Assembly (NCBI GenBank): GCA_947487205.1
Contig: CANKVU010000003.1
Coordinates: 62,001-126,000 of the forward strand
From: an uncultured Paracoccaceae bacterium
GTDB lineage: Bacteria > Pseudomonadota > Alphaproteobacteria > Rhodobacterales > Rhodobacteraceae
Reading direction: 5' to 3'
Length of the DNA stretch: 64,000 nt
The translations under genes were made by a program, and so were the position numbers. This document shows, in pieces, positions 1 through 64,000 of the stretch. The notes beneath the pieces are model-generated. The model was not told the DNA's origin, searched no databases, and saw only the letters and a list, made by a program, of their open reading frames with translations. Position 1 is the stretch's first letter. Each line of letters opens with the position of its first letter.

Positions 1-435
1 GGGCCGGGCGATCGCTGGCAGGTGGTGGCGGACATGGCGGGCGCCGCCGCAGCGCTGGAGGGGCCGCCGCGCGGCGTCTTCCTTGCCGTGGGGCGGATGC
101 ATCTGGGCGATTTCGCGGGCCGTCCGCAGCACCGCTACGTGCTGCGGCTGGTCGATCCGCCGGAGGGGCCGCTGCCGCTCCGTGCCGCGCATGTCGAGAT
201 CGCCCGCGGCCCCTTCACCGAGGCGGCGGACCGGGCGCTGCTGGCGCGGCACCGCGTCGACCTGGTGGTGTCGAAGAACGCCGGCGGCACGGGCGCGCGG
301 GCCAAGATCGACGCGGCCCGCGCGCTGGGCCTGCCGGTGGTCATGATCGACCGCCCCGCCCTGCCCGAGCGGCGCGAGCTGCACGCGGCCGACGCGGTGA
401 TCGACTGGATTCACGGCACCGACCGTGGCGTGTAG
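1..435 (+). CDS. cobK: Precorrin-6A reductase CobK, 3' part
   Basis: NAD(P)H-dependent reduction of the precorrin-6A macrocycle in aerobic cobalamin synthesis. The frame is open from base 1, so the gene begins before the window; 144 C-terminal residues are visible against roughly 250 for the family. The signature VSKNAGGTGARAKI followed by AARALGLPVVMIDRP is the conserved CobK C-terminal segment, and an earlier segment GVFLAVGR also fits. The gene converges on cobJ and the two coding regions overlap by 25 bp. A GTG at 22 is in frame but is internal, not the start. Confidence 0.93.
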   Translation, partial: GPGDRWQVVADMAGAAAALEGPPRGVFLAVGRMHLGDFAGRPQHRYVLRLVDPPEGPLPLRAAHVEIARGPFTEAADRALLARHRVDLVVSKNAGGTGARAKIDAARALGLPVVMIDRPALPERRELHAADAVIDWIHGTDRGV

Positions 436-1145
436 ACGAACCGGCCCACCTGCCGCGTCGTCGAGGCGCCGACGAGGACCATGGTCCGCATGTCGGCCAT
501 TTCGGGCCGCGCCTGCGAGAGCGGGACCACGCGGATCTCCTCCTCGGGGGTGGTGACGGCGCGGGCGAAGATCACCAGCCGGTCGTCGGCGCAGACCTCG
601 GACAGGATGGCGAGGGCGCGGGCGAAGCCGTCGGGCCGCGCGCGCGAGCGGGGGTTGTAGAAGGCCATGGCGAGGTCGGCCTCGGCGGCGAGGCGCAGGC
701 GCCGCTCCACCAGGCTCCACGGCTTGAGGTTGTCGCTGAGGTTCAGGGCGCAGAAATCGTGCCCGAGCGGCGCCCCGACGCGCGCCGCCGCCGCCAGCAT
801 CGCGGTGATGCCGGGGATCACGGCGATGTCGAGATCGAGCGCCGCCGGGTCGGCCTCCACCGCCTCGAAGACGGCGCTGGCCATGGCGAAGACGCCCGGA
901 TCGCCGGAGGAGACGACGGCCACCTGCCCGCCGCCGCGCGCCAGTTCCAGCGCGTGATCGGCGCGCTCCCGCTCCACGCGGTTGTCGCTCGCATGCTTGC
1001 GCTGCCCGGGGCTGTCGGGGATGCGGTCCACATAGGGGCCGTAGCCGACGATGTCGGTCGCCTGGGCCATGATGGCCTGCGCCTCGGGGGTGATCATGCC
1101 GTCGCATCCCGGCCCCAGCCCGACGATCCGTACCCAGCCGCTCAT
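411..1145 (-). CDS. cobJ: Precorrin-3B C17-methyltransferase CobJ
   Basis: SAM-dependent methylation at C17 with ring contraction of precorrin-3B. 244 residues. The tetrapyrrole methylase fold is shown by GLGPG at residues 9-13, SSGDPGVFAMAS in the middle and PGITAMLAAAARVGAPLGHD further on. The ATG at 1145 is chosen because it overlaps the cobI stop by 4 bp (ATGA); the open frame runs further upstream but only over cobI in another frame. It is the last gene of the riboswitch-led cob operon and overlaps the 3' end of cobK on the other strand. Confidence 0.95.
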   Translation of the reverse strand: MSGWVRIVGLGPGCDGMITPEAQAIMAQATDIVGYGPYVDRIPDSPGQRKHASDNRVERERADHALELARGGGQVAVVSSGDPGVFAMASAVFEAVEADPAALDLDIAVIPGITAMLAAAARVGAPLGHDFCALNLSDNLKPWSLVERRLRLAAEADLAMAFYNPRSRARPDGFARALAILSEVCADDRLVIFARAVTTPEEEIRVVPLSQARPEMADMRTMVLVGASTTRQVGRFVYTPRSVP

Positions 1146-1867
1146 GGCCTGCGCCCCCGTCCGTGGACCAGCACGATGGAGAAGTAGGGGGGGATGCGGT
1201 CCGGCGCTTCGTCGAGGCGCATCACGCATTGCTCGGCCATCGCGGCGCATTCGACGAGCCAGGCCCGGTCGGAGAGCCCGGCGGCGGCCAGCGCGCGGCG
1301 CACCTTGCCGATGTTGCGGCCGATCTTCATCACCACCAGCGCGTCGGCGTCGCGCATCCGCGCCGCCAGCACCTCTTCGGGCAGGGTCGCCATGACGACC
1401 GTCATCACGTCGTCGCCCCAGGTGATCGGCTGCCCGCTGGCCGTCCAGGCCGCCGACATGCCGGTGATCCCGGGCACGACCTCGACGGCCACGTCGCCGC
1501 GCAACCGTTCGTAGAGATGCATGAAGCTGCCGTAGAAGAACGGGTCGCCCTCGCAGGGGACGATCACGTCGGCGCCCGTGGCGGTCACGGCGAGGAGGCG
1601 GGCGCGGCATTCGTCGTAGAAGGCCGACAGGCAGCCGTTATAGGCCGCGTCCTCGAGCGGGATCTCGGTGGTGACGGGGTATTCCATCGCGATCTCGACC
1701 GCGGCGGGGGCCAGCATCCCGTCGATCAGCGTCCGGGCCCGCCCCGCGCGGCCCTTCTTGCGGAAATAGGCGAGGTGGCGGGCGCCGCGGACCAGCCGGT
1801 CGGCGCGCACGCTCATCAGGTCCGGGTCGCCGGGGCCGAGGCCGACGCCGATCACCCGGCCGCTCAT
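1142..1867 (-). CDS. cobI: Precorrin-2 C20-methyltransferase CobI
   Basis: SAM-dependent methylation of precorrin-2 at C20 to precorrin-3A, a committed cobalamin step. 241 residues, normal length. Motifs seen are GVGLGPGDPDL at the N-terminus (SAM-binding loop), CEGDPFFYGSFMHLYERL and PGITGMSAAWTASGQP, all typical of the CobI/CbiL branch of tetrapyrrole methylases. The start ATG overlaps the cobH stop by 4 bp and the stop overlaps the cobJ start by 4 bp, so cobH, cobI and cobJ are probably translationally coupled. Confidence 0.95.
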   Translation of the reverse strand: MSGRVIGVGLGPGDPDLMSVRADRLVRGARHLAYFRKKGRAGRARTLIDGMLAPAAVEIAMEYPVTTEIPLEDAAYNGCLSAFYDECRARLLAVTATGADVIVPCEGDPFFYGSFMHLYERLRGDVAVEVVPGITGMSAAWTASGQPITWGDDVMTVVMATLPEEVLAARMRDADALVVMKIGRNIGKVRRALAAAGLSDRAWLVECAAMAEQCVMRLDEAPDRIPPYFSIVLVHGRGRRP

Positions 1868-2493
1868 TCCGCGCGGCTCGCGATGGCGTTGATCGCGGCC
1901 ACGGTGATCGCCGATCCGCCCAGCCGTCCCTCGACCACGATCGCGGGGGCGGGGCGGTCGGACCACAGCGCCTGCTTCGATTCCGCGGCGCCGACGAAGC
2001 CCACGGGACAGCCGACGATCGCGGCGGGGCGCGGGCAGGCGGGGTCCTCGAGCATGTTGAGGAGGTGGAAGAGCGCGGTCGGCGCGTTGCCGATCGCCAC
2101 CACCGCGCCCGACAGGTGCGGGCGCCACAATTCCAGCGCCGCGGCGGACCGGGTGTTGCCCATCGCCCGCGCCAGATCGGGCACCTGGGGGTCCTGCAGG
2201 GTGCAGATCACGGCGTTCCCGGCCGGCAGCCGCAGCCGCGTCACCCCCTCGCTGACCATCCGCGCGTCGCACAGGATCGGCGCCCCCTCCTCCAGCGCGG
2301 CGCGGGCGGCGGCCACCGCGCCGGGCGATATCCGCACGTGCCGCTCCAGCCCGACGAGGCCGGCGGCATGGATCATCCGCACCACCACCTGCTCGTCCTC
2401 GGCCGCGAAGCCGTCCAGCGTGGCCTCCGCCCGGATCATGGCGAAGCTCTGGCGATAGATCGCCGCGCCGTCCTTCTCGTAGTCGTAGGGCAT
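1864..2493 (-). CDS. cobH: Precorrin-8X methylmutase CobH
   Basis: Moves the C11 methyl group to C12, giving hydrogenobyrinate. 209 residues. Family marks are the N-terminal YEKDGAAIYRQSFAMIRAE, the active-site-region histidine in MIHAAGLVGLE, GNAPTALFHLL, and GCPVGFVGAAESK. The ATG at 2493 lies only 3 bp after the cobG stop (2497-2499) and the gene overlaps cobI by 4 bp. Confidence 0.95.
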   Translation of the reverse strand: MPYDYEKDGAAIYRQSFAMIRAEATLDGFAAEDEQVVVRMIHAAGLVGLERHVRISPGAVAAARAALEEGAPILCDARMVSEGVTRLRLPAGNAVICTLQDPQVPDLARAMGNTRSAAALELWRPHLSGAVVAIGNAPTALFHLLNMLEDPACPRPAAIVGCPVGFVGAAESKQALWSDRPAPAIVVEGRLGGSAITVAAINAIASRAE

Positions 2494-2496
2494 TGC

Positions 2497-3603
2497 TCAC
2501 CCGGTGATTGTGTCGAGGTCGTCCGGCCCCAGGCCGTGTCGCTGGGCTGTGTCGCCCGCCCGGCCGTCCCTGACAAGGTCGAACCGTCCGTCGCGGCCCA
2601 CCAGCGTGACCGCGGCGCCGGCGGAGCGCGCGCATCCCTTGGCGCAGCCCGAGACGTGAAGCGCGCCGCCCACCCGCCCGGCGAGGCGGCGCGCCACCTC
2701 GCGCGTGGCGACGCTGGCGCGGGCGCAGGCGGGGGCGCCGGGGCAGGCATCGGCGGTCAGCAGCGGATCGCCGGGATCGGCGATCCAGCCCGCCGGCACC
2801 GCCGCCGCGCCCTCGATCAGGATGAGCCGCCAGGGCGTCAGCCGCACCGCCGGGGCGTCGCCCAGCGCGGCGGCGAGGTCCGGCGCCGCGACCTGCCCGA
2901 AGGCCATGCCGGCCAGCGCCCCGAGCGGCCCGGTCCCCGGGCCGGGACGCATCGCCGCAGCGGGACGCGGCGCGCCGCCGAACCGGGCGGGCAGGCCGGA
3001 GGCGGCGCGCGCCGCCATGCGCCGGTGTTCGCCGCGATGCGCCGCGAACCAGCCGGCGAGGTCCAGCACCGCCGCGCCCAGCTCCGCCTCGGGGACGGGG
3101 ATGCCGGTCGCCGCGCCGTCGGCCGCGACGATCGGCCCCTGCGGGCCCCGCTCGATCCGGATGTCGGCGGGGGCGTCGCGCAGGACCGGCGCCGCGCCGG
3201 TATCGAGCGCCAGGCCGAACTTGGCGGGCAGGTCCGGCAGGCGGGGCAGCACCGCGGCCAGCGCCCGCGCCAGCCGGTCGGTCAGGTCCCCCGGGCGCCA
3301 GAACGGCTGCACCAGCAGGTTGCGCCGCGCCTCGTCGCGCGGGGTCGGATCGAGCAGGCCGAGCGCGTCCAGCCCGGCCAGGAGCGCATCGTGGGCGTCG
3401 GGGGCGACGCCGCGGATCTGCAGGTTCGCCCGCCGCGTCAGGTCGAGGACGCCCGACCCGGCGCGTACCGACAGATCGGCCAGGCCCCGCACCTGCGCCG
3501 CCGTCAGCCGCCCGCCGGGCGGGCGCACCCGGACCACCAGGCCATCCCCCGACATCATCGGGGTCCAGGCGCCGGGGCACCATCCGCGCACGGCCCCGGT
3601 CAT
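2497..3603 (-). CDS. cobG: Precorrin-3B synthase CobG
   Basis: Oxygen-dependent conversion of precorrin-3A to precorrin-3B; its presence marks the aerobic cobalamin route. 368 residues in a nitrite/sulphite-reductase-like layout: an N-terminal ferredoxin-like half domain with DLTRRANLQIRGV, then a C-terminal iron-sulphur region with cysteines at about 287, 293, 320 and 324 (CPGAPAC and SGCAKGC). The ATG at 3603 (MTGAVRGWCPGAW) matches the usual beginning of the family. The frame stays open upstream, but that part only shadows the cobN end. It lies 31 bp after cobN. Confidence 0.92.
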   Translation of the reverse strand: MTGAVRGWCPGAWTPMMSGDGLVVRVRPPGGRLTAAQVRGLADLSVRAGSGVLDLTRRANLQIRGVAPDAHDALLAGLDALGLLDPTPRDEARRNLLVQPFWRPGDLTDRLARALAAVLPRLPDLPAKFGLALDTGAAPVLRDAPADIRIERGPQGPIVAADGAATGIPVPEAELGAAVLDLAGWFAAHRGEHRRMAARAASGLPARFGGAPRPAAAMRPGPGTGPLGALAGMAFGQVAAPDLAAALGDAPAVRLTPWRLILIEGAAAVPAGWIADPGDPLLTADACPGAPACARASVATREVARRLAGRVGGALHVSGCAKGCARSAGAAVTLVGRDGRFDLVRDGRAGDTAQRHGLGPDDLDTITG

Positions 3604-3634
3604 GGGCGGCGCGCGCCGCGGGGGGACGCGGCGC

Positions 3635-6600
3635 TCATCCCTCGGCCCCGATCCCGGCCAGGATGGAATTGCGCCGCGTGCGCCACAGGCCGGCCGCGTG
3701 CAGCGCCGCGAACCGGTCGCGCATGGCCGCCGCCGCCTGCGGATTCTCGCGTTCGAGGAAGGCCGCGACATCCGCGTCGCCCAGCGTCGCCTCGTGATAG
3801 GCGTCGAAGAGATGCGCGGGCACCGCGTCGGCCAGGTGCGCGAAGGCGGCCATGTGCTCCAGCGTGGCGGCGATCTCGGCCCCGCCGCGGAAGCCGTGCC
3901 GCATCATGCCCCCGATCCAGCCCGGATGGGTGGCCCGGCCGCGCACGACGCGCGCGATCTCCTCGGTCAGGGTGCGGGTGCGGGGCCGGTCGGGATCGGT
4001 GTTGTCGAGGTGATAGAGCCGCGCGGTCCCGCCCGTCACCCCCTGGGCGGCGGCGAACCCGGCCTCGTGCGCGGCGTAGTCGGCGGCCAGGAGCAGGTCC
4101 GATTCGCCCAGGTCCTGCGCGTGGAGGAACGCCCCCGCCCCGGCGACGCGGTCGCGGATGCCGGCCGGGTCGCGCACCGGATCGGCGCCGTCATGGGCCC
4201 AGGACGAGGCGGCGAGCCAGGCCTCGCCGGCGGCGTGGCGGCCGGACCCGGAATAATCCCCGGTGTCCATCCCCATCCCGTAGCTGCCCGGCGCCGGACC
4301 GAAGACCCGGTTGCCGCCCCGCCCCGCGAAGGGGTTCCAGTCCGGCGCCTCGTCGCGGGCGGCCAGCGCCCGCACCGCCTGCCCGTGGAGCCGGGCGAGG
4401 CCGGGGAAGGTGTCGCGGAACAGGCCCGAGATCCGGAGCGTCACGTCGACGCGCGGCCGGTCGAGCTCGGCCAGGGGCAGGATCTCGACCCCCGAGACCC
4501 GCTCCGATCCGTCGTCCCAGACCGGGCGCACGCCCATGAGCGCCAGCGCCATGGCGAAATCCTCGCCCGCCGTCCGCATGGTCGACGAGCCCCACAGGTC
4601 GACGACCAGGGTGCGCGGCCAGTCGCCCTCGTCCTGCAGGTGGCGGCGCACGAACTCGTCGGCCAGCCGGCAGCCCTGGGCATGGGCGCTGCGCGTGGGC
4701 ACCGCGCGGGCGTCGATCGTATAGAGGTTCCGCCCCGTGGGCAGCACGTCCCGCCGCCCCCGGTACGGCGAGCCGGAGGGGCCGGGCGCGACCCGGATCC
4801 CGGCCAGCGCGTCGCGCAGGCCCTGCCGCTCGGCCGCGCCGTCGCCGAAGGCCGAGGGCCGGCCCCAGACATGCAGGCCGTCGCCGAACTGCCCCTCCTT
4901 CACGTCGCAGACGAAGCGGTCGATGCGGGTCACCGCCTCGTCCGACGCGCCGGCATCGGCGAGGCCCAGATCCTCCTCCACCCCCAGCGCCCGCGCCTCG
5001 GCGCGGATGTCGTCCACCAGCCGGTCGCGGCGCCCGGGGTCGAGCCCGTCGGCATTGGAGAATTCGTCGAGCAGCGCCTCCAGGTGCGACAGCCGCTCCG
5101 GCGTGCCTGAGTGCTTCAGCGGCGGCGGCACGTGGCCGAGCGTCACCGCCCCGATCCGCCGCTTGGCCTGCGCCGCCTCGCCCGGGTCGTTGACGATGAA
5201 GGGATAGATCACCGGCAGGTCGCCGGTCAGCGCCTCGGGCCAGCATTCCCCCGACAGCGCCACCGCCTTGCCCGGCAGCCATTCCAGCGTGCCATGGGCG
5301 CCGATATGGACGATCGCGTCCGCCCGCTGCCGCAGCCACAGGTGGAAGGCGACGTAGGAATGGCGCGGCACGCGCGTCAGGTCGTGGTAATCCTCGCCCT
5401 TGGTCGCGGCCGGACCCCGTTCGGGCTGGAGCGCGACGAGCGCCCGCCCGCGCGTCACCGCGGCGAAGCGGAAGGCGCCCTCCGCCACTGCCGGATCGTC
5501 CGCGGGCGGCCCCCAGGCCGCGTCGAGCGCCGCGCGCAGGGACGGCTCCAGCCGGTCGAGCGCGGCCGCGTAATCGTCGAGCGGCCAGCGCGACGTTCGC
5601 GCCGCCAGGGCCGCCGTCAGGTCCCCGGCCGGGGCCACGTCGTAGCCGTCCGCGCCCAGGTCCGACAGGATCGCCGCCGCCGAGGCCGGCGCGTCGAGCC
5701 CCACCGCATGGGCCATGTTCCAGTCCCGGCCGGGATAGCTTGACAGCACCAGCGCCGGGCGCCGCCGCGCCGCCGGCGTCGCGGCCAGGCGCGCCCACCC
5801 CGCGACGCGGTCAGCGATCGCGGCGACGCGGCCGGGATCGGGACGGTGGGCGACGCGGGCGAATTCCAGGTCGGGATCGTGCGCGCCCTCTTCCTTGAAG
5901 CTCGCGACGCCGGCCATGATCCGCCCGTCGATCTCGGGCAGGACCACGTGCATGGCGAGGTCGGCGGGCGACAGGCCGCGCTCGGCCCGGGCCCAGTCCC
6001 GCCGCCGGGCGGTGGACAGCGCCACCTGGAAGACCGGCGCGCCGGCCGCGTCGAGCGGCGAGGTCCCGTCCTCTCCCAGCCCCGAGAAGGCCGTCGCGTT
6101 GACGATCGCCGCCGGGCCGAGATGGCGGACCTGGCGTGCCAGCCATCCGCGTGCCTCGGGCGCCTTCAGGGACGGCACGAACAGCCCCAGCGCGTCGAAG
6201 CCGCGGCTGCGGAAGGCGTCGATCAGGGCCTCCACGGGGGCGGTGTCGCCGCAGGCGAGATACGAGCGGTAGAAGACGACGAGGATCGGCCCGCGCCCCG
6301 TCACCCTTTGCGAAATACCCTCGGGGGGGCGCGCAGCGCGGGGGGCGGACAGCCCCCCTCCGCCCGGTGCCATGGGCGCGGGGCAGGCGATGCCGCGATC
6401 CGGCAGCCAGGCCCCGACCTGGGGCAGCGTCTTCTGGCCGCGGACGGGCGGCGCATAGAGCCCCGAGGCGAGCGCCATCTGCTGCAGCGCCGCCTGGGCG
6501 GCGACCGCGCCCCCGGTGTCGCAGAGATGCTGCAGGCGGCGCAGGGTCGAGGCCGGCAGCGTCGAGGCGCGGTCGAGCCGCGGGTCGGGGCGCCCGTCGG

Positions 6601-6952
6601 CGGGCAGGACGGCCAGGGCGATCCCCTTGCGCCGCGCCAGCCGCTCCACCTGCGCCAGCCCGTAGGACCAGTAGGGGTCCCCGCCGATCAGGCGGATGAG
6701 GATGCCCGCCGCGCCCTCCAGCGTCCGTTCGACATAGGTGTCGACCGAGAGCGGATGGGTGATCCGGCCGAGATTGGCGAGCCGCAGCGACGGCATGGCC
6801 GCGCTTCCCCCGCCCCGGTGCCATCCGGCGGCGACGGCGCCGAGATCGGAATCGGAGAAGGACAGGAACACCAGATCGGCCGGCGACTGGCCGAGGTCGC
6901 GGGGGGTGTCGGCCTCCTCCAGGCCGTGGCTCTCGCGGAAGACGACGTGCAT
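3635..6952 (-). CDS. cobN: Cobaltochelatase large subunit CobN
   Basis: Catalytic subunit of the ATP-dependent chelatase that inserts cobalt into hydrogenobyrinic acid a,c-diamide; CobS and CobT, its AAA+/VWA partners, are not in the window. 1105 residues, somewhat shorter than the ~1250 of classical CobN. Conserved stretches include FYRSYLACGDTAPVEALIDA, HIGAHGTLEWLPGKAVALS, LYTIDARAVPT and TRTLTEEIARVVRGRATHP. Residues about 196-217 are low-complexity and encoded by a palindromic repeat (6301-6366) read in frame, an insertion not expected in the family. It lies 67 bp behind cobW and 31 bp ahead of cobG. Confidence 0.94.
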   Translation of the reverse strand: MHVVFRESHGLEEADTPRDLGQSPADLVFLSFSDSDLGAVAAGWHRGGGSAAMPSLRLANLGRITHPLSVDTYVERTLEGAAGILIRLIGGDPYWSYGLAQVERLARRKGIALAVLPADGRPDPRLDRASTLPASTLRRLQHLCDTGGAVAAQAALQQMALASGLYAPPVRGQKTLPQVGAWLPDRGIACPAPMAPGGGGLSAPRAARPPEGISQRVTGRGPILVVFYRSYLACGDTAPVEALIDAFRSRGFDALGLFVPSLKAPEARGWLARQVRHLGPAAIVNATAFSGLGEDGTSPLDAAGAPVFQVALSTARRRDWARAERGLSPADLAMHVVLPEIDGRIMAGVASFKEEGAHDPDLEFARVAHRPDPGRVAAIADRVAGWARLAATPAARRRPALVLSSYPGRDWNMAHAVGLDAPASAAAILSDLGADGYDVAPAGDLTAALAARTSRWPLDDYAAALDRLEPSLRAALDAAWGPPADDPAVAEGAFRFAAVTRGRALVALQPERGPAATKGEDYHDLTRVPRHSYVAFHLWLRQRADAIVHIGAHGTLEWLPGKAVALSGECWPEALTGDLPVIYPFIVNDPGEAAQAKRRIGAVTLGHVPPPLKHSGTPERLSHLEALLDEFSNADGLDPGRRDRLVDDIRAEARALGVEEDLGLADAGASDEAVTRIDRFVCDVKEGQFGDGLHVWGRPSAFGDGAAERQGLRDALAGIRVAPGPSGSPYRGRRDVLPTGRNLYTIDARAVPTRSAHAQGCRLADEFVRRHLQDEGDWPRTLVVDLWGSSTMRTAGEDFAMALALMGVRPVWDDGSERVSGVEILPLAELDRPRVDVTLRISGLFRDTFPGLARLHGQAVRALAARDEAPDWNPFAGRGGNRVFGPAPGSYGMGMDTGDYSGSGRHAAGEAWLAASSWAHDGADPVRDPAGIRDRVAGAGAFLHAQDLGESDLLLAADYAAHEAGFAAAQGVTGGTARLYHLDNTDPDRPRTRTLTEEIARVVRGRATHPGWIGGMMRHGFRGGAEIAATLEHMAAFAHLADAVPAHLFDAYHEATLGDADVAAFLERENPQAAAAMRDRFAALHAAGLWRTRRNSILAGIGAEG
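6301..6366 (-). repeat. Palindromic REP-like element inside cobN
   Basis: On the coding (minus) strand this reads as a GC-rich hairpin (GGGGGGC-TGTCC-GCCCCCC, at 6340-6358), a second short dyad (GCGCTGCGC), and then the tail GGGTATTTCGCAAAGGGTGA (6320-6301). The same 20-base tail with two differences occurs at 62515-62534, between two other genes. Dispersed GC-hairpin repeats of this look, ending in an AT-rich GGTATTT tail, are as I recall common between genes in Rhodobacterales; here one is translated in frame as 22 codons of cobN. Confidence 0.65.
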
Positions 6953-7019
6953 CAGGCCCGCCCCGCGGCGCGGCCGCGCCGGGGCCGCGCGGGCCGGGGC
7001 GGGCGCGCGCCGGGCATCC

Positions 7020-8072
7020 TCAGGCGGCCGGCTCGAGGGCGCCGAGCGCGGCGCGGATCGCGCCCGCGTCGATGTCGTCGTGCTCGGCGATCACCACGAG
7101 GCGGCCGGCGCGGGCCTCCTCCGGCTTCCACGGGCGGTCGAACTGGTGCCGGACGCGGGCGCCGACGGCCTGGACCAGGAGCCGCATGGGCTTGCCCCGC
7201 ACGGCGGCGTAGCCCTTCACGCGCAGGATGTTGCGCTCCCGCGCGAGCCGCTCGATCGCCGCGACGAGGTCGGCCGGCGCCTCCAGTTCGGGGATGTCCA
7301 CCACCACGCTCTCGAAATCGTCGTGGTCGTGATCGGCCGCGTCGTCGTGATGCGAGGGGCGGGCCGCCATGTCGTCCTCGGCCGCGGCGCCGAGGCCCAG
7401 GATCACCCGCGGATCGACCGCGCCGTCCACGACCTCGACCACCGGGAGGGGGCGGGGCGCCTCGGCGGCGATGACCTCGCGGGCGCGGGCCACGCCCTCT
7501 GCGCCCGCCAGGTCGGCCTTGGTCAGGAGCACGATGTCGGCGCAGGAGATCTGGTCCTCGAACACCTCCGAGAGCGGCGTCTCGTGGTCGAGGCTGTCGT
7601 CGGCCAGCCGCTGGGCGTCGACCCGGGCCACGTCGGGTGCGAAGCGGCCCGCCGCCACCGCCTCGGCGTCGGCCAGCGCGATGACGCCGTCGACGGTGAT
7701 GCGGGAGCGGATGTCGGGCCAGTCGAAGGCCTTGAGGAGCGGCTTCGGCAGGGCGAGGCCGGAGGTCTCGATCAGGATGTGGTCGGGGCGGGGATCGAGG
7801 GCCATCAGCGCCTCGATCGTGGGGATGAAGTCGTCGGCTACGGTGCAGCAGATGCAGCCATTGGCGAGCTCCACGATGTTCTCGGCCGGGCAATCGGGGA
7901 TGGCGCAGGATTTCAGGATCTCGCCGTCCACGCCCACGTCGCCGAACTCGTTCACCACCACCGCCAGGCGCTTGCCCTGCGGGTTCTGCATCAGGTGGCG
8001 GACGAGCGTGGTCTTGCCCGATCCGAGGAAGCCGGTGACGACGGTGACGGGCAGCTTGGAGAGGTCAGTCAT
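7020..8072 (-). CDS. cobW: Cobalamin-cluster GTPase/metallochaperone CobW
   Basis: G3E-family P-loop GTPase proposed to deliver cobalt to the CobN chelatase. 350 residues. Walker A GFLGSGKTT at residues 14-22, the metal-binding CICC at 73-76, the GTPase NKxD-like TKAD, and a histidine/aspartate-rich linker (HHDDAADHDHDD) before the C-terminal CobW_C domain (WKPEEARAGRLVVIAEHDD). The ATG at 8072 is chosen from MTDLSKLPVTVVTGF; upstream frame has no family similarity. It overlaps the DUF1636 gene by 8 bp and lies directly ahead of cobN, the usual order in this group. Confidence 0.95.
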   Translation of the reverse strand: MTDLSKLPVTVVTGFLGSGKTTLVRHLMQNPQGKRLAVVVNEFGDVGVDGEILKSCAIPDCPAENIVELANGCICCTVADDFIPTIEALMALDPRPDHILIETSGLALPKPLLKAFDWPDIRSRITVDGVIALADAEAVAAGRFAPDVARVDAQRLADDSLDHETPLSEVFEDQISCADIVLLTKADLAGAEGVARAREVIAAEAPRPLPVVEVVDGAVDPRVILGLGAAAEDDMAARPSHHDDAADHDHDDFESVVVDIPELEAPADLVAAIERLARERNILRVKGYAAVRGKPMRLLVQAVGARVRHQFDRPWKPEEARAGRLVVIAEHDDIDAGAIRAALGALEPAA

Positions 8073-8442
8073 GGAAAAGCTCCGTGGGCGGGATGCGGGC
8101 GATGCAGTTGCGCTTGAAGTGCTCGGAGCGCTCGCGCCAGGGCACCAGGCCGTCGGGGGCGCGCGAATAGCGCGCCGCGCCCTCGGCCAGGGTGCCGGCA
8201 TCGGCCTCGGTGAAATTGCCGTAGACGAAGGTCCAGCGGCCCGGGCCGCGCAGCGCGACCGAGCAGCCACGGTCGCAATTCGACAGGCACTCGACCTCGC
8301 GCAGGCGCACGCCCTCGGGCAGCCCCTCGGCGACGCGGTCGGCCAGGACCTTGCCGGGGCGGCGGGGCTCGCCGGGCGCGTCGATCCCCCGGCGGCACTT
8401 CACGCAGACGAGGAGCTCGGCCTCCGGTTCGGGAGCGGCCAT
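8065..8442 (-). CDS. DUF1636 ferredoxin-like metal-binding protein
   Basis: 125 residues; first gene of the cob operon. The protein has CVKC at residues 13-16 and CLSNCDRGC at 52-60, a cysteine pattern like that of thioredoxin-fold [2Fe-2S] ferredoxins, which is how DUF1636 members are usually described. The function is unproven; placement ahead of cobW and cobN and behind a cobalamin riboswitch suggests redox or metal handling in corrin synthesis. The ATG at 8442 has GAGAAAGGA upstream. The frame runs far upstream over the riboswitch, which is not coding. Confidence 0.85.
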   Translation of the reverse strand: MAAPEPEAELLVCVKCRRGIDAPGEPRRPGKVLADRVAEGLPEGVRLREVECLSNCDRGCSVALRGPGRWTFVYGNFTEADAGTLAEGAARYSRAPDGLVPWRERSEHFKRNCIARIPPTELFHD

Positions 8443-8529
8443 GGATCGGTCCTTTCTCGGGGCGGGGCGCGCAGGGCGGAATGGGGGCCGGGACCCCGTC
8501 CTCCGACACCGGCACACCCCGTCCGGTCT

Positions 8530-8713
8530 CAAAACTCGGGCGCTGGCAGGTCTCCCGGCTTGCGGATGCGGGCCGGCGGGGCCCTCGGTCGCCCGGCCTT
8601 CCCGACCCCGGTGCGGGGCCAGTGGCGGTGGGGCGACCTCTCCGGTCACGGTCGCGGGGGCGGCTGAGGTGGTCCTCATTCCCTTTTCACCCGTTTGACA
8701 CGGGCACCAGCAT
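8530..8713 (-). promoter_or_regulatory. Cobalamin (AdoCbl) riboswitch
   Basis: Read on the minus strand, the pieces occur in the right order: GGTGCCCGTGTC near 8708, GTGAAAAGGGAA near 8690-8679, the core GCCCCCGCGACCGTGA near 8662-8647, and the B12 box AAGCCGGGAGACCTGCCAGC at 8561-8542. It sits in the 5' leader of the DUF1636-cobW-cobN-cobGHIJ operon, so high adenosylcobalamin should lower expression of that operon. Bound boundaries are approximate. The rest of the 319-bp gap between the DUF1636 and cobO genes holds the two divergent promoters and the riboswitch expression platform (8443-8530). Confidence 0.95.
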
Positions 8714-8723
8714 GGTGCGACTT
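8695..8723 (+). promoter_or_regulatory. Putative sigma-70 promoter of cobO
   Basis: Plus strand: -35 TTGACA (8695-8700), 17-nt spacer, -10 CGACTT (8718-8723, weak), start point expected near 8730, 32 nt before the cobO ATG. It overlaps the promoter and the 5' end of the riboswitch on the other strand, so the two transcription units probably interfere. Confidence 0.45.
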
Positions 8724-8748
8724 GGCCCGGCCCCCGCCCCTTTGTCAA
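8720..8748 (-). promoter_or_regulatory. Putative sigma-70 promoter of the cob riboswitch operon
   Basis: Minus strand: -35 TTGACA (8748-8743), 17-nt spacer, -10 CCAAGT (8725-8720). The -35 is perfect and the -10 weak. The start point predicted about 7 nt downstream (near 8713) is exactly where the riboswitch begins, which supports the assignment. Confidence 0.55.
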
Positions 8749-8761
8749 GCGAGAGACCCCC

Positions 8762-9367
8762 ATGGACGACGCCGAGCGCCACAAGGCCAAGATGGAGCGG
8801 ATAAGGGCCGCGCGGGAGCGGATGATGGCCACCAAGACCGAGGAACGCGGCCTGATCATCGTCCATACCGGCAAGGGCAAGGGCAAGTCGTCCTCCGGGT
8901 TCGGCATGGTGATGCGCTGCGTCGGCTGGGGCATCCCGGCGGCGGTGGTGCAATTCGTGAAGGGCGACTGGGAGACCGGCGAGAAGCGGGTCCTGCAGGA
9001 GCGGTTCGCCGAGGACGTGCGCCTGTTCGTCGCCGGAGAGGGATTCACCTGGGAGACACAGGACCGCGAACGCGACATCGCCGCCGCGCGGAAGGGCTGG
9101 GAGATCGCCAAGGCGCAGATCCGCGATCCCGGGATCGGCTTCGTGCTGCTCGACGAGATCAACATCGCGCTGCGCTACGACTATCTCGACATCGACGAGG
9201 TGGTGGCGTTCCTGCAGGAGGAGAAGCCCGAGATGACCCACGTGGTGCTGACGGGCCGCAACGCAAAGGAGGAGCTGCTCGCGGCCGCCGACCTCGTGAC
9301 GGATTTCGACCTGGTGAAGCATCCGTTCCGCGACGGGGTGCGGGCGCAGAAGGGCGTGGAGTTCTGA
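8762..9367 (+). CDS. cobO: Corrinoid adenosyltransferase CobO
   Basis: ATP:cob(I)yrinic acid a,c-diamide adenosyltransferase; adds the upper adenosyl ligand. 201 residues, normal for CobO/BtuR. P-loop HTGKGKGKSSSGFGM at residues 35-49, then GWETQ-like FTWETQD and LLDEINIALRYDYL, VVLTGRNAKEEL. First gene of a plus-strand unit cobO-HAD-phosphoesterase-cobQ, and transcribed away from the riboswitch operon. The riboswitch is on the opposite strand and should not act on cobO directly. Confidence 0.96.
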   Translation: MDDAERHKAKMERIRAARERMMATKTEERGLIIVHTGKGKGKSSSGFGMVMRCVGWGIPAAVVQFVKGDWETGEKRVLQERFAEDVRLFVAGEGFTWETQDRERDIAAARKGWEIAKAQIRDPGIGFVLLDEINIALRYDYLDIDEVVAFLQEEKPEMTHVVLTGRNAKEELLAAADLVTDFDLVKHPFRDGVRAQKGVEF

Positions 9368-9369
9368 GC

Positions 9370-9996
9370 GTGGACGAACATCGGCGCCCCGGCTTCGACC
9401 TTGCGGTCTGGGATTTCGACGGCGTGCTGAACGTCAATCCGGGGGGCGAGATCTTTCCCTGGGTGGCGCGGCTCGACCGGGACGTGGGGGTGCCGCCCGA
9501 GTCGTTCCGCGCCTTCCTGCGCCGTCCCGGGCAGGCGCGCGAGGTGCTGAAGGGCGATGCCGACCTGCTGGCCCGGCTGGAGCGGTGGATCGACCGGGAG
9601 GGGCACGCGATCAGCGCCGCGGACTTCCTGGAGCATTGGCTGACCGCCGACGACCGGCCGGACCCCGAGGCGGTGGAATGGCTGGCCGCCCATGGCGGGC
9701 GCAAGGTCGTGGGGACGAACAATCCGCCCGCCCGCGCCCGCTACATCCGCGAGCGGACGCCGGTCGGGCGGTTGATCGAGGCGGTCTTCGCCAGCGGCGA
9801 GATCGGCGTCGCCAAGCCCGATCCGGGCTTCTTCGCCGCGATCGAGGATTGGTCGGGGCTGGCGCCCGCGCGGCTCCTGCTGATCGACGACAGCGCCGAG
9901 AACTGCGCGGCGGCGGCCCGCCGGGGCTGGCGCGCCTTCCGCTTCGATCCCGCGACGCGCCACCGCCTGCCGGAGGTGCTGGGCCTGTGCGGCTGA
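9370..9996 (+). CDS. HAD-superfamily hydrolase in the cobO-cobQ operon
   Basis: 208 residues. HAD motif I WDFDGVL (nucleophile and acid Asp), motif II TNN, a lysine in GVAKPDPGFF (motif III) and LLIDDSAENCAAAARRGWRAF (motif IV), all in order; this is a HAD-IA-type phosphatase, probably soluble. The substrate cannot be read from the sequence. The GTG start at 9370 is 2 bp behind the cobO stop, and the gene overlaps the next one by 10 bp, so it is co-transcribed with cobO and cobQ; a corrinoid or nucleotide-loop phosphate is a guess only. Confidence 0.85.
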   Translation: MDEHRRPGFDLAVWDFDGVLNVNPGGEIFPWVARLDRDVGVPPESFRAFLRRPGQAREVLKGDADLLARLERWIDREGHAISAADFLEHWLTADDRPDPEAVEWLAAHGGRKVVGTNNPPARARYIRERTPVGRLIEAVFASGEIGVAKPDPGFFAAIEDWSGLAPARLLLIDDSAENCAAAARRGWRAFRFDPATRHRLPEVLGLCG

Positions 9997-10775
9997 CGGT
10001 CGCGACCCACCGGGTGCGGCCCCTGCGCGGCGTGGCCGCGCCGCGGCTGCGGATCGCGATGGTGGCCGACCTCCATGCCTGCCGCCCGGCCATGGACGTC
10101 CCCCGGATCGACGCGATCGTGGCGCGGGTCAACGCGCTCGCCCCCGACCTGATCTGCCTTCTGGGCGATTACGCCGGCCACGCCTGGGCGACCCGGACCC
10201 TGCCGCCCGACCGGGTCGTGCCGTCGCTCCTGCGCCTGTCGGCGCCGCTGGGGGTGGTCGCGGTCTTCGGCAATCACGACTGGGCCGATGACGGGCGCGC
10301 CTATCGGCGGGAGAGTTCCGACACGCACTGGCACCGCGCCTTTGCCGAGGCGGGGATCGCGACGCTGGTCAACGGGGTCCGCCCGATCGTGGCGGAGGGG
10401 ACGCCGCTGACCCTGGCCGGGCTCGATTCACAGATGGCCCATGGCCGCGGCCCGGCCGGCGGAGAGCACGATCTGGATGCCGTGCGCGACGCCATCGACC
10501 CGCGGCATTTCACGATTCTCCTGGCGCATGAGCCCGATATCTTTCCCGAGCTTCCCGACCATGTGGACCTCACGCTGGCGGGCCATTGCCACGGCGGGCA
10601 GATCCGCTTCTTCGGGCGGGCCTGGGTCTGCCCGTCGCGCTACGGCACGCGCTATGACCGGGGGTATTTCCGCGACGGCGCGCGCCAGATGGTCGTGTCG
10701 CAGGGGCTCGGCTGTTCGGGCCCGCCGCTGCGCCTGGGCGCGCCGCCCGAGATCACGGTGGTGGAGCTGGGATGA
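9987..10775 (+). CDS. Calcineurin-like metallophosphoesterase (YaeI type)
   Basis: 262 residues. Metal-binding motifs in order: VADLHAC (D-x-H), LLGDYAGH (GD), FGNHDW (GNHD), LAHEPD, and GHCHGGQIR (GHxH). The order and spacing fit the YaeI/YkuE group of binuclear phosphoesterases, some of which act on lipid or nucleotide phosphates. No signal peptide is evident with the GTG start at 9987. It overlaps the HAD gene by 10 bp and its TGA overlaps the cobQ ATG by 4 bp, so it is part of the cob operon. Its role in cobalamin synthesis is unknown. Confidence 0.85.
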
Positions 10776-12217
10776 GCCGTGCGCTGATGATCCAGGGGAC
10801 GGGCTCGAACGTCGGCAAGTCGATGCTGGTCGCGGGGCTGGCGCGGGCGGCGCGGGCGCGGGGCCTGTCGGTGGCCCCCTTCAAGCCGCAGAACATGTCG
10901 AACAACGCCGCCGTCACCCCCGATGGCGGCGAGATCGGCCGGGCCCAGGCGTTGCAGGCGCTGGCCGCGGGTCTGGCGCCGGTGACCGACATGAACCCCG
11001 TCCTGCTGAAGCCCGAAACGGATGTGGGCGCGCAGGTGGTGGTGCAGGGGCGGCGCATGGCCACCGTGAAGGCGCGGGACTACGCGGCGCTGAAGCCGCG
11101 GCTGATGGCGCCGGTGCTGGAAAGCTTCGCCCGGCTGCGCGCCGCCCACGACCTGGTCCTGGTCGAGGGGGCGGGAAGCCCGGCGGAGGTGAACCTGCGC
11201 GCCGGCGACATCGCCAACATGGGCTTCGCGCGGGCGGCCGGCGTGCCGGTGGTGCTGGCCGGCGACATCGACCGGGGCGGCGTGATCGCGCAGATCGTCG
11301 GCACGAAGGCCGTGCTGGAGCCGGGGGACGCCGAGATGGTCGCGGGGTTCCTGGTGAACCGGTTCCGGGGGGATCCGAGCCTGTTCGACGACGGCTACAG
11401 GCTGATCGAGGCGCGCACCGGCTGGCGCGGCTTCGGCGTCTGCCCCTGGTTCTCCGAGGCCTGGCGGTTGCCGGCGGAGGATGCGCTGGACGTGGCGGCG
11501 CCGGTGCGGGCGGGCGGCCTGCACGTCGTGTGCCTGCGCCTGAGCCGGATCGCCAATTTCGACGACCTCGACCCGCTGGCGCAGGAGCCGGGCGTGCGGC
11601 TGACCATGCTGGGGCCGGGGCAGGCGGTGCCCGGCGACGCCGACGTGGTGATCCTGCCGGGGTCGAAATCCACGCGCGGGGATCTGGCCTATCTGAGGGC
11701 GCAAGGGTGGGACGTGGACCTGGCCGCCCATGTCCGGCGGGGCGGGCACGTCTTGGGGATCTGCGGCGGGTTCCAGATGCTGGGCCGCGTCGTTTCCGAC
11801 CCCGAGGGGATCGAGGGGCCGCCGGGGGAGGAGGCCGGGCTGGGCCTGCTGGACGTGGCCACGGTGATGACCGCCGACAAGAGGCTGACCGAGGTGGCGG
11901 CGGTGCATCGCGCCACGGGGCAGCCGTTTCGCGGCTACGAGATCCATATCGGGCGCAGCCGCGGCGCGGACCTGGCGCGGCCCTTCGCGCGGGTTGCAGG
12001 GGCGCCCGAGGGGGCGAGCAGCGCGGACGGCCGGGTGACGGGCAGCTACCTGCACGGCATGTTCCGCGACGACGGGTTCCGCGCCGCGTGGCTGGCGGGG
12101 TTCGGGGTGGCCGCGGGCCTGGCCTACGACGCGGGCGTAGAGCGGGTGCTGGACGCGCTCGCCGCGCATCTGGAAGCGCATCTGGACGTGGGCGGCCTCA
12201 TCGCCGCGGCGCGCTGA
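10772..12217 (+). CDS. cobQ: Cobyric acid synthase CobQ
   Basis: Glutamine-dependent amidation of four side chains of adenosylcobyrinic a,c-diamide. 481 residues. N-terminal dethiobiotin-synthetase-like domain with P-loop GTGSNVGKS (residues 9-17) and [10 protein letters not shown]-terminal class-I-like amidotransferase domain with the cysteine in [10 protein letters not shown] and histidines in YEIHIGRS and [12 protein letters not shown] overlap with the phosphoesterase. Its 3' end overlaps the end of the convergent cobC gene by 20 bp. Confidence 0.96.
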
Positions 12218-13196
12218 ATTCTCGCCCGGAAAATGCGTCGCGGAACGCCGCGTCGAGCCGCGCCCAGCCCTCGGGCGGGGGCAGGCCGAGCCTGATCCAG
12301 CGCTGCGAATAGGGAAAGATCCGCGACCAGACGCGATGGTCCGCCAGGCCATCCTGCGCGGCGGCCGCATCGGGGGCGGCATAGGTGCGAAAGAGCGTCG
12401 TGCCGCCCGCGATCGTCCAGCCCGCGCCCGCCGCGAGGGCGTCGAGCCGGGCCGCGTCGGCGGCGAGGCGGTGCCGGGTGCGGCGCTGCCAGGCGGCATC
12501 GGCCAGCGCCGCGGCGCCGACATGGATCGCGGCGCCCGAGACCGGCCAGGGCCCGGCGCGCTCGCGGATCCGGTCGGCGAGGTCGGGGGCGGCGAGCGCG
12601 AAGCCGAGCCGCAGGCCGGCCAGGCCGTAGAACTTGCCGAAGGAGCGCAGGACGACCGCGTTCGGGACCCCGCCCAGATGCGGGGCGAGCGACGCGCCCG
12701 GCCCGGCCTCCGCGAAGCTCTCGTCGACGACCAGAAGGCCCACGCGGCCGGCCAGCCGGACGAGCGCCCGGGGGCCGTGGTGCCGCCCGTCGGGGTTGTT
12801 GGGGCTGACCACGGTGGCCAGCGCCGCACCGGCGAGCGCCCCGAGATCGGCGACCTCGTCGACCTCGCGGCCGGCGGCGCGGGCGGCGGCGGCGTGCTCG
12901 TTGTAGGTGGGGCCGAGGATCCGGGCGGGGCCGGCGGGGGCGAGGCCCGGCACGATCTGGATCGCGGCCTGGGCGCCGGCGAGGGGCACCGCCTGGGCCG
13001 GCGTGGAATAGGCATCCCGCGCCGCGGTCGCGAGGCGGTCCGTGTCGGCGCGGGTGGGCAGGGCGGTCCAGGCGCGGGCGGGGATCTGCGGCAGCGGATA
13101 GGGGACCGGGTTGATGCCGGTCGAAAGGTCGATCCATTCCCCCGCGCCCCAGCGCCGGACCGCGCGGTCGAGGTCGCCGCCATGGTCGCGGGTCAC
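12198..13196 (-). CDS. cobC: L-threonine-O-3-phosphate decarboxylase (CobC/CobD type)
   Basis: PLP aminotransferase-fold enzyme making (R)-1-amino-2-propanol phosphate for the nucleotide loop; called CobC in the aerobic Pseudomonas denitrificans scheme and CobD in Salmonella. 332 residues. Marks are [33 protein letters not shown] and the PLP lysine in [16 protein letters not shown]. Start is taken as the GTG at 13196 (VTRDHGGDL), which gives the usual 4-bp overlap with cobD; a GTG two codons upstream (13202) is an alternative. Confidence 0.92.
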
Positions 13197-14128
13197 AGCC
13201 ACGCCCCGGCCAGGATCGCGCCCGCCGCCACCGCCATCGCCCGGCGATAGAGCGCGAGCGCGCGGTCGATCCCACCCGCGTCGGGATCGGGGGCGCCGGG
13301 GTTGAGCCACGGCTCCGCCGCGACGCCCCCGGCATAGCTGCGCGGCCCCGAGAGACGGACGCCCAGCGCCGCGGCCATCGCCGCCTCGGGCCAGCCGGCA
13401 TTGGGCGAGCGATGGCGGGGCGCGTCGCGGCGCATCGCCGCGACGGTCGCCCGGGGGCGGGCGGAGACGAGTGCGAAGAGCGCGCCCGTCAGCCGCGCCG
13501 GGGCGAGGTTGACGAGATCGTCGAGCCGCGCCGCCGCGCGGCCGAAATCGCGGTGCCGGTCGGTCCGGTGGCCGATCATCGAATCCATCGTGTTGATGGC
13601 CTTGTAGGCCGCGATCCCCGGCAGGCCGAGGACGAGCCCCCAGAAGAGCGGCGCCACGACCCCGTCGGAGGCGTTCTCGGCCAGGCTCTCGATCGCGGCG
13701 CGGGCGATGCCGGCGCGGTCGAGCCGCTCGGGGTCGCGGCCGACGATCCGGGCGACGGCCCGGCGCGCGCCCGCGATGTCGCCCCGCGACAGGGGCCGCG
13801 CGACGGCGGCGACGTGATCGTGGAGCGAGCGGGCGGCCACCAGCGGCCAGGCGAGGATGCCCAGCAGGAGCGGGGCGAGCGCCCCGTCGCCCAACGCCTC
13901 CTGCAGCAGGTAGGCGGGCAGGATCGCCGCCAGGGCCCCCGCGGCGACGGTGATGCGCCCGGCCAGGCGCCGGCGGGCGGGCGGGTCGCCGTCGCGGTTC
14001 CAGCGTCGGTCGAGGCCCGCGATCAGCCGTCCCAGCCAGCCCACCGGGTGGCCGATCCGGGCATGGAGCCGGTCGGGCCAGCCGAAGGCCGCCTCGAGCG
14101 CCAAGGCGACGAGGAGCGCCCAGGTCAT
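13193..14128 (-). CDS. cobD: Adenosylcobinamide-phosphate synthase CobD/CbiB
   Basis: Membrane protein joining aminopropanol (phosphate) to adenosylcobyrate. 311 residues with several hydrophobic segments. Family marks are an N-terminal LEAAFGWPDRLHARIGHPVGW, ESLAENASDGVVAPLFW, and AYKAINTMDSMIGHR. Both ends overlap neighbours by 4 bp (cobC behind, threonine-kinase-like gene ahead), so these genes form a coupled set that both makes and attaches the aminopropanol arm. Confidence 0.95.
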   Translation of the reverse strand: MTWALLVALALEAAFGWPDRLHARIGHPVGWLGRLIAGLDRRWNRDGDPPARRRLAGRITVAAGALAAILPAYLLQEALGDGALAPLLLGILAWPLVAARSLHDHVAAVARPLSRGDIAGARRAVARIVGRDPERLDRAGIARAAIESLAENASDGVVAPLFWGLVLGLPGIAAYKAINTMDSMIGHRTDRHRDFGRAAARLDDLVNLAPARLTGALFALVSARPRATVAAMRRDAPRHRSPNAGWPEAAMAAALGVRLSGPRSYAGGVAAEPWLNPGAPDPDAGGIDRALALYRRAMAVAAGAILAGAWL

Positions 14129-14895
14129 GCGCCGCCCCCCGTGCGGAACCGGAGCACGCCCTGCAATCCCGCCGCCGCCAGCGCCGCCGCCGCGCCGTCG
14201 GGGACCGTCCCGGGGGCGAAGACCAGCCCGCGCGCCGAGCCGGTATGTGCCCGGATGCGGCCGAGCGCGCCCAGATCGGCGGCCAGGCCGGGCATGGGAT
14301 CGCCCGCCGGGCCGCGCAGGGCGTCGGTGCGCCGCGCCGATTCGGTGGCGAGCGCGGCGCGGGCGGGGGCATCGGCGGCCTCGGCCCAGGCGGCCACCAG
14401 GTCGGCCACGTCGGGAAAGCGCAGGTCGGCGGGCGCCGTCGCCTCGGGCGGGCCCCAGAAGCCACCGACGACCTCCACCGCGGGGGCGGGAGGCAGGCGG
14501 CGCAGGACCCGCGCGGCGCGGGGCGCCCATAGCAGGCGGTCGGCATCGGGGAACATCAACGGGTCCACCGCCCCCTCGGCGGCGAGGCAGGCGCGGGCCA
14601 GCGCCTCCGGGCGGTCGGGGCCGCCCGCGGCGCGCGCGAGCGCCAGCAGCGCGGCGGTGGAGGCCCCCGCGCCGCCGCCGGGCGGCATCGCGGCCCGCAG
14701 CGCGACCCGTGGCAGCGGCCGCCCCAGCGCGGCGGCGAAGCGCGCCCGCACCGCGGCGGGCAGGAACGGGGTGCCGCCCGGGCCGGCATCGACCGCGAGC
14801 GCGGCGCAGGGCACCGTCACCAGGACGAGCGGCCCGCCGGGGCCCAGCCGGCCCTGGAGCCATTCGCCGAAATGGCCCGCCACGCGCAGCGTCAC
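14125..14895 (-). CDS. L-threonine kinase-like GHMP kinase (PduX type)
   Basis: 256 residues. The start VTLRVAGHFGEWLQG fits the GHMP kinase N-terminus of PduX-like proteins, and PPGGGAGASTAALLALA is a glycine/serine-rich phosphate-binding loop of GHMP type. PduX makes L-threonine phosphate from threonine and ATP, the substrate of the CobC decarboxylase, and the neighbour genes support this. Similarity is partly judged from context, so mevalonate-kinase-like alternatives remain. GTG start at 14895 gives 4-bp overlap with the phosphatase gene. Confidence 0.75.
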   Translation of the reverse strand: MTLRVAGHFGEWLQGRLGPGGPLVLVTVPCAALAVDAGPGGTPFLPAAVRARFAAALGRPLPRVALRAAMPPGGGAGASTAALLALARAAGGPDRPEALARACLAAEGAVDPLMFPDADRLLWAPRAARVLRRLPPAPAVEVVGGFWGPPEATAPADLRFPDVADLVAAWAEAADAPARAALATESARRTDALRGPAGDPMPGLAADLGALGRIRAHTGSARGLVFAPGTVPDGAAAALAAAGLQGVLRFRTGGGA

Positions 14896-15437
14896 GGCAG
14901 CGCCCGGTTCACGCAGGCGACCGCCCAGCCGCCCGGATGGCGCAGGAGCCGGGTCAGCGACAGCGGCGCCACCTCGAAGGCGAGGCCCGCCGGCAGGTGC
15001 CCCAGGGCGAGGCCCAGCGCCGCGCGCACCGTGCCGGCATGGGCGACGACGGCGACCGACCCGGTCAGGGCGTCGAGCGCGGGGGCGAGCCGGGCGGAAA
15101 GGTCGGCGAAGCTCTCGCCGCCCGGCCAGGCATGAGCGGCGAGCGCCGCGGGGGACAGCGGGCCCAGATCGGGCAGGTCCGGCAACGGCATGCCGTCGCA
15201 GGCGCCGAAATCCTGCTCCCAGAGGCGAGGATCGGTGGCGACCGCCGCGCCGGGAAAGAGCGCCGTCGCCGTCGCCGTCGCCCGGCGGGCGGGGCTTGCC
15301 ACCACGCGGTCGGGCGACAGCCGCGCGGGCGCGATCCCGTCGGTCCGCGCGGGCGCGTCGGTGCGCCCCCAGAGGCGACCGGGATCGGCCACCGGCGCGT
15401 GGCGGATCAGAAGGAGCTCGGTCGCGGCGGCTTGCAT
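14892..15437 (-). CDS. Histidine phosphatase, probable alpha-ribazole phosphatase
   Basis: 181 residues. Phosphoglycerate-mutase-like histidine phosphatase: catalytic LIRHAP near the N-terminus, an arginine in SPARRATATA, the acidic FGACDG, PGGESFADL, and the second catalytic histidine in VVAHAGTVRAALG. In this position it probably removes phosphate from alpha-ribazole phosphate or adenosylcobalamin phosphate (Salmonella CobC role). The ATG at 15437 is preferred over an upstream TTG. First gene of the minus-strand aminopropanol-arm operon; divergent from cobU with only 48 bp between starts. Confidence 0.82.
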   Translation of the reverse strand: MQAAATELLLIRHAPVADPGRLWGRTDAPARTDGIAPARLSPDRVVASPARRATATATALFPGAAVATDPRLWEQDFGACDGMPLPDLPDLGPLSPAALAAHAWPGGESFADLSARLAPALDALTGSVAVVAHAGTVRAALGLALGHLPAGLAFEVAPLSLTRLLRHPGGWAVACVNRALP

Positions 15438-15485
15438 CGGCCTCGGGCTTCTCAAACGTCACGCCTTATGGTCTGTCAGCGGGCA

Positions 15486-16004
15486 ATGGGAAAGTCGATC
15501 CTCATCACCGGCGGCGCCCGGTCCGGCAAGTCGGCCCTGGCCGAGCGCATGGCGCTCGCGCTGGGGCCCGCGCCCGTCTATGTCGCCACCGCCGAGGCCG
15601 GGGACGGCGAGATGGCGGCGCGGATCGCCGCGCACCGCGCCCGGCGCGGCCCCGAATGGGACCTGATCGAGGCGCCGCGGGACCTGGCCGGGGCGCTGTC
15701 GCGGTCCGATACCGGCCCGCGGCTGGTCGATTGCCTGACGCTGTGGCTGTCGAACCTGATGGCCGCCGACGCCGACTGGGAGGGGGCGGCGGCCGGGATC
15801 GCGCGCCTCGCCGCCCGTCAGGACCATCCCGTGATCTTCGTGACGAACGAGGTCGGATCAGGCATTGTGCCCGACAATGCGCTGGCCCGCCGGTTCCGCG
15901 ACGCCGCCGGATGCGTCAACCAGATCGTCGCCGAGGCGGCGGACGAGGTCTATCTGTGCGTCGCCGGACAACCGCTGAGAGTGAAGCCCCCCCATGCGCC
16001 TTGA
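15486..16004 (+). CDS. cobU: Adenosylcobinamide kinase / guanylyltransferase CobU (CobP)
   Basis: Bifunctional enzyme that phosphorylates adenosylcobinamide and adds GMP. 172 residues, full length. P-loop GGARSGKS at residues 9-16, then VYVATAEAGDGEM, IAAHRARRG with the catalytic histidine, DCLTLWLSNL and FVTNEVGSGIVPDN. Called CobP in the P. denitrificans scheme. The ATG follows a 48-bp gap to the divergent phosphatase gene; the gene overlaps cobT by 11 bp. Confidence 0.95.
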   Translation: MGKSILITGGARSGKSALAERMALALGPAPVYVATAEAGDGEMAARIAAHRARRGPEWDLIEAPRDLAGALSRSDTGPRLVDCLTLWLSNLMAADADWEGAAAGIARLAARQDHPVIFVTNEVGSGIVPDNALARRFRDAAGCVNQIVAEAADEVYLCVAGQPLRVKPPHAP

Positions 16005-17007
16005 CGAGATCACCGACCTTGCCGACCTGGCCCCCGCGCTGGCCGACCTGCCCGTCTTCGACCCGGCGGCGGCGGAGGCCGCGCGGGCGCGGCAGGACAC
16101 GCTGACCAAGCCGCCGGGATCGCTGGGCCGGCTGGAGGAGATCGCCGTCTTCGTCGCCGGGTGGCAGGGGCGGGAGAGCCCCGTGATCGAGCGGGCGCAG
16201 GCGCTCGTCTTCGCCGGCAATCACGGGGTCTGCGCGCAGGGGGTGAACCCGTTCCCGCAGGAGGTGACGGCGGCCATGGTCGCCAATTTCGAGGCCGGCG
16301 GCGCGGCGATCAACCAGCTGTGCCGCGTCGCGGGCGCGGATCTGGGCGCGGTGGCGCTGGATCTCGACCGGCCGACGGGGGACGTGACCGAAGGGACGGC
16401 GATGACGCCCGCGGAATGCCTGGAGGCGATGCAGCGGGGCGCCGCGGCGGTCGACACGACGGCGGGCATCGTCGTGCTGGGCGAGATGGGGATCGGCAAT
16501 TCCACCATCGCCGCGGCGCTGGCCTGCGCCTGCCTCGGCGGCACGCCGCGCGACTGGACCGGCCCCGGCGCGGGGGCGGACGAGGAGCGGGTCTGGATCA
16601 AGACCCAGGCCGTGCGCGCCGCCGTCGAGCGCCATGGCGGGCTGGCACCCCTGGAGCTGCTCGCCGCGCTGGGCGGACGGGAGCAGGCGGCGATCGCGGG
16701 CGCGGTGCTGGCGGCGCGGGCGGCGCGCATCCCGGTCCTGCTCGACGGGTTCATCTGCACGGCGGCGGTCCTGCCGCTCTTCGTTCTGGACCGGGGCCTT
16801 CTGGACCATTGCCTGGCCGCGCATCTGAGCGCCGAGCCCGGCCATGTCAGGATGCTGGAGATGATCGGCAAGGAGCCGATCCTGCGGCTCGACATGGCGC
16901 TGGGGGAGGGGACCGGCGCGGCGCTGGCCCTGTCGGTGGTGAAGGGGGCCGTGGCCTGCCACACGGGCATGGCGACCTTCGCCGAGGCGGGGATCGCGAC
17001 CCCGTGA
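15994..17007 (+). CDS. cobT: Nicotinate-nucleotide--dimethylbenzimidazole phosphoribosyltransferase CobT
   Basis: Makes alpha-ribazole phosphate for the lower ligand (CobU in P. denitrificans naming; not the chelatase subunit also called CobT). 337 residues. Conserved stretches are LTKPPGSLGRLEEI, FAGNHGV, LGEMGIGNSTIAAAL, LLDGFICTAA and the C-terminal GMATFAEAGIA with the catalytic-region glutamate. Overlaps cobU by 11 bp and cobS by 4 bp. Confidence 0.96.
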   Translation: MRLDEITDLADLAPALADLPVFDPAAAEAARARQDTLTKPPGSLGRLEEIAVFVAGWQGRESPVIERAQALVFAGNHGVCAQGVNPFPQEVTAAMVANFEAGGAAINQLCRVAGADLGAVALDLDRPTGDVTEGTAMTPAECLEAMQRGAAAVDTTAGIVVLGEMGIGNSTIAAALACACLGGTPRDWTGPGAGADEERVWIKTQAVRAAVERHGGLAPLELLAALGGREQAAIAGAVLAARAARIPVLLDGFICTAAVLPLFVLDRGLLDHCLAAHLSAEPGHVRMLEMIGKEPILRLDMALGEGTGAALALSVVKGAVACHTGMATFAEAGIATP

Positions 17008-17723
17008 GCTGGCCCGCGCGGCGCGACGAGGCGCGGCTGGCGGCGGCGATGCTGACCCGCCTGCCGGTCGGGCGGATCGCCGCGGCGCCGCCGCTCGCCC
17101 GCGCCGCCTGGGCGTTTCCGCTGGTCGGGCTGCTGCCGGGGCTGGCGGGTTGGGCGGTCTTTGCCGCGCTGGGCGGCCCGGTGGGGGCCTGGGCCGCGTG
17201 CCTGGCGGGCGTGCTGGTGACGGGCGGGCTGCACCATGACGGGCTGGCGGATTTCGCGGACGGGATGGGCGGCGGGCGCGACCGGGCCCACGTGCTCGAG
17301 ATCATGCGCGACAGCCGCATCGGCAGCTACGGCGTCCTGGCGCTGGTCCTGGCCGTGGGGCTGGTGGCGGCCTCGGTCGGGGCGGCGGAGCCGGGGCCGT
17401 GGCCGTTCCTCTTCGTGGGGGTGGCCAGCCGGCTGGCGATGCTGGCCGCCATGGTGGCGATGCCGCCCGCCCGCGCCGACGGGATGGGCCGGCTGGGCGC
17501 GGGCGCGCGCGGGATCTGGCCCGGCGCGGTCCTGGCGACGGCCCTCGCGGCCGTGACCGGGCCGGTGGCGCTGGCGATGGCGGTGGCGGCCGCCGCCGCG
17601 GCCCTTGTCCTGGCGCGGCTCGCCGCGCGGCGGATCGGCGGCCAGACGGGCGACGTGCTGGGCGCCGTGCAGCAGGGCGCCGAGATCGCGGCCTGGGTCA
17701 CGTTCGCGACGCTTGCCGGCTGA
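17004..17723 (+). CDS. cobS: Adenosylcobinamide-GDP ribazoletransferase CobS (CobV)
   Basis: Integral membrane enzyme that joins adenosylcobinamide-GDP and alpha-ribazole to give cobalamin. 239 residues, several membrane segments. The CDP-alcohol-transferase-like acidic motif GGLHHDGLADFADGMGGG and MRDSRIGSYG are diagnostic, and the tail GGQTGDVLGAVQQ fits. GTG start overlaps the cobT stop by 4 bp. Its 3' end overlaps the convergent sitD gene by 26 bp. Confidence 0.94.
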   Translation: MSWPARRDEARLAAAMLTRLPVGRIAAAPPLARAAWAFPLVGLLPGLAGWAVFAALGGPVGAWAACLAGVLVTGGLHHDGLADFADGMGGGRDRAHVLEIMRDSRIGSYGVLALVLAVGLVAASVGAAEPGPWPFLFVGVASRLAMLAAMVAMPPARADGMGRLGAGARGIWPGAVLATALAAVTGPVALAMAVAAAAAALVLARLAARRIGGQTGDVLGAVQQGAEIAAWVTFATLAG

Positions 17724-18531
17724 GCGCGAGGCGCCGCGCGAGGGCCAGCAGGAACAGCCCCGTCAGGACCAGGACCACGGTGGGGGCCGGCGCGGAATCG
17801 ATCCAGAAGCTGAGATAGGCCCCCGTCCACATCGCGACGAGGCAGGTCGCCACCGCGACGGCCAGCATCGGTCCGAACCGCGGCACGACGAGATAGGCCA
17901 CGGCGCCGGGCGCGATCAGGAGGCCGACCGCCAGGATCAGGCCCGTCGCCGACAGCGTGGCCACGATGGTCAGGGAGAGAAGCGCCAGGAGGCCGTAATG
18001 CAGCCATGCCACCGGCAGGCCGGCGGCCCGCGCCTGGACGGGATCGAAGGCGTGGAGCAGCAGGTCGCGCCATTTCAGCAGCAGGATGCCGGTCACGACG
18101 ACCGACACGATCCCCGCGGTGCGCAGATCCTCCGGCCCCACGCCCAGCATGTTTCCGAACAGGATGTGATCGAGATGCATGGCGGTGGGCGTGGCGACGT
18201 AGAGGACCAGCCCGGCGGCGAACATCCCCGAGAAGACGACACCCATGACCGTGTCTTCCTTCACCCGGCTGCCGGCGGCCAGGTAGCCGGTGGCGAGCGA
18301 ACAGGTCATCCCGGCGCAGAAGGCGCCCAGGATCAGCGGCAGGCCGAGGATGTAGGCCAGCACCACGCCCGGCAGGATCGCATGGCTGACCGCGTCGCCC
18401 ATCAGCGCCCAGCCCTTCAGCACCAGGAAGCAGGACAGGAGCGCGGTCGGCACCGCCACCAGCGCGCCGATCAGGAAGGCGTTCTGCATGAAGGGGAGCT
18501 GCAGCGGCAGGAGCGCGGCCTCGAGGCTCAT
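17698..18531 (-). CDS. sitD: Manganese ABC transporter permease SitD
   Basis: 277 residues, ABC-3 family permease with about eight membrane segments. Marks: LKGWALMGDAVSHAILPGVV (metal-ABC permease signature) and ATGLILAVGLLIAPGA. Forms the inner-membrane channel with SitC. Start overlaps the sitC stop by 4 bp. Metal specificity is inferred from the SitA ligands and the Mur-type regulator, not from the permease itself. The gene overlaps the end of cobS on the other strand by 26 bp, leaving no room for an intrinsic terminator. Confidence 0.88.
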   Translation of the reverse strand: MSLEAALLPLQLPFMQNAFLIGALVAVPTALLSCFLVLKGWALMGDAVSHAILPGVVLAYILGLPLILGAFCAGMTCSLATGYLAAGSRVKEDTVMGVVFSGMFAAGLVLYVATPTAMHLDHILFGNMLGVGPEDLRTAGIVSVVVTGILLLKWRDLLLHAFDPVQARAAGLPVAWLHYGLLALLSLTIVATLSATGLILAVGLLIAPGAVAYLVVPRFGPMLAVAVATCLVAMWTGAYLSFWIDSAPAPTVVLVLTGLFLLALARRLALSRQASRT

Positions 18532-19370
18532 GCGGGCCCCCGCGCCCGGGCGCGGGCGGCGAGGCGCCCGTGTTTCGGCGCAAGGACGAAGGCGGCGAGG
18601 AAGATCGCCGTCTGCAGGCAGACGATGATCCCGCCGGTCGCGCCGTCGAGGAAGTAGGAGGCATAGGCGCCGAGCGCGCTGCTGCCGGCGCCGATGGCGA
18701 CGGAGACGAGGACGAGGCGCGAGAAGCGGTCGCAGAGGAGATAGGCCGTCGCCCCGGGCGTCACCACCATCGCGACCACCAGGAAGGCCCCCACCGTCTG
18801 CATCGCCGCGACGACCGAGGCCGACAGGAGCGTGAAGAAGAGGATCTTCAGGCGACCGGGATGCAGGCCGACGGAGCGGGCATGGGTCTCGTCGAAGAAG
18901 ACCACGAGCAGGTCCTTCCACCGCAGGCCCAGGAGGATCAGGGAGACGCCCCCGATGATCGCGAGCTGGAGCGTGTCGCCGGGGGAGATCGCGAGGATGT
19001 TGCCCATGGTGATCGTTTGCACCGAGACGGCCATCGGGTTCAGCGACACCATGAAGAGCCCCAGACCGAAGAAGGCGGTGAAGATCAGCCCGATCACCAC
19101 GTCGATCTTGAGCCCCGAACGCTCGGAGAGCAGGAGCATCGCCCCCGCCGCGAGCCCGCCGGCGAGGAAGGCGCCGAGCGCGAAGGGCAGGCCCAGCAGG
19201 TAGGCCCCCGCGACGCCCGGCACGACGGAATGCGACAGGGCGTCGCCGATCAGGCTCCATCCCTTCAGCATCAGATAGGCCGAGAGAAAGGCGCAGACCG
19301 CGCCTACGAGGGCCGAGACCCAGATGGCGTTGACCATGTAGCCGTAGGCGAAGGGGGCGAGCAGGGTCAC
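18528..19370 (-). CDS. sitC: Manganese ABC transporter permease SitC
   Basis: 280 residues, second ABC-3 permease of the system. [21 protein letters not shown] and [20 protein letters not shown] are the family signatures; around eight hydrophobic segments. It is paralogous to SitD. Overlaps both sitB and sitD by 4 bp. Confidence 0.88.
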
Positions 19371-20218
19371 GCCCCGCCCCCGGTGGTCCGCGTCTCGCCG
19401 CCGTAGCGCACGAGGGGGCGCTCGTCGTCGGTCAGGATCGTGACGCGGCGCGAATCGGCGTCGTCGTGCAGATCCGTGCCGCCCAGGGTGAAATGGCGCA
19501 GGACGCCGCCGAAGGCGGATTCGAGGTTGGCGCGGGTGAACACCTCCGCCGTGGGGCCATGGGCCAGCACCGTGCCCTTCACCAGGACGGCGCGGTCGCA
19601 GAATTCCGGCACGCTGCCCAGGTCGTGGGTGGAGACGAGCATCACCCGCCCCTCGTCGCGCATCGCGCGCAGCAGCGCCACGATCTGCTCCTCGCTGGTC
19701 ACGTCGACGCCGGTGAAGGGCTCGTCGAGCAGGATCACCCGCCCCTCCTGCGCCAGCGCCCGGGCGAGGAAGACCCGCTTGCGCTGGCCGCCGGACAATT
19801 CGCCGATCTGGCGGTGGCGGAACGCGCTCATGCCGACCCGGTCCAGCGCGGCATCGACCGCGGCGCGGTCGGCGGCGCGGGCGCGGCGGAGGAACCCCAT
19901 ATGGCCGTAGCGGCCCATCATCACCACGTCCTCGACGAGGACGGGAAAGGCCCAGTCGACCTCCTCGGATTGGGGGACATAGGCGACGAGGTTGCGCCGC
20001 AGCGCCGCCTCCACCGGGTGGCCCAGCAGCCTGATCCGGCCGCGCGCCGCCGGCACGAGCCCGGTCAGCGCCTTGAAGATCGTCGATTTGCCCGCGCCGT
20101 TGACGCCGACCAGGGCGGTGATCGTGCCCTCGGGGACCGCGAAGCTCGCGTCGCGGAGCGCGGTGTGTCCGTTGCGGTAGGTGACCGTCAGGCCGTCGAC
20201 CGAGATCCCCTCACCCAT
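19367..20218 (-). CDS. sitB: Manganese ABC transporter ATP-binding protein SitB
   Basis: 283 residues. Walker [11 protein letters not shown]-loop [10 protein letters not shown], signature LSGGQRKR, Walker B VILLDEPF and a switch histidine in STHDLGSV, all in order. The C-terminus carries about 50 extra residues, acidic and histidine-containing ([14 protein letters not shown]). Overlaps sitA by 8 bp and sitC by 4 bp. Confidence 0.92.
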
Positions 20219-21113
20219 CGGAGAGCCCGTCGGCGATGGTTCCGGCGGTGACCCGCAGCAGGTCGAGATAGGTCGGCACCGGCCCGTCGGGGCCGGAAAG
20301 CGAATCGACGTAGAGGATGCCCCCGAACGCCGCCCCCGTCTCGCGCGCGACCTGGCGGGCCGGGTCGTCGGGCACCGTGCTTTCGCAGAAGACGGCCGGC
20401 ACGTCGTGGTCCCTGACCCCGTCGATGACGCGGCGGACCTGCTGCGGCGTGCCGGTCTGGTCGGCGTTCATCGGCCAGAGATAGAGCTCCCGCATGCCGA
20501 AATCGCGCGCGAGGTAGCTGAAGGCGCCCTCGCAGGTGACGAGCCAGCGCCGGTCGGCGGGGAGGGCGGCGACGCGGTCGCGCAGGGGGGCGATGGTGGC
20601 GCGGATCTCGGCCTTGTAGCGATCGGCGTTCTCCGCGTAGGTCGCGGCGCTGTCGGGGTCGATCGCGGACAGGGCGGCGGCGATGTTGTCGACATAGACC
20701 ATCGCGTTTTCCAGCCCCATCCAGGCATGGGGGTTCGATTGCCCCTCATAGGCGCCCTCGGCCACGGGGATCGGGTCGATCCCGTCCGAGAGGGTGGCCG
20801 AGGGCACGTCGCGGAGATTCGCCAGGAATTGCTCGAACCACAATTCCAGGTTCAGCCCGTTGCGGAGCACCAGGTCGGCGTCGAGCGCCCGCACGATGTC
20901 CTGCGGCGTCGGCTGGTAGCCGTGGATCTCGGCCCCCGGCCGGGTGACCGACACGACCTCGGCGGCGTCGCCGGCGACGTTGCGGGCCATGTCGGCCAGC
21001 ACGGTGAAGGTGGTCACGACCTTCGGCGGATCGTCCGATTGCGCCGCGGCCGCACTCCCGGCGAACGCCGCGAGGATCGCGATGGCGAGGGGGCGGCGGC
21101 AGGGGCGGGGCAT
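20211..21113 (-). CDS. sitA: Manganese ABC transporter substrate-binding protein SitA
   Basis: 300 residues, periplasmic cluster A-I metal-binding protein. The signal peptide [19 protein letters not shown] ending SAAAAQ fixes the ATG at 21113, which has GGAG 8 nt upstream; frame upstream is not coding. Metal ligands expected from PsaA/SitA are visible: His in EIHGYQP, His in SNPHAWMG, Glu in [10 protein letters not shown] and Asp in YVDSLSG. The His-His-Glu-Asp set, with Glu at the third place, favours Mn (or Fe) over Zn. First gene of sitABCD. Confidence 0.92.
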
Positions 21114-21147
21114 GGACGATCTCCAAGGCGGCGGGGCGGCTCGTTTC

Positions 21148-21176
21148 AGCAAATGCGAAGCAGTCGCAGAAGTCAA
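21148..21176 (-). promoter_or_regulatory. Putative sitABCD promoter
   Basis: Minus strand -35 TTGACT (21176-21171), 17-nt spacer, -10 TTTGCT (21153-21148), 35 nt before the sitA ATG. One palindrome (21154-21168) fills the spacer and another (21183-21197) lies just upstream of the -35, an arrangement suited to repression. Confidence 0.5.
21154..21168. promoter_or_regulatory. Operator 1, TGCGA-N5-TCGCA
   Basis: Perfect inverted repeat TGCGA AGCAG TCGCA between the -35 and -10 of the sit promoter. The same arms with the same spacing recur at 21183-21197, centre to centre 29 bp. Likely binding site of the divergently encoded Mur-like protein. Confidence 0.6.
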
Positions 21177-21182
21177 TGCGCT

Positions 21183-21197
21183 TGCGATCCATTCGCA
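21183..21197. promoter_or_regulatory. Operator 2, TGCGA-N5-TCGCA
   Basis: Perfect inverted repeat TGCGA TCCAT TCGCA, second copy of the motif at 21154-21168. It lies between the sit -35 and the regulator gene, so it could serve both control of sitA and autoregulation. Confidence 0.6.
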
Positions 21198-21266
21198 TCT
21201 AGCGCTTTCGCCGCGCCACCCCTTGCGCTATCGTGGTCCAAAGACGGCGATCCGCGGGTCAGGGTG

Positions 21267-21671
21267 ATGGACGGACATGGGGATATCCTGCGGGGCGCGG
21301 GCCTGCGCGTGACCCAGCAGCGCACGGCGATCGTCACCGTCCTGGCGGATGCCGAGGATCACCCGAGCGCCGACGAGGTCTTCTTCAAGGTGCGCGAGAT
21401 CGACGAGACGGTGTCCTCGGCCACCGTGTACCGCACCCTCGCGGTGCTGGAGGAGGCGGGCCTGATCCGCAAGCTGTCCTTCGAGGACGCGGCGGCGCGC
21501 TACGAGATGATGCCGGGCAGCGACCACGACCACCTCGTGGACGTGGAGACCGGGGACATCGTCGAGATCCCCAGCACCGAGGTTGCCGAGCTGCGGCGAC
21601 GCCTGGCCGCCGAGCTCGGCTACGAGATCGTGAGCCAGCACACCGTCATGCGCGGGCGGCGCACGCGATGA
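21267..21671 (+). CDS. Fur-family regulator, Mur type
   Basis: 134 residues, Fur fold: N-terminal winged helix with RVTQQRTAIVTVL and SSATVYRTLAVLEEAGLIRKL, then the metal-binding histidines in SDHDHLVDVETGDIVEI. The CxxC of the structural zinc site is absent and LVDVETG stands where Fur/Zur have LxCxxC, as in rhizobial Mur (manganese-responsive Fur). Divergent from sitABCD, so it probably represses that operon with Mn(II). ATG at 21267 is chosen; GTG at 21264 is possible. Overlaps the next gene by 4 bp. Confidence 0.85.
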   Translation: MDGHGDILRGAGLRVTQQRTAIVTVLADAEDHPSADEVFFKVREIDETVSSATVYRTLAVLEEAGLIRKLSFEDAAARYEMMPGSDHDHLVDVETGDIVEIPSTEVAELRRRLAAELGYEIVSQHTVMRGRRTR

Positions 21672-22213
21672 CCGGGCAGCCCGGCTTCGCGCCCGTCGCC
21701 GACGCCGAGTGGCCGGGGGAGATCGCCGATCTGCGCGCGGGCTTCGCCGGGCGGCTGAACGTCTATCGCGCCATGGCCCACCATCCGGCGCTGCTGCGCG
21801 CCTGGGCGGATCTGCGCGACCATGTGGTGAACCGCACGACGCTGGGCCCGGAACGGAGCGAGGTGGTGATCCTGCGCGCCGGCCACCGGCTGGGCGCGGC
21901 GTATGAATGGGCCCACCACGTGGTGCGGGGCCGGGCGGCGGGGCTGACGGATGCGCGCATCGCCACCCTGTCCGGCCCGCTGGCGGGCATGACGGACGGG
22001 GACGCGCTGCTGGCCGGGGCGGTGGACGATCTGGTCGGGGAGGCGGCCCTGTCGCCCGACCGGCTGGCGGCGCTGGTCGCGGCGCATGGCCGGGAGGGGG
22101 TGCTGGACCTGATGGCGACGGTGGGGATGTATTCCACGCTGGCCTTCGTGGTGAAGAGTTTCGGCACGCCGGTGGACGACGACGTGGCCGCGGCGCCGCC
22201 GCTTGCCCGCTAG
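21668..22213 (+). CDS. Carboxymuconolactone decarboxylase-like (AhpD-fold) protein
   Basis: 181 residues. RSEVVILRAGHRLGAAYEW followed by AHHVVRGRAAGL is the typical CMD-family core, but the CxxC of AhpD peroxidase partners is missing, so redox catalysis of the AhpD type is unlikely. Function unknown. Start overlaps the regulator stop by 4 bp; co-transcription with the Mur-like gene is likely. Its TAG overlaps the stop of pncB on the other strand. Confidence 0.75.
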   Translation: MTGQPGFAPVADAEWPGEIADLRAGFAGRLNVYRAMAHHPALLRAWADLRDHVVNRTTLGPERSEVVILRAGHRLGAAYEWAHHVVRGRAAGLTDARIATLSGPLAGMTDGDALLAGAVDDLVGEAALSPDRLAALVAAHGREGVLDLMATVGMYSTLAFVVKSFGTPVDDDVAAAPPLAR

Positions 22214-23502
22214 ACGAGGACCGCGCGGCGCTGCTGCTCGCCCACCTCGAAGACGCGGCGGTAGCGGGCGACCTCGTCCGCCGGACCTGTCGCCTTCTCG
22301 GGGTTGTCGGAGAGCTTGACCGTGGGATGGCCGTTCGCGGCCTTCGCCTTGCAGACGAGGCTGAAGGGCGCCAGCGCGTCGTCCCTCGTCAGGCCGCGGA
22401 AATCGTTCGTGAGCAGCGTCCCCCAGCCGAAGCTGGTCCGCACGCGGCCCTCGAACCGGGCGTGCAGGTCCTCGATCACGTCCACGTCGAGCCCGTCCGA
22501 GAAGATCACGAGCTTGTCCCGCGGGTCCTCGCCGCGCTCCCGCCACCAGCGGATCGCCGTCTCGGCCCCCGCCACGGGATCGCCGGAATCGACGCGGATG
22601 CCGGTCCAGCGGGCCAGCCAGTCGGGGGCGTTCTTGAGGAACCCGGCCGTGCCGTAGGTATCGGGCAGGATGATCCGCAGGTTGCCGTCATGCTCCTCGT
22701 GCCAGTCGGAGAGCACGTCGTAGGGGGCGCGGCGCAGATCCGCGTCGCTCTCGGCCAGGGCGGCATAGACCATCGCCAGCTCGTGGGCATTGGTGCCGAT
22801 CGCCTCGAGGTCGCGGTTCTTGGCGATGAGGCAGTTCGAGGTGCCGGTGAAGGCCGATCCCAGCCCCTCCTGCATGGCCCGGACGCACCAATCCTGCCAC
22901 AGGAAGGAATGCCGCCGCCGGGTGCCAAAATCGGCGATCCTGAGCTCGTCGATGCCCTTGAGCCGCTCCACCTTCTCCCAGAGCTTGGTCATGGCGCGGG
23001 CATAGAGGACCTGCAGCTCGAACCGGCCGAGATCGTGCAGGACCGCCCGGCCGCGCAATTCCATCAGCACCGCGAGGGCCGGGATCTCCCACAGCATGAC
23101 CTCGGGCCAGGGGCCCTCGAAGGTCAGCTCGTACTGGTCGCCGACGCGTTCCAGGTGGTAGGGCGGCAGGCGCAGCCCCTCGAACCAGTCCATGAAGCCC
23201 GGCGTGAACATCTGCCGCTTGCCGTAGAAGGTGTTGCCGCGCATCCAGGTGCTCTCGCCCCGGCTGAGCGACAGCGAGCGGATGTGGTCGAGCTGCTCGC
23301 GCAGCTCCCCCTCGTCGATCAGGCGGGCGAGCGGCACCGATTGCGAGCGGTTGATCAGGCTGAAGGTGACGCGGGTCTGGGGGTGGCGGCGCAGCACCGT
23401 CTGGCACATCAGGAGCTTGTAGAAATCGGTGTCGATCAGGGACCGCACGATCGGGTCGATCTTCCACTTGTGGTTCCAGACGCGGGCGGCGATGTCGACC
23501 AT
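22210..23502 (-). CDS. pncB: Nicotinate phosphoribosyltransferase PncB
   Basis: Nicotinate to nicotinate mononucleotide in NAD salvage. 430 residues. Conserved: LIDTDFYKLLMCQTVLRRHP at the start, FGTRRRHSFLWQDW, GTSNCLIAK, the catalytic-region NAHE in GTNAHELAM, and RVDSGDPV and IFSDGLDVD. Its product is also the co-substrate of CobT. Stands alone between arfB and the convergent CMD-like gene. Confidence 0.96.
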   Translation of the reverse strand: MVDIAARVWNHKWKIDPIVRSLIDTDFYKLLMCQTVLRRHPQTRVTFSLINRSQSVPLARLIDEGELREQLDHIRSLSLSRGESTWMRGNTFYGKRQMFTPGFMDWFEGLRLPPYHLERVGDQYELTFEGPWPEVMLWEIPALAVLMELRGRAVLHDLGRFELQVLYARAMTKLWEKVERLKGIDELRIADFGTRRRHSFLWQDWCVRAMQEGLGSAFTGTSNCLIAKNRDLEAIGTNAHELAMVYAALAESDADLRRAPYDVLSDWHEEHDGNLRIILPDTYGTAGFLKNAPDWLARWTGIRVDSGDPVAGAETAIRWWRERGEDPRDKLVIFSDGLDVDVIEDLHARFEGRVRTSFGWGTLLTNDFRGLTRDDALAPFSLVCKAKAANGHPTVKLSDNPEKATGPADEVARYRRVFEVGEQQRRAVLV

Positions 23503-23577
23503 GTGTGTCTCCGGTGGACCTGGACGGTTCGTCGCTTATGCACGCCGCTCCCCGCCGAGGGCAAGGCGGGCCGGGCC

Positions 23578-24003
23578 TCAGCCCTCGGGATCGACGCGGC
23601 CGCGCATGGCCTTCACGTCGCCGCGCGTCTTCTTGGCCTTCAGGCGGCGCTTCTTGGAGCCGAGCGTGGGACGGGTGGGGATGCGCTTCTTGGGCGCCTC
23701 GGTGGCCTTGCGGACCAGGTCGGCCAGCCGCGCGCGCGCGATCTCGCGGTTGCGGGGCTGGTGGCGCGTCTCGGCCACCTGGATGACGATCGCCCCCTCC
23801 TTGGTCCAGCGGCGCCCGGCGAGCCGGCGCAGGCGCGACTTGACCGCGGCGGGCAGGTTGGGCGAGCGCGCTGCCTCGAACCTGAGCTCCACCGCGGTGG
23901 CGACCTTGTTCACGTTCTGCCCGCCGGGGCCGCCCGACTGGACGAAATGCTCCGTCATCTCCCAGTCCTCGAGAACGATCCGGTCGGTGATCCGCAGGCT
24001 CAT
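23578..24003 (-). CDS. arfB: Alternative ribosome-rescue hydrolase ArfB (YaeJ)
   Basis: 141 residues. The catalytic SGGPGGQNVNKVATAVELRF (GGQ near residue 26) and a long basic C-terminal tail (KKRIPTRPTLGSKKRRLKAKK) that enters the empty mRNA channel show a peptidyl-tRNA hydrolase working on stalled ribosomes without a stop codon. ATG overlaps the stop of the CaCA gene by 4 bp, so both are probably read from the transcript led by the 25.2-kb leader. Confidence 0.93.
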   Translation of the reverse strand: MSLRITDRIVLEDWEMTEHFVQSGGPGGQNVNKVATAVELRFEAARSPNLPAAVKSRLRRLAGRRWTKEGAIVIQVAETRHQPRNREIARARLADLVRKATEAPKKRIPTRPTLGSKKRRLKAKKTRGDVKAMRGRVDPEG

Positions 24004-25034
24004 GTGAACAGGAGGATCACCGACAGGGCATAGAGCGCAAGCACCGAAACGCTTTCGAAGCCGACGCCGGCGGGGCCGTCGCGGTCGCGCTTGAGCAGGC
24101 CCAGCAGGAGCAGGCCGGTCATCAGGATGGCGATGAGCGCGGTACCCATGTGGTCGGGGGTGATGGCGGCGTAGATCGAGCCGTCATAGGCCACGTCGGC
24201 GGCGGCGAGGAACATCACGTCGAAGGCGTTGCCGCCCAGGATGTTGCCGATCGCGAGGCTGACGGCGCCGGCGCGCACCGCCGCGACGGCGGTCACCAGT
24301 TCGGGCAGCGAGGTGGCGACGCCGCTGAAGAGCGTGCCGATCGGCCCGGCGCCGATATCGGTCTTGTCGACGAGGCCGATGGATGCCTGCGCGATGGCCA
24401 GGCCGGCCGCCGCGGTGATCGCCGCCAGCCCGGCGAATTGCAGCCAGAGCGTGGTCAGCCGCCCCTCGACATGCTCGACATCCGAGATCTCCTCTTCGGT
24501 CTCGCTGGTCTCGACCGGGTTCCACATCGGGCTCTGCTCGATCTGCCACAGGAGGCGCAGGCCGAAGATGTAGGCGAGCGGGATGGCGAGCGAGGCGGGA
24601 TGGATCCAGCCCAGCGTCACGCCCGGCGCCGTCGCCGCCAGCAGCGGGATCGACAGCGTTACGACCATCAGCACGCCCTGGGCCAGGCCGGTGACGCTGG
24701 CCGCCGCGTGTTCGAGGTTCGCGCGGCGGTAGAACAGGTCGGCGATGGCGATGAAGGCTGTCTGCGCGGTCAGCGATCCGAAGGCGTTGCCGACGGCCAG
24801 CTCGGGCTGGTTCTGGAACGCAGTCGAGACGGAGGTGATCGCGCCCGGCATCGACGTCGTCAGCCCGACGAAGAGCGCCCCCGCGATGACCTCTCCCAGG
24901 CCGGTCCGGTCGGCCAGCTCGTCGGCCACGCTGCTCAGCCGCACGCCGGCGACGCCGATCACCAGCGCGGTGACGAGGAAGGTGACCACCAGCCCCCAGA
25001 GCGGGTAGGCGGAAATCTGCAGGAAGTCGGGCAC
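24000..25034 (-). CDS. CaCA-family cation exchanger, divergent
   Basis: 344 residues, about ten membrane segments in two halves separated by an acidic loop (ETEEEISDVEH). The alpha-2 repeat GVATSLPELVTAV with AIGNILGGNAFD is close to the CaCA consensus; the alpha-1 repeat reads GLTTSMPGAITSV and AVGNAFGSLTAQ, where the usual Glu is Gly and the usual Asn is Leu. Calcium/proton or sodium exchange is therefore uncertain. Start is the GTG at 25034, with AGGAGG 5 nt upstream. Overlaps arfB by 4 bp. A long leader with small ORF and terminator precedes it. Confidence 0.85.
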   Translation of the reverse strand: MPDFLQISAYPLWGLVVTFLVTALVIGVAGVRLSSVADELADRTGLGEVIAGALFVGLTTSMPGAITSVSTAFQNQPELAVGNAFGSLTAQTAFIAIADLFYRRANLEHAAASVTGLAQGVLMVVTLSIPLLAATAPGVTLGWIHPASLAIPLAYIFGLRLLWQIEQSPMWNPVETSETEEEISDVEHVEGRLTTLWLQFAGLAAITAAAGLAIAQASIGLVDKTDIGAGPIGTLFSGVATSLPELVTAVAAVRAGAVSLAIGNILGGNAFDVMFLAAADVAYDGSIYAAITPDHMGTALIAILMTGLLLLGLLKRDRDGPAGVGFESVSVLALYALSVILLFT

Positions 25035-25073
25035 GTCGCCTCCTCGGGGACGGGTCGCCCCCCGGAAGGGGCG

Positions 25074-25106
25074 AAGAAAAGGGACCACCGGAGTTCCGGT
25101 GGCCCC
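25074..25106 (-). terminator. Intrinsic terminator in the leader of the CaCA gene
   Basis: Minus strand: 11-bp stem GGGGCCACCGG / CCGGTGGTCCC with AACT loop, followed at once by TTTTCTT. It lies 40 bp upstream of the CaCA start and downstream of the 18-codon leader ORF, so it is placed as an attenuator rather than a gene-end signal. Confidence 0.8.
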
Positions 25107-25161
25107 TCGAATGTTTCGGAGATGGGCCCGGTTAGAGCGGGCGCCCAATCATGGAAGTCCG

Positions 25162-25183
25162 GTCCGAGGGACTGCCCTCAGAC
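25162..25183 (-). promoter_or_regulatory. Hairpin covering the leader-ORF stop codon
   Basis: Minus strand: GTCTGAGGG-CAGT-CCCTCGGAC, a 9-bp stem with one G-U pair and a 4-nt loop. The TGA stop of the leader ORF (25180-25178) is inside the 5' arm. A ribosome at the stop would keep the hairpin open. Confidence 0.6.
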
Positions 25184-25234
25184 GCGGGCCCCCGCGACTG
25201 TTCCGACCTCATACTCCACCATCATTCTCGACAC
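25178..25234 (-). CDS. 18-residue leader peptide with 16S-complementary ribosome-binding region
   Basis: Encodes VSRMMVEYEVGTVAGARV from a GTG start. The 17 bases up to and including the first start-codon base (25250-25234) read GAAAGGAGGTGGTCCAG and match the complement of the alphaproteobacterial 16S rRNA 3' end at all positions but one, and that one can form G-U. AGGAGG lies 7 nt before GTG. The ORF is followed by a hairpin on its stop codon and an intrinsic terminator. A TTGACA (25299-25294) upstream may be its -35, though no good -10 is seen. I do not recognise this peptide as a described leader. Confidence 0.6.
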   Translation of the reverse strand: MSRMMVEYEVGTVAGARV

Positions 25235-25305
25235 TGGACCACCTCCTTTCGCTTGATTTCCGATACCGGGGAAAGTGGCACGGATCGGGTCCCTGTCAAA
25301 CGAAA

Positions 25306-25926
25306 TCATGCCGTCCCGGGGCTGAGGCGATCGGTGATGAGGCGGAACGGCGCCAGGGCGATCAGCGCCAGGGCGAGCTTGACCATCCAGTCGGCCAGGG
25401 CGAGCGACACCCAGAGCGGCACGTCGGGGCCGAGGCCGACGAGCGGCAGCACCTCGTTCGCCCAGGACACGTCCTCGGCGGGGTGGATGACGGTGAGCGC
25501 GGAGGAGAAGGCGATGGAGAAGAACAGCGCGGTGTCGAGCGCCGAGCCCGCCACCGAGGAGGCGAGCGGCGCCGACCACCAGCGCCCGCCCCGGATGCGG
25601 TCGAAGACCGCGATATCCACCAGCTGGGCCACGAGGAACGCGCTGCCCGAGGCGATCGCCACCCGCAGGGTCACCACGGGGCCGAACTCTCCCTGGATCT
25701 GGGTGCCGACCAGCGAGCACAGGACGCCGGTCGCGAACCCGGCCAGCACCACCCGGCGCGCCATGGCGGCGCCGTGGAGACGGTTCATCACGTCGGTGAC
25801 GAGGAAGGCGAGCGGATAGGTGATCGCCCCCCAGGTCAGCCAGGGCCCGAGCCGGTGCTGCACGAGGATGTTGGAGGCCACGACGATCGCGGCCATGGCG
25901 AGGATGCCGAAAAGCAGGCGGGGCAT
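25306..25926 (-). CDS. yhhQ: Queuosine precursor transporter (YhhQ/DUF165)
   Basis: 206 residues, about six membrane segments. Family marks: ITYPLAFLVTDVMNRLHG near the N-terminus, GSAFLVAQLVDIAVFDRIRG in the middle and LADWMVKLALALIALAPFRL near the end. Imports 7-cyano-7-deazaguanine-type precursors for tRNA queuosine. No preQ1 riboswitch was recognised in its 88-bp upstream gap, which holds only a small GGCGCG/CGCGCC dyad. Confidence 0.88.
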   Translation of the reverse strand: MPRLLFGILAMAAIVVASNILVQHRLGPWLTWGAITYPLAFLVTDVMNRLHGAAMARRVVLAGFATGVLCSLVGTQIQGEFGPVVTLRVAIASGSAFLVAQLVDIAVFDRIRGGRWWSAPLASSVAGSALDTALFFSIAFSSALTVIHPAEDVSWANEVLPLVGLGPDVPLWVSLALADWMVKLALALIALAPFRLITDRLSPGTA

Positions 25927-26014
25927 GGGATCGGTTCCGTTTTGACAAGGTGGTCGGAAACTTGGGCCCGGGGGCCAGGGGCGCGATAGCGCCGCGCCGG
26001 CGGCGTGGCAAGCC

Positions 26015-26881
26015 TCAATCGGGAACCGCGTATTCGACGAATTCGGTGCGCTGGAAGAAGGCGTAATTGTCGTCCGAGACGAGCGTGAGGCGCAGCCGGC
26101 CCTGGGCGTCGCGCCAGGCCGAGATCCCTTCGAGGTTGTCGTGGTCCCGCGGCGCGGTCTCGATCAGGGTCTCGATCGCGCCGATGCGGCCCTCGTCGAG
26201 GGTGATGCGGCGTACGCGGGACTGGAACCCGATCCGGAGCGCCAGCCGCCGCTCCAGCAGGTAGAGCCGCCCGCGATCGTCGAAGTCGAGTCCCACGGCG
26301 CGATAGCCGATGAGCGGCCAGGCGCCGCCGCCCGGGATGTCGCCCGCCTTGCTCCACTGGCCGTCGAGGCCGCGCCAGAGGGCGTAGTTTCCCGACCAGT
26401 CCGGCGCCTCGGCGAGGGTCCAGAGGGCGCCGTCCCCGGAGATCGCGAGCCCTTCGAGGCCCGCGTTCCCGCGCAGGTCGCCGAAATCCTGCGGCAGCGG
26501 CAGGCTGGTCGGGAAATGCTGGCCGGGCGTCCAGCGCAGGAGCCGGGGGACGATCTCCAGCGAGATGTTGATCGTGCCGTCGGCGGCGATGGCGAGCCCC
26601 TCGGTGTCGGCGCCGATCTGGTCGACCTCCCGCACGCCCTCGTAGGAGACGCCGATGATCCGCCCGTCGGCGGACCGCTCGAACGTCAGCTCCACCAGCC
26701 CGGCGCGGTCGCCGAGGGCCAGCGCGTGGCCCCCGTCCGACGCCATTTCGAGTCCCGAGAGGCCGCCGAGCCATTCCCGCGGCGGCGCCCAGGTATGGGC
26801 GCCCAGCATCTCGGCGGCCGTGGCCGGGAGGGCCAGCGCCCAGAGCGCGGCCAGGACGGGCGCGGCGGCGCGGCGGATCAG
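26015..26881 (-). CDS. Secreted esterase-like-activity-of-phytase family protein
   Basis: 288 residues. Beta-propeller-like protein of the PF13449 type: GLSGLEMASDGGHALALGDR, DTEGLAIAADGTINIS, NAGLEGLAISGDGALWTL and DNLEGISAWRDAQGRLRL are repeated strand blocks. The first residues form a signal peptide (IRRAAAPVLAALWALALP, ending ATAA). No ATG, GTG or TTG precedes the signal peptide closely; the CTG at 26881 overlaps the mepA TGA (CTGA) and is the best start. The first downstream ATG would remove the signal. Enzymatic activity is not established for the family. Confidence 0.78.
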   Translation of the reverse strand: MIRRAAAPVLAALWALALPATAAEMLGAHTWAPPREWLGGLSGLEMASDGGHALALGDRAGLVELTFERSADGRIIGVSYEGVREVDQIGADTEGLAIAADGTINISLEIVPRLLRWTPGQHFPTSLPLPQDFGDLRGNAGLEGLAISGDGALWTLAEAPDWSGNYALWRGLDGQWSKAGDIPGGGAWPLIGYRAVGLDFDDRGRLYLLERRLALRIGFQSRVRRITLDEGRIGAIETLIETAPRDHDNLEGISAWRDAQGRLRLTLVSDDNYAFFQRTEFVEYAVPD

Positions 26882-27774
26882 CGCGCCAGCACGGCCTGGC
26901 AGGCCTGGGGCAGATCGGCCACGCGAAGGTCGCGCTTGGGCGTCGGCGCGGGGGCGTTCGGGTCGGGCGGCGGCGGATTCAGGATGTTGCCGACCCAGCG
27001 CTGCGCCGCCGCACAGCCGTCGCCGGGCGGCGGCGGGTCCTGGTTCACGCAGCCCGGCGCATCCGCCGGGCAGGAGAGGCGGACGTGCATGTGATAGTGA
27101 TGTCCCCACCAGGGCCTGACCTTTCTCAGCCACGACCGGTCGCCGGTCGCGTCGGCGCACATCTGCACCTTGGCGCCGGGAAAGATAAAGATGCGCGCGG
27201 TGCGGGGATCGCTGGCAGCGGCCTTCACGAGTTCGTGTTGATAGGGCGACCAGAGGGAATTGACGTAGGCGCCGTTCGCGCGCTGCATCGACACGGCCGA
27301 GATGCGTTCCCGCGCGCCCCGGTCGAGACCGAGCGTGGCCGGCATCAGCCAGATGTCGGCGTCGAGGCCGCTCTGGTGGCTGGCATGACCCGTCAGCATG
27401 GGCCCGCCGGAGGGCTGGCTCATGTCGCCGACATAGAGGCCGTTCGATTGCGGCAGCGCGGCGGCGCGGCGCGACAGGTCCTGCACGAAGTCGATGGTGG
27501 TGGGATGCGCCCAGTTGCGGTTGCGGCTGAGACGCATCGCCTGCCAGGTCGGGCCGGTTTCGGCCAGTTGTGCCCCGCCGGCGAGGCAGCCCCGAGAATA
27601 TTCGCCGTAGGGCGCGGCGGGAAGGTCCGCAGGCCGTCCCTTGGTGCCGAAGACCTGCTTGGCCACCGCCCCGCGGGACACCGCGACGCCGTCGAGGCTG
27701 GGCGCGGGGACCTCGCGCTCGCCACAGGCTGAAAGGGCGAGGAGCGCGATGGCGGCGAGGCGGAGGAGAGTCAT
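26878..27774 (-). CDS. mepA: Penicillin-insensitive murein endopeptidase MepA
   Basis: 298 residues; cleaves D-Ala-meso-DAP cross-bridges. Zinc-site motifs are TGHASHQSGLDADIWLMP and WWGHHYHMHVRLSCP. The N-terminus LLALSAC is a lipobox, so it is probably a lipoprotein. The C-terminal 50 residues are proline-rich (NPPPPDPNAPAPTPKRD). The ATG at 27774 overlaps the end of the UMF1 gene by 4 bp. Confidence 0.93.
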   Translation of the reverse strand: MTLLRLAAIALLALSACGEREVPAPSLDGVAVSRGAVAKQVFGTKGRPADLPAAPYGEYSRGCLAGGAQLAETGPTWQAMRLSRNRNWAHPTTIDFVQDLSRRAAALPQSNGLYVGDMSQPSGGPMLTGHASHQSGLDADIWLMPATLGLDRGARERISAVSMQRANGAYVNSLWSPYQHELVKAAASDPRTARIFIFPGAKVQMCADATGDRSWLRKVRPWWGHHYHMHVRLSCPADAPGCVNQDPPPPGDGCAAAQRWVGNILNPPPPDPNAPAPTPKRDLRVADLPQACQAVLAR

Positions 27775-29102
27775 GGGGCGCGGTCTCCCTGTGGGTTGAC
27801 CCAACGTAGCAGCAACAACCCTGACGCGAAAAGCACGATCAGCGGTGCCACCCCGAGGTGTTGCGATCCGGTCAGGGACGTCGTCGCGGCGACCGAGAGC
27901 GGCGCGATGAACGCCGTCGCCTTTCCCGACAGCGCATAGAGGCCGAACCCCTCGGTCATGCGGCCCGGATCGGCCTGGCGGATCATCATGGTGCGGCTGG
28001 CCGCCTGAAGCGCGCCGCCGGCGCCGCCGATGGTCGCGCCGATGCCGAGGAAGATCATGTCGGGCAGTTGCGAGCGCAGGCCCATGGGAATCCCGGCGAT
28101 GGCCTCGCGCGACACGGTCATGGACAGCGCGACGGCCAGGATCAGCAGGGTGACGGAGACCACGATCACCGGCATCGGCCCGTATTTCTGGTCGGCCCGG
28201 CCGCCGAGCCAGGCGAAAAGCGCCCCGGACATCACCGCGATGATGCCGAAGGTGCCGGTTTCGACCACCGACCAGTCGAGCACGCCGGCCGCGAAGATGG
28301 CGCCCAGCGCGTAGGCCCCGGCCAGTCCGTCGCGATAGAGCATCGAGGCGGCAAGGAAGGCCAGCCGGCTGGGCGTCTCGGGCAGCGCCCTGATCGAGCG
28401 GCCGAGGCCCGCCAGCGCCGCCCCGATCCCGCCGGGGGTGGGGCGGGACCGGTCGCCGACCCAGAGGAAGAACGGCACCATGAAGACGACGTACCAGATC
28501 GCGGTGAAGGGGCCGACGAGGCGCGTGCCCTCGCGCGTGTCTGGATCGAGGCCGAAGAGCGGCGGGATGCCGAGCAGGGTGGTGCCCGTCGCCGCGTCCT
28601 CGGCGAAGAACAGGAGCATGGCGACCAGGGAGACGAGCCCGCCCAGATAGCCGAAGGCCCAGCCCGCGCCCGAGAGGCGGCCCAGCGTCTCGGGCGGGGC
28701 GAGGTCGGGAAGCATCGCGTTGGTGAAGATCGTGGCGAATTCCATCCCGATCAGGCCGATGCCGAAGAGGATCATGGTGCGGGTCAGGTCGAAATCCTGC
28801 GGCGCCGCGAACCACAATCCCGCCGATCCCGCCACGTAGAGGACCGAGAAGCCCCCGATCCAGATCCGCCGCCGGCCGGTGCGGTCGGCCACCGCGCCGA
28901 GGACGGGGGCCAGGAGCGCCATCACCACCCCCGCGGCCCCGACGCCGTAGCCCCAGGCGGCCTGCGCCGCGGTGCCGTCGCCCAGGACCTGCGCCACGTA
29001 GGGCCCGAAGACGAAGGTGATCAGGAGCGTGTTGTAGGGCTGGCTGGCCCAGTCGAAGAAGAACCAGCCCCAGATGCGCCGCCTCGCGGGAATGTCGTTC
29101 AT
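27771..29102 (-). CDS. UMF1-family major facilitator transporter
   Basis: 443 residues, twelve predicted membrane segments. The start IWGWFFFDWASQPYNTLLIT is the hallmark of the Atg22/UMF1 branch (PF11700), and VADRTGRRR and GGRADQKYGP are MFS loops 2-3 and 8-9. Substrate not predictable. ATG at 29102 has GAGGGG upstream. Overlaps mepA by 4 bp; UMF1, mepA and the phytase-esterase-like gene form one operon. Confidence 0.88.
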   Translation of the reverse strand: MNDIPARRRIWGWFFFDWASQPYNTLLITFVFGPYVAQVLGDGTAAQAAWGYGVGAAGVVMALLAPVLGAVADRTGRRRIWIGGFSVLYVAGSAGLWFAAPQDFDLTRTMILFGIGLIGMEFATIFTNAMLPDLAPPETLGRLSGAGWAFGYLGGLVSLVAMLLFFAEDAATGTTLLGIPPLFGLDPDTREGTRLVGPFTAIWYVVFMVPFFLWVGDRSRPTPGGIGAALAGLGRSIRALPETPSRLAFLAASMLYRDGLAGAYALGAIFAAGVLDWSVVETGTFGIIAVMSGALFAWLGGRADQKYGPMPVIVVSVTLLILAVALSMTVSREAIAGIPMGLRSQLPDMIFLGIGATIGGAGGALQAASRTMMIRQADPGRMTEGFGLYALSGKATAFIAPLSVAATTSLTGSQHLGVAPLIVLFASGLLLLRWVNPQGDRAP

Positions 29103-29169
29103 CCGCCGGTCCCCTCGTCTGCCCTCGGGGGCATGAAACAGGGCCGGGGCGGGCGGGCAAGCCACATCC

Positions 29170-29697
29170 TCAGAGCAGGGGCGGCCAGGGGCGCCGATCC
29201 TCGGCGTCGGACCAGGCGCGCACCCAGTCGGGCAAGGGCGGGCTGGCGCCGGTGCCGAGGGCGGGGGCGAGCTCGGCGGTGGGAACGAGGCGGGTGCGGT
29301 CGGTGACCGCGACGCGGAAGAGCGCATGGCCGGTGCAGGTGCCCTGGCGGTACATGGCCTGCTCCATGTAGATGAACCGCTCGCCCCAGCCGAGGATGCG
29401 GCTGCGGACCTCCACCTTCTGGAACATCTGCACCCGCCGGCGATAGCGGATCGTGGCGCCCGCGACGGTGCCGACCCAGCCCTGCCGGCGGAGCGCGCCG
29501 ACGAGCCCGGTGCGGCTCAGGAGCGCGAACCGCCCGAGGTCGAACAGGGTCAGCGTGCGGCCGTTGTTCAGCTCCATCCACATGTCGATGTCGACCGGCC
29601 AGATCAGGTGCCGGGTGACGTGGGTGTCGAACAGCCCGGTCCGGGCGGCCGTCCGGTTCGACAGCACTTCCTTGGCAAAGCGGAGAACGGGGTACAT
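29170..29697 (-). CDS. Hot-dog fold acyl-CoA thioesterase-like protein (THEM6 type)
   Basis: 175 residues. DIDMWMELNNGRTLTLFDLG is the conserved opening of thioesterase/THEM6-like proteins, with VQMFQKVEVRSRILGW and FIYMEQAMYR as later strands. Acyl substrate unknown. It lies 67 bp upstream of the UMF1 gene on the same strand and is divergent from yggT. Confidence 0.82.
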   Translation of the reverse strand: MYPVLRFAKEVLSNRTAARTGLFDTHVTRHLIWPVDIDMWMELNNGRTLTLFDLGRFALLSRTGLVGALRRQGWVGTVAGATIRYRRRVQMFQKVEVRSRILGWGERFIYMEQAMYRQGTCTGHALFRVAVTDRTRLVPTAELAPALGTGASPPLPDWVRAWSDAEDRRPWPPLL

Positions 29698-29810
29698 GGG
29701 CGATCCTTTCCGCGCTGCGGCGTGAGGCCCCGCGCCGCCGGGGTCAAGCCTTGCCCGGCGGGGCGGGCATCGTTACCTAGCGGCGGAACGAAGATCTCAC
29801 GGAGCCGCCC

Positions 29811-30098
29811 ATGTTGTCGATCATCCAGATCCTGCTGCTGATTCTGGACGTGGTCTGGTTCGTCATGATCGCCCACATCATCATGTCCTGGCTCATCAAT
29901 TTCCAGGTCCTGAACCTGCGCCAGCCGCTGGTGGCGACGATCTGGGACGGACTGACCCGCCTGCTGGAGCCGCTCTACGAGCCGATCCGGCGGGTTCTGC
30001 CGCCGATGGGGGGGCTCGACCTGGCCCCGCTGGTGGCGCTGATCGCGGTCTATGCGCTGCGGATCATCCTGATCAACAACGCCCCGGCCTTCTACTGA
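29811..30098 (+). CDS. yggT: YggT-family membrane protein
   Basis: 95 residues with two hydrophobic segments. IMSWLINFQVLNLRQPLVAT and LLEPLYEPIRRVLPPMGGLDLAPLVA (given in part) are the usual YggT blocks. Small integral membrane protein, linked in other bacteria to osmotic shock and septum placement; role here inferred only by family. ACGGAG lies upstream of the ATG. Confidence 0.9.
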   Translation: MLSIIQILLLILDVVWFVMIAHIIMSWLINFQVLNLRQPLVATIWDGLTRLLEPLYEPIRRVLPPMGGLDLAPLVALIAVYALRIILINNAPAFY

Positions 30099-30169
30099 GG
30101 CCGGGTGGCGCGGCGCCGTCGCCGGCCCGCCGGAGCCGCGCCGGGACCGAGGGGGAGGCCCTGTCCGAC

Positions 30170-32206
30170 ATGACGGACGCGCAATCGCTTCTGAGGTCGA
30201 TCTTCGGCTTCGACGGGTTCCGCCCGGGGCAGGCGGAGATCGTCGCGGCGGTGGCCGAGGGCGAACCGGTGCTCGCGATCATGCCCACCGGCGGGGGCAA
30301 GTCGCTGTGCTACCAGCTGCCCGCCCTGATGCGCGACGGATTGACGCTGGTCGTCTCGCCGCTGATCGCGCTGATGCGCGACCAGGTCCGCAGCCTGCGC
30401 GAGGCCGGCGTGGCCGCCGGCGCGCTGACCAGCGCCAACACCGACGAGGAGACGCAGGCCGTGTTCCGCGGGATCGAGGAGCGCAGCCTGAAGATCCTCT
30501 ATCTGGCGCCCGAGCGGCTGGGCTCGGCGGCGGGCGTGCTGCGCCGGGCGGATGTGGGGCTGATCGCGGTGGACGAGGCGCATTGCGTCAGCCAGTGGGG
30601 CCATGATTTCCGCCCCGACTACCTGCGGATCGGAGAGTTGCGGCGGTCGCTCGGCGTGCCGCTGGCGGCCTTCACCGCCACGGCGGACGCGGAGACGCGG
30701 GCCGAGATCGTCACCCGGCTCTTCGACGGGGCCGAACCGCGGATGTTCCTGCAAGGCTTCGACCGGCCGAACATCCACCTCGCCTTTCGTCCCAAGGACA
30801 AGCCCCGGGCGCAGATCCTGGCCTTCGCCGCCGCGCGCAAGGGCCAGCCCGGCATCGTCTATTGCGGCACGCGGGCCAAGACCGAGAGCCTTGCGGATGC
30901 GCTGGGGCGCGAGGGCCACGCGGTGGCGGCCTATCACGGCGGCATGGAGGCCGGGGAGAGGCGCGCGGTCGAGGAGCGATTCGCCATCGAGGACGGGCTG
31001 ATCGTCTGCGCCACCGTCGCCTTCGGCATGGGGGTGGACAAGCCCGACATCCGCTGGGTCGCCCATGCCGACCTGCCGAAATCCATCGAATCCTATTACC
31101 AGGAGATCGGCCGGGCGGGGCGCGACGGCGCGCCGGCCGAGACGATGACGCTCTACGGCCCCGACGACATCCGGCTGCGCCGGTCCCAGATCGACGAGGG
31201 CACCGCGCCGCCCGAGCGCAAGGCGGCCGATCACGGGCGGCTCAACGCGCTGTTGGGCCTGGCCGAGGCGCTGGGCTGCCGGCGGCGCAAGCTGCTCGGC
31301 TATTTCGGCGAGGCGGTCGCGGAGCCCTGCGGCAATTGCGACCTCTGCGACCGGGCGCCTGAGACCTTCGACGGGACGGAGGCCGTGCGCATGGCGCTGT
31401 CGGCGTGCCTCCGGACCGAGGAGCGGTTCGGAACCGGGCACCTGATCGACATCCTGGTGGGCAAGGCGACAGCCAAGGTCACCGAGCGCGGCCATGACGG
31501 GCTGCCGACCTTCGGCGTCGGCCGGGCGTATCAGCCGCGGCAATGGCAGGCGATCTTTCGCCAGATGATGGGGCACGACCTGGTCCGTCCCGACCCGGAG
31601 CGGTTCGGGGCGCTCAGGATGACGGGCGCCGCGCGGCCGATCCTGCGCGGCGAGGCGGCGATCGAGCTCAGGCGCGACGTGCTGTCCGCGCCCGACCGGC
31701 CCGTGGCGAAGCAGATGGTGGCGGACGAGGACGCGCCGCTGCTGTCGGCGCTGAAGGCCAAGCGCCGCGCGCTGGCCGAGGCGGCGCGGGTGCCGGCCTA
31801 CGTGATCTTCACCGACCGGAGCCTGATCGAGATGGCCGAGCGGCGGCCCGGAAGCCTCGACGAGATGGCCGGGATCTCGGGCGTGGGGGCGACCAAGCTG
31901 GAACGGTACGGCCGCGCGTTCCTAGAGGTGATCGCGGGGCCGCAGGACGAGACCCATCCGGCGCGGCGCAAGATCGCGGGAAGCGCGGCGGGCGGGATCT
32001 ACGACCGGCTGGCCGAGGCGCAGGCGCGCCTGACGCGGGGCGCGGACGGAACCGGCAAGCCGATGTCCTGCACCGCCTCGACCCTGCGGTGGATCGCCGA
32101 ACGGCGGCCGGGGACGCAGGACGCGCTGTCGCGGGCGCCGGGCCTGTCGGCCGCGAAGCTCGACCGCTTCGGCGAGGCCTTCCTCGAGGTCTGCCGCGCG
32201 GGTTGA
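30170..32206 (+). CDS. recQ: ATP-dependent DNA helicase RecQ
   Basis: 678 residues. Helicase motif I MPTGGGKSLCYQLPAL, motif II VDEAHCVSQWGHDFRPDY, motif VI QEIGRAGRDG; zinc-binding cysteines around PCGNCDLCDR; RQC region, then an HRDC domain (SLDEMAGISGVGATKLERYG) and a second HRDC-like copy at the end (DALSRAPGLSAAKLDRFG). 3'-5' unwinding in repair and recombination. The second HRDC is an addition seen in some alphaproteobacterial RecQ. Confidence 0.96.
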   Translation: MTDAQSLLRSIFGFDGFRPGQAEIVAAVAEGEPVLAIMPTGGGKSLCYQLPALMRDGLTLVVSPLIALMRDQVRSLREAGVAAGALTSANTDEETQAVFRGIEERSLKILYLAPERLGSAAGVLRRADVGLIAVDEAHCVSQWGHDFRPDYLRIGELRRSLGVPLAAFTATADAETRAEIVTRLFDGAEPRMFLQGFDRPNIHLAFRPKDKPRAQILAFAAARKGQPGIVYCGTRAKTESLADALGREGHAVAAYHGGMEAGERRAVEERFAIEDGLIVCATVAFGMGVDKPDIRWVAHADLPKSIESYYQEIGRAGRDGAPAETMTLYGPDDIRLRRSQIDEGTAPPERKAADHGRLNALLGLAEALGCRRRKLLGYFGEAVAEPCGNCDLCDRAPETFDGTEAVRMALSACLRTEERFGTGHLIDILVGKATAKVTERGHDGLPTFGVGRAYQPRQWQAIFRQMMGHDLVRPDPERFGALRMTGAARPILRGEAAIELRRDVLSAPDRPVAKQMVADEDAPLLSALKAKRRALAEAARVPAYVIFTDRSLIEMAERRPGSLDEMAGISGVGATKLERYGRAFLEVIAGPQDETHPARRKIAGSAAGGIYDRLAEAQARLTRGADGTGKPMSCTASTLRWIAERRPGTQDALSRAPGLSAAKLDRFGEAFLEVCRAG

Positions 32207-32257
32207 GGCGGGTCCGGCCGGGGACTATGTCACCGGCCCTGACCCCGGAGGTGCCCC

Positions 32258-33049
32258 ATGCTGATCGTCGTCTCGCCCGCCAAGAAGCTCGACTGGACCG
32301 AACGGGAGGTCGCGACCACCGCCCCCAGGATGGCCGAGCAGGCGGCGATCCTGGCGGAGCGGGCGAAGGAATTGCCGGCGGCGGAGCTGAAGCGGCTGAT
32401 GCGGATCAGCGACCGGCTGGCGGCCCTGAACGCCGAGCGGTTCCGTACCTGGGACCGCGACCCCGCGCCCGGGGAGGTGCGTCCCGCCGCCTGGGCCTTT
32501 GCCGGCGATACCTATCAGGGGCTGGAGATGGCGACGCTGGACGATCCCGGACGGGAGTTCGCCGACGCTCATCTGCGCATCCTGTCGGGCCTATACGGCG
32601 TGCTGCGGCCGCGCGACGCGATCCAGCCCTATCGCCTGGAGATGGGCAGCCGGCTGGCCACGGATCGCGGGCGCGACCTCTATGCGTTCTGGGGCACCCG
32701 GATCGCGCGGGCGCTGGCGGACGATGCCGCGGCGGCGGGAACCGGGGTGCTGCTGAACTGCGCGAGCCAGGAATATTTCGGCGCCGTGGACGACGGCGCG
32801 CTGGGCCTGCGCGTGATCACGCCCCGGTTCCTCGACGAGAAGCGGGGCGAGGCGAAGGTCATCGCCTTCCACGCCAAGCGGGCGCGGGGGGCGATGGCGC
32901 GCTTCGTCTGCGAGAACCGCATCACCGACCCGGAGGGGCTGCGCGACTTCGACGCGGGCGGCTATGCCTATGCGCCCGACCTCTCGCAGCCGGACGCGCC
33001 CGCCTTCTTCCGCTCCGAGGCGGCGGCGGCCACGGCGGCGGCGGCCTGA
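32258..33049 (+). CDS. yaaA: Peroxide stress protein YaaA
   Basis: 263 residues, DUF328. MLIVVSPAKKLDW at the start, FAGDTYQGLEM, ILSGLYGVLRPRDAIQPYRL and FLDEKRGEAKVIAFHAKRAR are the conserved blocks. YaaA binds DNA and lowers intracellular free iron during hydrogen peroxide stress in E. coli. Ends with an alanine-rich tail. Follows recQ by 51 bp. Confidence 0.95.
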   Translation: MLIVVSPAKKLDWTEREVATTAPRMAEQAAILAERAKELPAAELKRLMRISDRLAALNAERFRTWDRDPAPGEVRPAAWAFAGDTYQGLEMATLDDPGREFADAHLRILSGLYGVLRPRDAIQPYRLEMGSRLATDRGRDLYAFWGTRIARALADDAAAAGTGVLLNCASQEYFGAVDDGALGLRVITPRFLDEKRGEAKVIAFHAKRARGAMARFVCENRITDPEGLRDFDAGGYAYAPDLSQPDAPAFFRSEAAAATAAAA

Positions 33050-33170
33050 CGCGAGGGGCGCCGGCGATCACGAGGTCGTCACCGGGGCGGGCGAGCCGCG
33101 CTCGACGCTTTTCGGATACGTTTCGGCTACCTATGGTGGCGCAGGACAGGCAACAGTAACGGGACCGACG

Positions 33171-34472
33171 ATGCCGCGACACCTTGCCGTGCCGCTTGCC
33201 CTGTGCCTCGCCGCCGCGCTCGCGGCGGGGGCGGCGGCGCAGACCGCCCCGATCCGCCCGGCGCCGCGCGTGGCCTCGGTCGAGCCGCTATTGCCGCCCG
33301 ACCCGCCCCGCGCGCGGCCGGACGACCTGCCGGCGGCCGGGCCGGAGCAGGTCGGGTTCGCGGAATGGTTGTCGGCGTTCCGGGGCCGGGCGCTGGCGCG
33401 CGGATTGTCCGCCGCGGTGGTGGACCAGGCCCTGGCGTCGCTCGTCTATGACCGCGAGGTGATCCGGCGCGACCGCAACCAGTCGGAATTCACCAAGACG
33501 ATCTGGGACTACCTCGACACCGCCGTGTCGGAGACGCGGGTGGCGGACGGGCGGGCGGCGATGACCGCCCACGAGGCGCTGCTGAACGACATCGAGGCGC
33601 GCTATGGCGTCGACCGGGAGGTGGTCGTGGCGGTCTGGGGTCTCGAATCGGCCTACGGGACGTTCCGGGGCCAGACCGACATCGTCGAGGCGCTGGCGAC
33701 GCTGGCCTATGACGGGCGCCGCGGGCCGTTCTTCGAGACGCAGCTGGTCGCGGCGCTGAAGATCCTCGAGGCGGGCGACGTGGCCCGCTCGGGCCTGACG
33801 GGCAGCTGGGCCGGGGCGATGGGGCATACCCAGTTCATCCCCACATCGTACCTCGTCCATGCGGTGGATTTCACCGGCGACGGGGCGCGCGACATCTGGG
33901 GGGAGGATCCGACCGACGCGCTGGCCTCCACCGCCGCGTACCTGGCGCGGCACGGCTGGACCGAAGGCCAGCCCTGGGGGGTGGAGGTCCGGGTTCCGGA
34001 CGGGTTCGATTACCGCCTGGCCCGGCGGAGCGAGACGCGGATGCCGTCCGACTGGGCGGAACTGGGCGTCATGGGCACGGACGGGAGTCCGGTCCCCGAC
34101 CACGCGGAGGCGTCGCTGCTGCTGCCCGCCGGGGCGGAGGGGGCGGCGTTCCTGATCTTTCCCAATTTCGCGGTGCTGGAGCGCTACAACACCGCCGACG
34201 CCTACGTGATCGGCGTGGGACACCTGGCCGACCGGATCGCGGGCGGGCCGCAGATCCAGGCCGAATGGCCGCGCGGCGACCGGGCCCTGACGCGCGAAGA
34301 GCGCGAAGAGCTGCAGCGGCGGCTGACCGCGGCGGGGTTCGACACGCAAGGCGTGGACGGACGGATCGGCCCGATGACCATCGCCGCCGTGCGGGCCTTC
34401 CAGCGGGCCGAGGGCCTGGTTCCGGACGGCTATGCCTCGCTGCGGGTCCTGCGGGCCTTGCAGAGCGGTTAA
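33171..34472 (+). CDS. Lytic murein transglycosylase (MltB family) with peptidoglycan-binding domain
   Basis: 433 residues. Signal peptide MPRHLAVPLALCLAAALAAG fixes the ATG at 33171. Catalytic region VWGLESAYGTFRGQ (general acid Glu), SWAGAMGHTQFIPTSYL and DIWGEDPTDALASTAAYL fit the MltB/SltB GH103 family. Residues about 375-433 are a C-terminal peptidoglycan-binding domain (GVDGRIGPMTIAAVRAFQ). Periplasmic. Its TAA overlaps the stop of the convergent SH3 gene. Confidence 0.92.
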   Translation: MPRHLAVPLALCLAAALAAGAAAQTAPIRPAPRVASVEPLLPPDPPRARPDDLPAAGPEQVGFAEWLSAFRGRALARGLSAAVVDQALASLVYDREVIRRDRNQSEFTKTIWDYLDTAVSETRVADGRAAMTAHEALLNDIEARYGVDREVVVAVWGLESAYGTFRGQTDIVEALATLAYDGRRGPFFETQLVAALKILEAGDVARSGLTGSWAGAMGHTQFIPTSYLVHAVDFTGDGARDIWGEDPTDALASTAAYLARHGWTEGQPWGVEVRVPDGFDYRLARRSETRMPSDWAELGVMGTDGSPVPDHAEASLLLPAGAEGAAFLIFPNFAVLERYNTADAYVIGVGHLADRIAGGPQIQAEWPRGDRALTREEREELQRRLTAAGFDTQGVDGRIGPMTIAAVRAFQRAEGLVPDGYASLRVLRALQSG

Positions 34473-34858
34473 CCCGCCGTGTGGCGCAGCCAGTTGCGGT
34501 GGACCCAGCCCTGCTGGCTGCCCTTGAGCGCGCGGGCGGGGCCGGAATTGGCGCAGAGATCGGGCCACTCGTCGCGCCGGGTGCCGTAGGAGACCCCGAC
34601 CCAGTCGCCCCGCGCGCCGAACACGGCCACCCGGTCGCCGTTATGCAGCCGGTCGATCATTCCGTATCCGGTGCCGGGCCCGGAGCGCACCGCCAGGAAG
34701 CCGTCGCCCTGCGGGTCGAGCCCGGCCACGACGCTGCCCGAGCAGGTGGCGGCCTCGCCGTCGCCCGCCATCTCGATCACCGGCACCTCGACCGGCTGGG
34801 CCGTCGCGGCTGCGCCGGCGACCAGCGCGGCGAGGAGGAGGGGCACAAGGCGGCGCAT
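34469..34858 (-). CDS. Secreted SH3-domain protein
   Basis: 129 residues. Signal peptide MRRLVPLLLAALVAGAAATA, then a bacterial SH3 domain with FLAVRSGPGTGYGMIDRLHN and GDRVAVFGARGDWVGVSYG; two cysteines (ATCSG and DLCANSG) could form a disulphide. Probable cell-wall or periplasmic protein. 62 bp downstream of aroC on the same strand, and convergent with the transglycosylase, which may be functionally related. Confidence 0.8.
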   Translation of the reverse strand: MRRLVPLLLAALVAGAAATAQPVEVPVIEMAGDGEAATCSGSVVAGLDPQGDGFLAVRSGPGTGYGMIDRLHNGDRVAVFGARGDWVGVSYGTRRDEWPDLCANSGPARALKGSQQGWVHRNWLRHTAG

Positions 34859-34920
34859 GGGCAATTCCCCGGCGATGGATGACGCAGGGTCAGGATGCGC
34901 CGGCCCGGGCCGCCGGTCAA

Positions 34921-36024
34921 TCAGCCGATGCGCCCGCGCGGCCCGGGCCCGACCTGGGCGCGATGGAGGAGCAGGTGGTCGAGCATGACCGCCGCCGCCA
35001 TCGCCTCGGCCACGGGGACGGCGCGGATGCCGACGCAGGGGTCGTGGCGCCCCTTGGTGACGATCTCGGCCGGTTCGCCCGCCTTGGTGATGGTCTGCCG
35101 GGTGGTGAGGATCGACGAGGTCGGCTTGACCGCGAAGCGCACGAGGATGTCCTGGCCGGTGGAGATGCCGCCGAGGATGCCGCCGGCGTGGTTGGAGGAG
35201 TAGTCCGGGCCGTGGGTCCCCATGGCGATCTCGTCGGCGTTCTGGCTGCCGGTCAGGGCGGCGGCGGCCATGCCCTCGCCGATCTCCACGCCCTTCACGG
35301 CATTGATCGACATCATGGCGGCGGCGAGGTCGGTGTCGAGCTTGGCATAGACCGGGGCGCCGAGGCCCGGCGCGGCGCCTTCGATGCGGATCTCGATGGC
35401 CGCGCCGGTGGAATCGCCGGACTTGCGGAGCGTGTCGAGATAGGCGGCCCAAGTCTCGGCCGCCTGCGCGTCGGGGGTCCAGAACGGGTTCTGGTCGATC
35501 TGGTCCATGTCGAGCCGGGCGCGGTCGATGGCGTGGGGGCCCATCTGGACCATGTAGGCGGTGATCCGCATCTGGGGGGCGAGGCTGGCCAGCGCGGCGC
35601 GGGCGACGCCGCCGGCCGCGACCCGGGCGGCCGTCTCGCGCGCCGAGGAGCGGCCGCCGCCGCGGGGGTCGCGGATGCCGTATTTCTGCCAATAGGTGAT
35701 GTCGGCATGGCCGGGGCGGAATTTCTCGGCGATCTCGGAATAATCCTTGGACCGCTGGTCGGTGTTGCGGATCATGAGCTGGATCGGCGTGCCGGTCGTC
35801 TGGCCCTCGTAGACCCCTGACAGGATCTCCACCGCGTCGGCCTCCCGCCTCTGGGTGGTGTACTTGTTCTGGCCCGGCTTGCGGCGGTCGAGCCAGGTCT
35901 GGATGTCGGCCTCGGACAGGGAAACGCCCGGCGGGCAGCCATCCACCGTGGCGCCGAGGGCGGGGCCGTGGCTTTCGCCCCAGGTGGTGACGCGGAAGAG
36001 GTGGCCGTAGGTGTTGAGGCTCAT
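34921..36024 (-). CDS. aroC: Chorismate synthase AroC
   Basis: 367 residues; FMN-dependent last step to chorismate. Signatures: [33 protein letters not shown], the second signature near [18 protein letters not shown], and [22 protein letters not shown] at 36024; divergent from the TPP riboswitch and thiB. Confidence 0.97.
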
Positions 36025-36120
36025 GGGGCAGGTCCCGTTCGCTGGTCCGCCGGCTGGTTAGGCCATGCGCCCGCGCCCCGCAACGTCCGGCTTGTCCGCG
36101 CGGGCGGCGCGGTTAGGTTG

Positions 36121-36210
36121 CGGGGAACCTCGGGGCGCCCGGATCGGGCTGAGACGCGGGAGATCGCGGACCCGTTGAACCTGAACCGGCTCGCACCGGC
36201 GGAGGGAAGG
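36121..36210 (+). promoter_or_regulatory. TPP riboswitch (THI box)
   Basis: In order: CTCGGGGCGCCC, GGGCTGAGACGCGGG, GACCCGTTGAACCTGAACCG and CACCGGCGGAGGGAAGG, matching the conserved thi-box elements including CTGAGA and the GAACCTGA-GCGGAGGGA closing segment. It precedes thiB by about 45 bp, so TPP should repress thiBPQ and, by overlap, the two genes after it. Confidence 0.97.
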
Positions 36211-36255
36211 TGAGCCATGCCGCCCTCCGCCCGTCCGGGCCAGATGGGAGGCGCG

Positions 36256-37239
36256 ATGCGAGCGATTGTCGTGGCGATGGGAGTTCTGGCGGCCGCCCCG
36301 GCGGCGGCGCAGGAGACGCCGGTCCTGACGGTCTATACCTATGACAGCTTCGTCTCGGAATACGGCCCGGGGCCGGAGATCGAAGAGGCGTTCGAGGAGC
36401 GGTGTTCCTGCGACGTGGATTTCGTGACGCAGGGCGACGGCGCGGCGCTCTTGTCGCAGCTCCGGCTCGAAGGGGAGCGGACCGAGGCGGACGTGGTCCT
36501 CGGCCTCGACACCAACCTGATGGGCGCGGCCTCGGCCACGGGGCTGTTCGGACGCTCGGAGATGGGCGAGGTCGCCTGGGACCTGCCGATCCCCTGGGAC
36601 GACCCGGTCTTCGTGCCCTACGATTGGGGCTGGTTCGCCTTCGTCCACCGGGCGGATTTCGAGGCGCCGGGGTCGTTCCGGGAGCTGGCGGAAAGCGACG
36701 CGTCCATCGTGATCGAGGACCCGCGCTCCTCCACCCCCGGCCTGGGCCTGATCCTGTGGGTGCGGGAGGCCTATGGCGAGGAGGCCGGCGAGATCTGGGA
36801 GGGACTTGCGGACAACATCGTCACGGTGACCGCCGGCTGGAGCGAGGCCTACAACCTGTTCCTGGGGGGCGAGGCCGACATGGTGCTGAGCTATACCACC
36901 TCGCCCGCCTATCACCTGATCGCCGAGGGCGACGACGGATACGCCGCCGCGCGGTTCGAGGAGGGGCATTACCTGCAGGTGGAGGTGGCCGCGGCGGTGG
37001 ACCAGTCGCCCGAGCTGGACCTGGCACGGGACTTCCTGGCCTTCCTCGCGGAGCCGGAGGTGCAGTCGGTCCTGCCGACCACCAACTGGATGTACCCGGC
37101 GAAGGTGCCGCCCGAGGGGCTGCCGGAGGGGTTCGAGAGCCTGGTGGAGGTGGAGGAGACGCTGATGGTGCCGCCCGCCGACGTGCCGGCGGCGCGGGAG
37201 GAGGCGCTGTCCACGTGGCTCACCGCCCTCGGCCGCTGA
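36256..37239 (+). CDS. thiB: Thiamine ABC transporter substrate-binding protein ThiB
   Basis: 327 residues. Signal peptide MRAIVVAMGVLAAAPAAAQ; then LTVYTYDSFVSEYGPGPEI, ADVVLGLDTNLMG, VPYDWGWFAFV and MVLSYTTSPAYH, the usual ThiB blocks. Periplasmic binder of thiamine, TMP or TPP. The ATG at 36256 has GGGAGG 5-6 nt upstream; an earlier ATG in frame lacks family support. Confidence 0.95.
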   Translation: MRAIVVAMGVLAAAPAAAQETPVLTVYTYDSFVSEYGPGPEIEEAFEERCSCDVDFVTQGDGAALLSQLRLEGERTEADVVLGLDTNLMGAASATGLFGRSEMGEVAWDLPIPWDDPVFVPYDWGWFAFVHRADFEAPGSFRELAESDASIVIEDPRSSTPGLGLILWVREAYGEEAGEIWEGLADNIVTVTAGWSEAYNLFLGGEADMVLSYTTSPAYHLIAEGDDGYAAARFEEGHYLQVEVAAAVDQSPELDLARDFLAFLAEPEVQSVLPTTNWMYPAKVPPEGLPEGFESLVEVEETLMVPPADVPAAREEALSTWLTALGR

Positions 37240-38768
37240 CGCTGGCCGGGATCGGCGCCGCGACCCTCGTGGCGGTGCTGGTCCTGGGCTCCATCGCGGC
37301 GATCCTGACCCGCGCCGAGGGGTGGGGAGGCTTGCGCCCCTCCGACTGGGGCGCGGTGCGCTTCACCCTGTGGCAGGCGGCGCTGTCGGCGCTGCTGTCG
37401 ATCGCGCTGGGCGTGCCGGTGGCGCGGGCCCTGGCGCGGCGGCGGTTCCCGGGGCGGGGGCTGCTGGTCACGCTGCTGGGCGCGCCCTTCATCCTGCCGG
37501 TGATCGTGGCGATCCTGGGGCTGGTCATGGTCTTCGGGCGCTCGGGCTGGATCAATGCGGCGCTGGGCTCGCTGGGCCTGCCGCCGGTCAGCATCTACGG
37601 CGCGCACGGGGTGGTACTGGCGCATGTCTTCTTCAACCTGCCGCTGGCCACGCGGCTGATCCTGCAGGGCTGGCAGGAGATCCCGGCGGAGCGGTTCCGG
37701 CTGGCGGCCAACCTGGGCCTGTCGCGGGGGCGGGTGTTCCGCCTGATCGAATGGCCGATGCTGCGGGCGGTGCTGCCCGGCGCGGGGCTGGTGATATTCC
37801 TGATCTGCACGACGAGCTTCGCCGTCGCGCTGGCGCTGGGTGGCGGGCCGCGGGCGACGACCATCGAACTGGCGATCTACCAGGCGTTCCGGTTCGATTT
37901 CGACCTGGGGCGGGCGGCGATGCTGGCGCTGCTGCAACTGGCGGTGACCTGCGCGGCGGGGCTGGTGGCGCTGCGCGCCACGGTGCCGGAGGCGGCGGGC
38001 GCGGGCCGCGACCGGCCGGTGCGCCGCTGGGACGGGGGCGCGCCCTGGGGCGACGCGGCCTGGATCGGGGCGGCGGCGCTGTTCCTGCTCCTGCCGCTGG
38101 CGGCGCTGGCGGCGCGGGGCGCGGGGGCGGTGCCGGGGCTGCCCGCGGCGGTCTGGGCGGCGGCGGGCCGGTCGGTGGGGGTGGCGCTCGTCTCCGCCCT
38201 CCTGTGCGTGGCGCTGGGAATGGCCATCGCGGTGGCGGCCGCGCGCCTGGGCGGGGGCCGGGCGCGGGGCGTGGAACTGATGGGCATGCTGGGGCTCGCG
38301 GCCTCGCCGCTGGTGTTGGGGACGGGGCTCTTCATCGTGACCTATCCGGTCATGCGCCCGCAGGACGCGGCGCTGCCGGTCACCGCGCTCGTGAACGCGG
38401 CCATGGCGCTGCCCTTCGCGCTGCGGGCGCTCGTGCCGGCGGTGGCGCGGGTCGAGGGGGATTACGGGCGGCTGGCCGATGCGCTGGGCCTGACCGGGTG
38501 GGCGCGCCTGCGACGGCTGGTCCTGCCGCGGGTGCGGCGGCCGCTGGGGTTCGCCGCGGGGCTGGCGGCGGCGCTGTCCATGGGGGATCTGGGCGTCATC
38601 GCGCTCTTCGCCGATGCCGAGGGGGCCACGCTGCCGCTGCAGCTTTACCGATTGATGGCGGCCTACCGGATGGGGGACGCGGCGGGGGCGGCGATCCTGC
38701 TGCTGGGCCTGAGTCTTGCCGCATTCTGGGCGTTCGACCGGGGAGGACGCGTCGATGCTGACGCTTGA
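37215..38768 (+). CDS. thiP: Thiamine ABC transporter permease ThiP
   Basis: 517 residues, about twelve membrane segments as two fused permease halves. EAA-like loops: IPAERFRLAANLGLSRGRVF in the first half and VEGDYGRLADALGLTGWARL in the second. GTG at 37215 is the plausible start and overlaps thiB by 25 bp; the frame upstream is a thiB shadow. Confidence 0.92.
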   Translation: MAHRPRPLTLAGIGAATLVAVLVLGSIAAILTRAEGWGGLRPSDWGAVRFTLWQAALSALLSIALGVPVARALARRRFPGRGLLVTLLGAPFILPVIVAILGLVMVFGRSGWINAALGSLGLPPVSIYGAHGVVLAHVFFNLPLATRLILQGWQEIPAERFRLAANLGLSRGRVFRLIEWPMLRAVLPGAGLVIFLICTTSFAVALALGGGPRATTIELAIYQAFRFDFDLGRAAMLALLQLAVTCAAGLVALRATVPEAAGAGRDRPVRRWDGGAPWGDAAWIGAAALFLLLPLAALAARGAGAVPGLPAAVWAAAGRSVGVALVSALLCVALGMAIAVAAARLGGGRARGVELMGMLGLAASPLVLGTGLFIVTYPVMRPQDAALPVTALVNAAMALPFALRALVPAVARVEGDYGRLADALGLTGWARLRRLVLPRVRRPLGFAAGLAAALSMGDLGVIALFADAEGATLPLQLYRLMAAYRMGDAAGAAILLLGLSLAAFWAFDRGGRVDADA

Positions 38769-39507
38769 GGGGGTCGTGGTCCGCCAGGCGGGGTGGGAAT
38801 TGCGCGCCGACCTGTCGGTCGAGGCCGGCGAGCGGGTCGCGGTGATGGGCCCATCGGGGGCGGGGAAATCGACCCTGCTGGCCGCGATCGGGGGATTCGC
38901 GGCGCTCGCGGCCGGGCGCATCCTGTGGGCGGGCGCGCGGATCGACGGGCTGGTTCCGGCGGCGCGGCCGGTGGCGACGATCTTTCAGGACAACAACCTC
39001 TTTCCGCATCTGACGGCCTTCGACAACGTGGGCCTCGGGCTGGCGCCGAACCGGCGGTTGCGCCCCCCCGAGCGCGACCGGGTGGCGGAGATGCTGGCGC
39101 GCGTGGGGCTGGAGGGATTCGAGGAGCGCAAGCCCGGCGCCCTGTCCGGCGGCCAGCAGAGCCGGGTGGCGCTGGCGCGCGCCGTCCTGCAGGAGCGGCC
39201 CGTGATCCTGCTCGACGAACCCTTCGCCGCGCTGGGTCCGGCGTTGAAGGCCGAGATGGTGGGCCTCGTGCGCGACCTGGCCGGGGCGGCGGGGCGCACG
39301 GTCCTGATGGTGACCCACGATCCGGGCGATGCGCGGGCCCTGGAGGGGCGGACGATCCCGGTGATCGCGGGGCGGGCGGAGCCACCCGTCGAGACAGCGG
39401 CGCTCCTGTCCGATCCGCCGCCCGCGCTCGCCGCCTATCTGGGACAGGTGGAAGCCCGGGGCGGAAGCGATTATCTGCAGCCCCGACCGGGGCAGGAGCG
39501 GACATGA
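38755..39507 (+). CDS. thiQ: Thiamine ABC transporter ATP-binding protein ThiQ
   Basis: 250 residues. Walker A GPSGAGKST, Q-loop FQDNNLFPHLT, signature LSGGQQSR, Walker B VILLDEPF, switch histidine VTHDPGDA. ATG at 38755 overlaps thiP by 14 bp. Overlaps the ycjX-like gene by 4 bp. Confidence 0.95.
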   Translation: MLTLEGVVVRQAGWELRADLSVEAGERVAVMGPSGAGKSTLLAAIGGFAALAAGRILWAGARIDGLVPAARPVATIFQDNNLFPHLTAFDNVGLGLAPNRRLRPPERDRVAEMLARVGLEGFEERKPGALSGGQQSRVALARAVLQERPVILLDEPFAALGPALKAEMVGLVRDLAGAAGRTVLMVTHDPGDARALEGRTIPVIAGRAEPPVETAALLSDPPPALAAYLGQVEARGGSDYLQPRPGQERT

Positions 39508-40892
39508 TCGGCGATATCGGCAGGGAGATCGCGGCGCGGGCCGGGGCCGTCACGGGACGCTTCGGGGCGCCCACGGTCAGGCTGGGCGTCACCGGCCTCA
39601 GCCGGGCGGGCAAGACGGTGTTCATCACCTCGCTGGTCGCGAACCTTCTGGAGCGGGGCCGGATGGGGGGGCTGCGCGCCGCCTCGGACGGGTCGATCCG
39701 CGCCGTCTACCTGGAGCCGCAGCCCGACGACACGCTGCCGCGCTTCGACTTCGAGACGCATCTGGACGCGATGACCGGGGCGAGCCCCCGCTGGCCCGAG
39801 AGCACGCGCGCGATCAGCCAGCTGCGCCTGTCGTTCCGGGTCCAGCCGACGGGGCTGCTGGCGGGGCTGTCGGGGATGCGGACGCTGCATCTCGACATCG
39901 TCGATTACCCGGGCGAGTGGATCCTGGACCTGGCGCTGCTCGAGAAGAGCTATGCCGAATGGTCGGCCGAGGCGCTGGAGCGGGCGCGGGCGCGGCCCTT
40001 CGCCGCCGAGGCCGTGGCGGCGGTGGAGGCGGCCGATCCCGCGCAGCCCTTCGACGACGTGACGGCGGGGCGGCTCGCCACGGCCTGGACGGGCTATCTC
40101 GCCCGCGCGCGAGAGGAGGGCTATTCCGACTGCACCCCGGGGCGCTTCCTGCTGCCCGGAGAGCTGGAGGGCTCGCCGGTCCTGACCTTTGCGCCGCTGC
40201 CCGCCGAGGGGGGGCGGAAATCGCTCGCCGCCGAGTTCGCGCGGCGCTTCGAGGCCTACAAGCGGGAGGTGGTGCAGCCGTTCTTTCGTGCGCATTTCTC
40301 GCGCATCGACCGGCAGGTGGTGCTGGTCGACGCGCTGGGCGCGATCCATGCCGGGCCGCGCGCGCTGGAGGACCTGCGCACCACCATGGCCGACATCCTG
40401 GGCGCGTTCCGCCCCGGACGGAACGCCTTCCTGTCGGAGATCTTCCGCGGGCGGCGGGTGGAGCGGATCCTGTTCGCGGCGACCAAGGCCGACCACCTTC
40501 ACCACACCCAGCACGGGCGGCTGACGCGGATCATGGAGGCGATGGTGGACGAGGCGCGGCGGCGGGCCGATTTCGCCGGCGCGCGGACGGCCGCGATGTC
40601 GCTGGCGAGCTTGCGCGCCACGACCGAGGACCGGATCGAACACGAGGGCGAGGGGCTCGACGTGGTGCGGGGCCTGACCGCCGAGGGCCGCCGCGCCGCC
40701 TTCTATCCGGGGGAACTGCCCGAGGATCCGCAGCGGCTCCTGAGCCAGGGGCGGCAGGGCGCGGAGGGATGGCTCGACGCCGATTTCGGGGTGATGCGGT
40801 TCGTCCCCCAGGGCGGCAGCCGGGCCGGAGAGGGGCCGCCGCATGTGCGCCTGGACCGCGCGGCGGAATTCCTGATCGGGGACCGGCTGTGA
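39504..40892 (+). CDS. YcjX-like P-loop NTPase (DUF463)
   Basis: 462 residues. GVTGLSRAGKTVFITSLV is the P-loop of the YcjX family, followed by DIVDYPGEW (G3-like) and LFAATKADHLHH (G4-like). A stress-linked GTPase-like protein of unknown function, usually paired with YcjF as here. ATG overlaps the thiQ stop by 4 bp, an unexpected coupling to thiamine transport. Confidence 0.9.
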   Translation: MIGDIGREIAARAGAVTGRFGAPTVRLGVTGLSRAGKTVFITSLVANLLERGRMGGLRAASDGSIRAVYLEPQPDDTLPRFDFETHLDAMTGASPRWPESTRAISQLRLSFRVQPTGLLAGLSGMRTLHLDIVDYPGEWILDLALLEKSYAEWSAEALERARARPFAAEAVAAVEAADPAQPFDDVTAGRLATAWTGYLARAREEGYSDCTPGRFLLPGELEGSPVLTFAPLPAEGGRKSLAAEFARRFEAYKREVVQPFFRAHFSRIDRQVVLVDALGAIHAGPRALEDLRTTMADILGAFRPGRNAFLSEIFRGRRVERILFAATKADHLHHTQHGRLTRIMEAMVDEARRRADFAGARTAAMSLASLRATTEDRIEHEGEGLDVVRGLTAEGRRAAFYPGELPEDPQRLLSQGRQGAEGWLDADFGVMRFVPQGGSRAGEGPPHVRLDRAAEFLIGDRL

Positions 40893-40924
40893 GCGCGGAC
40901 GACACGGACAGGGGAGGCGACCCG

Positions 40925-41941
40925 ATGCGCCGCAGGACCGGCCCGATCCTCTTCGAGGAGGCGGCGGAGGCGGAGCGTGCGACGCCCCTCGATGCGCCGC
41001 CCGTTCCCGACGCCGATCCGGCGCCCCGGGGCGAGGCGATGCGGACCATGGCGGCGCTCGCGGCGCGCAAGCCCTCGCGGCTGGGGCGGTGGTTCCGGCG
41101 GTCGATCGGGGCGCTCGCGGTCTTTCTGGCGGGCACCGCCGCCTGGGCCTGGGTCGGGGCGCTGGTGGAGCGCAGCGCGGCCCTGGGCTGGGTGGCCGTC
41201 GCGCTGATCGCCGCGGTGGTGGTCACGGCGCTGGGCCTGGCGCTGCGCGAGGCGCGGGCGCTGATGCGGCTGACCCGGGTGGGGCAATTGCAGGCCGAGG
41301 CGCGGGCGGCGCTGGCGGCCGCCGAGATGGGCCCGGCGCGCGCCGTCGTGGACCGCCTGGTGGCGCTCTATGCCGGCCGGCCGGAGCTCGATTGGGGGCG
41401 CGGGCGGCTGGCGCGGCAGCGCGACGAGGTGTTCGATCCCGACGCGCTCATGGGCCTGGCCGAGGCGGAACTGCTGCGGCCGCTCGACATGGCGGCCAGG
41501 GCTGAGGTGGAGGCGGCGGCGCGGCAGGTGGCGGCGGTGACGGCGGTGGTGCCCCTGGCCTTCGCCGACGTGGCCGCGGCCTTCGTGTCGAACCTGCGGA
41601 TGATCCGGCGGATCGCCGAGATCTATGGCGGGCGGGCGGGCACGCTCGGGGCTTGGCGGCTGACGCGGGCGGTCTTTGCCCACCTCGTCGCCACGGGGGC
41701 GGTCGCCGTCGGCGACGACCTGATCGGATCGGTGGCGGGCGGCTCGATCCTGACCCGGGTGAGCCGGCGCTTCGGCGAGGGGATCGTGAACGGGGCCCTG
41801 ACCGCGCGCGTGGGCGTCGCGGCGATCGAGGTCTGCCGGCCGCTGCCCTTCGGGTCCGAGCCGCGGCCGCAGGTGCACAAGCTGGTGGGCAGCGCGATGT
41901 CGAACCTGTTCCCGAAATCGCGCGACGGCGGCGCGGGTTGA
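40925..41941 (+). CDS. YcjF-like membrane protein (DUF697)
   Basis: 338 residues. Two hydrophobic segments near residues 65-115 (ALAVFLAGTAAWAWVGALVE and AVALIAAVVVTALGLALREA) and a C-terminal DUF697 domain (VPLAFADVAAAFVSNLRMIR, VEVCRPLPF-like VCRPLPFG). ATG at 40925 is preferred, with GGGGAGG 6 nt upstream and an MRRRTGPILFEE start like relatives; a GTG at 40889, overlapping the ycjX stop by 4 bp, is an alternative. Confidence 0.85.
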   Translation: MRRRTGPILFEEAAEAERATPLDAPPVPDADPAPRGEAMRTMAALAARKPSRLGRWFRRSIGALAVFLAGTAAWAWVGALVERSAALGWVAVALIAAVVVTALGLALREARALMRLTRVGQLQAEARAALAAAEMGPARAVVDRLVALYAGRPELDWGRGRLARQRDEVFDPDALMGLAEAELLRPLDMAARAEVEAAARQVAAVTAVVPLAFADVAAAFVSNLRMIRRIAEIYGGRAGTLGAWRLTRAVFAHLVATGAVAVGDDLIGSVAGGSILTRVSRRFGEGIVNGALTARVGVAAIEVCRPLPFGSEPRPQVHKLVGSAMSNLFPKSRDGGAG

Positions 41942-42067
41942 CGACAATCCGTGCCGGGGGCGGCGATCGGTTCGACGGGGGGATGTGACGCAACGGAGGT
42001 GTTTGGAACCGGGGGGGACCTGCGGCATTATGGCGCCGTAGCCCCTTCATCCGGTTGTCGTTCCCCC

Positions 42068-43243
42068 GTGTCCCCTCCGATCTCGCAAGCCATCGTCGAC
42101 CCCCGCCCCGTCGATCCCGAGGAATCGCCGGCCGACGTGGCCCGCGCCACCTCGGTCCGGGAATTGCAGCGAATCCGTGGCATGCTGACCGTGATCGTCC
42201 TGATCGGGGCGGTCATCGCGCTGTTCTTCGCCCGCGACGTGTTCCTGCCGCTGATCCTGGGGGCGATGCTGGCGCTGACCCTGTCCCCGGTGATCCGGGC
42301 GATGGGGCGGGCGGGCCTGCCGGCACCGGCCTCGGCGGGAATCCTGATCGTCGCGCTGGCCGTGATCCTGGGGGCGGGCGGCTACGCGATGAGCGGCCCG
42401 GTCTCGGCCTGGGTGGCCGACGTGCCCGAACTGGGCCAGCAGGTGCGGCTGAAGCTCGACGGGTTCTTCGACCAGGTGGAGCAGGTCAAGGAAGCCTCCG
42501 ACCAGGTCGAGGAGATGGCCTCGCAGACCGCCGACGGGACCGTGCAGCGGGTCGCCCTGGAGCAGCCGGGCATCCTCAACTCCGCGGCGAGCTACGCGAT
42601 GAGCATCGGCACCACGATCTCGGTCGCGCTGGTCCTGGCCCTGTTCATCCTGGCCTCGGGCGACATGTTCTACTCCAAGCTGGTCGAGAGCTATCCGCGG
42701 ATGTCGGAGAAGAAGCGGGCGCTGAAGATCGTCCATGGCGTCGAGCGGGCGATCTCGCATTACCTGCTCACGATCACGGTCATCAACGCCTGCCTCGGGC
42801 TCGTCATCTTCGCCCTGATGTGGGCGATCGGCCTGCCCAACGCCTTCGTCTGGGGGTTCGTCGCCTTCGCGTTCAACTTCCTGCCGTTCATCGGCGCGGT
42901 CGTGGGGGTCGCGTTGGTGGCCGTCTATGCCCTGGTGATGCTGGACCCGGTGGGCCACGCGCTGCTGGCGCCGGCGCTCTATCTCGCCGCGACCTCGGTG
43001 GAGGGGCAGCTGATCACGCCGACGGTGCTGGGCCGGCGGCTGAAGCTCAACACCGTGTCGGTCTTCGTGACGGTGGTGTTCTGGGGGTGGCTGTGGGGGA
43101 TCGCGGGGGCGCTGATGGCGGTGCCGTTCCTGGTGATCGTGAAGGTGATCTGCGACAACGTGGACAGCCTCAAGACCCTGGGCAACTTCCTGGGATCGGC
43201 CGATACCACGGTCGAGGCGAAGCGGGAGGCGGAGACCGCCTGA
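42068..43243 (+). CDS. AI-2E family transporter (PerM/YdiK type)
   Basis: 391 residues with about eight membrane segments (PF01594). Blocks: LGAMLALTLSPVIRAMGRAG, FILASGDMFYSKL, HYLLTITVINACLGLVIFAL, FNFLPFIGAVVGVALVA and LITPTVLGRRLKLN. Despite the family name, autoinducer export is rarely the role and substrate cannot be called. Start is taken as GTG at 42068. Upstream 126 bp hold no recognised gene. Confidence 0.85.
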   Translation: MSPPISQAIVDPRPVDPEESPADVARATSVRELQRIRGMLTVIVLIGAVIALFFARDVFLPLILGAMLALTLSPVIRAMGRAGLPAPASAGILIVALAVILGAGGYAMSGPVSAWVADVPELGQQVRLKLDGFFDQVEQVKEASDQVEEMASQTADGTVQRVALEQPGILNSAASYAMSIGTTISVALVLALFILASGDMFYSKLVESYPRMSEKKRALKIVHGVERAISHYLLTITVINACLGLVIFALMWAIGLPNAFVWGFVAFAFNFLPFIGAVVGVALVAVYALVMLDPVGHALLAPALYLAATSVEGQLITPTVLGRRLKLNTVSVFVTVVFWGWLWGIAGALMAVPFLVIVKVICDNVDSLKTLGNFLGSADTTVEAKREAETA

Positions 43244-43257
43244 CCGGCCGGGCCCGC

Positions 43258-43286
43258 TTTACCGTGCCGCGGGCCGCCGGTATAAG
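43258..43286 (+). promoter_or_regulatory. Putative promoter of the ileS leader
   Basis: -35 TTTACC (43258-43263), 17-nt spacer, -10 TATAAG (43281-43286). Start point expected at about 43293, adjacent to the ATG of a 16-codon ORF. Confidence 0.5.
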
Positions 43287-43293
43287 GCGCCCC

Positions 43294-43344
43294 ATGTTTC
43301 CGCAGGTCGCACCCATACGGCGAATTACCGGCCCGGCGCGCTGA
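43294..43344 (+). CDS. Possible 16-residue ileS leader peptide
   Basis: MFPQVAPIRRITGPAR, with two isoleucine codons ATA and ATT four positions apart; ATA is very rare in DNA this GC-rich. It begins at the predicted transcript start, so would be read as a leaderless message, and its TGA falls in the loop of a terminator-like hairpin 60 bp before ileS. Coding is not proven: no ribosome-binding site and no comparison was possible. Confidence 0.4.
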   Translation: MFPQVAPIRRITGPAR

Positions 43345-43364
43345 TCGCGCCGGGCTTTGCTGTT
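43331..43364 (+). terminator. Terminator-like hairpin ahead of ileS
   Basis: Perfect 10-bp stem GCCCGGCGCG / CGCGCCGGGC with CTGAT loop, followed by TTTGCTGTT. It could end the AI-2E transporter transcript or attenuate ileS, since a good promoter lies upstream and none is seen between the hairpin and the ileS ATG. Confidence 0.65.
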
Positions 43365-43404
43365 CGACCCCACCGCTTCCGACCGCTTTTCGAGGACGCC
43401 GACC

Positions 43405-46400
43405 ATGTGCGCCGACACCACCGACACCGCCACCACGCCCGATTACAAGGACACCCTGAACCTGCCGCGGACCGACTTCCCCATGCGGGCGGGCCTGCCC
43501 CGGCGCGAGCCCGGCTGGCTGGAGCGGTGGGAGCGGATCGGTGTCTATGACCGCCTCAGGGAGCGGGCGGAGGGACGGCCGCCCTTCACGCTGCATGACG
43601 GGCCGCCCTATGCCAACGGTCATCTCCATATCGGCCACGCGCTGAACAAGACGATCAAGGACATGGTGGTGCGGTCCCACCAGATGATGGGGCACGACGC
43701 GCGCTATATCCCCGGCTGGGATTGCCATGGCCTGCCCATCGAGTGGAAGATCGAGGAGCGCTACCGCGCCAAGGGGCAGGACAAGGACGCCGTCGACGTG
43801 GTGGAGTTCCGCCGCGAATGCCGCGACTTCGCCGCCGAGTGGATCGACGTGCAGCGGGCGGAGTTCAAGCGCCTGGGGATCACCGGCTGCTGGGACCGCC
43901 CCTATCTGACGATGGATTTCCACGCCGAGCGGGTGATCGCCGAGGAGTTCCAGACCTTCCTGATGAACGGGACCCTGTATCAGGGGTCGAAGCCGGTCAT
44001 GTGGTCGCCGATCGAGAAGACGGCGCTCGCCGAGGCGGAAGTCGAGTACCACGACAAGGACAGCTTCACCATCTGGGTGAAGTTCCGCGTGGCCGAGATG
44101 GACCTGTCGGGCGCGCAGATGTCCGACGAGGAACTGGGCGACGACGAGCGCGAGGCGATCGCGCTGGCCCAGCAGCAGACCCGCGAGGCGTTCGAGGGGG
44201 CTTACGTGGTCATCTGGACGACGACGCCCTGGACGATCCCGTCCAACCGCGGCGTGACCTTCGGGGCGGAGATCGATTACGGGCTCTACGAGGTGGTCGA
44301 GACGCCGGAGGAATGCTGGGCCCGCCCCGGCGAGCGGTTCGTCCTGGCCGACCGGCTTGCCGCCGACACGTTCGCCCGGGCACGGCTGACCGACGGGCAA
44401 TGGCGGCGGATACGCGACGTGACGCAGATCCAGCTGGCGGCGATGCGCCTGTCCCATCCGCTGGCCGGCGTCGAGGGCGCGGAGGGCGAATGGGACGCGC
44501 CGCGCGACTTTCGCGCCGCCCCCTTCGTCACCGACGAGGAGGGAACGGGCTTCGTCCATTGCGCCCCCTCCCACGGGATGGACGAGTTCGAACTGTACCG
44601 CGATCTGGGGATGCTGGGGCAGGTCATCACCCACAACGTGATGGAGGACGGCTCCTTCCGCGAGGACCTGCCGCTTTTCGGCGGGCGGCGCATCCTGAAG
44701 AAGAACGGCAAGGAGGGCGACGCCAACAAGGCGGTGATCGACGCCCTGACCGACGCCGGCGGCCTTCTGGCGCGGGGCAAGATCACCCATTCCTACCCGC
44801 ATAGCTGGCGCTCCAAGGCGCCGCTCATCTATCGCAACACGCCGCAATGGTTCGCCGCGATCGACCGCGCGGTCGGCGACGGGCAGGATGCCTACGGCCA
44901 CACGATCCGCGCCCGCGCGCTGCGCTCCATCGACGAGCTGGTGGCGTGGACGCCCAAATCGGGGCGCAACCGGCTGCATTCCATGGTCGAGAACCGCCCC
45001 GACTGGGTGCTGTCGCGGCAGCGCGCCTGGGGGGTGCCGCTGACCTGCTTCGTCAAGCGGGGCGCGAGGCCGGACGATCCGGACTTCCTTCTGCGCGACG
45101 CGGAGGTGAACGCGCGGATCCTCGACGCGTTCGAGGCCGAGGGGGCGGATGCCTGGTATGCCGAGGGCGCCAAGGCGCGGTTCCTGGGCAACGATCACGA
45201 CCCGGAAGAGTGGGAGCAGGTGACCGACATCCTGGATGTCTGGTTCGACAGCGGCTCGACCCACGCCTTCGTCCTGCGCGACCGCCCCGACGGCACGGAC
45301 GACGGGATCGCGGACGTCTATCTGGAGGGGACGGACCAGCACCGGGGGTGGTTCCATTCCTCGCTCCTGCAGGCCTGCGGGACGCTGGGCCGCGCGCCCT
45401 ACCGCAACGTCGTCACCCACGGCTTCACGCTCGATGCCAAGGGCAACAAGATGTCGAAGAGCCTCGGCAACACGGTCGCGCCGCAGAAGGTAGTGGACCA
45501 GTACGGCGCCGACATCCTGCGCCTGTGGGTGGCGCAGTCTGATTATACCGGCGACCTCAGGATCGGGGACGAGATCCTGAAGGGCGTCGCGGACAGCTAT
45601 CGCCGCCTGCGCAACACGCTGCGCTTCCTGCTGGGCAACCTGCCGGAGACGGCGCCCGAGGTCGATCCGGCCGAGATGCCGGAGCTGGAGCGTTGGGTGC
45701 TACACCGGCTGGCGGAGCTCGACGACCATGTGCGCGCCCGCTACCGCGCCTTCGACTTCCAGGAGGTGTTCCAGGCGGTCTTCACCTTCGCCACGGTGGA
45801 CCTGTCGTCGTTCTATTTCGACATCCGCAAGGACGCCCTCTATTGCGACGCGCCGGACGCGCCCCGCCGCCGCGCGGCGGAGGCGGTGCTCGACCTTCTG
45901 TTCCACCGGCTGACCACCTGGCTGGCGCCGATCCTGCCCTTCACCATGGAGGAGGTCTGGCTGGAGCGGTTCCCGGGCGAGGACAGCTCGGTCCACCTGG
46001 TCGACATGCCCGCCACGCCCGCCTCCTGGCGCGACGACAGCCTTGCGGCGGAATGGGCCCGGGTGAGGCAGGTGCGGCGCGTGGTGACCGCCGCGCTGGA
46101 GGTGCAGCGCCGCGACAAGGTGATCGGCGCGTCGCTGGAGGCCGCGCCCATCGTCCATGTCGAGGACGCGGACCTTGCCGCCACGCTGTCACGCCTCGCC
46201 TTCGACGACATCTGCATCGTCAGCGACGTGCGGGTGACGACCGATCCCGCCCCCGCGGAGGCGTTCCGCCTGCCCGAGGTGGAGGGCGTGGCCGTCGCCT
46301 TCGCCGCGGCGCGCGGCGCCAAGTGCCAGCGGTGCTGGAAGGTGCTGCCCGACGTGGGCGCCCACGACCACCCCGGCGTCTGCGCCCGCTGCGATGCGGC

Positions 46401-46410
46401 GCTGGACTGA
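43405..46410 (+). CDS. ileS: Isoleucyl-tRNA synthetase IleS
   Basis: 1001 residues, class I synthetase. HIGH motif in GPPYANGHLHIGHALNK, GWDCHGLPIEWK, editing domain (CP1) with YVVIWTTTPWTIPSNRG, KMSKS in KGNKMSKSLGN, and a C-terminal zinc site CQRCWKVL with CARCDAAL. ATG at 43405 (MCADTTDTATTPDYKDTLNL) is the natural start. A leader with promoter, mini-ORF and hairpin precedes it. Confidence 0.98.
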   Translation: MCADTTDTATTPDYKDTLNLPRTDFPMRAGLPRREPGWLERWERIGVYDRLRERAEGRPPFTLHDGPPYANGHLHIGHALNKTIKDMVVRSHQMMGHDARYIPGWDCHGLPIEWKIEERYRAKGQDKDAVDVVEFRRECRDFAAEWIDVQRAEFKRLGITGCWDRPYLTMDFHAERVIAEEFQTFLMNGTLYQGSKPVMWSPIEKTALAEAEVEYHDKDSFTIWVKFRVAEMDLSGAQMSDEELGDDEREAIALAQQQTREAFEGAYVVIWTTTPWTIPSNRGVTFGAEIDYGLYEVVETPEECWARPGERFVLADRLAADTFARARLTDGQWRRIRDVTQIQLAAMRLSHPLAGVEGAEGEWDAPRDFRAAPFVTDEEGTGFVHCAPSHGMDEFELYRDLGMLGQVITHNVMEDGSFREDLPLFGGRRILKKNGKEGDANKAVIDALTDAGGLLARGKITHSYPHSWRSKAPLIYRNTPQWFAAIDRAVGDGQDAYGHTIRARALRSIDELVAWTPKSGRNRLHSMVENRPDWVLSRQRAWGVPLTCFVKRGARPDDPDFLLRDAEVNARILDAFEAEGADAWYAEGAKARFLGNDHDPEEWEQVTDILDVWFDSGSTHAFVLRDRPDGTDDGIADVYLEGTDQHRGWFHSSLLQACGTLGRAPYRNVVTHGFTLDAKGNKMSKSLGNTVAPQKVVDQYGADILRLWVAQSDYTGDLRIGDEILKGVADSYRRLRNTLRFLLGNLPETAPEVDPAEMPELERWVLHRLAELDDHVRARYRAFDFQEVFQAVFTFATVDLSSFYFDIRKDALYCDAPDAPRRRAAEAVLDLLFHRLTTWLAPILPFTMEEVWLERFPGEDSSVHLVDMPATPASWRDDSLAAEWARVRQVRRVVTAALEVQRRDKVIGASLEAAPIVHVEDADLAATLSRLAFDDICIVSDVRVTTDPAPAEAFRLPEVEGVAVAFAAARGAKCQRCWKVLPDVGAHDHPGVCARCDAALD

Positions 46411-46430
46411 CCGGGCCGCCGCGCGCGCCG

Positions 46431-46662
46431 ATGCCGGATGATGCCGAGATCGCGGCCGTGCTGATGGCGCTGGCCCGCGAACGGGGCCCGGAGAAGACCT
46501 TCTGCCCGTCGGAGGCGGCGCGGCGCCTGGCCGCGGATTGGCGGCCGCTGATGGGCGACGTGCGGCGGGTCGCGGCGGGCCTGCCGCTGGAGGCGCGCCA
46601 GGCGGGTCGATGCGGCGCGCGCGGCCGGCCCGATCCGCCTGCGGCTGGCCGGGTCCGGCTAG
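46431..46662 (+). pseudogene. DUF3253 protein, frameshifted
   Basis: Begins 20 bp after ileS with MPDDAEIAAVLMALARERGP, then KTFCPSEAARRLAADWRPLM and DVRRVAAGL, a clear DUF3253 start (about 80-90 residues in intact members). Near 46610-46620 the reading frame must shift: the expected ending AARAAGPIRLRLAGSG and TAG (46660-46662) is in another frame, while the first frame runs on for more than 1.4 kb over minus-strand genes. The span of 232 bp is not a multiple of three. A few residues also seem lost at the break. Either a mutation or a sequencing error; function unknown. Confidence 0.7.
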
Positions 46663-47354
46663 CCGTCGGGGCCGTAGATCGCCTGTTGCGCGATGCCGGC
46701 GAGGGCGAGGTAGATCGACGCGACGATGAGACCCAGTTCCAGCGTCGGGAACGGCTCGAAATCGAGCCAGGCGGCCCAGCCCGCCATCACCGTCCACAGC
46801 AGCGCCACCGGCAGCGTGAGGCCGCGCCACCGCTGCGTCCGCACCGGGTGGACGAATTTCAGGTTCAGGAACATCGAGACGGCGAAGAGGATGACCAGCG
46901 TCAGGGTCAGCCACCAGGGCGGCTCCACCACGAAGAAGACGAGCACGGCCATGTTCCAGCAGCCCGGGAAGCCGGAGAAGGAATAGTCCCGCGTCTTCAT
47001 CCGGGTGTCGGCGAAATACACGACCGAGGTGTAGGTGATGACGATGATCGCGATCCACCCGGTCCAGCCCGGCATCAGCCCCGAGGCGAAGAGGGCGAAG
47101 GCGGGGATGAAGACGTAGGTGAGGTAGTCGATGATGAGGTCCATCAGGACCCCGTCGTATTCGGGCGCGTTCGTGCCCACGTCGTAGCGCCGCGCCAGCG
47201 GGCCGTCGATGCCGTCGACGGCGAAGGCCACGACCAGCCAGAGCCACATCAGGCCCCATGCATGGTCGATGGCGGCCAGCATCGCGAGCATGGCGAAGAC
47301 AGCGCCGGTGGCCGTCAGGAAGTGGACGGCGAAAGCCTTGGGACGAACGGACAT
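46659..47354 (-). CDS. pcs: Phosphatidylcholine synthase Pcs
   Basis: 231 residues, about eight membrane segments; condenses choline with CDP-diacylglycerol. CDP-alcohol transferase motif DGIDGPLARR with the second acidic pair in YDGVLMDLIIDYLTYVFIPA, and SGFPGCWNMAVLVFF typical for Pcs. Common in Alphaproteobacteria. Stop codon overlaps the stop of the DUF3253 gene on the other strand by 4 bp. Confidence 0.93.
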   Translation of the reverse strand: MSVRPKAFAVHFLTATGAVFAMLAMLAAIDHAWGLMWLWLVVAFAVDGIDGPLARRYDVGTNAPEYDGVLMDLIIDYLTYVFIPAFALFASGLMPGWTGWIAIIVITYTSVVYFADTRMKTRDYSFSGFPGCWNMAVLVFFVVEPPWWLTLTLVILFAVSMFLNLKFVHPVRTQRWRGLTLPVALLWTVMAGWAAWLDFEPFPTLELGLIVASIYLALAGIAQQAIYGPDG

Positions 47355-47396
47355 TGGGCCAAGATGACAGGGCGCGGAGGCGAGCGCAATCTGCCC

Positions 47397-47855
47397 TCAG
47401 GCCTGGCCGGCCTCGATCCGGCGCGCGAAGGCGTCGATCCGGCGCGACAGCCGCTCCTCCAGACCGCCCCGGGCGAGGTTCAGCGGCTGGACGAGGAGCC
47501 TGCCGCCCAGGGTGCGGGCGCTGAGATGGATGTCGACCTCCATCGTGGTGCGGCCCGGCCCGGTGGCCGCGAGAACCAGCTCGGCCAGCGCGGTGACGCC
47601 GTCCAGATCGGCGGCGATCGCGATCCGGTCGTCCGGCTCGTAGGCGGTGACGCGGGCGGTGCCGGCGCGCGCCCGGCCGTGGAGGGGGATCAGCAGGCGC
47701 CATTCGGCCCCGGCGGGGCCGTCGGCGCCCCGATCGAGCCGGGTGACCTCGGCGCCCCGTTCGCGGGCCAGCGATTCGAGCGTCCGGATGTCCGATATGC
47801 CGGCAAAGACGCGATCCTTGGGCGCCTCCACCCGGGTCTGGGCGGTCAGTTTCAC
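47397..47855 (-). CDS. SRPBCC-fold protein
   Basis: 152 residues. START/polyketide-cyclase-like helix-grip: VEAPKDRVFAGISDI at the start and TTMEVDIHLSARTLGGRLLV, then an amphipathic C-terminal helix LEERLSRRIDAFARRIE. Ligand unknown. GTG start at 47855 has AGGAGG 5 nt upstream. Lies 20 bp behind nudC and 42 bp ahead of pcs on the same strand. Confidence 0.82.
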   Translation of the reverse strand: MKLTAQTRVEAPKDRVFAGISDIRTLESLARERGAEVTRLDRGADGPAGAEWRLLIPLHGRARAGTARVTAYEPDDRIAIAADLDGVTALAELVLAATGPGRTTMEVDIHLSARTLGGRLLVQPLNLARGGLEERLSRRIDAFARRIEAGQA

Positions 47856-47875
47856 GGGGGCCTCCTGGGGCGGGG

Positions 47876-48832
47876 TCAGTCGAGCCGGTCGGCCACCCAG
47901 GCCGACAGTAGGAAATGGGCGATGGCGCCGGGCCGGGCGGGAGCGACCTCGTGCGTGCCGGCGAAGGCGGACATGACCTCCTCGCGGGTCATCCATCGGG
48001 CATGTTCGATCTCCTCGCGGTCGGCGGCGATCTCGCGCGAGGTGGCCTCGGCCCGGCAGCCGATCATCAGGCTCGCCGGGAAGGGCCAGGGCTGGCTGGC
48101 GAGGTAGTCGACGGAACCGACATGGATGCCGGTCTCCTCGAAGGTCTCGCGGCGCACGGCGGCCTCGATCGTCTCTCCGGGCTCGACGAAGCCCGCAAGG
48201 AGGGAATACATCCCCTCCGGCCAGCCGGGCGCCCGCCCCATCAGCACCGAATTGCCGCTGAGGACCAGCATGATCACCACCGGATCGGTGCGCGGGAAAT
48301 GCGTCCGTCCGCATTCCGGGCAGTGGCGTTGCCAACCCGAGACGGCGGCGTGGCTGCGAGCGCCGCAGCGGGCGCAGAAGCCGTGGCTGCGGTGCCATTC
48401 GAGAAGCCCCCGCGCGGTCGCGGCCAGTTCCGCGTCGCGGGGCGACAGCGCGGTCATCGCGCTCCGCAATTCGGTGAAGGCGGCGCCCGAAATCGCCGGA
48501 TGGGCCTGGCGCGAGGGGTCGTGGAAGGCGCCCAGCGTATCGGGAACCTCGTCGGGGTCCCAGTGGGGCAGGTCCACCGCCATCCGCGGGGTGCCGCCGT
48601 CGAGGCCGAGAAAGACCCGCTCGCCGCCCTCGCACAGGACGGGATGGCTGCCCACGAGCCCGGTCAGGGTCAGGCCGCCGCTCTCGGCGTCGGCGGCCAT
48701 CAGCGGCTTGCCGCGCCAGACCGGCGTCCAGAGGGCCGCGGGATCCTGCGCCGGGTCCGGCGCGCCCGTCCGCAAATGGGCCGCCCGGTCGAGGCCCGAG
48801 CCCCCAAAGGTCACCGTTTCCGCGCGTCGCAC
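47876..48832 (-). CDS. nudC: NADH pyrophosphatase / RNA decapping NudC
   Basis: 318 residues. N-terminal NADH-PPase domain, zinc ribbon FCARCGARSH with HCPECGRTHFPRTDP, and the Nudix box GFVEPGETIEAAVRRETFEE followed by TGI. NudC-specific SQPWPFPASLM also present. Two adjacent GTG codons compete; the second (48832) sits 6 nt after AGGAGG and is chosen over 48835. Confidence 0.95.
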   Translation of the reverse strand: MRRAETVTFGGSGLDRAAHLRTGAPDPAQDPAALWTPVWRGKPLMAADAESGGLTLTGLVGSHPVLCEGGERVFLGLDGGTPRMAVDLPHWDPDEVPDTLGAFHDPSRQAHPAISGAAFTELRSAMTALSPRDAELAATARGLLEWHRSHGFCARCGARSHAAVSGWQRHCPECGRTHFPRTDPVVIMLVLSGNSVLMGRAPGWPEGMYSLLAGFVEPGETIEAAVRRETFEETGIHVGSVDYLASQPWPFPASLMIGCRAEATSREIAADREEIEHARWMTREEVMSAFAGTHEVAPARPGAIAHFLLSAWVADRLD

Positions 48833-48955
48833 CACCGTCCTCCTGCTGGCCGATGCGTTGGTGCGACGCCCGGGCCGCGAAAGCAAGTCTCGGCGCGGAA
48901 ACAGGTTTACAACCCTGAGGCGAAAAGCGACGCTGCGCCGACACTGGGGGGCAGG

Positions 48956-50833
48956 ATGATCGGCACGGAAGGCGAGATGGCCCGGGCGGAAGCGGGCGGT
49001 TCGACCGCGCTCCTTCGGCTACTTGCCACCACGGACCTGCATGCCGCGATCCGCGACTACGATTACGGAAGCCGCCGCCCCGATCCCTCGCGGGGCCTGA
49101 GCCTGGCGGCGAGCCTGGCGCGGGAGCTGGGCGCCGCCGCCGATTGCGCGTTTCTTCTCGACAACGGCGATTTCCTCCACGGCGAGAGCAACCTCGCCGT
49201 GCCCGAGGCGGGCGTGAGCGGCGTGATCGGGGCGATGAACGCCGCCGGGTTCGACGCCGCCGCGCTTGGCAATCACGAATTCGACGCGGGCCTGGCGCTC
49301 CTCGACCGGGCGATGGCGCTGGCGGCGTTTCCCGTCCTGTGCGCCAACGTGCTGCGGCCGGACGGGTCCACCTATGCTGCGCCCCACGCGATGATCGAGC
49401 GCGAGGTGGTTGCGCGGGACGGTGCGCGCCACCCGGTGCGGATCGGCGTGGTGGGCCTGCTGCCCGCCGCGGCGGTCGGCCGGGCGGGGCGCGCCAAGCT
49501 GGGGCCGCTGCGGGTCGAGGACCCGGTGGCGGTGTCGCGACGCGTGGTTCCGGACCTGCGCGCGGCGGGCGCGGACCTGGTGCTGGCGCTCTGCCACGGG
49601 GGGCTCGACGAGGGGGGCGACATGACCGCGATCGCCCTGGCCAAGAGCGGCCTTTTCGACGCGATGGTGCTGGGCCACACGCATGGTCTCTTTCCCCGGC
49701 CGGGCCCGCGCCGCGCCGACGGGGTCGATCCGGCGGCGGGAACGGTCGGCGGCGTGCCGGCGGTGATGCCGGGCGTCTTCGGGCGCTACCTGGGGCGGAT
49801 CGACCTGCACCTGGAGCGGACGGAAGGGGGCTGGCGGCGGTTGCGCCACGAGATCGCGCTCCACCCCGTCTCGCGCTGGGCCGAGGCGGGCCGGATCGAG
49901 CCGCTGGCGCCCTGCGACCCGGCGGTCCTGCGGGCGAGCCGGGGGTTCCACCGGGACGCGCTGCTGGCCGGCGCGCGGGAGGTCGGGCGAATCTCGACGC
50001 CGCTTTCGACCCATTTTTCGCGGCTCGGGCGGTGCCGCGCCACGTCGTTCGTCGCCGGGGCCAAGCGGCTGGCGGTGGAGCGGGTGCTGGGCACCGAGGT
50101 CCCGGTGGTGGGGCTGACCGCGCCCACATGGTGCGGCGGGCGGGGCGGACCGATGCATTACGTCGACATCGCCCCCGAGCGGATCGTGGAGGCGGACCTG
50201 CGCCGGCTCTGCCCCTTTTCGGACCGGATCGTGGCGCTGCGGGCGACGGGGGCGGACCTGCGGCTGTGGCTGGAACGCAGCGTCAGCGCGCTGGCGCAGC
50301 TCAGCCCCGGCGAACTGACCACGCGGATGGTCGATCCGCGCTTTCCGCCGATGGATTTCGACCTGCCCGACCGGGTGCGGTTCCGCGTCGACGCCGGACG
50401 CGCGGCGCTTTTCGACATGCAGGGGCGGCGGCTGCGCGAGGGGCCCGGGCGGGTCGGCGACCTGACGCTGGACGGACGGCCGCTCGACGAGCGCGCGCCC
50501 CTGGTTCTGGCCGTCACCGATTACCGCATGCGGGGCGGGGGCGGATTTCCGATCCCGCCCGGACCGCCGCTGGTCGAGACCGGGCTGACGGCGCGCGACG
50601 CGGTGATCGCGGCGCTGGCGGCGGGCCGGGGGGCGCCCGAGGATCCGCGGATCTTCGACCTTGGGCCCGTGCGCCATGCCACGGCCCTGTTCCGCACCGG
50701 GCCGGGCGCGGCGCGCCATCACGACCTGGTGGCGGATCTGGGGCTGGAACGGCTGGGCTGGAACGCGCAGGGCTTCCGCACCTACCTGGTCCACTTCGCC
50801 GATCCCCTTGAAAGGGCCGGGCGCGTCGCGTAA
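48956..50833 (+). CDS. 2',3'-cyclic-nucleotide 2'-phosphodiesterase / 5'-nucleotidase family protein
   Basis: 625 residues. N-terminal metallophosphoesterase: TTDLHAAIRDYDY, DNGDFLHGE, LGNHEFDAGL, LCHGGLDEGG and LGHTHGLFP; C-terminal 5'-nucleotidase domain with RCRATSFVAGAKRLAVERVL, MHYVDIAPERIVEADLRRLC and VTDYRMRGGGGFP. CpdB-like but no convincing signal peptide is visible, unlike periplasmic CpdB. ATG at 48956 used; ATG at 48977 with GGAAGG upstream is an alternative. The SRP RNA promoter lies in its last codons. Confidence 0.9.
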   Translation: MIGTEGEMARAEAGGSTALLRLLATTDLHAAIRDYDYGSRRPDPSRGLSLAASLARELGAAADCAFLLDNGDFLHGESNLAVPEAGVSGVIGAMNAAGFDAAALGNHEFDAGLALLDRAMALAAFPVLCANVLRPDGSTYAAPHAMIEREVVARDGARHPVRIGVVGLLPAAAVGRAGRAKLGPLRVEDPVAVSRRVVPDLRAAGADLVLALCHGGLDEGGDMTAIALAKSGLFDAMVLGHTHGLFPRPGPRRADGVDPAAGTVGGVPAVMPGVFGRYLGRIDLHLERTEGGWRRLRHEIALHPVSRWAEAGRIEPLAPCDPAVLRASRGFHRDALLAGAREVGRISTPLSTHFSRLGRCRATSFVAGAKRLAVERVLGTEVPVVGLTAPTWCGGRGGPMHYVDIAPERIVEADLRRLCPFSDRIVALRATGADLRLWLERSVSALAQLSPGELTTRMVDPRFPPMDFDLPDRVRFRVDAGRAALFDMQGRRLREGPGRVGDLTLDGRPLDERAPLVLAVTDYRMRGGGGFPIPPGPPLVETGLTARDAVIAALAAGRGAPEDPRIFDLGPVRHATALFRTGPGAARHHDLVADLGLERLGWNAQGFRTYLVHFADPLERAGRVA

Positions 50834-50836
50834 CTG
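50808..50836 (+). promoter_or_regulatory. Promoter of the SRP RNA gene
   Basis: -35 TTGAAA (50808-50813), 17-nt spacer, -10 TAACTG (50831-50836). Start expected 7 nt later at about 50843-50844, the first paired base of the RNA. The -35 is inside the nucleotidase coding region and the -10 overlaps its stop codon. Confidence 0.65.
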
Positions 50837-50843
50837 GAGGATC

Positions 50844-50936
50844 GAGAGGCTGGCGCGGGCAGGCGCCTCGCCAACCCGGTCAGATCCGGAAGGAAGCAGC
50901 CGTAACGAGCCCCGCCTGGGTCGCGTTCAGCCTCTC
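50844..50936 (+). ncRNA. ffs: Signal recognition particle RNA, bacterial small type (4.5S)
   Basis: The Ffh-binding domain is explicit: GGTCAGATCCGGAAGGAAGC followed by AGCC. Ends pair perfectly (GAGAGGCTG at 50844-50852 with CAGCCTCTC at 50928-50936). Length about 93 nt. It forms the SRP with Ffh for membrane protein targeting. No T-tract terminator follows; instead a run of 13 C. Confidence 0.97.
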
Positions 50937-50937
50937 A

Positions 50938-50950
50938 CCCCCCCCCCCCC
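50938..50950 (+). repeat. Homopolymeric C13 tract
   Basis: Thirteen consecutive C bases one base after the SRP RNA end and 7 bases before the end of the TRIC gene on the other strand. Prone to slippage and to sequencing error. Confidence 0.9.
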
Positions 50951-50956
50951 GATCCC

Positions 50957-51583
50957 TCATTGCGTGTCCCGCGGCGGCCGCGGCCGGTAGACCGGCAGGC
51001 GCCAGCCGAAGGCGAGCGATCCGGCGCGCAGGGTGAAGGCCGCACCGGCCGCGATTCCCGCCGCGAGCCAGAGCGCCGCGCCGAGCGCCGAGGCCAGCAG
51101 GGCGGCGGCCGCGCCGGCGAGCGCGGCGGTGGCGTAGAGTTCGCCGTGGCGCAGGATCAGCGGCACCTCGTTGGCCACCACGTCGCGCATCAGGCCGCCA
51201 AAGGTGCCGGTGGCGACCCCCATGAAGAGCACGATCGGCCAGGCCTGGCCGGCGGCCAGCGCCACCCCGGTTCCCGCCGCCACGGCGGAGGACAGCGCCG
51301 CCGCGTCGAGCCACAGAAGCGCCGAGAGGCGGCTTTCCAGCAGGTGCGCGGTAAAGAAGACGAGCACCGCCGCCGCGGCGGCGAAACCCAGATAGCTGGG
51401 ACTGGCGATCCAGAAGATCGCCCGGTCGAGCAATAGGTCGCGCAGCGTGCCGCCTCCCACCGCCGTCAGCGTGGCGAGGAAGGCGAAGCCCACCAGGTCG
51501 AGCCGGGCGCGGCTCGCCGTCAGCGCGCCGGTCAGGGCGAAGACGAAGACGGAGGCGTGATCGAGCAGGATGACCGCGTCCAT
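50957..51583 (-). CDS. TRIC cation-channel family protein (UPF0126/YicG)
   Basis: 208 residues, seven membrane segments in two similar halves: FVFALTGALTASRARLDLVG with AVGGGTLRDLLLDR, and GVATGTFGGLMRDVVANEVP with LRHGELYATAAL. The paired GGGTLRDLL and GGLMRDVV segments are the TRIC signature. Start ATG at 51583, 4 bp after the rnhA stop. Confidence 0.9.
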   Translation of the reverse strand: MDAVILLDHASVFVFALTGALTASRARLDLVGFAFLATLTAVGGGTLRDLLLDRAIFWIASPSYLGFAAAAAVLVFFTAHLLESRLSALLWLDAAALSSAVAAGTGVALAAGQAWPIVLFMGVATGTFGGLMRDVVANEVPLILRHGELYATAALAGAAAALLASALGAALWLAAGIAAGAAFTLRAGSLAFGWRLPVYRPRPPRDTQ

Positions 51584-51587
51584 GCCC

Positions 51588-52043
51588 TCAGCCCGGCTTG
51601 TATGCGGCCATGCCTGCGCGGGCCAGTTCGTCGGCGCGCTCGTTCTCGGGATGGCCGGCATGGCCTTTCACCCATTCCCACGTGACCTCGTGGCGGGACT
51701 GGGCCTCGTCCAGCCGCTGCCAGAGATCGACGTTCTTGACGGGCTTCTTCGCCGCCGTCTTCCAGCCGTTGCGCTTCCAGCCGTGTATCCAGCCGGTGAC
51801 GCCGTTCTTCACGTATTGGCTGTCGGTGACGAGCGTGATGCGGGAAGGGCGGCTGAGGCTTTCGAGCGCCGAGATCGCGGCCAGCAATTCCATGCGATTG
51901 TTGGTGGTCCGCGCCTCGCCGCCCTGAAGCTCCCGTTCGCGCAGCACGGCCCCGTCGCCGCGCGCGACGAGCAGCGCGCCCCAACCCCCGGGTCCGGGAT
52001 TGCCCGAACAGGCCCCGTCGGTATAGGCGAACACGTCTGGCAT
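51588..52043 (-). CDS. rnhA: Ribonuclease HI
   Basis: 151 residues. Catalytic D-E-D-D set: [49 protein letters not shown] and [10 protein letters not shown]-like [12 protein letters not shown]. Removes RNA from RNA-DNA hybrids. Standard length with the basic protrusion [14 protein letters not shown]. Confidence 0.97.
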
Positions 52044-52119
52044 CGGCGATCCTGGCGGCGGGGGGCGTCGCCCGCCTCCTAGAGCGAAACCGGACCGGGG
52101 GGAAGGGCGGGCCCTCCCG

Positions 52120-52139
52120 CCCTGGCCGCGCGGCCAGGG
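52120..52139. repeat. 20-bp perfect palindrome after the DUF3429 gene
   Basis: CCCTGGCCGCGCGGCCAGGG, next to a second dyad AGGGCGGG-CCCT-CCCGCCCT at 52104-52119. It lies 5 bp downstream of the DUF3429 stop on the minus strand; no T-run, so at best a weak or factor-assisted transcript end. Confidence 0.5.
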
Positions 52140-52143
52140 CGCG

Positions 52144-52593
52144 TCAGAACATGACCGGCAGCAGGCTGAGGACCACGACGGCGGTCAGGATCAGGCGCAG
52201 CCGCAGCCACCAGCCGGGCGCGAGCCCCTGGGACTGGAACATCGCGTCGAGGCCGAGAATGCCCACGAAGCCGAGCGCCAGCCAGACCGCCGCCGAGACC
52301 GGACCGCCGCCCACGAGGAAGAAGGCCCAGAGCGCGGGGATCACCGACAGGGCGTAGCCGCTCGCCGCGACCCGGCCGGTGGCGCGCGTGGCGAAGCCCC
52401 AGAGCACGCCCGACATGAAGGACAGGATCACCGTGCCGTAGGCGAGCTGGATATAGGGGCCGACGAATCGCGGCCCGATCGCCGCCGCCGTCCATCCCCC
52501 GAGCGTGGGCACCCACATCGTCAGGCAGCCCCAGAGGAACGGCAGGAGCCCGGCCAGACCGAGCGCGAGCGGGGCGGCGGGGATGCGGGGCAT
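52144..52593 (-). CDS. DUF3429 membrane protein
   Basis: 149 residues, four hydrophobic segments: [57 protein letters not shown] and [31 protein letters not shown] is the recognisable DUF3429 block. Function unknown. Confidence 0.82.
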
Positions 52594-52661
52594 GGGCGGT
52601 ACCTTTCGGGAACCTTGGGGGCCGGAAGCGGGGCCGTGCGGCGGGACGCCCGGGGCGCTGT

Positions 52662-53045
52662 TCACGCCTTGCGGAGAAGCTCGCGGATCTCGATCAGCAC
52701 GTCGAGTTCGGAGGGGCCGGTCTGGACCTCGGGGGCGATGTCGTCGGGCTTTTCGGCCACCGACTTGATGCGATTGACGACCTTGACCAGCAGGAACACC
52801 ACGAAGGCGACGATCAGGAAATTGATCACGGCGGTGATGAAGCTGCCGTACATGAACTGCGCGTCGCCGATGCCGACCGAAAGGCCCGAGAAGTCGAGCC
52901 CGCCGACGAAGAGTCCGATCAGCGGATTGATCAGGTCCTGCACGAGGGACGTGACGATGGCCGTGAAGGCCGCCCCGATGATGATGCCGACGGCAAGGTC
53001 CATGACATTGCCCTTGGCGATGAAATCCTTGAACTCCCTGATCAT
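52662..53045 (-). CDS. mscL: Large-conductance mechanosensitive channel MscL
   Basis: 127 residues, two membrane helices; pentameric emergency valve in osmotic down-shock. [20 protein letters not shown] with [44 protein letters not shown], and C-terminal helix [14 protein letters not shown] at 53045 has AAAGGGGGG upstream and fits the family; the longer frame does not. Confidence 0.96.
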
Positions 53046-53129
53046 TCTTGGCCCCCCTTTCCCGGCTTTCGGAAGAGCAGGAGGACCAGATCGATCCCGC
53101 AGCGTCAAGATGGCGCGGCGTCGCGGGCC

Positions 53130-54080
53130 TCAGGCCGGTTCGCGCAGCGCCCGGGGCACCTTGAACTCGACGTTCTCGGTCGCGGTCTCCACCAGGCGCA
53201 CGGTCACGGCGTAGCGCTCGCGGAAGGCGTCGATCACCTCGTCGATCAGGACCTCGGGCGCCGAGGCGCCGGCGGTGATGCCGACCGAGCCGATCCCTTC
53301 GAGCGCGCGCCAGTCGATGTCGGCGGCGCGCTGGACGAGCTGAGCATAGGCGCAGCCGGCCCGGCGGCCGACCTCCACCAGGCGCTTCGAGTTCGACGAG
53401 TTCGGGGCGCCGACGACCAGCATCGCGTCGATCCCGGGCGCCATCGCCTTCACCGCCTCCTGGCGGTTCGTCGTCGCGTAGCAGATGTCTTCCTTGTGGG
53501 GGCCGACGATGGCCGGGAACCGGGCCCGCAGTGCGGCGACGATGCCGGCGGTGTCGTCCACCGAGAGCGTCGTCTGGGTGATGAAGGCGAGCTTCTCGGG
53601 ATCGCGAACCTTGAGGCCGCCCACGTCGTCGGGCGTTTCCACCAGCAGCACCTCGCCCTCGGGGAGCTGGCCCATCGTGCCCAGCGTCTCGGGGTGGCCT
53701 GCATGGCCGATCATCACCATCTGCAGGCCGTTCTGGTGATGGCGCTCGGCCTCGATATGCACCTTGGAGACCAGGGGGCAGGTGGCGTCGACATAGATCA
53801 TCTCCCGCGCGCGGGCCTCGGCCGGCACCGCCTTGGGCACGCCATGGGCGGAGAAGATCACCGGGCGGTCGCCCGGCGCCTCGTCGAGTTCCTCGACGAA
53901 GACCGCGCCCTTGTCCCGCAGCCCGTCGACGACGAACTTGTTGTGGACGATCTCGTGGCGGACATAGACGGGGGGGCCCCACTTCTCCAGCGCGAGTTCG
54001 ACGATCTTGATCGCGCGATCGACACCGGCGCAGAACCCCCGGGGCGCGGCGAGATGAAGCGTGAGCGGCGGTCTGGTCAT
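53130..54080 (-). CDS. ispH: 4-hydroxy-3-methylbut-2-enyl diphosphate reductase IspH
   Basis: 316 residues; last step of the MEP isoprenoid pathway. Iron-sulphur cysteines in [25 protein letters not shown] and [47 protein letters not shown], and [13 protein letters not shown] are all present. Preceded by its own 82-bp gap. Confidence 0.97.
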
Positions 54081-54162
54081 GGGCGAGCCTCCTTGCCTGA
54101 CACCTAGGGACCCGCGCGCGCGGCGTCCAGACGGCGGCGAAACGCGATCGGCGGGCCCGGCC

Positions 54163-54600
54163 TCATCCCAGGAGGCCCGCGGTCGCCGCCGCGAGGATGG
54201 CGTAGCGGCCGGTCTTGGCCAGGGTCACCAGCACGAGGAAGGTCCAGACCGGGGTGCGCAGGACGCCCGCCACCACGGTGATCGCGTCCCCGAAGGGCGC
54301 CCAGCTGAGCAGGAGGCTCCAGACCCCCCATCGCGCGTACCAGTCCTGCGCCCGGTCGAGCTGTCCCCGGGTGACGGGAAACCACTTGCGGTCGCGGAAC
54401 CGCTCGATGCCCCGGCCCATGACGTAGTTCACGGCCGATCCCAGGACGTTCCCGAGGCTCGCGACCGCGAGGAGCAGCCACAGCGGGACGATGCCGCGGG
54501 CCTGAAGGCCGACGAAAACGATTTCGGACTGGAAGGGCAGCAGCGTCGCGGCCCCCAGCGCGGCGGCGAACATGCCGACGAGCGACAGGGCCGGGTCCAC
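54163..54600 (-). CDS. YqaA-family membrane protein (DedA-like)
   Basis: 145 residues. [52 protein letters not shown] and [17 protein letters not shown] are the conserved YqaA/VTT-like blocks. Integral inner-membrane protein, function unknown. Starts with GTG at 54600, 14 bp after the NYN gene. Confidence 0.87.
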
Positions 54601-54614
54601 GCCGGAGGGGGCGG

Positions 54615-55175
54615 TCAGGCGCTTCTGGCGTTCGTCTGCGGCTCGTCCCGGGGGGCGCGGCCGATGACCTCGCGCAATTCCTCGAGCTCGATGAAGTTGT
54701 CGGCCTGGCGGCGCAATTCGTCCGCGATCATCGGCGGCTGTGAGCGGATCGTGGAGACAACCGATACGCGAACACCTTGCCGTTGCAGGGACTCAACCAA
54801 GGGGCGAAAATCGCCGTCGCCGGAGAACAGGACCGCGTGGTCGATCCGGGGGGCTAGTTCCATCGCATCGACCGTCAGCTCGATGTCCATGTTTCCCTTG
54901 ACCTTCCGCCGGCCATGGCTGTCGATGTATTCCTTGGCCGGCTTGGTCACCATGGTGAAGCCGTTGTAGTGGAGCCAGTCCACGAGGGGGCGGATCGGGG
55001 AATATTCGTCGTTTTCCAGCAGGGCCGTGTAATAGAAGGCCCGCAGCAGCTTTCCCCGGCGCATGAACTCCTGCCGGAGCAGCTTGTAGTCGATGTCGAA
55101 GCCAAGCGACTTGCCGGCGGCGTAGAGATTGGACCCGTCGATGAAGAGCGCCAGCCTTTCGTCGCGATAGAACAT
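54615..55175 (-). CDS. NYN-domain (LabA/DUF88) putative ribonuclease
   Basis: 186 residues. PIN-like NYN domain acidic residues: LALFIDGSNLYAAGKSLGFD, GNMDIELTVDAME and LFSGDGDFRPLVESLQRQG; conserved tail SQPPMIADELRRQADNFIEL. ATG at 55175 (MFYRDERLALF) is chosen: AAGGA is 8 nt upstream and a TATAAT -10 at 55223-55218 lies between it and an alternative ATG at 55250. Probably RNA processing. Confidence 0.88.
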   Translation of the reverse strand: MFYRDERLALFIDGSNLYAAGKSLGFDIDYKLLRQEFMRRGKLLRAFYYTALLENDEYSPIRPLVDWLHYNGFTMVTKPAKEYIDSHGRRKVKGNMDIELTVDAMELAPRIDHAVLFSGDGDFRPLVESLQRQGVRVSVVSTIRSQPPMIADELRRQADNFIELEELREVIGRAPRDEPQTNARSA

Positions 55176-55217
55176 AAAGTCGTCCTTTATCTTCGGGGCG
55201 CTTGGACGCCCCTTGTC

Positions 55218-55223
55218 ATTATA
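55218..55223 (-). promoter_or_regulatory. -10 element of the NYN gene promoter
   Basis: Perfect TATAAT on the minus strand, 42 nt before the ATG; only a weak -35-like sequence 17 nt upstream. The leader then contains a GGGGCG/CGCCCC hairpin (55192-55209). Confidence 0.45.
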
Positions 55224-55277
55224 GTTCTGCCCAGTGATCACGGTCGCCATAAGGCGGGGAGTTCGCAAGATATCCGA

Positions 55278-55850
55278 ATGGTTAGAGCGGAATTCAATAC
55301 TGTACTCGCGCTAGGCGCGAATTTGCCGATCGCGGCGGATTCCCCCCGGCGGACGATCGCGCTCGCTCTGGAGCATCTTGCACGCGCGGGGCTGGCCGTC
55401 CAGCGTCGATCCGCCCTTTATTCGACGCCCGCGCACCCGCCCGGATCGGGGCCCGATTTCGTCAACGCGGCGGTGGCGATCCGCACCGACCTTCCGCCGC
55501 GTAAGGTACTGACCATATTGCACGAGATCGAGTCCGCGTTCGGCCGGACCAGGGCCGGCCGGTGGGGGCCCCGGACGCTCGACATCGACCTGATCGCCAT
55601 GGGCGATAAGGTCGCACCGGACCCCCAGACCCATGCCTTTTGGCGGGCGCTGTCGCCGGAGCGCCAGGAGAGCGATGTTCCCGAAGAATTGATTCTCCCG
55701 CATCCCCGGTTGCAGGACCGGGCATTCGTGCTCGTGCCGATGGCCGACGTGGCGCCCGGATGGCGGCATCCCCTTCTGGGACAAGATGTCGCGGAAATGC
55801 TGGAGGACCTGCCGCGGGCGGCCGTGGCGGGGATCCGGAGGCTCGACTGA
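55278..55850 (+). CDS. folK: Hydroxymethyldihydropterin pyrophosphokinase FolK
   Basis: 190 residues. LALGANLP, RSALYSTPAHPP, DFVNAAVAIRTDLPP, LHEIESAFGRTRAGRWGPRT then LDIDLI are HPPK motifs; ILPHPRLQDRAFVLVPMADV is the ending. Folate pathway. Divergent from the NYN gene with 102 bp between starts. About 30 residues longer than E. coli FolK because of an insert near residues 115-135. Confidence 0.94.
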   Translation: MVRAEFNTVLALGANLPIAADSPRRTIALALEHLARAGLAVQRRSALYSTPAHPPGSGPDFVNAAVAIRTDLPPRKVLTILHEIESAFGRTRAGRWGPRTLDIDLIAMGDKVAPDPQTHAFWRALSPERQESDVPEELILPHPRLQDRAFVLVPMADVAPGWRHPLLGQDVAEMLEDLPRAAVAGIRRLD

Positions 55851-55872
55851 CAGGGAACGCCGCGGGCGCGGG

Positions 55873-55901
55873 TTGTCAATCCCCCATCTCTGGCGTATCA
55901 G
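55873..55901 (+). promoter_or_regulatory. Putative promoter of rpoZ-rsh
   Basis: -35 TTGTCA (55873-55878), 17-nt spacer, -10 TATCAG (55896-55901). Start near 55908, leaving a 61-nt leader before the rpoZ ATG. Confidence 0.6.
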
Positions 55902-55968
55902 GGCCTCTTCTGGCGACCGGGGTGCGACTCCCCCGGCATGCCAGTCGTGAACTGCTCAGGAGGTGTCC

Positions 55969-56337
55969 ATGGCCCGCGTGACCGTAGAGGACTGCGTCGA
56001 CAAGGTTCCGAACCGTTTCGAACTGGTGCTGCTGGCAGCGCACCGGGCGCGCGAGATCGCGTCGGGGTCGGCCCCGACGGTGGATCGCGACAACGACAAG
56101 AACCCGGTCGTCTCCCTGCGCGAGATCGCCGAGGAGACCCAGCAGGCCGACGACCTGCGCGAGCGCATGATCGAGAGCCACCAGACCCAGATCGAGGTGG
56201 ACGAACCCGAGGAGGACGCGATGTCGCTCCTCATGGGAGGCGGCGGCGGTGCCGCCGAGCAGGACAAGCCCGCGCAGGACGACATGTCCGAGGAAAAGCT
56301 GCTGCGGGCCTTGATGGACGCCCAGAAAAGCCAGTAA
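55969..56337 (+). CDS. rpoZ: RNA polymerase omega subunit RpoZ
   Basis: 122 residues. [20 protein letters not shown] with [10 protein letters not shown] is the omega core; [15 protein letters not shown] follows, with an acidic, glycine-containing tail. ATG at 55969 with AGGAGG upstream is preferred over GTG two codons earlier. The rpoZ-rsh order is common in bacteria and links omega, a ppGpp-binding subunit, with the ppGpp enzyme. Confidence 0.96.
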
Positions 56338-56367
56338 CGGGGCGGCGCGCCCGCCGCGCCGGAGGCC

Positions 56368-58509
56368 ATGGATGACGGCGCGATATGGATGGAGGATGCG
56401 GACCGGCTGATCACCCGGGTCCGCGCCTACAATCCGCGTGCCGATATCGACCGGATCCGGGACGCTTATCGCTACGGCGCCGAGATGCATGCGGGCCAGA
56501 CCCGCCATTCGGGCGAACCCTACATCTCCCATCCCCTGTCGGTGGCGATGATCCTGGCGGAGCAGCGCCTGGACGACGCGACGATCGTCACCGCGCTGCT
56601 GCACGACACGATCGAGGACACGCGGTCGACCTACGGAGAGGTCGCGGGCCGGTTCGGCACCGAGATCGCCGACCTCGTCGACGGCGTCACCAAGCTGACC
56701 AAGCTGCAGCTCACCTCCACCGAGACGAAACAGGCCGAGAATTTCCGCAAGCTGTTCATGGCGATGAGCCGGGACATCCGGGTGATCCTGGTCAAGCTGG
56801 CCGACCGGCTGCACAACATGCGCACGATCAAGGCGATGCGCCCCGAGAAGCAGGGCCAGAAGGCCCGCGAGACGATGGACATCTACGCCCCCCTGGCCGG
56901 CCGGATGGGGATGCAGTGGATGCGCGAGGAGCTGGAGGACCTGGCCTTCGGCGTGCTGAACCCCGAGGGGCGCACCTCGATCATTCGCCGCTTCATCACG
57001 CTCCAGCGCGAGACGGGGGACGTGATCGACAAGATCACCTCGGACATCAGGGTGGAGCTCGACCGGGCAGGCATCGGGGGCGACGTGCAGGGCCGGGCCA
57101 AGCGGCCCTTCTCGATCTGGCGCAAGATGGAGGAGAAGAAGATCGGCTTCTCCCGCCTCTCGGACATCTACGGCTTCCGCGTGATCGTCGAGACCGAGGG
57201 CGAATGCTATGCCGTGCTGGGCGCGATCCACCACCGCTGGCGCGCCGTGCCGGGGCGGTTCAAGGATTACATCAGCCAGCCGAAATCGAACGGCTACCGC
57301 TCCATCCACACCACCGTCTCGGGGCGCGACGGCAAGCGGGTGGAGGTGCAGATCCGCACCCGCGAGATGCACGAGGTGGCCGAGGCGGGGGTCGCCGCCC
57401 ACTGGGCCTATCGGGACGGCGTCCGGGTCAAGAACCCCTTCGCCGTCGATCCCGCCGGCTGGATCAGTGCCCTGACCGAGCAGTTCGACGCCGCCGACGA
57501 CCACGACGAGTTCCTCGAGGCCGTGAAGCTCGAGATGTATTCCGACCAGGTGTTCTGCTTCACGCCCAAGGGCGAGGTGGTGAAGCTGCCCAAGGGGGCG
57601 ACGCCGCTCGATTTCGCCTACGCGATCCATACCCGGATCGGCGACCGGGCGGTGGGGGCGAAGGTCGATTCGATCCGCGTCCCGCTGTGGCACAAGCTCA
57701 GGAACGGCCAGTCGGTGGAGATCCTGACGGCCGAGGGGCAGAGCCCGCAATCCTCCTGGCTGGACCTGGCCGTGACGGGGCGGGCGAAATCGGCGATCCG
57801 GCGCTCGCTGCGCGAGGCGGACCGGGACCGGTTCATCCGGCTGGGCACGGAACTGTCGCGGGTCGCGTTCGACCAGGTCGGCAAGCGGCTGTCGGACAAG
57901 GCGCTGACCACGGCGGCGCGGCAGATGGGCCTGCCCTCCTCGGACGAGCTGCTGGCGCGGATCGGGTCGGCCGAACTGGAGACGCGCGCGGTCGTGGAAC
58001 TGCTCTATCCCGGCATCCCGCAGCACCGGGGCGACGAGATCGACGCCCGGGTGGCGGTGGTCGGGCTGCAGCCGGACCAGACGTTCCGCCGGGCGCGATG
58101 CTGCCAGCCCCTGCCGGGGGAGCGGATCGTCGGCATCTCCTATCGCGGCGAGGGGGTCCTGATCCATGCCATCGATTGCGAGGCGCTGGTCGAATACGAG
58201 GACCAGCCCGAGCGCTGGATCGACCTCGCGTGGCACGGCGGCGTTCACCCGCCCGTCCACGACGTGACGTTCGACATCACGATCTCGAACGATGCGGGGG
58301 TGCTCGGGCGGATCTGCACCCTGATCGGCCAGCAGGAGGCCAACATCTCGGACCTCGTCTTTGCCGAACGGCGGCAGGATTTCTACCGGCTGAGCATCTC
58401 GGTGCAGTTGCGGAGCGCCGAGCACATGCATGCCGTGCGCCTGGCGCTCGATGCCGAACCCGATGTCGCGACCATCGCGCGGCATCGCGATCCCACCCTG
58501 ATGCCGTGA
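56368..58509 (+). CDS. rsh: Bifunctional (p)ppGpp synthetase/hydrolase RSH
   Basis: 713 residues. N-terminal HD hydrolase with intact HDTIEDT and HPLSVAMILAEQ, synthetase domain with GRFKDYISQPKSNGYRSIHT (RFKD type, as in bifunctional enzymes), TGS domain DQVFCFTPKGEVVKLPKGAT, and a C-terminal ACT domain (SNDAGVLGRICTLIGQQEAN). The single RSH of Alphaproteobacteria. ATG at 56368 has GGAGG close by; ATG at 56389 is an alternative. Confidence 0.96.
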   Translation: MDDGAIWMEDADRLITRVRAYNPRADIDRIRDAYRYGAEMHAGQTRHSGEPYISHPLSVAMILAEQRLDDATIVTALLHDTIEDTRSTYGEVAGRFGTEIADLVDGVTKLTKLQLTSTETKQAENFRKLFMAMSRDIRVILVKLADRLHNMRTIKAMRPEKQGQKARETMDIYAPLAGRMGMQWMREELEDLAFGVLNPEGRTSIIRRFITLQRETGDVIDKITSDIRVELDRAGIGGDVQGRAKRPFSIWRKMEEKKIGFSRLSDIYGFRVIVETEGECYAVLGAIHHRWRAVPGRFKDYISQPKSNGYRSIHTTVSGRDGKRVEVQIRTREMHEVAEAGVAAHWAYRDGVRVKNPFAVDPAGWISALTEQFDAADDHDEFLEAVKLEMYSDQVFCFTPKGEVVKLPKGATPLDFAYAIHTRIGDRAVGAKVDSIRVPLWHKLRNGQSVEILTAEGQSPQSSWLDLAVTGRAKSAIRRSLREADRDRFIRLGTELSRVAFDQVGKRLSDKALTTAARQMGLPSSDELLARIGSAELETRAVVELLYPGIPQHRGDEIDARVAVVGLQPDQTFRRARCCQPLPGERIVGISYRGEGVLIHAIDCEALVEYEDQPERWIDLAWHGGVHPPVHDVTFDITISNDAGVLGRICTLIGQQEANISDLVFAERRQDFYRLSISVQLRSAEHMHAVRLALDAEPDVATIARHRDPTLMP

Positions 58510-58513
58510 TCCG

Positions 58514-59164
58514 ATGTTCAAGCGTCGCACGCCGCGCGGCACGCTTTCGAGCGTCGGTCGCATCCTGTGGCCCCGGGGCGGGTGGATCCGGGCGCTGCGC
58601 TACGTCACCTATCGGATCCGCCGCCTGCCCGACCCGGCCTACAAGATCAGCCGCGGCATCGCCGCCGGCGTCTTCGTCTGCTTCACGCCCCTGTTCGGCC
58701 TGCATTTCCTGATCGCGGCCGGGATCGCCTGGCTGATCGGCGGCAATATCCTGGCCGCGATCCTGGCCACGTTCACCGGCAACCCGATCACCTTTCCCAT
58801 CATCGCCGGCATTTCGGTGCAGCTCGGCAGCTGGATTCTGGGGGAGCCGTCGACCCTGCCGCTCGGGCGGGTGTTCGACGCGTTCAGCCGCGTGTCGGTC
58901 GAATTGTGGTTCAACCTCAAGGCCATGGTCACGGCCCAGCCGGTGCATTGGGGTCACATGGACTGGTTCTTCGATCACGTCTTCCTGCCCTATCTGGTGG
59001 GCGGGATCGGTCCGGGGCTGCTGGCGGCGGTGGTGGCCTATGCGATATCGCGGCCGATCATCAACGCCTACCAGAAGGCCCGGATCACGCGGCTGAAGAC
59101 GAAGCTGGCCGAACGGCGCGCGCTGGCCGAGGCCGAGATCGCCAAGAAGGAGGGACAGGGATGA
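58514..59164 (+). CDS. DUF2062 membrane protein
   Basis: 216 residues. [20 protein letters not shown] and [20 protein letters not shown] are the DUF2062 marks, with about four membrane segments and a charged C-terminal coiled-coil-like end ([19 protein letters not shown]). Function unknown. Starts 4 bp after the RSH stop and overlaps pdxJ by 4 bp. Confidence 0.9.
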
Positions 59165-59904
59165 CCGACAGGCTACGCCTGGGGGTGAACATCGATCACG
59201 TGGCCACGGTGCGCAACGCGCGGGGCGGGGATGTTCCCTGCCCGCTGCGCGCGGCTCGGCTGGCCGAGGCGGCCGGCGCCGACGGGATCACCGCGCATCT
59301 GCGCGAGGACCGGCGCCACATCTCAGATGCCGACATCGAGGGGCTGATGCGGCAATTGTCGGTGCCGCTGAACCTGGAGATGGCGGCCACCGACGAGATG
59401 CAGGCCATCGCGCTGCGCCACCGCCCCCACGCGGTCTGCCTGGTGCCCGAGCGGCGCGAGGAGCGGACCACGGAAGGCGGGCTCGAAGTGGCGCGGGAGG
59501 AGAACCGCCTGGCGCATTTCATCGCGCCCCTGGCCGCGGCCGGGTGCCGGGTGTCGATCTTCATCGCCGCCGACCCGGCGCAGATCGAGGCGGCGGCCCG
59601 GATCGGCGCGGCGGTGGTGGAGCTGCATACCGGCGCCTATTGCGATGCCCACGACGCCGGCCGGTGGGAGGATCGCGACGCCGAACTGGCGCGGCTGACC
59701 GGGATGGCCGCCTTCGCCCGGGAGAAGGGGCTCGAGGTCCATGCCGGGCACGGCCTGACCTACGAGACGGTTCCGCCGGTGGCGGCGCTGCCGCAGGTGC
59801 GGGAGCTCAATATCGGCCACTTCCTGATCGGCGAGGCGATCTTTCGCGGCCTCGAAGCCTCGATCCTCGAGATGCGGCGCATCATGGACGCGGCCAGGGG
59901 GTGA
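59161..59904 (+). CDS. pdxJ: Pyridoxine 5'-phosphate synthase PdxJ
   Basis: 247 residues. [15 protein letters not shown] at the start, [69 protein letters not shown] and [17 protein letters not shown]. Closes the ring of pyridoxine phosphate; full length. ATGA overlap with the DUF2062 gene. Confidence 0.98.
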
Positions 59905-59948
59905 GCGGCCGGCCGCCCGCGGGATGATGGCCGAAGCGGCGCGGTCGC

Positions 59949-62480
59949 TCAGTCGCGGGCCCGCAGGATGCCGGCGGGGCGGGCGGCGAGCGGCCCCCAG
60001 GCGAAGGCCAGGCCGGCGAGCAGGGTCAGGACGACCCCGCCCAGGATGACGACGGCCGCCGAGCCCGGAGCGAAGACGTAGCCCGTCTCCATGATGAACC
60101 GGGTCACGCCCCATGCGGACGCGGTGCCGGCGAGGGCGGCCACGAGCCCCGAGGCCAGCCCCAGGATCGCCCAGCGCAGCGCGAAGCTGGCCAGGATCCC
60201 GGCGCGGGCGGCGCCCACCGTCTTGAGGATGGCGGCCTCGTAGGACCGCCCCCGCGTGCCAGCGGCGGCGGCGCCGATCAGCACGACCGCCCCGGTGACG
60301 AGGGTGGCCGACGCGCCGTAGGTCACCGCCGCCGCGACGCCCGACAGGATCTGGGAGACCCGGTCGATGGCGTCGCGCACGCTGATCGCGGTGACGTTCG
60401 GAAACCGGTCGGCCACGTCGCGCAGGATCCGCGCCTCGGCCCCCGGATCGGCATAGACGGTGGCGATCCAGGTATGGGGCGCGCCCTGCAGCGCCGCGGG
60501 GTTCATCACCAGGACGAAGCCGATCCCGGCGGTGGAGAAATCGACCTCGCGGAAGGACGTGATCTCCGCCTCGATGTCGCGGCCCAGGACGTTCACGGTG
60601 AGCCGGTCGCCGAGCGCGAGGCCCAGCTCCGCCGCCTCCTCGGCGGCGAAGCTGATCCGGGCGGGGCCCTGGTAATCTTCGGGCCACCATTCGCCGGCGG
60701 TGATCGTGGTGTCCGGAGGCGGGCTGGCGGCATAGGTGACGCCCCGGTCGCCGCGCAGGACCCAGTGATCGCCCGCGGTCTCGATCGCGTCGGCGCCGTT
60801 GATCCGGGTCACGATGCCCCGCAGCATCGGCGCGGCCTGCACTTCGGCCACCGCCGGATCCTCGGCCAGGGCCCGGATCGCGTCGATCTGGTCGGGCTGG
60901 ATGTCGACCATGAAATAGGAGGGGGCGACCTCGGGCAGGTCGCGTTCGATGGCGGAGCGCAGGTTGGCGTCGATCTGCCCCACCGCCGCGAGCACGGTCA
61001 GCCCCAGCCCTAGGGACAGGACGACCGAGGCGGCCTCTCCGCCCGGGCCGCCGACCGATCCGAAGGCGCTGCGGATCGCCGTGCGGCCCCTGAGCGCGGG
61101 CAGCCGCGCGATGCGGCGGGCGAGGCGGCGCACGCCCCAGGCGGTCGCGAGCAGCGCGCCGAAGGCTGCGAGGAGGCCGAAGGCGGTGTAGAGCGCGAGA
61201 AACGGGATTCCGGACAGCAGCGCGGCGGACCCAACGAGCGCGGCCAGGAGGGCGCCGGTCGCAGCGAGGAAGGCCGGCCGGGGCAGGCCCCCGGGGAGGG
61301 ATCCGCCGTCCCTGAACAGGGCGGCGGCGCGGATGTCCTGCGACTTGGCCAGGGGCCACAGCGTGAAGAGCGCCGCCGCCAGCGTGCCGTAGAGCGCGGC
61401 CTCTAGCAGGGCGCGGGGATAGACCCCGATCGCCGCGGGGACCGGCAGGCGGTCCGCTAGGAGGGGGGCGAAGGCGAGCGGAAGGCCCGCCCCGAGCGTC
61501 AGCCCCAGCCCCAGCGCCAGCGCCGTGACCGCGCCGATCTGGAGCGCGAACACCGCGAGGATCGTCCGCCCCTCGGCGCCCAGCGTCTTGAGGATGGCGA
61601 TCGTCGCGGTCTTCTCCACCATGTGAGCGCGCACCGCCGAAGCGACCCCGACGCCGCCGACGGCGAGCCCGGCAAGCCCCACGAGGACGAGGAACGCGGA
61701 CAGACGGTCGACGAAGCGCTGGATGCCGGGCGCCCCCTCCCGCGCGTCGCGCCAGCGGTAGCCGCCCTCGGGCAGCGCGGCGGCGAGGCGGTCCCGGGCC
61801 GCGTCGAGATCGGCGCCGGGCGGCAGCCTGAGGCGGTACTCGGTCTCGAAGATGGTACCGGGTTCCAGCAGGCCCGTGCCCTCCAGATCGGCGGTTCGCA
61901 CCAGGGTGCGGGGGCCCAGGTCGAAGCCGCCGCCGGCATCGTCCGGCTCGCGCGCGATCCGCGCCGCGAGGCGGAACGTCTTCTGCCCGAGGCGGAACGT
62001 GTCGCCCGGGGACAGGCCCAGCCGATCGGCTAGGACCGGGTCCATCGCCGCGCCGGGCGGATCGCCGGCCAGGGCGGCCCCGGCCCCGGCCGGGGGGGCG
62101 AGGACGAGATCCCCGTAGAGCGGGTAGGCGTCGTCGATGCCCTTGACCTCGGTCAGTGCGCGGTCGGCGCCTCCCTCGTCCTGCGGGACCGTGGCCATCG
62201 AGCGGAACTCCACGATCTCGGACACCGTGCCGAGGTCGCGGAGCGCGGCGCGCTCGGCCGCGCCGGCGAAGCGGTAGGTGAACTCGACCGAGGCGTCGCC
62301 GCCCAGAAGCGTCGCCCCTTCCCGCTGCAGGCCCGCGGTGATGGCCTCGCGGACCGATCCCACCGCGGCGATGGCGGCGATGCCGAGCGCGAGGCAGGCG
62401 AGGAACACCCTGAAGCCCCGGAGCCCGTTCCGGAACCCGGCGCGCAATTCCCGGCGCGCGATCCGGCGGGCAGCGCTCAT
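59949..62480 (-). CDS. ABC transporter permease, FtsX-like (YbbP type)
   Basis: 843 residues. About ten membrane segments in a layout of N-terminal helix, periplasmic domain, three helices, two central helices, second periplasmic domain and three helices, as in YbbP. The FtsX core appears twice: VGVASAVRAHMVEKTATIAI followed by LKTLGAEGRTILAV, and TRGRSYEAAILKTVGAARA. With the ATPase gene behind it, it resembles YbbAP, thought to move or release lipids or lipophilic compounds. 58 bp downstream of the ATPase gene; a repeat tail lies in that gap. Confidence 0.9.
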   Translation of the reverse strand: MSAARRIARRELRAGFRNGLRGFRVFLACLALGIAAIAAVGSVREAITAGLQREGATLLGGDASVEFTYRFAGAAERAALRDLGTVSEIVEFRSMATVPQDEGGADRALTEVKGIDDAYPLYGDLVLAPPAGAGAALAGDPPGAAMDPVLADRLGLSPGDTFRLGQKTFRLAARIAREPDDAGGGFDLGPRTLVRTADLEGTGLLEPGTIFETEYRLRLPPGADLDAARDRLAAALPEGGYRWRDAREGAPGIQRFVDRLSAFLVLVGLAGLAVGGVGVASAVRAHMVEKTATIAILKTLGAEGRTILAVFALQIGAVTALALGLGLTLGAGLPLAFAPLLADRLPVPAAIGVYPRALLEAALYGTLAAALFTLWPLAKSQDIRAAALFRDGGSLPGGLPRPAFLAATGALLAALVGSAALLSGIPFLALYTAFGLLAAFGALLATAWGVRRLARRIARLPALRGRTAIRSAFGSVGGPGGEAASVVLSLGLGLTVLAAVGQIDANLRSAIERDLPEVAPSYFMVDIQPDQIDAIRALAEDPAVAEVQAAPMLRGIVTRINGADAIETAGDHWVLRGDRGVTYAASPPPDTTITAGEWWPEDYQGPARISFAAEEAAELGLALGDRLTVNVLGRDIEAEITSFREVDFSTAGIGFVLVMNPAALQGAPHTWIATVYADPGAEARILRDVADRFPNVTAISVRDAIDRVSQILSGVAAAVTYGASATLVTGAVVLIGAAAAGTRGRSYEAAILKTVGAARAGILASFALRWAILGLASGLVAALAGTASAWGVTRFIMETGYVFAPGSAAVVILGGVVLTLLAGLAFAWGPLAARPAGILRARD

Positions 62481-62514
62481 GCCGCCACCCCGGCGCGGGT
62501 GACGGACGGGGCCG

Positions 62515-62534
62515 GGGTATTTGGGAAAGGGTGA
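62515..62534 (+). repeat. Tail of the dispersed repeat also found in cobN
   Basis: GGGTATTTGGGAAAGGGTGA, 18 of 20 bases identical to the end of the element at 6301-6320 (opposite strand). Here it lies in the 58-bp gap between the ABC ATPase and permease genes, with GACGGGGCC in place of the GC hairpin. Confidence 0.6.
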
Positions 62535-62538
62535 GGCA

Positions 62539-63228
62539 TCATTCGGCGGCCTGCCGGTGCCGGGCGAGGCGCCCGTCCTCGAGCCGGATCGTGCGGCTGC
62601 AGCGCGCGGCGAGGTCGGGGGCGTGGGTGACGAGGACCAGGGTCGCGCCGTGGCGGGCGTTCAGCGCGAAGAGCAGGTCCATGATCTCTGCCCCCGTGGG
62701 GCCGTCGAGGTTGCCGGTCGGCTCGTCGGCCAGGAGGATGTCGGGGCGCGGGGCGGCGGCGCGCGCGAGAGCCACGCGCTGCTGCTCTCCGCCCGAGAGT
62801 TCCGACGGGTAATGGTCGAGACGGTGGCCGAGCCCCATGGCGCGAAGCTCGGCCTCGGCCCGGTCGAAGGCGTCGCCGCGACCGGCGAGTTCCAGGGGCG
62901 TGGCCACGTTCTCGAGCGCGGTCATGGTCGGGATCAGGTGGAAGGACTGGAACACCACGCCCATATGGGTGCGGCGGAAGCGGGCGAGCGCGTCCTCGCC
63001 CATCGCTGTCAGGTCGTGGCCGAGGGCGGCGACCCGGCCCCCGGTGGCGCGTTCGAGACCGCCCATGACCATGAGGAGAGACGACTTGCCCGACCCGCTC
63101 GGCCCCACCAGCCCCACCGTCTCGCCCCTGTCGACGGCGAGGGTGACGCCCTTCAGGATCTCCACCGGCCCGGCATTGCCGTCGAGCGTCAGGCGGGCCT
63201 CGTGGAGGTCGAGGATGGTGTCGGACAT
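62539..63228 (-). CDS. ABC transporter ATP-binding protein (YbbA type)
   Basis: 229 residues. Walker A GPSGSGKSS, Q-loop FQSFHLIPTMTALEN, signature LSGGEQQRVALARA, Walker B ILLADEPTGNLD, switch VTHAPDLA; LolD/MacB/YbbA subfamily. ATG at 63228. Divergent from the tesA-like gene, the same arrangement as tesA-ybbA-ybbP of E. coli. Confidence 0.93.
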   Translation of the reverse strand: MSDTILDLHEARLTLDGNAGPVEILKGVTLAVDRGETVGLVGPSGSGKSSLLMVMGGLERATGGRVAALGHDLTAMGEDALARFRRTHMGVVFQSFHLIPTMTALENVATPLELAGRGDAFDRAEAELRAMGLGHRLDHYPSELSGGEQQRVALARAAAPRPDILLADEPTGNLDGPTGAEIMDLLFALNARHGATLVLVTHAPDLAARCSRTIRLEDGRLARHRQAAE

Positions 63229-63238
63229 GGCGCGCTCC

Positions 63239-63916
63239 GTGTTGCGGGTCGCATATGGGGCCGGCGGCGGACTTGGGAAGGCGGCGGTGGCGATCTGTCT
63301 CGCCGGGGCGGCGGCGTCTCCGGCGGCGGCGGAGGTCACGGTCGCGGCGCTGGGCGATTCGCTGACGCAAGGATACGGGCTCCCGCCCGCCGAGGGATTC
63401 GTGCCGCAGCTCGAGGCATGGCTGGCGGCGCGCGGTGCGGACGTGCGGCTGATCAATGCCGGAGTGTCGGGGGACACGACCGCCGGGGGCCTGTCGCGGG
63501 TGGACTGGACGCTGACGCCCGAGGTCGACGCGATGATCGTGGCGCTCGGGGGCAACGACCTCCTGCGCGGGATCGACCCGGCGGAATCGCGCGCCAACCT
63601 GGACGGAATCCTCGCGGCGGCCGATGCGGCCGGGGTCGAGGTGCTGCTGATCGGCATGGAGGCGCCGGGAAATTACGGCGCCGAGTACAAGGCGGCCTTC
63701 GACGGCATGTACGAGGACCTAGCGGGACGCTGGGACGTGCCGCTGGCCGATAACTTCCTCGGGGCGCTGACCGCGCTTCCCGACCGGGAGGCGGCGATCC
63801 GCGACTACCTGCAGCCGGACGGCATCCACCCCAACGCGGCCGGCGTGGACCTGATCGTGGAGGCGCTCGGACCCGCGGTCCTGGACCTCGTCGAGCGGGC
63901 GGCGGCGGGGGATTGA
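63239..63916 (+). CDS. tesA: SGNH arylesterase / lysophospholipase TesA-like
   Basis: 225 residues from the GTG at 63239; ATG at 63227 is also in frame but would overlap the start codon of the divergent ATPase gene. Signal peptide VLRVAYGAGGGLGKAAVAIC then LAGAAASPAAAE. SGNH blocks: GDSLTQGYG (catalytic Ser), NAGVSGDTTAGG (Gly), GGNDLLRG (Asn) and DGIHPNAAG (Asp-His). Periplasmic esterase. Confidence 0.9.
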   Translation: MLRVAYGAGGGLGKAAVAICLAGAAASPAAAEVTVAALGDSLTQGYGLPPAEGFVPQLEAWLAARGADVRLINAGVSGDTTAGGLSRVDWTLTPEVDAMIVALGGNDLLRGIDPAESRANLDGILAAADAAGVEVLLIGMEAPGNYGAEYKAAFDGMYEDLAGRWDVPLADNFLGALTALPDREAAIRDYLQPDGIHPNAAGVDLIVEALGPAVLDLVERAAAGD

Positions 63917-64000
63917 GCCCCGCATGAAACCGCGCGGGCCGCGGGTCGTTGGGCGGCGAGGGCGCATCCGGGCCGGCAGGGGCCTGCCCGTGCATCCCGA

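What the first reader, a model, noticed from the sequence alone, without database searches (positions are those of the whole stretch)
25034..25299. Leader of the CaCA-arfB operon: mini-ORF with 17-nt complement to 16S rRNA, stop-codon hairpin and terminator
Seen: on the minus strand, bases 25250-25234 (GAAAGGAGGTGGTCCAG) complement the 3' end of alphaproteobacterial 16S rRNA over 17 positions, with one G-U, far beyond a normal Shine-Dalgarno. It ends on the first base of a GTG-started 18-codon ORF. The ORF stop codon is inside a 9-bp hairpin (25162-25183). Next comes an 11-bp terminator with TTTTCTT (25074-25106), then the CaCA gene and, overlapping it, arfB. Inference: very tight 30S binding or slow release on this leader could decide between termination and read-through. 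The operon would then respond to ribosome availability, fitting with ArfB, which rescues stalled ribosomes. I know of no described system with this layout.
Basis: partly seen in the sequence, partly recalled or inferred. Interest (0 to 1): 0.82.

Follow-up and report, generated by a model that had tools for sequence, protein, structure and literature searches.

The report
rreR small mRNA, Rfam CC2171 kin
The stretch looks like a small stand-alone RNA gene, widespread in this bacterial family and in more distant relatives, that carries an unusually long ribosome-binding site in front of an 18-codon reading frame; it appears to be the already described rreR small mRNA rather than a new switch controlling its neighbour genes.

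Summary
The 16S complement recurs in 112 of 149 sampled family genomes, and a model of the RNA finds it in 25 of the other 37. The RNA matches Rfam RF01867 (CC2171, a Caulobacter sRNA) below its cut-off. By recall it is rreR, the 18-aa small mRNA with an extended Shine-Dalgarno of the Rhodobacter/Roseobacter lineage (Hahn et al. 2017; reference seen, text not held). It has its own promoter-like site, conserved in the family. Two points I did not find in the held papers: Rfam's closing helix reappears here with other, covarying bases, and in this family the RNA's own anti-SD masks the SD. The leader reading is weak: loci with other peptide types have arfB downstream in 0 of 49, and family arfB upstreams show no SD excess but an excess of -10-like boxes (13 of 65). 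Yet arfB follows in 72 of 90 family loci and no promoter is evident between terminator and CaCA here, so read-through is not excluded.

The parts
25294..25299 (-). -35 box TTGACA of the RNA's own putative promoter
   Evidence: TTGACA-like box, 16-18 nt, NANNNT in 73 of 85 distinct family loci vs 11.9 +/- 3.1 in shuffles; not listed by the scan
25272..25277 (-). -10-like box CACTTT, 21 nt before the SD (family versions mostly CANNCT or CANNTT)
25234..25250 (-). extended Shine-Dalgarno, 17 nt complementary to the 16S 3' end with one G-U
   Evidence: core GAAAGGAGGTG intact in 24 of the 25 RNAs recovered from pattern-negative genomes, which lack the full 17 nt
25178..25234 (-). 18-codon ORF VSRMMVEYEVGTVAGARV plus TGA (rreR-type)
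   Evidence: 18 codons in 78 of 85 distinct family loci; of the 75 analysed TAG 32, TGA 32, TAA 11
25118..25124 (-). internal anti-SD element CAUCUCC that pairs with GGAGGUG 25246-25240 (P1)
25215..25238 (-). P2 hairpin holding the start codon in its stem
   Evidence: near-invariant, weak covariation
25223..25227 (-). 5' strand of helix H1 (GAAUG), codons 3-4
25109..25113 (-). 3' strand of helix H1 (CAUUC), just before the terminator
25146..25200 (-). P3 hairpin with the stop codon in the apical stem (tip 25183-25162)
25126..25142 (-). P4 small hairpin
25074..25108 (-). intrinsic terminator and T-run
25306..25926 (-). VUT/YhhQ-type queuosine precursor transporter gene upstream
   Evidence: Pfam Vut_1 97 bits, TIGR00697 82.3 bits, both over cut-off; relative upstream in 88 of 90 family loci
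24000..25034 (-). CaCA-type sodium/calcium antiporter gene, not found downstream in other family loci except the same genus
   Evidence: Pfam Na_Ca_ex 87.6 bits over cut-off
23578..24003 (-). arfB, usual gene after the RNA in relatives
   Evidence: NCBIfam PRK09256 178.9 bits, cut-off 100

Best explanation
It is a small independent gene, the rreR-type member of the Rfam CC2171 / rre family: an RNA of about 185-190 nt (start inferred) with its own sigma-70-like promoter and intrinsic terminator. It carries an 18-codon ORF behind an SD that, across the family, pairs with 11 to 17 nt of the 16S 3' end. In members of this family the SD and start codon are predicted to be folded away: the SD pairs with an internal copy of the anti-SD (P1) and the GTG sits in a hairpin (P2). 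A second helix (H1), which crosses P1, ties codons 3-4 to the bases before the terminator. Translation would therefore need a 30S subunit to displace the RNA's own anti-SD, so ribosome loading, and with it the RNA's stability or activity, would depend on free 30S. Shown here by sequence: anatomy, conservation, covariation of H1 and P3, promoter-like site. Inferred: 30S-dependent opening. Recalled from the rreB paper: 30S co-sedimentation and translation-dependent stability. The last six residues look unconstrained, so the act of translation and the stop position probably matter more than the product. Effects on CaCA-arfB are incidental or minor.
For: Rfam match E 6.5e-6; of 16 family loci scanned 13 match at E < 0.001 and 3 weakly (0.012-0.2), 25.6-47.5 bits; 4 of 4 class loci scanned score 81-90 bits, over the cut-off. 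Family: 112 of 149 plus 25 of the 37 others at E <= 0.01. Class: 66 of 289 at E <= 0.001. Promoter-like site 73 of 85 vs 11.9 +/- 3.1. ORF length kept with three different stop codons. SD core unpaired 0.028 vs 0.258 with the rest shuffled, lower in 71 of 73. H1: 323 vs 289.6 +/- 6.9 in 73 family loci; 359 vs 264.8 +/- 8.3 in 63 loci with other peptide types. Few shared neighbours across the class.
Against: The window and family members score below Rfam's cut-off of 75 bits (39.9 here). SD masking is not class-wide: 0.318 vs 0.268 in 75 other loci, i.e. slightly more open than shuffles. The 17-nt complement is not kept in the 25 RNAs. The scan lists neither the promoter nor the terminator. Conserved yhhQ-rreR-arfB synteny hints at a link to arfB. 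No expression data were available. Permutation tests do not correct for shared descent. The rreR identity rests on recall.
Confidence: 0.76

Rival explanations
1. Ribosome-sensing attenuator of CaCA-arfB: loading of ribosomes on the mini-ORF frees the internal anti-SD and shifts the balance between terminator and read-through.
For: arfB is downstream in 72 of 90 family loci; of 58 distinct loci measured, 31 have under 50 nt between terminator and arfB start. In the window 39 nt separate the T-run from the CaCA GTG and no promoter-like site was listed there (the same scan also missed the RNA's own promoter). A leader of similar logic exists: the S. meliloti duf1127-1 uORF (PMC12218461, passages read).
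Against: arfB downstream in 0 of 49 loci with other peptide types and only 8 of 18 named family-type loci; in 16 of 85 distinct family loci no arfB was found in the 1.5-2.6 kb held downstream; -10-like boxes before some arfB starts (13 of 65); same-genus CaCA lies about 340 nt away; the terminator is very stable (-26.6 kcal/mol) and folds apart from P1-P4; no conserved antiterminator was shown.
Confidence: 0.16
2. Trans-acting RNA: when a ribosome opens P1 the exposed CACCUCC element pairs with SDs of other mRNAs.
For: A 16S-3'-end-like element is present in most family loci analysed.
Against: The masking is confined to this family; no target was sought or shown.
Confidence: 0.06
3. Chance, or merely the 3' UTR of yhhQ.
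For: A yhhQ relative is upstream in 88 of 90 family loci.
Against: Own promoter-like site, occurrence across the class with yhhQ upstream in 0 of 56 loci with other peptide types, covarying H1, conserved ORF.
Confidence: 0.02

Closest known systems
rreB / rreR small mRNAs (Hahn et al. 2017, RNA Biol 14:1353; text not held, content recalled, reference seen)
   Same: 17-nt SD complementary to 16S, GTG start, tiny ORF (recalled: 14 aa in Bradyrhizobium, 18 aa in the Rhodobacter/Roseobacter lineage). The 4 Bradyrhizobium loci among the 80 named ones encode 14-mers ending KRCHLAGIAR; family loci mostly 18-mers.
   Different: Masking by an internal anti-SD, the promoter and the arfB/yhhQ context are described here from sequence; whether that paper mentions them could not be checked.
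Rfam RF01867, CC2171 (Caulobacter sRNA)
   Same: 5' GAAAGGAGGUGAUCCAGUGUC, position of H1 (already paired in Rfam's structure line), terminator (alignment).
   Different: Family members score 25.6-47.5 bits, below the cut-off; Rfam types it as sRNA gene; H1 here has other bases; SD masking is extra.
S. meliloti duf1127-1 uORF leader (PMC12218461; abstract and passages)
   Same: RBS folded with early uORF codons; proposed sensor of ribosome availability; an sRNA containing the uORF.
   Different: Experimentally shown attenuation of one gene, with a proposed rut-like element; homology was not tested here.
rpsU extended SD of Bacteroidota (PMC9976891; abstract and passages)
   Same: Exceptionally long SD used for ribosome-state-dependent translation.
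   Different: Precedes a ribosomal protein gene, in organisms whose ribosomes occlude the anti-SD.

Membership tests
rreR small mRNA (definition recalled) | at least 16-nt complement to the 16S 3' end before a small ORF | tested here: met
   17 nt with one G-U
rreR small mRNA (definition recalled) | 18-codon ORF conserved in the Rhodobacter/Roseobacter lineage | tested here: met
   18 codons in 78 of 85 distinct loci, common pattern MSRxxLERGVGT; named Rhodobacteraceae records carry the same type
rreR small mRNA (definition recalled) | association with 30S subunits, translation-dependent RNA stability | not testable with these tools
   needs gradients and start-codon mutants
Rfam RF01867 CC2171 | covariance-model score at or over the gathering score of 75 | tested here: not met
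   39.9 bits
Rfam RF01867 CC2171 | shared architecture: extended SD, GUGUC start, H1, terminator | tested here: met
   window H1 GAAUG:CAUUC
ribosome-dependent attenuator of the downstream operon | mutually exclusive terminator and antiterminator depending on leader translation | tested here: inconclusive
   no antiterminator shown; terminator separate from P1-P4 in the folds seen
ribosome-dependent attenuator of the downstream operon | conserved linkage to the regulated gene | tested here: inconclusive
   arfB 72 of 90 and 8 of 18 named family-type loci, 0 of 49 others; CaCA only in the same genus
ribosome-dependent attenuator of the downstream operon | downstream gene depends on the leader promoter | not testable with these tools
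   needs TSS data; 13 of 65 arfB upstreams have a -10-like box

The most novel reading that the evidence does not exclude
The rre/CC2171 RNA is a two-state RNA, H1 against SD:anti-SD pairing, that reads free 30S subunits by letting the real 16S 3' end compete with a built-in copy of it; in Rhodobacteraceae it came to sit in front of arfB so that ribosome rescue is tuned to the state of the ribosome pool through terminator read-through or promoter interference.
Probability: 0.15. Interest if true: 0.78.

Novelty: already known. Interest (0 to 1): 0.42.

Why it matters
It ties together three things: an Rfam sRNA family (CC2171), the published rreB/rreR small mRNAs, and an unannotated locus beside arfB. 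The covarying helix and the self-made anti-SD give direct mutational tests of how a very long SD is used for regulation. If the arfB link is functional it would be an RNA sensor of ribosome supply next to a ribosome-rescue gene.

Tried and rejected
Considered and dropped: another Rfam family (the search of 22000-28500 gave only CC2171 and a hit at E 2.8); yhhQ 3' UTR; chance; a conserved CaCA leader (CaCA downstream only in the same genus among 90 loci).

Neighbour comparison of 30 class loci showed shared genes only between near relatives, plus a DUF188-like gene (name recalled) near L110 and L114 and one gene at different positions in L113 and L124.

A first alignment of 84 loci with RNAalifold gave almost no structure; I replaced it by anchored columns and single-sequence base-pair probabilities.

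Limits and rows dropped. The anti-SD element was located with a CTCC pattern, so the P1 column counts are biased; of 85 distinct loci 7 were left out for another ORF length, 3 for no CTCC match, 2 more for no recognised terminator. One search placed some terminators at a later hairpin; one search replaces it (58 measured; 11 with arfB but no recognised terminator and 16 without arfB not measured). One search contained 3 family-type loci by mistake (66 loci, 373 vs 274 +/- 8.7); one search repeats it without them: of 110 loci, 4 too short, 21 family-type, 13 duplicates, 9 without terminator, 63 kept. The 'other' set used the same imperfect filter. P2 covariation is weak (-8.25 vs -8.10 +/- 0.06 kcal/mol, with permutations reaching -8.29). 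pN/pS is 0.44 for codons 2-12, confounded by RNA structure, and 1.08 for codons 13-18. I expected SD masking to be class-wide and it was not. Shuffles keep base composition only. Peptide type stands in for taxonomy and is imperfect (L186, a record named Rhodobacteraceae, fell among the others).

Papers: Hahn et al. 2017 could not be read. Of 9 papers holding the string CC2171 two are relevant: a table in PMC5596092 and a table in PMC11701678. Passages of PMC5082802, PMC10117765 and PMC13009471 gave nothing on this gene, and the terms sought in PMC4842269 did not occur.

Full report
What is there. On the minus strand the window holds, in order, a VUT/YhhQ-type gene (25926-25306; Vut_1 and TIGR00697 over cut-off), a TTGACA-16-CACTTT promoter-like site (25299-25272), a 17-nt complement to the 16S 3' end (25250-25234), an 18-codon GTG ORF ending in TGA (25234-25178), a stop-codon hairpin (25183-25162), a terminator (25108-25074), then CaCA from 25034 (Na_Ca_ex) and arfB from 24003 (PRK09256 ArfB model, 178.9 bits). 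The 16S 3' end was found in the assembly by pattern, so the one G-U is real; at 0 mismatches the site is the only other place. The simple scan listed neither the promoter nor the terminator.

Identity. cmscan gave RF01867, CC2171, a Caulobacter sRNA, at 39.9 bits (cut-off 75), E 6.5e-6. A strict pattern hit 11 of 289 class genomes including our own; by eye all 10 others show the same build. Four of these were scanned and are over the cut-off; seven of the ten are over it, two are not (46.4 and 69.8 bits) and one was not searched. With the Rfam model 66 of 289 class genomes at least 90% complete match at E <= 0.001, 10 over the cut-off; of 14 named control genomes only Caulobacter vibrioides rang. 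Within the family 112 of 149 genomes carry the pattern with at most one mismatch, and a model built from 40 sequences found the RNA in 25 of the remaining 37 at E <= 0.01, the weakest at 0.0066. In those 25 the 11-nt core GAAAGGAGGTG is intact in 24, but the rest of the 17 nt is relaxed, so the full complement is common but not essential. It shows lineage-specific peptides behind the same SD: 14-mers ending KRCHLAGIAR in 4 Bradyrhizobium records, MSHGS-type 18-mers in sphingomonads, MSRxxLERGVGT-type 18-mers in Rhodobacteraceae. This fits what I recall of Hahn et al. [quoted passage not shown] That text was not held; its reference was seen in PMC7298713.

The ORF. Of 85 distinct family loci 78 have exactly 18 codons. 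In the 75 analysed the stop is TAG in 32, TGA in 32, TAA in 11, and codon 2 is Ser in 71, as TCG, TCT or TCA. pN/pS over 618 pairs is 0.44 for codons 2-12 and 1.08 for codons 13-18. Reading frame and stop position are kept, the end of the peptide is not.

Structure. Folding 73 RNAs one by one gives P1 (SD GGAGGUG with CACCUCC, mean probability 0.78-0.93) and P2 around the start codon (0.68-0.86); P3 with the stop codon and P4 are seen in the folds. The SD core is unpaired with probability 0.028 against 0.258 when the rest is dinucleotide-shuffled, lower in 71 of 73. In 75 other loci the value is 0.318 against 0.268, lower in only 27, so masking belongs to this family. P3 arms fit each other better than swapped arms (-23.5 vs -18.1 +/- 0.34 kcal/mol); P2 hardly. 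Helix H1 links codons 3-4 here (codons 2-6 elsewhere) with the bases before the terminator. In Caulobacter-type RNAs it is the CAUUGUC:GACAAUG pairing already in Rfam's structure line. What I add is that it reappears with other bases: GAAAG:CUUUC, GAGAA:UUCUC and GAAUG:CAUUC (here) in the family, CAUGGU:ACCAUG or AUGAGAUU:AAUCUCAU elsewhere. Against permuted partners: 323 vs 289.6 +/- 6.9, none of 2000 as high (73 family loci); 359 vs 264.8 +/- 8.3, none of 5000, with runs of 6 or more in 36 of 63 against 8.9 expected. H1 crosses P1, so the two form a pseudoknot or alternate; which is unknown.

Is it the leader of CaCA-arfB? In favour: a yhhQ relative upstream in 88 of 90 family loci and arfB downstream in 72 of 90 (85 are distinct). 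31 of 58 measured gaps between terminator and arfB start are under 50 nt. In the window 39 nt separate T-run and CaCA and no promoter was listed there (a scan that also missed the RNA's own promoter). Against: own promoter-like site (73 of 85 vs 11.9 +/- 3.1; with a -35 of at least 5/6, 56 vs 1.4 +/- 1.3). arfB upstreams have no SD excess (8 of 65 vs 5.2 +/- 2.1) but a TANNNT at -16 to -4 in 13 of 65 vs 3.9 +/- 1.9, with T-12 48% and A-11 52%, as expected if some arfB mRNAs are leaderless. Among named loci, arfB is within 900 nt in 8 of 18 family-type and 0 of 49 other loci, yhhQ upstream in 18 of 20 and 0 of 56. In the same-genus genome CaCA starts about 340 nt behind the terminator.

Mechanism. 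The most likely reading is a self-inhibited small mRNA whose translation needs 30S to displace a built-in anti-SD. Anatomy and covariation are shown; 30S-dependent opening is inferred; 30S binding of rreB is recalled. The closest worked-out analogue is the S. meliloti duf1127-1 uORF leader, whose authors propose sensing of ribosome availability (PMC12218461, abstract and passages). Extended SDs serving ribosome-state control are known from rpsU of Bacteroidota (PMC9976891, abstract and passages).

Verdict. The gene is, by recall, the known rreR, and Rfam's CC2171 looks like the same family although this locus is below its threshold. Searches of the held library showed no paper that links CC2171, rreR and arfB; most subscription papers are not in that library. 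On rechecking, the leaderless-arfB evidence proved thinner than I had first written (13 of 65) and blind to the RNA's own promoter, so I moved 0.02 from the best reading to the leader rival.

Noticed in passing
family loci, e.g. L066, L072, L098 upstream of arfB: Some arfB genes in the family may be leaderless: a TANNNT box a few bases before the ATG in 13 of 65 upstreams and no SD excess. Odd for a ribosome-rescue gene and testable.
   Followed up: partly
L168 (MAG labelled Gemmatimonadota, CP070812.1): An exact rre-type extended SD with a 21-codon ORF in a record labelled Gemmatimonadota; transfer, mislabelled bin or chance not resolved.
   Followed up: no
L195 (Hyphomonadaceae MAG): An arfB-like gene lies 175-585 nt upstream of the rre element on the opposite strand, the only one of 58 loci with other peptide types that has arfB in the stretch held.
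   Followed up: no
L259 300-480: Repeat-like insertion with inverted copies of GGGATATTTTTGGAAA between the terminator and CaCA in the same-genus genome.
   Followed up: no
Rfam RF01867: At its cut-off the CC2171 model takes 10 of 289 class genomes, against 66 at E <= 0.001, and it types as sRNA an RNA that carries a conserved ORF.
   Followed up: partly
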